Source of the DNA: a bacterium
Lineage (GTDB): Bacteria; Blakebacterota; Blakebacteria; Blakebacterales; Blakebacteraceae
Length of the DNA: 10,848 nt
NCBI GenBank assembly: GCA_025774615.1
Contig: JALGVQ010000091.1
Span: 1 to 10,848, forward strand
Reading direction: 5' to 3'
Part shown: piece by piece, positions 1 to 10,848 of the stretch
Layout: each line of letters begins with the position of its first letter
Position numbering within the stretch: position 1 is the first letter of the stretch
Made by a program: the position numbers and the translations under genes
Notes under the pieces: generated by a model
The model's database searches: none
The model's input: the letters and a program-made list of their open reading frames with translations, nothing else
Told to the model about the DNA's origin: nothing

Positions 1-56
1 CGATTTCCCCTGTCGGTGAGAGAATGCAGATATACATCCAGCGGGTATGCAGATCT

Positions 57-80
57 ATCCCGCAATAGTATTGACGGGAT
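57..80. repeat. Stem-loop with one bulged base
   Basis: ATCCCGCAAT (57-66) pairs with ATTG-A-CGGGAT (70-80) around the three-base loop AGT. This gives ten base pairs interrupted by one unpaired A at 74. No T-run follows on either strand, so it is not an intrinsic terminator. Its role is unknown. Confidence 0.5.
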
Positions 81-97
81 TGAACGTAGAATCGCAT

Positions 98-168
98 TGG
101 AGGCCTCCTGGTTAAGAGGTTTTTGAGCACCCCTGAGCCTACTGTGTAGGCTTGACAGGGGGCCTCCA
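98..168. repeat. Nested inverted repeats, structured DNA or RNA
   Basis: An outer pair TGGAGGCC (98-105) / GGCCTCCA (161-168) encloses an inner hairpin. The inner arms are CCCTG+AGCCTAC (131-142) and GTAGGCT+CAGGG (146-152, 156-160), with a three-base loop TGT and a three-base bulge TGA. The 5' outer arm is also part of the local palindrome GGAGGCCTCC, so alternative pairings exist. It could be a small structured RNA, the 3' structure of an upstream transcript, or a recombination/transposition end. I cannot assign a family. Confidence 0.5.
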
Positions 169-211
169 TTAGTTTCAAGCGCATGCAGTTGGCTTCGGCG
201 GTCAATGACTA

Positions 212-266
212 ATCCAACCAGGTACCCTATACTCTGCTCCTGCAGCTGTTGCGCTGGACGTTAGCT
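212..266. other. Possible attC-like site upstream of the first gene
   Basis: ATCCAAC (212-218) fits the integron R'' core consensus RYYYAAC. GTTAGCT (260-266) approximates the R' core GTTRRRY, differing at one position. The two cores pair at 5 of 7 positions, including the AAC/GTT triplet. The 55-bp span is close to the classic '59-base element', and a small hairpin (CTGC-TCCT-GCAG, 234-245) sits at its centre. The internal stems are weak and no integrase is visible, so this is only a candidate. Confidence 0.2.
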
Positions 267-279
267 GCCAGGAGGAGCA

Positions 280-957
280 TTGAAACTAAGGGTAATCGTA
301 GGTCTTGTCCTCGCGTTCACGGCGTTTGCATCGGCTCTTGCGGAACCGAACATTCGGAGAGTTGTGGGATTGGTTGAGCTACCGAGCATTTTTGGGACGG
401 TAGACCCAGACGGCCCTCCGGGTATGATTCCCCCAGCTCAGATTCAACCCGTTCCGCTTCATTCTCATCCGATCAGTACATCGCCCATCGTTGCTATGAT
501 TTCAAGTCCAGATGCAGTCGAAACGAAGGAGTTCGATTATGAGGCGCGAGCGGCAGTCGTCTATGAAATGGCGGATGACTGGGTGCTCGTGCGCATGATG
601 GTGGATTCTTTATCCTGTAAACCGGGTTGGATTCATCCGAATTCGCGTGGCCCATTTCATCCTGTGGAAGATCTTCTCAAATCGGGATTGTGCTATTTAA
701 CAACCGATTGGAATGGCTTCCTCTATGCGGATGCCAGCAATTCAAAGATCGTTAATAAAACTGAGCCAAACGGACAGACCCGTGACATTAACATCCTTGA
801 GATGAGGGAATTTCAAGATCAGCTGTGGGTGGTAGTGGAACTATTAGGGCCGGGGCGCTGCGAAGGGATTGAACCCGAGATAGTTGCTAAAGGGTGGGTC
901 CCTGTTCACAAAAGAGATGGAAAGCTGAATGTATGGTTTTTCTCGCGCGGCTACTGA
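280..957 (+). CDS. Secreted protein with two SH3-like repeats, unknown function
   Basis: This 225-residue protein starts at TTG, four bases after GGAGG at 271-275. No ATG lies between that ribosome-binding site and the mature protein. Residues 1-21 form a signal peptide: basic MKLR, a hydrophobic core, and an ALA cleavage motif before E22. The mature part seems to hold two related beta-rich units. Unit 1 (about 55-120) has a D-D-W turn at 99-101 and ends in Gly-Trp at 116-117. Unit 2 (about 146-212) has a matching L-W at 182-183 and Gly-Trp at 205-206. This spacing resembles bacterial SH3-type (SH3b) domains, which often bind peptides or cell-wall material. The motif VELPSIFG (32-39) precedes unit 1. 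Three cysteines remain after cleavage (C113, C138, C194). Base composition is AT-richer than the core genes, and exactly complementary 7-mers flank the gene (260-266 and 964-970). The domain assignment comes from pattern only; function is unknown. Confidence 0.75.
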   Translation: MKLRVIVGLVLAFTAFASALAEPNIRRVVGLVELPSIFGTVDPDGPPGMIPPAQIQPVPLHSHPISTSPIVAMISSPDAVETKEFDYEARAAVVYEMADDWVLVRMMVDSLSCKPGWIHPNSRGPFHPVEDLLKSGLCYLTTDWNGFLYADASNSKIVNKTEPNGQTRDINILEMREFQDQLWVVVELLGPGRCEGIEPEIVAKGWVPVHKRDGKLNVWFFSRGY

Positions 958-963
958 GGGTTC

Positions 964-1024
964 AGCTAACATATCATTGCAGCGAATGCGCCTCCGGCGC
1001 ACCGCTGATTTCAATCCGTCAGGT
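964..1024. other. Possible attC-like site between the two small genes
   Basis: AGCTAAC begins seven bases after the stop codon and is the exact complement of GTTAGCT upstream of the same gene. At the centre is a hairpin: CAGCG-aa-TGCGCC (980-992), loop TCC, GGCGCA-c-CGCTG (996-1007). A mirror element GTCAGGT (1018-1024) sits at the same distance from the centre and pairs with AGCTAAC at 5 of 7 positions. The total span is 61 bp. Against attC: the right core should be GTT and reads GTC. An alternative right core is GTTTGCT at 1080-1086 (6 of 7 complementary, 123-bp site). The hairpin itself is clear; the attC reading is tentative. Confidence 0.25.
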
Positions 1025-1086
1025 CAATTTTTTATTACTCAGGATTATTACCAGTCACACCCGCCTAACTACAACGGAGGTTTGCT

Positions 1087-1617
1087 TTGATCGTCTGGTC
1101 AGGTACCAATAATCCTGTTGAAATGACACCGGACCTGGAAGAGTCTCTTCTAGTCGGAGGAAGCTTGGTTTGGGATAATATCTTTTCAGCTATGAATAAG
1201 ATGGTTGATGGGACACCAATAACTGACACTTCCTTTTATCGTGATTTGCCCAGAATCGCTCAGCCAAGACTATCGGTTGGGCTTTGCCGGAATTTCCTGC
1301 ATTCTCTAGATGTCTTAATGTTCAAGTTGTTTTGCCCTCAAGCTATGGCAATTGAAACGACTGCTGAAGAACTTCTCCTGCATTGGATAATAGTTGAGGC
1401 CAAAGCCTCAAACGATATAACAGAACATCAGGAAGAAGAGGATCTGGATACGTATCATGAGGCCATAACAGATGATTTCGATGTTTTCTGGTTGTATAGA
1501 CCTGCTATGGATGGGATCGAAAATGTCCCGGAATTGAATGCTGAAAAGCTTAAGTATGAAAAATGGTTTCTGCCCTCATCGGATATTCGGATGACGAGCC
1601 CATTCACCTGGGAGTGA
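1087..1617 (+). CDS. Acidic soluble protein of unknown function
   Basis: This is a 176-residue protein with a TTG start placed six bases after a strong GGAGG (1076-1080). That ribosome-binding site, the AT-rich composition matching the upstream gene and the uninterrupted frame argue that it is real. There is no signal peptide and no membrane segment. A leucine-rich helical stretch (about 90-128) leads into an acidic patch containing EEEDLD (about 119-124). The ends look irregular and proline-containing. I recognise no family and no catalytic motif. It sits 129 bp after the preceding gene with no obvious promoter of its own, so the two may be read together. No hairpin-plus-T-run terminator follows it. 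It may be an accessory (cassette-type) gene; this is inference from size, composition and setting. Confidence 0.6.
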   Translation: MIVWSGTNNPVEMTPDLEESLLVGGSLVWDNIFSAMNKMVDGTPITDTSFYRDLPRIAQPRLSVGLCRNFLHSLDVLMFKLFCPQAMAIETTAEELLLHWIIVEAKASNDITEHQEEEDLDTYHEAITDDFDVFWLYRPAMDGIENVPELNAEKLKYEKWFLPSSDIRMTSPFTWE

Positions 1618-1719
1618 CTGAATCCATCTGGGAACATCCTCGCTCTGTGTTGTTTCAGATTTCCATATCGCCGCAGAGTTTTGCCGCCAGGTTGATACAG
1701 GAGTACCTCAGAATAATGA

Positions 1720-2007
1720 TCACCCCGAAAGTGCGGCGAGGTCCTCATCGATCGAGCGAAGTCGCTGGGAGAGAACCCGGGCGATGTTGAATCCCACCAA
1801 CGTCATCAGTTCAGGAAACTCATCGAACATGGTTACGAGCGATTCCTTGGTGAACATGACGACCCGGGTCTTTTTGTAGGCCCGCGCGGTCGCGGACCGC
1901 GGCTCGATATCGACGACCGCCATCTCCCCGAAGAACGCACCCTGATCAGTGACTGTCTCCTCGTGGAGCAGATTGTACCTCAGCCGGCGGGGTGCGCAAG
2001 GAGAATG
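1720..2007 (-). pseudogene. C-terminal remnant of a cyclic-nucleotide-binding protein
   Basis: Read on the minus strand, this frame contains the phosphate-binding cassette of a CRP/cNMP-binding domain: GAFFGEMAVV followed by EPRSATARA, with the conserved Glu and Arg that contact the cyclic phosphate. It is followed by the usual VVMFTKESLVTMF strand/helix and a final helix ending IDEDLAALSG before TGA at 1720-1722. Only about 20 residues precede the cassette, where an intact domain has roughly 45 or more. The frame then meets a stop at 2008-2010. No ATG, GTG or TTG occurs upstream of the Met inside FFGEMAV (1921-1923), and no other minus-strand frame supplies the missing half. The remnant shares the GC-rich composition of the core genes and ends where the AT-rich block begins. 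It overlaps the guaB3 promoter region in the opposite direction. The family match is strong; loss by rearrangement is inferred. Confidence 0.75.
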
Positions 2008-2010
2008 CTA

Positions 2011-2038
2011 TTGCCCGTATCAAGCCTGTTCCTACATT
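2011..2038 (+). promoter_or_regulatory. Candidate promoter for guaB3
   Basis: TTGCCC (2011-2016) and TACATT (2033-2038), 16 bases apart, match the sigma-70-type -35 and -10 boxes at four of six positions each. They would place transcription start near 2045, just upstream of the AGGAGG at 2056-2061. Proposed from pattern only. Confidence 0.3.
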
Positions 2039-2069
2039 TCAATATTCGAACCACCAGGAGGATAAACCC

Positions 2070-3230
2070 ATGGGTATGTATCTCGGTATCGGCAGGAAAG
2101 CACGCCGCGCATACGGTCTTGATGAAATTGCTCTCGTTCCGGGAGAGGTGACGATAAACCCGAACGATTGCGAGATGTCGTGGTCCCTTGGAGAGCACCA
2201 CTTTCCGATCCCCATCATGGCGAGTGCAATGGACGGCGTTGTAGACGTCCAGTTCGCCATCGCGATGGGGAAACTCGGTGGACTGGCCGTGCTGAATCTG
2301 GAGGGTGTCCAGACCCGTTATGAGGATCCGAGCGGGGTACTCGCCGAGATCGCGAACGCTTCCAATGAGGATGCCACGCGGCTGGTACAGGGGCTCTACA
2401 CAGAACCGATACGTGAGGAATTGATCTCGAAACGGATAGAGGAGATCAAGGATAGTGGAGTGCTTGCCGCGGTTTCCTCCATTCCCCAGAAGGCAGAGCG
2501 ATTCGGCCGGCTGGCAGCCGATGCGGGAGCCGATATCTTCGTAATCCAGTCGACCGTATCAACGGCACGTCACATATCGAGTGAATATGAGATACTCGAC
2601 TTCAAGAAGTTCTGTACGGAGATGCCCCTGACGGTGATCGTGGGCAATACGATCGGGTTCAAGGTCAGCCTTGAACTCATGGAGACAGGGATCGATGGAC
2701 TCCTGGTCGGGATCGGTCCCGGAGCCGCGTGCACGACCCGGGGAGTGCTCGGGATCGGTGTGCCGCAGGTGACGGCCACGATCGACTGTTCCGCTGCCAG
2801 AGATTTCCATTTCAAGAACACCGGCAAGTACGTGCCGGTTATCACCGACGGCGGAATGAGCACCGGGGGTGACATCTGCAAGGCACTCGCGTGCGGTGGT
2901 GATGCGGTCATGGTCGGAAGCGCGTTCGCCCGCGCTGAGGAGGCGCCCGGTGGAGGGTTCCACTGGGGGATGGCAACACCTCACGCCAACCTGCCACGCG
3001 GAACCAGGATCCGTGTGGGCACGACGGGAACCCTGGAGGAGATCCTCTACGGCCCGGCCCGACTCGATGACGGCAGTCAGAACCTGGCCGGTGCCATCCA
3101 GACGAGTATGGGGAACGTGGGCGCGAAGACCATCCGCGAATTCCAGCTCACCGAACTGATCATTGCTCCCTCGATCAGGACAGAGGGGAAGGTCTTCCAG
3201 CAGAGCCAGAATGTAGGAATGGGGAAGTAG
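2070..3230 (+). CDS. guaB3: GuaB3-type IMP dehydrogenase/GMP reductase family protein
   Basis: A 386-residue single-domain (beta/alpha)8-barrel enzyme. The ATG at 2070 is chosen because AGGAGG lies eight bases upstream and the family signature starts at once (GRKARRAYGLDEIALVPG); the frame is open further upstream but without homology. Family features: NLEG followed by TRYEDP (about 78-89), the active-site loop GPGAACTTR with the catalytic Cys at 221, and the phosphate-binding ITDGGMSTGGDI with Asp 260. IMP dehydrogenases are usually near 490 residues with two CBS domains in the barrel; here the CBS domains are absent, as in GuaB3 of actinobacteria and cyanobacteria. Canonical IMP dehydrogenase makes XMP from IMP, and a cyanobacterial GuaB3 has been reported to act instead as a GMP reductase. 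This protein may therefore return GMP to IMP rather than make XMP. It should be cytosolic and acts in purine nucleotide balance. It is convergent with rpsT. The family call is secure; the reaction is not. Confidence 0.92.
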   Translation: MGMYLGIGRKARRAYGLDEIALVPGEVTINPNDCEMSWSLGEHHFPIPIMASAMDGVVDVQFAIAMGKLGGLAVLNLEGVQTRYEDPSGVLAEIANASNEDATRLVQGLYTEPIREELISKRIEEIKDSGVLAAVSSIPQKAERFGRLAADAGADIFVIQSTVSTARHISSEYEILDFKKFCTEMPLTVIVGNTIGFKVSLELMETGIDGLLVGIGPGAACTTRGVLGIGVPQVTATIDCSAARDFHFKNTGKYVPVITDGGMSTGGDICKALACGGDAVMVGSAFARAEEAPGGGFHWGMATPHANLPRGTRIRVGTTGTLEEILYGPARLDDGSQNLAGAIQTSMGNVGAKTIREFQLTELIIAPSIRTEGKVFQQSQNVGMGK

Positions 3231-3250
3231 AGAAGGTACTCCTGCTCCGA

Positions 3251-3281
3251 CTCCGCCGCTGTGAAGATGAAAGCGGTGGAG
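3251..3281. terminator. Stem-loop between convergent guaB3 and rpsT, no T-run
   Basis: CTCCGCCGCT (3251-3260) pairs with AGCGGTGGAG (3272-3281) around an 11-base loop: ten pairs including one G-T. It lies in the gap of about 95 bases between the two convergent stop codons, where a shared terminator would be expected. Neither side carries a run of T, so it is not a classic intrinsic terminator in either direction. It may protect 3' ends or act with Rho. Confidence 0.4.
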
Positions 3282-3325
3282 GTCCAGGATGAAAAGATCG
3301 TCGTGGGAGAGGATTTCAGGCAGTA

Positions 3326-3586
3326 TCAGGTCTGACGAGCGGAATTCACCAGTCGCGTGAGATTGGACTTCAGACGGTTGGCCTTGTTCTGGTGATGCAG
3401 GTGCCGGCTCGCGAAACGGTCCAGGAGGATCGAGACCTCCTTCAACAGCTCGGGAGCTTCATCCGCAGCCGGCTCAAGGCGGATTTTCTTCGTCAACGTC
3501 CTGATCTGGGACCGGCTGGTCCGGTTGCGCTGGCGGAGTTTCTCACTCTGGCGAAGCCGCTTGGCGGCTGATGCATGCGTTGGCAC
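3326..3586 (-). CDS. rpsT: Small ribosomal subunit protein bS20
   Basis: An 86-residue, strongly basic, helical protein, close to the usual 85-90 residues of S20. The N-terminal pattern SAAKRLRQSEKLRQRN, the middle TLTKKIRLE and the C-terminal HHQNKANRLKSNLTRLV fit the three-helix S20 fold. S20 binds 16S rRNA at the bottom of the 30S body and joins early in assembly. The start codon is GTG (3584-3586), preceded at seven bases by AGGAGG (3594-3599 as CCTCCT on the plus strand); no ATG serves. It is convergent with guaB3 and divergent from the large envelope protein gene. Its leader carries a perfect inverted repeat (3611-3631) between the candidate promoter and the ribosome-binding site, a plausible place for control of ribosomal-protein translation. 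Identification is secure. Confidence 0.95.
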   Translation of the reverse strand: MPTHASAAKRLRQSEKLRQRNRTSRSQIRTLTKKIRLEPAADEAPELLKEVSILLDRFASRHLHHQNKANRLKSNLTRLVNSARQT

Positions 3587-3610
3587 AGCAATTCCTCCTG
3601 AAACATACAG

Positions 3611-3631
3611 TTCAATTCAGTATGAATTGAA
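3611..3631 (-). promoter_or_regulatory. Perfect palindrome in the rpsT leader
   Basis: TTCAATTC (3611-3618) and GAATTGAA (3624-3631) are exact inverted repeats around AGTAT. In the rpsT transcript this would be an eight-pair hairpin ending 11 bases before the AGGAGG. As DNA it would be a symmetric operator downstream of the candidate promoter. The arms are AT-rich, unlike the GC-rich hairpins elsewhere in the window. Confidence 0.5.
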
Positions 3632-3673
3632 ATCTGCTGTTCTCTCAAGACACATATAAAAAAGGTAAGGAAC

Positions 3674-3703
3674 TTAAAATCGTCTAAAATACCCCACTGT
3701 CAA
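3674..3703 (-). promoter_or_regulatory. Candidate rpsT promoter
   Basis: Read on the minus strand, TTGACA (plus-strand 3698-3703) is a perfect -35 box. An AT-rich stretch follows at suitable spacing, best read as TTTTAA (3674-3679, 18 bases away) or GATTTT (3676-3681, 16 bases away), each only three of six matches to TATAAT. The predicted leader is about 80 bases and includes the palindrome at 3611-3631. Confidence 0.35.
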
Positions 3704-3841
3704 GAGGCGAGGCGGAAGACTTGATGTTCCGTACCACCCTGACTAGGCTCATAAATGGGGAAAAGGAAATGGAATTGCTCCCCGGTAGTGTCAACCACAT
3801 GCGCAGGTGGCACGTTTCAGGTATGAGGTCGGGAGAGGGGT

Positions 3842-3860
3842 TCTGACCGACAGAGTCAGA
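3842..3860. repeat. Inverted repeat in the leader of the envelope protein gene
   Basis: TCTGAC (3842-3847) and GTCAGA (3855-3860) are exact inverted repeats around a seven-base loop, 68 bases before the start codon. No T-run follows, so it is not a terminator. It could be a leader hairpin or an operator; the arms are short enough that chance is possible. Confidence 0.3.
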
Positions 3861-3928
3861 TGGAAGTGGATGACGAGGACGGTGAATGAGGGGTGCCGGC
3901 CATCGTCGCATGAGAGAGGTTTGATACG

Positions 3929-6835
3929 ATGAAGAGCAGAAACAGACGGACAACCAGTAGCGCGCTCATCCTGATGGCGACCAGCCTGATGGTGGTTGCC
4001 GGTGCCATGCCGGTGAAGGCACAGGGTGACATTTTCGGACGGAACAAGGTCCAGTATGACACGTTCAGCTGGAGGCTGCTGAACACCCCTCATTTCACGA
4101 TCCATTACTACGAGGGATCGGAGGACGCAGCCCGGGATGCCGCAAGGATCGCCGAGCGGGCGTACTCCTACATCAGCCAGATATTGCAGGTCACGCTTGA
4201 AGACAAGATCCCGGTACTGCTGTACGCCGATCACCAGGATTTCCGGCAGACGAACGCTGTCTCGGGGATCACCGAAGGTGTGCAGGGTGTTACGGAATCG
4301 TTCAAGCAGCGGATCGTTCTGCCGATCATGCCCACGATGGAGGACTACATCCACGTGTTCACCCATGAGCTGGTACATCGCTTCCAGCTTGAGATCATCG
4401 GAGCGGGCAACGCGCTGAATCCGATGCAGTGGATGCCCCCCCTCTGGATGATGGAGGGTATGGCCGAATATCTCACGAGCGGCATGGATCCGAACACCAT
4501 GATCTGGCTGCGCGATCTGGTACAGCGTGAGGAGTTCATCACGCTGGTCGAGTTCGAGACGATACAGGATCAGCGGGTCTACCGGCTCGGTCAGGGCCTA
4601 TACCATTTCCTCGGCACACGCTATGGCGTGGATTCAATCAGGCGACTCTTCAAGGAAACCGTACGCACGAGAAGCTGGCAGGAGGCTCTCAACCGGGTCT
4701 ACAGCAAGACGGCTAAAGAGGTCACCGAGGAGTGGCAGACATTTTTAAAAGCCGAGCACAGTGACATTGTAGCCGGTCAGGAGGATGCCGAATCCATCGC
4801 CACGCGGCTGATCGAACATGAAGGGGTGATGTATAACATCAATGTGACGCCCACGATCAGCCCCGATGGCAAGCGCATCGCGTATATCGCCAATGAGAAC
4901 ATGCGGGATGGGCTGTATGTCGCCAACTCCGAGACCGGCAAATCGAAGAAAACGCTGGCCTACGGCGGCAAGACGGGCTCGCTGGAGATGATCGATTTCT
5001 TCGAGTCCACCATGTCGTGGTCAGATGACGGAAATACCCTGGCGTTCGTCTCCAGCGGTGGAGCCGAGGATGTCATCCATCTACTCGACTCCTACACCGG
5101 CAAGACTGTGACGAAACTGCGATACGACGGGATGTCGATCGTCTCTGCCGCGCTCAGTCCCGATGGCACTCAGATCGCGTTCAGCGGGATGATGCATGGT
5201 CGGCGGGACCTCTATATTGCCGCGACAGATGGCAGCCCCCCCCGCCGCCTGACCAACGACATCCATGCCTATCTCCATCCGTCATGGTCTCCCGACGGAA
5301 CCACGATCGCGGTGGCAACCGACCGCGGGCGCCCGACCGATGTGGATAATCTCGATTTCAGGGGCTACCGGTTAGCGCTCATCGATCCCGAAACGGGTGA
5401 TATGGAGAGCCTGACCACCGGGGGGTACCATGATATCAATCCGGTCTGGAGTCCGGAGGGAGAGACGCTCGCCTTTGTCAGCGACCGTGCCGGCGTGCCG
5501 CAGATCTATCTCTACGACCTGGAGAACCGCTCGATCAGAAAAGCCACGAACCTGGTGACCGGGATCTCCGGTATCACCAACTCCTCACCAGCGATCTCCT
5601 GGTCACGCCAGACAGGACAGATGGCGTTCTCCAGCTATCGCGAGATGGGATGGGATATCTACACGATGCCCGATCCCCGTACCAATTCCGCGACGGAGGT
5701 GGATCAGACCGTCGAACCGGGAGCTGATACGTTCGAACCGCTCTGGGCCGGATATCATCTGGGCGATGAGTTCCTGTTCAGTGAGGGCGAATACTCCCCC
5801 AGGCTCCAGACAGATTATGTCTTCGGAGCGGGAGCGTATTCGAGCCAGGTCGGGGTCATGGGTGATGTGATGGTGGGCATGAGCGACATGCTGGGGAACC
5901 ATAATGTCATTGTGCAGCTGGGGCTGTACGGAGCCCTGAGCCGATCGAACCTGGTGGCGGCGTACATCAATATGACCCGGCGACTGAACTGGGGGGTCTC
6001 TATCTACCAGATGGCCACCGCTCTGGGAGGATTCTACGGATCGACACTTACCACGACTACGTATACGAGCCGGGTCTACCGGGGACTCTCTCTCGACGGG
6101 TACTACCCGCTGAACATATTCAACCGGCTTGAAGCAACAGTCGGGTACATCGGGGTGCAGGATGACATCGTGAGTACCGACTGGTACGGCCGCACCCAGG
6201 TGAACGAGAAACTCGGCAGGTACAAGTGGTTCCAGGTCGGCATGGGACACGTTCATGATTCCGCGGTCTACTTCTACCCTGGTCCCATTGGAGGCTCCCG
6301 GTCCCGGGTTTCCCTCTCCCAGACGATCGGTGATCTGGACGCAACCACGGTGTCACTCGATTTCCGCAAGTACATCACGCTCAACCATCGCGGCGCAATC
6401 GCCTTGCGAACGATGACCGGAAATATCTTCACCAAGGGAATCAACAATGTGCAGTATTTCCGGATTGGTGGTCCCCTCACTCTCCACGGAACCGGCTATG
6501 GGCAGCTGATCGGTACGAACCTCGCCGTGCAGAACGTGGAAATTCGCTATCCTCTGCTCCCCTTCCTGCCGATACAGTGGGACTTTCTCAGTGCGGCGCT
6601 CTTCGCCGATGTCGGAGCGGTCTGGGATAACGGTTCGGAGCCTCTCTGGGAAGATGTAGGTGCCGAATTCGACCGCAATGTCCTGCTGGAGAATACTGCG
6701 ATCGGAGCACTCGGCGGCGGTATCAGGGCGAACCTGGGCTGGCTGACGGTCTTTCTCGATTACTCCGTACCAACCAATTTCCAGGGGAACTTCGGTAAGG
6801 GGTTCCTGCAGTTCGCGATCGGCCAGATTTTCTAG
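3929..6835 (+). CDS. Zinc metalloprotease / TolB-like propeller / outer-membrane barrel fusion
   Basis: A 968-residue envelope protein with three modules. Residues 1-31 are a signal peptide (basic start, hydrophobic core, PVKA cut before Gln 32). Residues about 40-290 form a gluzincin peptidase of the MA type: HELVH at 146-150 gives two zinc ligands and the catalytic Glu 147, and E176 in WMMEGMAEY is the likely third ligand. Residues about 300-585 carry repeated WD40-like (PD40/TolB) blades, recognisable as SPDGKRIAYI, SDDGNTLAFV, SPDGTQIAFS, SPDGTTIAVA and SPEGETLAFV. Residues about 615-968 look like a beta-barrel of the BamA/TamA (surface antigen) type: LHGTGYGQLIGTNLAVQN, FADVGAVWD, and a final QFAIGQIF whose terminal Phe is a barrel-assembly signal. 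The barrel probably sits in the outer membrane with the protease and propeller tethered in the periplasm or exposed; the side is not determined. The ATG follows a modest AGAGG at nine bases. A strong terminator ends the unit. Substrate unknown. Proteins of this build occur in FCB-type lineages but are, to my knowledge, uncharacterised. Confidence 0.85.
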   Translation: MKSRNRRTTSSALILMATSLMVVAGAMPVKAQGDIFGRNKVQYDTFSWRLLNTPHFTIHYYEGSEDAARDAARIAERAYSYISQILQVTLEDKIPVLLYADHQDFRQTNAVSGITEGVQGVTESFKQRIVLPIMPTMEDYIHVFTHELVHRFQLEIIGAGNALNPMQWMPPLWMMEGMAEYLTSGMDPNTMIWLRDLVQREEFITLVEFETIQDQRVYRLGQGLYHFLGTRYGVDSIRRLFKETVRTRSWQEALNRVYSKTAKEVTEEWQTFLKAEHSDIVAGQEDAESIATRLIEHEGVMYNINVTPTISPDGKRIAYIANENMRDGLYVANSETGKSKKTLAYGGKTGSLEMIDFFESTMSWSDDGNTLAFVSSGGAEDVIHLLDSYTGKTVTKLRYDGMSIVSAALSPDGTQIAFSGMMHGRRDLYIAATDGSPPRRLTNDIHAYLHPSWSPDGTTIAVATDRGRPTDVDNLDFRGYRLALIDPETGDMESLTTGGYHDINPVWSPEGETLAFVSDRAGVPQIYLYDLENRSIRKATNLVTGISGITNSSPAISWSRQTGQMAFSSYREMGWDIYTMPDPRTNSATEVDQTVEPGADTFEPLWAGYHLGDEFLFSEGEYSPRLQTDYVFGAGAYSSQVGVMGDVMVGMSDMLGNHNVIVQLGLYGALSRSNLVAAYINMTRRLNWGVSIYQMATALGGFYGSTLTTTTYTSRVYRGLSLDGYYPLNIFNRLEATVGYIGVQDDIVSTDWYGRTQVNEKLGRYKWFQVGMGHVHDSAVYFYPGPIGGSRSRVSLSQTIGDLDATTVSLDFRKYITLNHRGAIALRTMTGNIFTKGINNVQYFRIGGPLTLHGTGYGQLIGTNLAVQNVEIRYPLLPFLPIQWDFLSAALFADVGAVWDNGSEPLWEDVGAEFDRNVLLENTAIGALGGGIRANLGWLTVFLDYSVPTNFQGNFGKGFLQFAIGQIF

Positions 6836-6875
6836 TGCCCTGAATCAGGTCACCAGGCAGGGATAGGTGCATGTG

Positions 6876-6910
6876 GCGGCTGTCGGCTCCGGTCGGCAGC
6901 CGCTTTTTTT
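6876..6910 (+). terminator. Intrinsic terminator of the envelope protein gene
   Basis: GCGGCTGTCGGC (6876-6887) pairs with GTCGGCAGCCGC (6892-6903): twelve pairs, two of them G-U, closed by the loop TCCG. Seven T residues follow at once (6904-6910). The closing pair and loop, C(UCCG)G, are of the very stable UNCG tetraloop class. It lies about 40 bases after the stop codon and isolates pcnB transcription. Confidence 0.93.
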
Positions 6911-6941
6911 ATTCTCTCTGTGCTTCAACCGATGCGCAGAG

Positions 6942-6947
6942 TATCTT
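6942..6947 (+). promoter_or_regulatory. Candidate -10 box for leaderless pcnB transcription
   Basis: TATCTT ends eight bases before the pcnB ATG, so transcription would begin at or within a base or two of the start codon. No Shine-Dalgarno sequence lies in front of this ATG. No good -35 box is visible at 17 bases (TGTGCT at 6919-6924), so the promoter claim is weak. Confidence 0.3.
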
Positions 6948-6955
6948 AAATAGCT

Positions 6956-8884
6956 ATGGCAAATACTCCTATTCGTAACTCGCAGCCCTCCAAAGGGTTA
7001 CTCGGACGGATGCTGGGCCTCGGGAAAGATCCCCGCTCAGCAGAGCCTCTGATTGTTCCCAGAGCGGAACACAATATCAGTCGGAAGAACATGGAGGAAG
7101 AAGTCCTCAAGGTTCTCTACCGCCTGAGAAACTCAAGTCAAATGGCCTATCTGGTTGGTGGAGCGGTGCGCGACCTGCTTCTCGGTCGTAAACCGAAGGA
7201 CTACGATGTCGCCACCGATGCCCGTCCTGACCAGATCCGCAAACTCTTCGTGAACAGCAGACTCATCGGTCGCCGGTTCCGACTTGCCCATATCGTCTTC
7301 AAGGGAGGAAAGGTGGTCGAGCTCTCCACCTTTCGAAAGAGCCCCGCGCTGCCTGAAGAGGGTGAAGATGGTGAGAACGGTGAGGAGCGTGACCTCATCA
7401 TCCGGGAAGACAATACCTGGGGAACGCCCCAGCAGGACGCCTACCGACGAGACTTCACGATCAATGCTCTCTTCTACAATATCGCTGACTTTTCGGTTAT
7501 CGACTACGTGGGCGGGCTTGCCGATCTGCAAGCCGGCATCATCCGGACCATAGGCGATCCCAACATCCGCTTCCGTGAAGATCCGGTGCGCATGATCCGC
7601 GCGGTGGAATATGCCGCTCGTCTCGATTTCGAGATGGTCCCTGAGGTTCTGAAAGGCATCCGCAAACACCGGAAAGATCTCAGGAAGGCCTCAGTCGCGC
7701 GTATCTCCGACGAGATGCTCAACCTCCTGAAAAGCGGCTCTGCCGAGAAGGCATTCCGCCAACTCCATGAAACCGGACTGCTTGAGATACTCCATGCCGA
7801 TCTTCACCGGGCGCTTGAAAAATCGCAGGACAACCAGCTCTTCAAGCAACTTGCGCTCATCGACGAGTGGGTGAGGAAGGGACGGAGAATCAGTGATACG
7901 GTACTGTTCGGAACCCTCTCTCTGACTCCTCTCTCCCAGGCCACAGCGGCCGCGGAAGAGCGCAAAGGTGGCCGACTCGCCAAGGGTGAGTATTTTACCC
8001 TCGTCGAAGATATGCTGAAGGAGACCGACGCGATCTTCCGGATCCCGGTCAGGCGACAGCATCAGTTGAAGGAGGCACACATGGGTGCCTACAAGATGCG
8101 TCGTGCTCCCTCGGGCCAGCGGGGTGAGCAGTCGATGGTCGGTCGCGGGTATTTCAAGGACGCGCTCGACCTCTTCACCCTGGAGGTCGAAGTCACCGGC
8201 AGTTACCAGAGTGTGCTGAAAGAGTGGCTGGACCTTAAAGGCAGCACTTCCGGTGGTGGACGCCGTCGGGACTCAGGGCAACGGAAAGAGACCTCCTCGA
8301 GGCAGGGGCGCGGGCAGAGGGATAGCCGGGACGGTGGAAAACAGGGTGATGAGGGCAGAGGGCGGCCGAGCAGGGAACGTTCAGAACGGAAAGAGCGGGA
8401 CGATCAGAAGAAACCGCAGCCTCAGCGCAAACCGGCCGACCGGCAGAAGCCGGAACAGGAACCGCGACAGAAAAAACCTGATGAGGTAACACCCGTCCAG
8501 ACGCCTCAACCTTCACCTCCTCCACCACCTCCTGCACCTCCTGCACCTCCGGTCGAACAGGAACCGGAGGCTCCTCGCATCGAGACGATCCCGCCGGAGG
8601 AATTCGAACATGGCAGGCATACCCGGAAGACACGTTACTGGAATGGTGTTGCCGGCCAGCAGAGCGCTCTTATCAAGGATATGAAGAAGAAGATCGAGAA
8701 CGGTGAGATGACTGTTCCCACTGATGATGAGATTCCCTGGTTCGTTCCCGGACAATCAGTGAAAGAGAACGGACCCTCCGGGGACGAGAGCGTGGACGGG
8801 GATGCAGAAAAGAGTGCCGGCGGGGATGATCCCGATGCTGGAAAGTGGGGCCGGACAAGGCGCGAGCGCCCACCGAAGCACTGA
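6956..8884 (+). CDS. pcnB: Poly(A) polymerase I-type nucleotidyltransferase with long disordered tail
   Basis: A 642-residue class II nucleotidyltransferase. Homology begins at PRAEHNISRKN (about 35-45), typical of PcnB. The catalytic head follows: YLVGGAVRDLLLGRKPKDYDV with metal-binding Asp 82 and Asp 84, GRRFRLAH (105-112), which favours poly(A) polymerase over CCA-adding enzyme, and RRDFTINAL (164-172). The RNA-binding helical part includes EDPVRMIRAVEYAARLDF (about 207-224). The enzyme adds A-tails to RNA 3' ends, which in bacteria promotes decay. E. coli PcnB has about 465 residues and a short basic tail; here roughly residues 430-642 are low-complexity: Gly/Arg/Glu/Lys-rich, then poly-Pro (PSPPPPPPAPPAPP), then a more ordered block TRYWNGVAGQQSALIKDMKK to DDEIPWFVPG, then an acidic end. 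No ribosome-binding site precedes the ATG; Met 19 (7010) is an alternative start. It follows a strong terminator and is convergent with pepA, the stop codons 20 bases apart. A CCA-adding role cannot be excluded. Confidence 0.85.
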   Translation: MANTPIRNSQPSKGLLGRMLGLGKDPRSAEPLIVPRAEHNISRKNMEEEVLKVLYRLRNSSQMAYLVGGAVRDLLLGRKPKDYDVATDARPDQIRKLFVNSRLIGRRFRLAHIVFKGGKVVELSTFRKSPALPEEGEDGENGEERDLIIREDNTWGTPQQDAYRRDFTINALFYNIADFSVIDYVGGLADLQAGIIRTIGDPNIRFREDPVRMIRAVEYAARLDFEMVPEVLKGIRKHRKDLRKASVARISDEMLNLLKSGSAEKAFRQLHETGLLEILHADLHRALEKSQDNQLFKQLALIDEWVRKGRRISDTVLFGTLSLTPLSQATAAAEERKGGRLAKGEYFTLVEDMLKETDAIFRIPVRRQHQLKEAHMGAYKMRRAPSGQRGEQSMVGRGYFKDALDLFTLEVEVTGSYQSVLKEWLDLKGSTSGGGRRRDSGQRKETSSRQGRGQRDSRDGGKQGDEGRGRPSRERSERKERDDQKKPQPQRKPADRQKPEQEPRQKKPDEVTPVQTPQPSPPPPPPAPPAPPVEQEPEAPRIETIPPEEFEHGRHTRKTRYWNGVAGQQSALIKDMKKKIENGEMTVPTDDEIPWFVPGQSVKENGPSGDESVDGDAEKSAGGDDPDAGKWGRTRRERPPKH

Positions 8885-8904
8885 CCGCCGGACTTCAGCT
8901 CCGT

Positions 8905-10407
8905 TTATCGAAGCGCCAGGTCGACAAAGAGGCGTACCCCGAAGGCGGTAGGACCGGGGCTCGACCATGGCCTGGTCTCTTTCTGCCATTCCACACCAGC
9001 GATGTCGAGGTGCACCCACGGTGTGTCCCCGACGAATTTCTCAAGCAGTTTCGCCGCGGTGATCATACCCGGCGATTCCTTGCCGGTATTGCGCACATCG
9101 GCGATCTCTGATTCAACGAGTTTGTCGTATTCAGTGTCCATGGGCATCGGCCACACCTTCTCGCCACTCATCCGCGCGGTCCCGACGACCGTTTCCGACC
9201 ACTCTGAATCGTTGCTTGCCAGTCCGGCGTAGACGTGACCCAGGGCCGTGACGCAGGCTCCGGTGAGAGTGGCGATGTCAACGATCCCCTCAGGCTTCTG
9301 TTCAACGGCATAGGCGAGCGCATCCGCCAGGATGAGACGGCCCTCTGCGTCGGTATTCACCACTTCGATGGTTGTCCCGGCATACGAAGTTATCACATCC
9401 CCCGGCCGAATCGCAGACCCCGACGGCATGTTCTCACAGAGGGGCGTAATGCCGATCACCGGTCTCGATGGCTTCAATCGTCCTATGGCGGTCATGGCGC
9501 CGATCACCGCCGCGGCACCCGCCATGTCGGCTTTCATCTTCTCCATCCCCTTGGATGGCTTGATGGAGATGCCACCCGAGTCGAAGGTGATCCCTTTCCC
9601 TACCAGTGCCAGCGGCGGTCTCGCGGCCGCCCGGGCACCCTCAGGACGATAACGCATCACTACGAGACGAGGAGGATTCGCGCTGCCCTGATTAACGGCG
9701 AGCATCCCGCGAAAACCGCGTTCCCGCAGCTGTTTCTCGTTCATGACGGTGCACGATATTCCGGCGGCACGGCAGGCTTTGCGCGCTTCGCCGGCCATGA
9801 TCACCGGCGTCATCAGGTTGCCCGGAGTGTTGACGAGCCGCCGTGTCAGGATCATGGCTTCGGCAACGGTCGACCCGGTTGCGGCACCACCCCGCATCGC
9901 CTTCGTGATCGTACCCGGGCAGAGGAGTGTAAGAGTGGAGCAGCTGCCCCGGTATGGATCCCTGCGTCCTGTCTTTTTCTCTGTTTTATAGGCGCCGATT
10001 CCACCTCCGCCGATCATGAATCCCTCAACCGATGCCCTGATTCCCGCGGGATCAGAGCATTCTTCAGGGATCTCGATGGCAACGCCGGTGACACCGATGG
10101 AATTGAGACGATGCGCGGCGGTACCGCAGAGAATTCGGCCGGTCTCACTGTCGATCGTGTCGGGAGAGCCGAGTCCGATGAGCAGCAGCAGCGGGATGCC
10201 CATTCCCTGCGGATCGTACAGAAACAGTGTCTGTCCCTTCCTCCCGGAGAATTCTTTCCCCGACATGGCTCTGGTAAGGAGACCATCCGTCAGGACATCG
10301 ATCTTCCTGAGCCGGGGAGATGTCGCGGTTTCAGACTTGAATACTCCAATGACCAGAGCTTCTCCCCGATAATCAGTTGCGGGGGTGCGGGAAAGGATGG
10401 TTTTCAT
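8905..10407 (-). CDS. pepA: Cytosol (leucyl) aminopeptidase, M17 family
   Basis: A 500-residue M17 aminopeptidase, the normal length. Start ATG (10405-10407) follows GGGAG at seven bases; the frame is open 80 codons further upstream but that part has no family similarity and overlaps the divergent zinc-ribbon gene. The N-terminal domain (about 1-165) precedes the catalytic domain. All key residues are present, each one position higher than in E. coli PepA: K271, D276, D294, D353 and E355 for the two metals, K283 and R357 for catalysis, in KGITFDSGG, KMKADMAG and NTDAEGRL. The enzyme removes N-terminal residues, preferring Leu-like ones, from peptides in the cytosol, usually as a hexamer with two divalent metals. 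E. coli PepA also binds DNA; nothing here shows whether this one does. It is convergent with pcnB and 50 bases from the divergent gene at 10458. Confidence 0.95.
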   Translation of the reverse strand: MKTILSRTPATDYRGEALVIGVFKSETATSPRLRKIDVLTDGLLTRAMSGKEFSGRKGQTLFLYDPQGMGIPLLLLIGLGSPDTIDSETGRILCGTAAHRLNSIGVTGVAIEIPEECSDPAGIRASVEGFMIGGGGIGAYKTEKKTGRRDPYRGSCSTLTLLCPGTITKAMRGGAATGSTVAEAMILTRRLVNTPGNLMTPVIMAGEARKACRAAGISCTVMNEKQLRERGFRGMLAVNQGSANPPRLVVMRYRPEGARAAARPPLALVGKGITFDSGGISIKPSKGMEKMKADMAGAAAVIGAMTAIGRLKPSRPVIGITPLCENMPSGSAIRPGDVITSYAGTTIEVVNTDAEGRLILADALAYAVEQKPEGIVDIATLTGACVTALGHVYAGLASNDSEWSETVVGTARMSGEKVWPMPMDTEYDKLVESEIADVRNTGKESPGMITAAKLLEKFVGDTPWVHLDIAGVEWQKETRPWSSPGPTAFGVRLFVDLALR

Positions 10408-10457
10408 CAGGCTGCTCCCATGATGTGGAAGAGGGTGATGTCGTGAGACAGTGAGCA

Positions 10458-10848
10458 ATGATGGTCCACCGGCCTGAGCCATGTCAACGGTCAGAAGCAG
10501 TGGGCTTTGACCACCCCCTCCTGAAGGAATATACTCGGCTCTTCCATCTTCAGGCATCTGAGAGGGGTCAGAATCTGTCTGATGAACGTGTGACACTTCC
10601 GTGTCCGTTCTGCAACGCCGAGCGGGAACAGAATGGTGTACTCCCACCTGATCGCCTGGTTCCTGACGGTCCCGGTACCAGGCTCATCGTGTGTACCGGG
10701 TGTGGTACGCTCGAGAGCGACATCTCCGATGCATCCTCCATCTCAATGGGAACTTCCACACATTATTTTCCTCATGAGCACCCGACGGGTCTGAAGGGGT
10801 GGCTGGCGCAGAAGAGCCAGCAACGGAAAGCGTCCCTCACATTGCCCT
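10458..10848 (+). CDS. Zinc-ribbon protein, unknown function (3' end beyond window)
   Basis: An open frame runs from tandem ATG codons (10458, 10461) to the window edge without a stop: at least 130 residues. It has CPFC (Cys 49 and 52) and CTGC (Cys 79 and 82), a C-x2-C-x26-C-x2-C zinc-ribbon spacing. The segment between is Pro/Asp-rich, and after the second pair comes a His-rich HYFPHEH followed by a basic stretch. The ribosome-binding site before 10458 is weak (GTGAG); GTG at 10500 or 10590 could be the true start, the latter five residues before... the first Cys pair. Such a ribbon may bind nucleic acid or simply stabilise a small domain. It is divergent from pepA with a 50-base gap, so the promoters must overlap. 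I do not recognise the family. That it is coding rests on the paired cysteines and the open frame. Confidence 0.6.
   Translation, partial: MMVHRPEPCQRSEAVGFDHPLLKEYTRLFHLQASERGQNLSDERVTLPCPFCNAEREQNGVLPPDRLVPDGPGTRLIVCTGCGTLESDISDASSISMGTSTHYFPHEHPTGLKGWLAQKSQQRKASLTLP

Follow-up and report, generated by a model that had tools for sequence, protein, structure and literature searches.

A predicted zinc peptidase joined in one chain to a TolB-like propeller and an Omp85-type outer-membrane barrel

One gene in the 10,848-nucleotide stretch of Blakebacterota DNA analysed here (the window) encodes a chain that runs from a metallopeptidase through a propeller to an outer-membrane barrel, raising the question of what such a fusion does in the cell envelope. 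The earlier note on this DNA saw either a self-anchored quality-control protease or a protein-processing or secretion device. We favour the first of these: a secreted zinc metalloendopeptidase whose own Omp85-type barrel anchors it on the inner side of the outer membrane, where it would process or clear envelope proteins. We assign this reading a probability of about 0.5. Sequence and structure prediction give good support to its modules, enzyme class and anchoring.

Architecture of the encoded protein

The gene lies on one contig of a draft genome (3.3 Mb, 82% complete), with these features:

3929–6835, plus strand: whole gene, 968 amino acids, comprising signal peptide, gluzincin peptidase, TolB-like propeller and Omp85 barrel
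3929–4021, plus strand: signal peptide, residues 1–31 (sequence; helix 8–25 in the model)
4034–4057, plus strand: near-invariant FGRNKVQY motif at the mature N terminus, residues 36–43
4070–4798, plus strand: gluzincin domain (peptidase MA, M9-collagenase-like), residues 48–290 (model, profile and fold searches)
4364–4378, plus strand: HELVH, residues 146–150, zinc-binding and catalytic motif
4454–4468, plus strand: EGMAE, residues 176–180, with third zinc ligand E176
4802–5701, plus strand: six-bladed TolB-type propeller, residues 292–591
5807–6832, plus strand: 16-stranded Omp85/BamA-type barrel, residues 627–968 (family models, structure model, fold search, BamA alignment)
6482–6490, plus strand: LHG, residues 852–854, at the Omp85 loop-6 (V/L)RG(F/Y) place, with Arg changed to His
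6803–6832, plus strand: C-terminal strand FLQFAIGQIF, resembling a beta-signal (BamA ends in QFQFNIGKTW), with terminal Phe

Two patterns that leave out the zinc motif, FGxNKVQY and HxDFxQTN, were used to scan bacterial genomes. One scan yielded at least 575 relatives, of which 80 were kept; 79 were readable, and a 57-row alignment was drawn from them. AlphaFold2, supplied with the 57-row alignment, returned a model of the 968-residue protein (pLDDT 87.4, pTM 0.88) in which all three modules proposed in the earlier note appear in a single chain. The open reading frame encodes a real, widely conserved protein: the model, the many relatives and the conservation of the zinc motif in 57 of 57 aligned sequences rule out a chance motif or frame artefact, the motif being preserved although the search patterns came from other parts of the protein.

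The signal peptide ends in a likely signal peptidase I site, VKA↓Q by our reading of the sequence, with no lipobox cysteine. Shortly after it, F36, G37, N39, K40, V41 and Y43 of FGRNKVQY are invariant in the 57 sequences aligned from among the matches listed. This motif is better conserved than most of the chain, yet the model leaves the first residues poorly ordered; it may form a self-binding or inhibitory segment.

The peptidase domain, modelled alone with pLDDT 88.9, bears the gluzincin (clan MA(E)) signature of HExxH and a conserved downstream Glu as third ligand. The complete HExxH and EGxAE motifs named in the earlier note are borne out, with E147 catalytic as it was numbered there. H146, E147, H150, E176 and G177 are invariant in the 57 aligned relatives, and HExxH is present in all 79 readable ones, in both cases among the matches listed. 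The nearest solved folds are M9 collagenases (8jt1, Z 18.5, rmsd 3.2 over 232 residues, 16% identity), followed by M30 and M1 peptidases, and a domain profile run against solved structures found Grimontia collagenase (E 3e-4). The Pfam M9 score falls short of its threshold (23.9 bits against a cut-off of 26), and Peptidase_MA_2 matches the 968-residue protein with E 2.6e-5, under its cut-off; across the 57 members, Pfam assigns BSP to 45, Peptidase_MA_2 to 28 and M9 to 16. Because fold and profile lie closest to the collagenases while the M9 score is under the cut-off, the domain is a gluzincin near M9 and not a member by score.

Where the earlier note counted five or more TolB-like blades, the model has six, each of four strands (residues 292–591; strands taken from the model and grouped into blades by hand). 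TolB (1crz) matches this fold with Z 25.9 and rmsd 2.5 over 243 residues, and PD40 matches five stretches (Pfam, E 8.8e-33). The NCBIfam TolB model gives E 4e-37, yet its 128 bits, set against an equivalog cut-off of 343, identify the propeller fold only.

A linker of only ~35 residues in the model connects propeller and barrel. Sixteen long strands between residues 627 and 965 close into a predicted barrel whose fold matches BamA and the mitochondrial SAM complex (Z ~24), a C-terminal barrel of the kind that marks the Omp85 superfamily. Omp85 (PF01103) matches residues 713–968 (E 1e-12), reaching the terminal Phe968 to which the earlier note had drawn attention, and the NCBIfam BamA model matches residues 634–968 (E 1e-7), below its curated cut-off. 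Pfam found neither a POTRA nor a patatin domain in the 968-residue protein, and in the model it is the propeller that stands before the barrel. The source genome holds eight Omp85 barrel matches, two of which (on contigs C84 and C11) carry POTRA domains; with such proteins present separately, the fusion need not be the genome's BamA.

The barrel also offers a guide to topology. A profile of the family's barrels aligns with E. coli BamA at E 1.4e-15 in a single-sequence hmmsearch with filters off, the default filters giving no match, and the alignment lays the family's VRGY on BamA's VRGF and brings both C termini together. The RG motif is found at or near the loop-6 place in 52 of the 57 relatives, and the loop carrying its position here (836–863) is the longest of the modelled barrel, lying between strands 11 and 12. 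Since loop 6 lies between the same strands in BamA, and strand number and alignment match, the N and C termini would by analogy face the periplasm. Many barrels of the family may be more than anchors, given that most relatives keep the RG motif. The Arg-to-His change is shared with the nearest relative (L004) but with almost none of the others.

Distribution and a homologue lacking the barrel

Contrary to the rarity implied by the earlier note, the family is large and spans many phyla. The matches listed (80 of at least 575) represent about ten by submitters' names: Gemmatimonadota, Acidobacteriota/Aminicenantes, Calditrichota, KSB1, Zixibacteria, Latescibacterota, Fermentibacteria, Rhodothermota, Bacteroidota and Neomarinimicrobiota. 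Among 145 sampled genomes, most of them from different families, a manual count gives 46 with a strong match (E < 1e-40) to this unnamed peptidase domain, roughly a third. Nearly all complete strong matches in that sample lie in frames of ~930–1200 residues, as the fusion would give, and several copies per genome are often found. The barrel is present in all 79 readable relatives among the matches listed and ends in an aromatic residue in 74 of the 75 complete ones. Neither an unclosed predicted barrel nor a general lack of zinc ligands among relatives, the two findings that the earlier note named as counting against it, was seen. The fusion is ancient and common. A protein unique to this contig is ruled out by the scan, the genome sample and a second copy in the same genome.

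A quick tree of 72 rows, weak in its deep forks, groups the protein with one from the same family, and two Calditrichota proteins join next (support 99). The second copy in the source genome (contig C177) branches elsewhere, together with proteins from KSB1 and others, and a third, more distant relative lies on contig C24. Directly 3' of the C177 paralogue is a 487-residue frame (L034:5227-6687) with its own HEFQH and EGLAE and no Pfam match.

Propeller–Omp85 proteins were described in 2014 (Heinz and Lithgow, PMC4104836) as the WD40-Omp85 subfamily of the Omp85/TpsB superfamily. The present protein has the feature that defines this subfamily, a TolB-like propeller N-terminal to an Omp85 barrel without POTRA; the main text of that paper differs in making no mention of a protease domain (PMC4104836). 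Judged by this main-text description, the subfamily and the present family are likely identical.

One homologue lacks the barrel. On Salinibacter ruber M1 plasmid pSR116 (L143:3917-5818), a 633-residue protein annotated 'basic secretory protein-like' has a signal peptide, YFGKNKAQY, HELVH, EGMAE, a propeller and an acidic tail, and matches the family profile over positions 6–595 (E 3e-250). No frame of the 9.6 kb examined there encodes a barrel, and the next gene is an S10 carboxypeptidase. This one case suggests that protease and propeller form a working unit and that the barrel is a separable anchor. Two other candidates for short forms were rejected: in genome G104 the barrel sits in an overlapping second frame, and in G081 the frame is short because the contig ends within it. 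In the G104 homologue (L144:567-3493) the reading frame changes within the propeller–barrel linker, through error or a real split.

Possible function

Consistent with the earlier note, we found no family member with an assigned function, nor a report of activity, substrate or localisation for any of them; proteolysis, substrate, location and role are inferred. On the favoured reading, the protein would be exported by Sec and its barrel inserted by the cell's BAM machinery, leaving protease and propeller in the periplasm beside the membrane. The propeller would dock a substrate or partner, and the zinc site would cut what is docked. Its most likely use would be the processing or clearing of outer-membrane or exported proteins, an outcome like that of BepA or DegP but self-anchored, with the barrel in this lineage serving mainly as anchor and platform, not as insertase. 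PlpD, whose enzyme domain is periplasmic on an Omp85 barrel, offers a precedent for a tethered periplasmic enzyme (PMC11116518), and BepA offers one for zinc proteolysis in outer-membrane assembly (PMC8423444).

The same parts could instead make up a factor for outer-membrane protein assembly and quality control, a one-chain equivalent of BamA (barrel), BamB or TolB (propeller) and BepA (protease); its seam would engage nascent barrels, and it would degrade stalled ones. The BamA-type barrel, the BamA-like beta-signal and the loop-6 motif of the relatives point this way, as does the fact that, before PlpD, every Omp85 member studied had a role in assembling or translocating proteins (PMC11116518). 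Heinz and Lithgow likened WD40-Omp85 proteins to a BamA–BamB fusion (PMC4104836, main text), and BepA, a BAM-associated zinc protease, handles immature LptD (PMC8423444). However, the protein lacks POTRA domains in a genome with separate POTRA-bearing Omp85 proteins, its VRGF-motif Arg is His, and a barrel-less homologue exists; we consider this reading rather doubtful. Alternatively, the barrel might deliver protease and propeller to the surface of the cell, there to serve nutrition or the breakdown of extracellular protein. The peptidase fold is closest to secreted collagenases, S8 or S10 peptidase genes lie near some relatives, and Omp85/TpsB relatives translocate proteins (PMC4104836, main text), but an analogous claim for PlpD was overturned (PMC11116518). 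Surface delivery is unlikely in our view, given the short propeller–barrel linker and a BamA-like topology that would keep the N terminus periplasmic. The secretion device of the earlier note loses ground likewise, because the loop-6 position between strands 11 and 12 would place the N-terminal modules in the periplasm and because a homologue dispenses with the barrel. Finally, other families contain inactive gluzincin folds, and no activity has been shown for any member of this one, so the fold might be kept for binding only, as a non-proteolytic scaffold. Invariant zinc ligands and catalytic Glu are not expected of a dead enzyme, and this reading seems very improbable.

A self-anchored envelope protease remains our favoured reading. 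In a bolder version, which we judge improbable, the family would be an outer-membrane quality-control machine made of one chain and widespread outside Proteobacteria: its propeller and barrel seam would capture envelope or barrel clients, and its own zinc protease would destroy or mature them. One protein would then do work that E. coli divides among BamA/BamB-associated factors and BepA or DegP. The family would reveal how the outer membrane is processed or policed in bacteria that lack the E. coli set of periplasmic proteases, and it would be a second example, PlpD being the first, of an enzyme borne by an Omp85 barrel. Catalytic Glu, propeller and barrel are separately testable.

Related systems and neighbouring genes

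Each module resembles a known protein and departs from it. E. coli BamA shares the 16-stranded barrel, the loop-6 position and the QFxIGxx-aromatic C terminus but has POTRA domains, an Arg in VRGF and neither protease nor propeller. E. coli TolB has the six-bladed propeller as a soluble partner of Pal, whereas here the propeller belongs to a membrane-anchored enzyme. The M9 collagenases (Grimontia, Vibrio, Clostridium) share HExxH and the downstream Glu, at low identity to a peptidase that here is anchored through propeller and barrel. PlpD has one POTRA domain, absent from the present protein, and BepA is soluble, has a TPR domain and not a propeller, and has BAM as its partner. PlpD of Pseudomonas aeruginosa likewise sets a hydrolase N-terminal to an Omp85 barrel, with the enzyme domain periplasmic (PMC11116518), but that hydrolase is a patatin-type lipase without a propeller. 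BepA, too, is a zinc metallopeptidase of the periplasm that works at the outer membrane (PMC8423444), though of another peptidase family, M48.

Among searchable texts on peptidase MA, propellers and the outer membrane, we found no paper describing this protein, and a paper on the Bacteroidota BAM does not mention propellers or peptidases. PF00149 is, we take it, a phosphoesterase family and not a protease family. The separate 'Metallo' ('metalloprotease') subfamily of Omp85 proteins, which rests on PF00149 (PMC4104836, main text), is therefore a different group. In those texts the protease on a propeller–Omp85 protein went unreported; the separate parts were already known.

The survey of neighbouring genes revealed no conserved partner across the family at the loci compared, and hence no pointer to a pathway. 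guaB3 and rpsT adjoin the gene within the genus, and pcnB and pepA only within the family. In one Gemmatimonadota group the gene lies beside rpsF/rplI/rsfS and SMC genes; in another it is convergent with mlaD and an ABC ATPase gene. Upstream in the window are frames at 280–957 (225 residues, apparent signal peptide) and 1087–1617 (176 residues), which match nothing in Pfam or NCBIfam and lack a counterpart at the other loci. Close behind the gene, at 6956–8884, lies a PcnB-type poly(A) polymerase with a long C-terminal extension rich in Arg, Lys and Pro, and in the related genome G002 the polymerase gene likewise follows closely.
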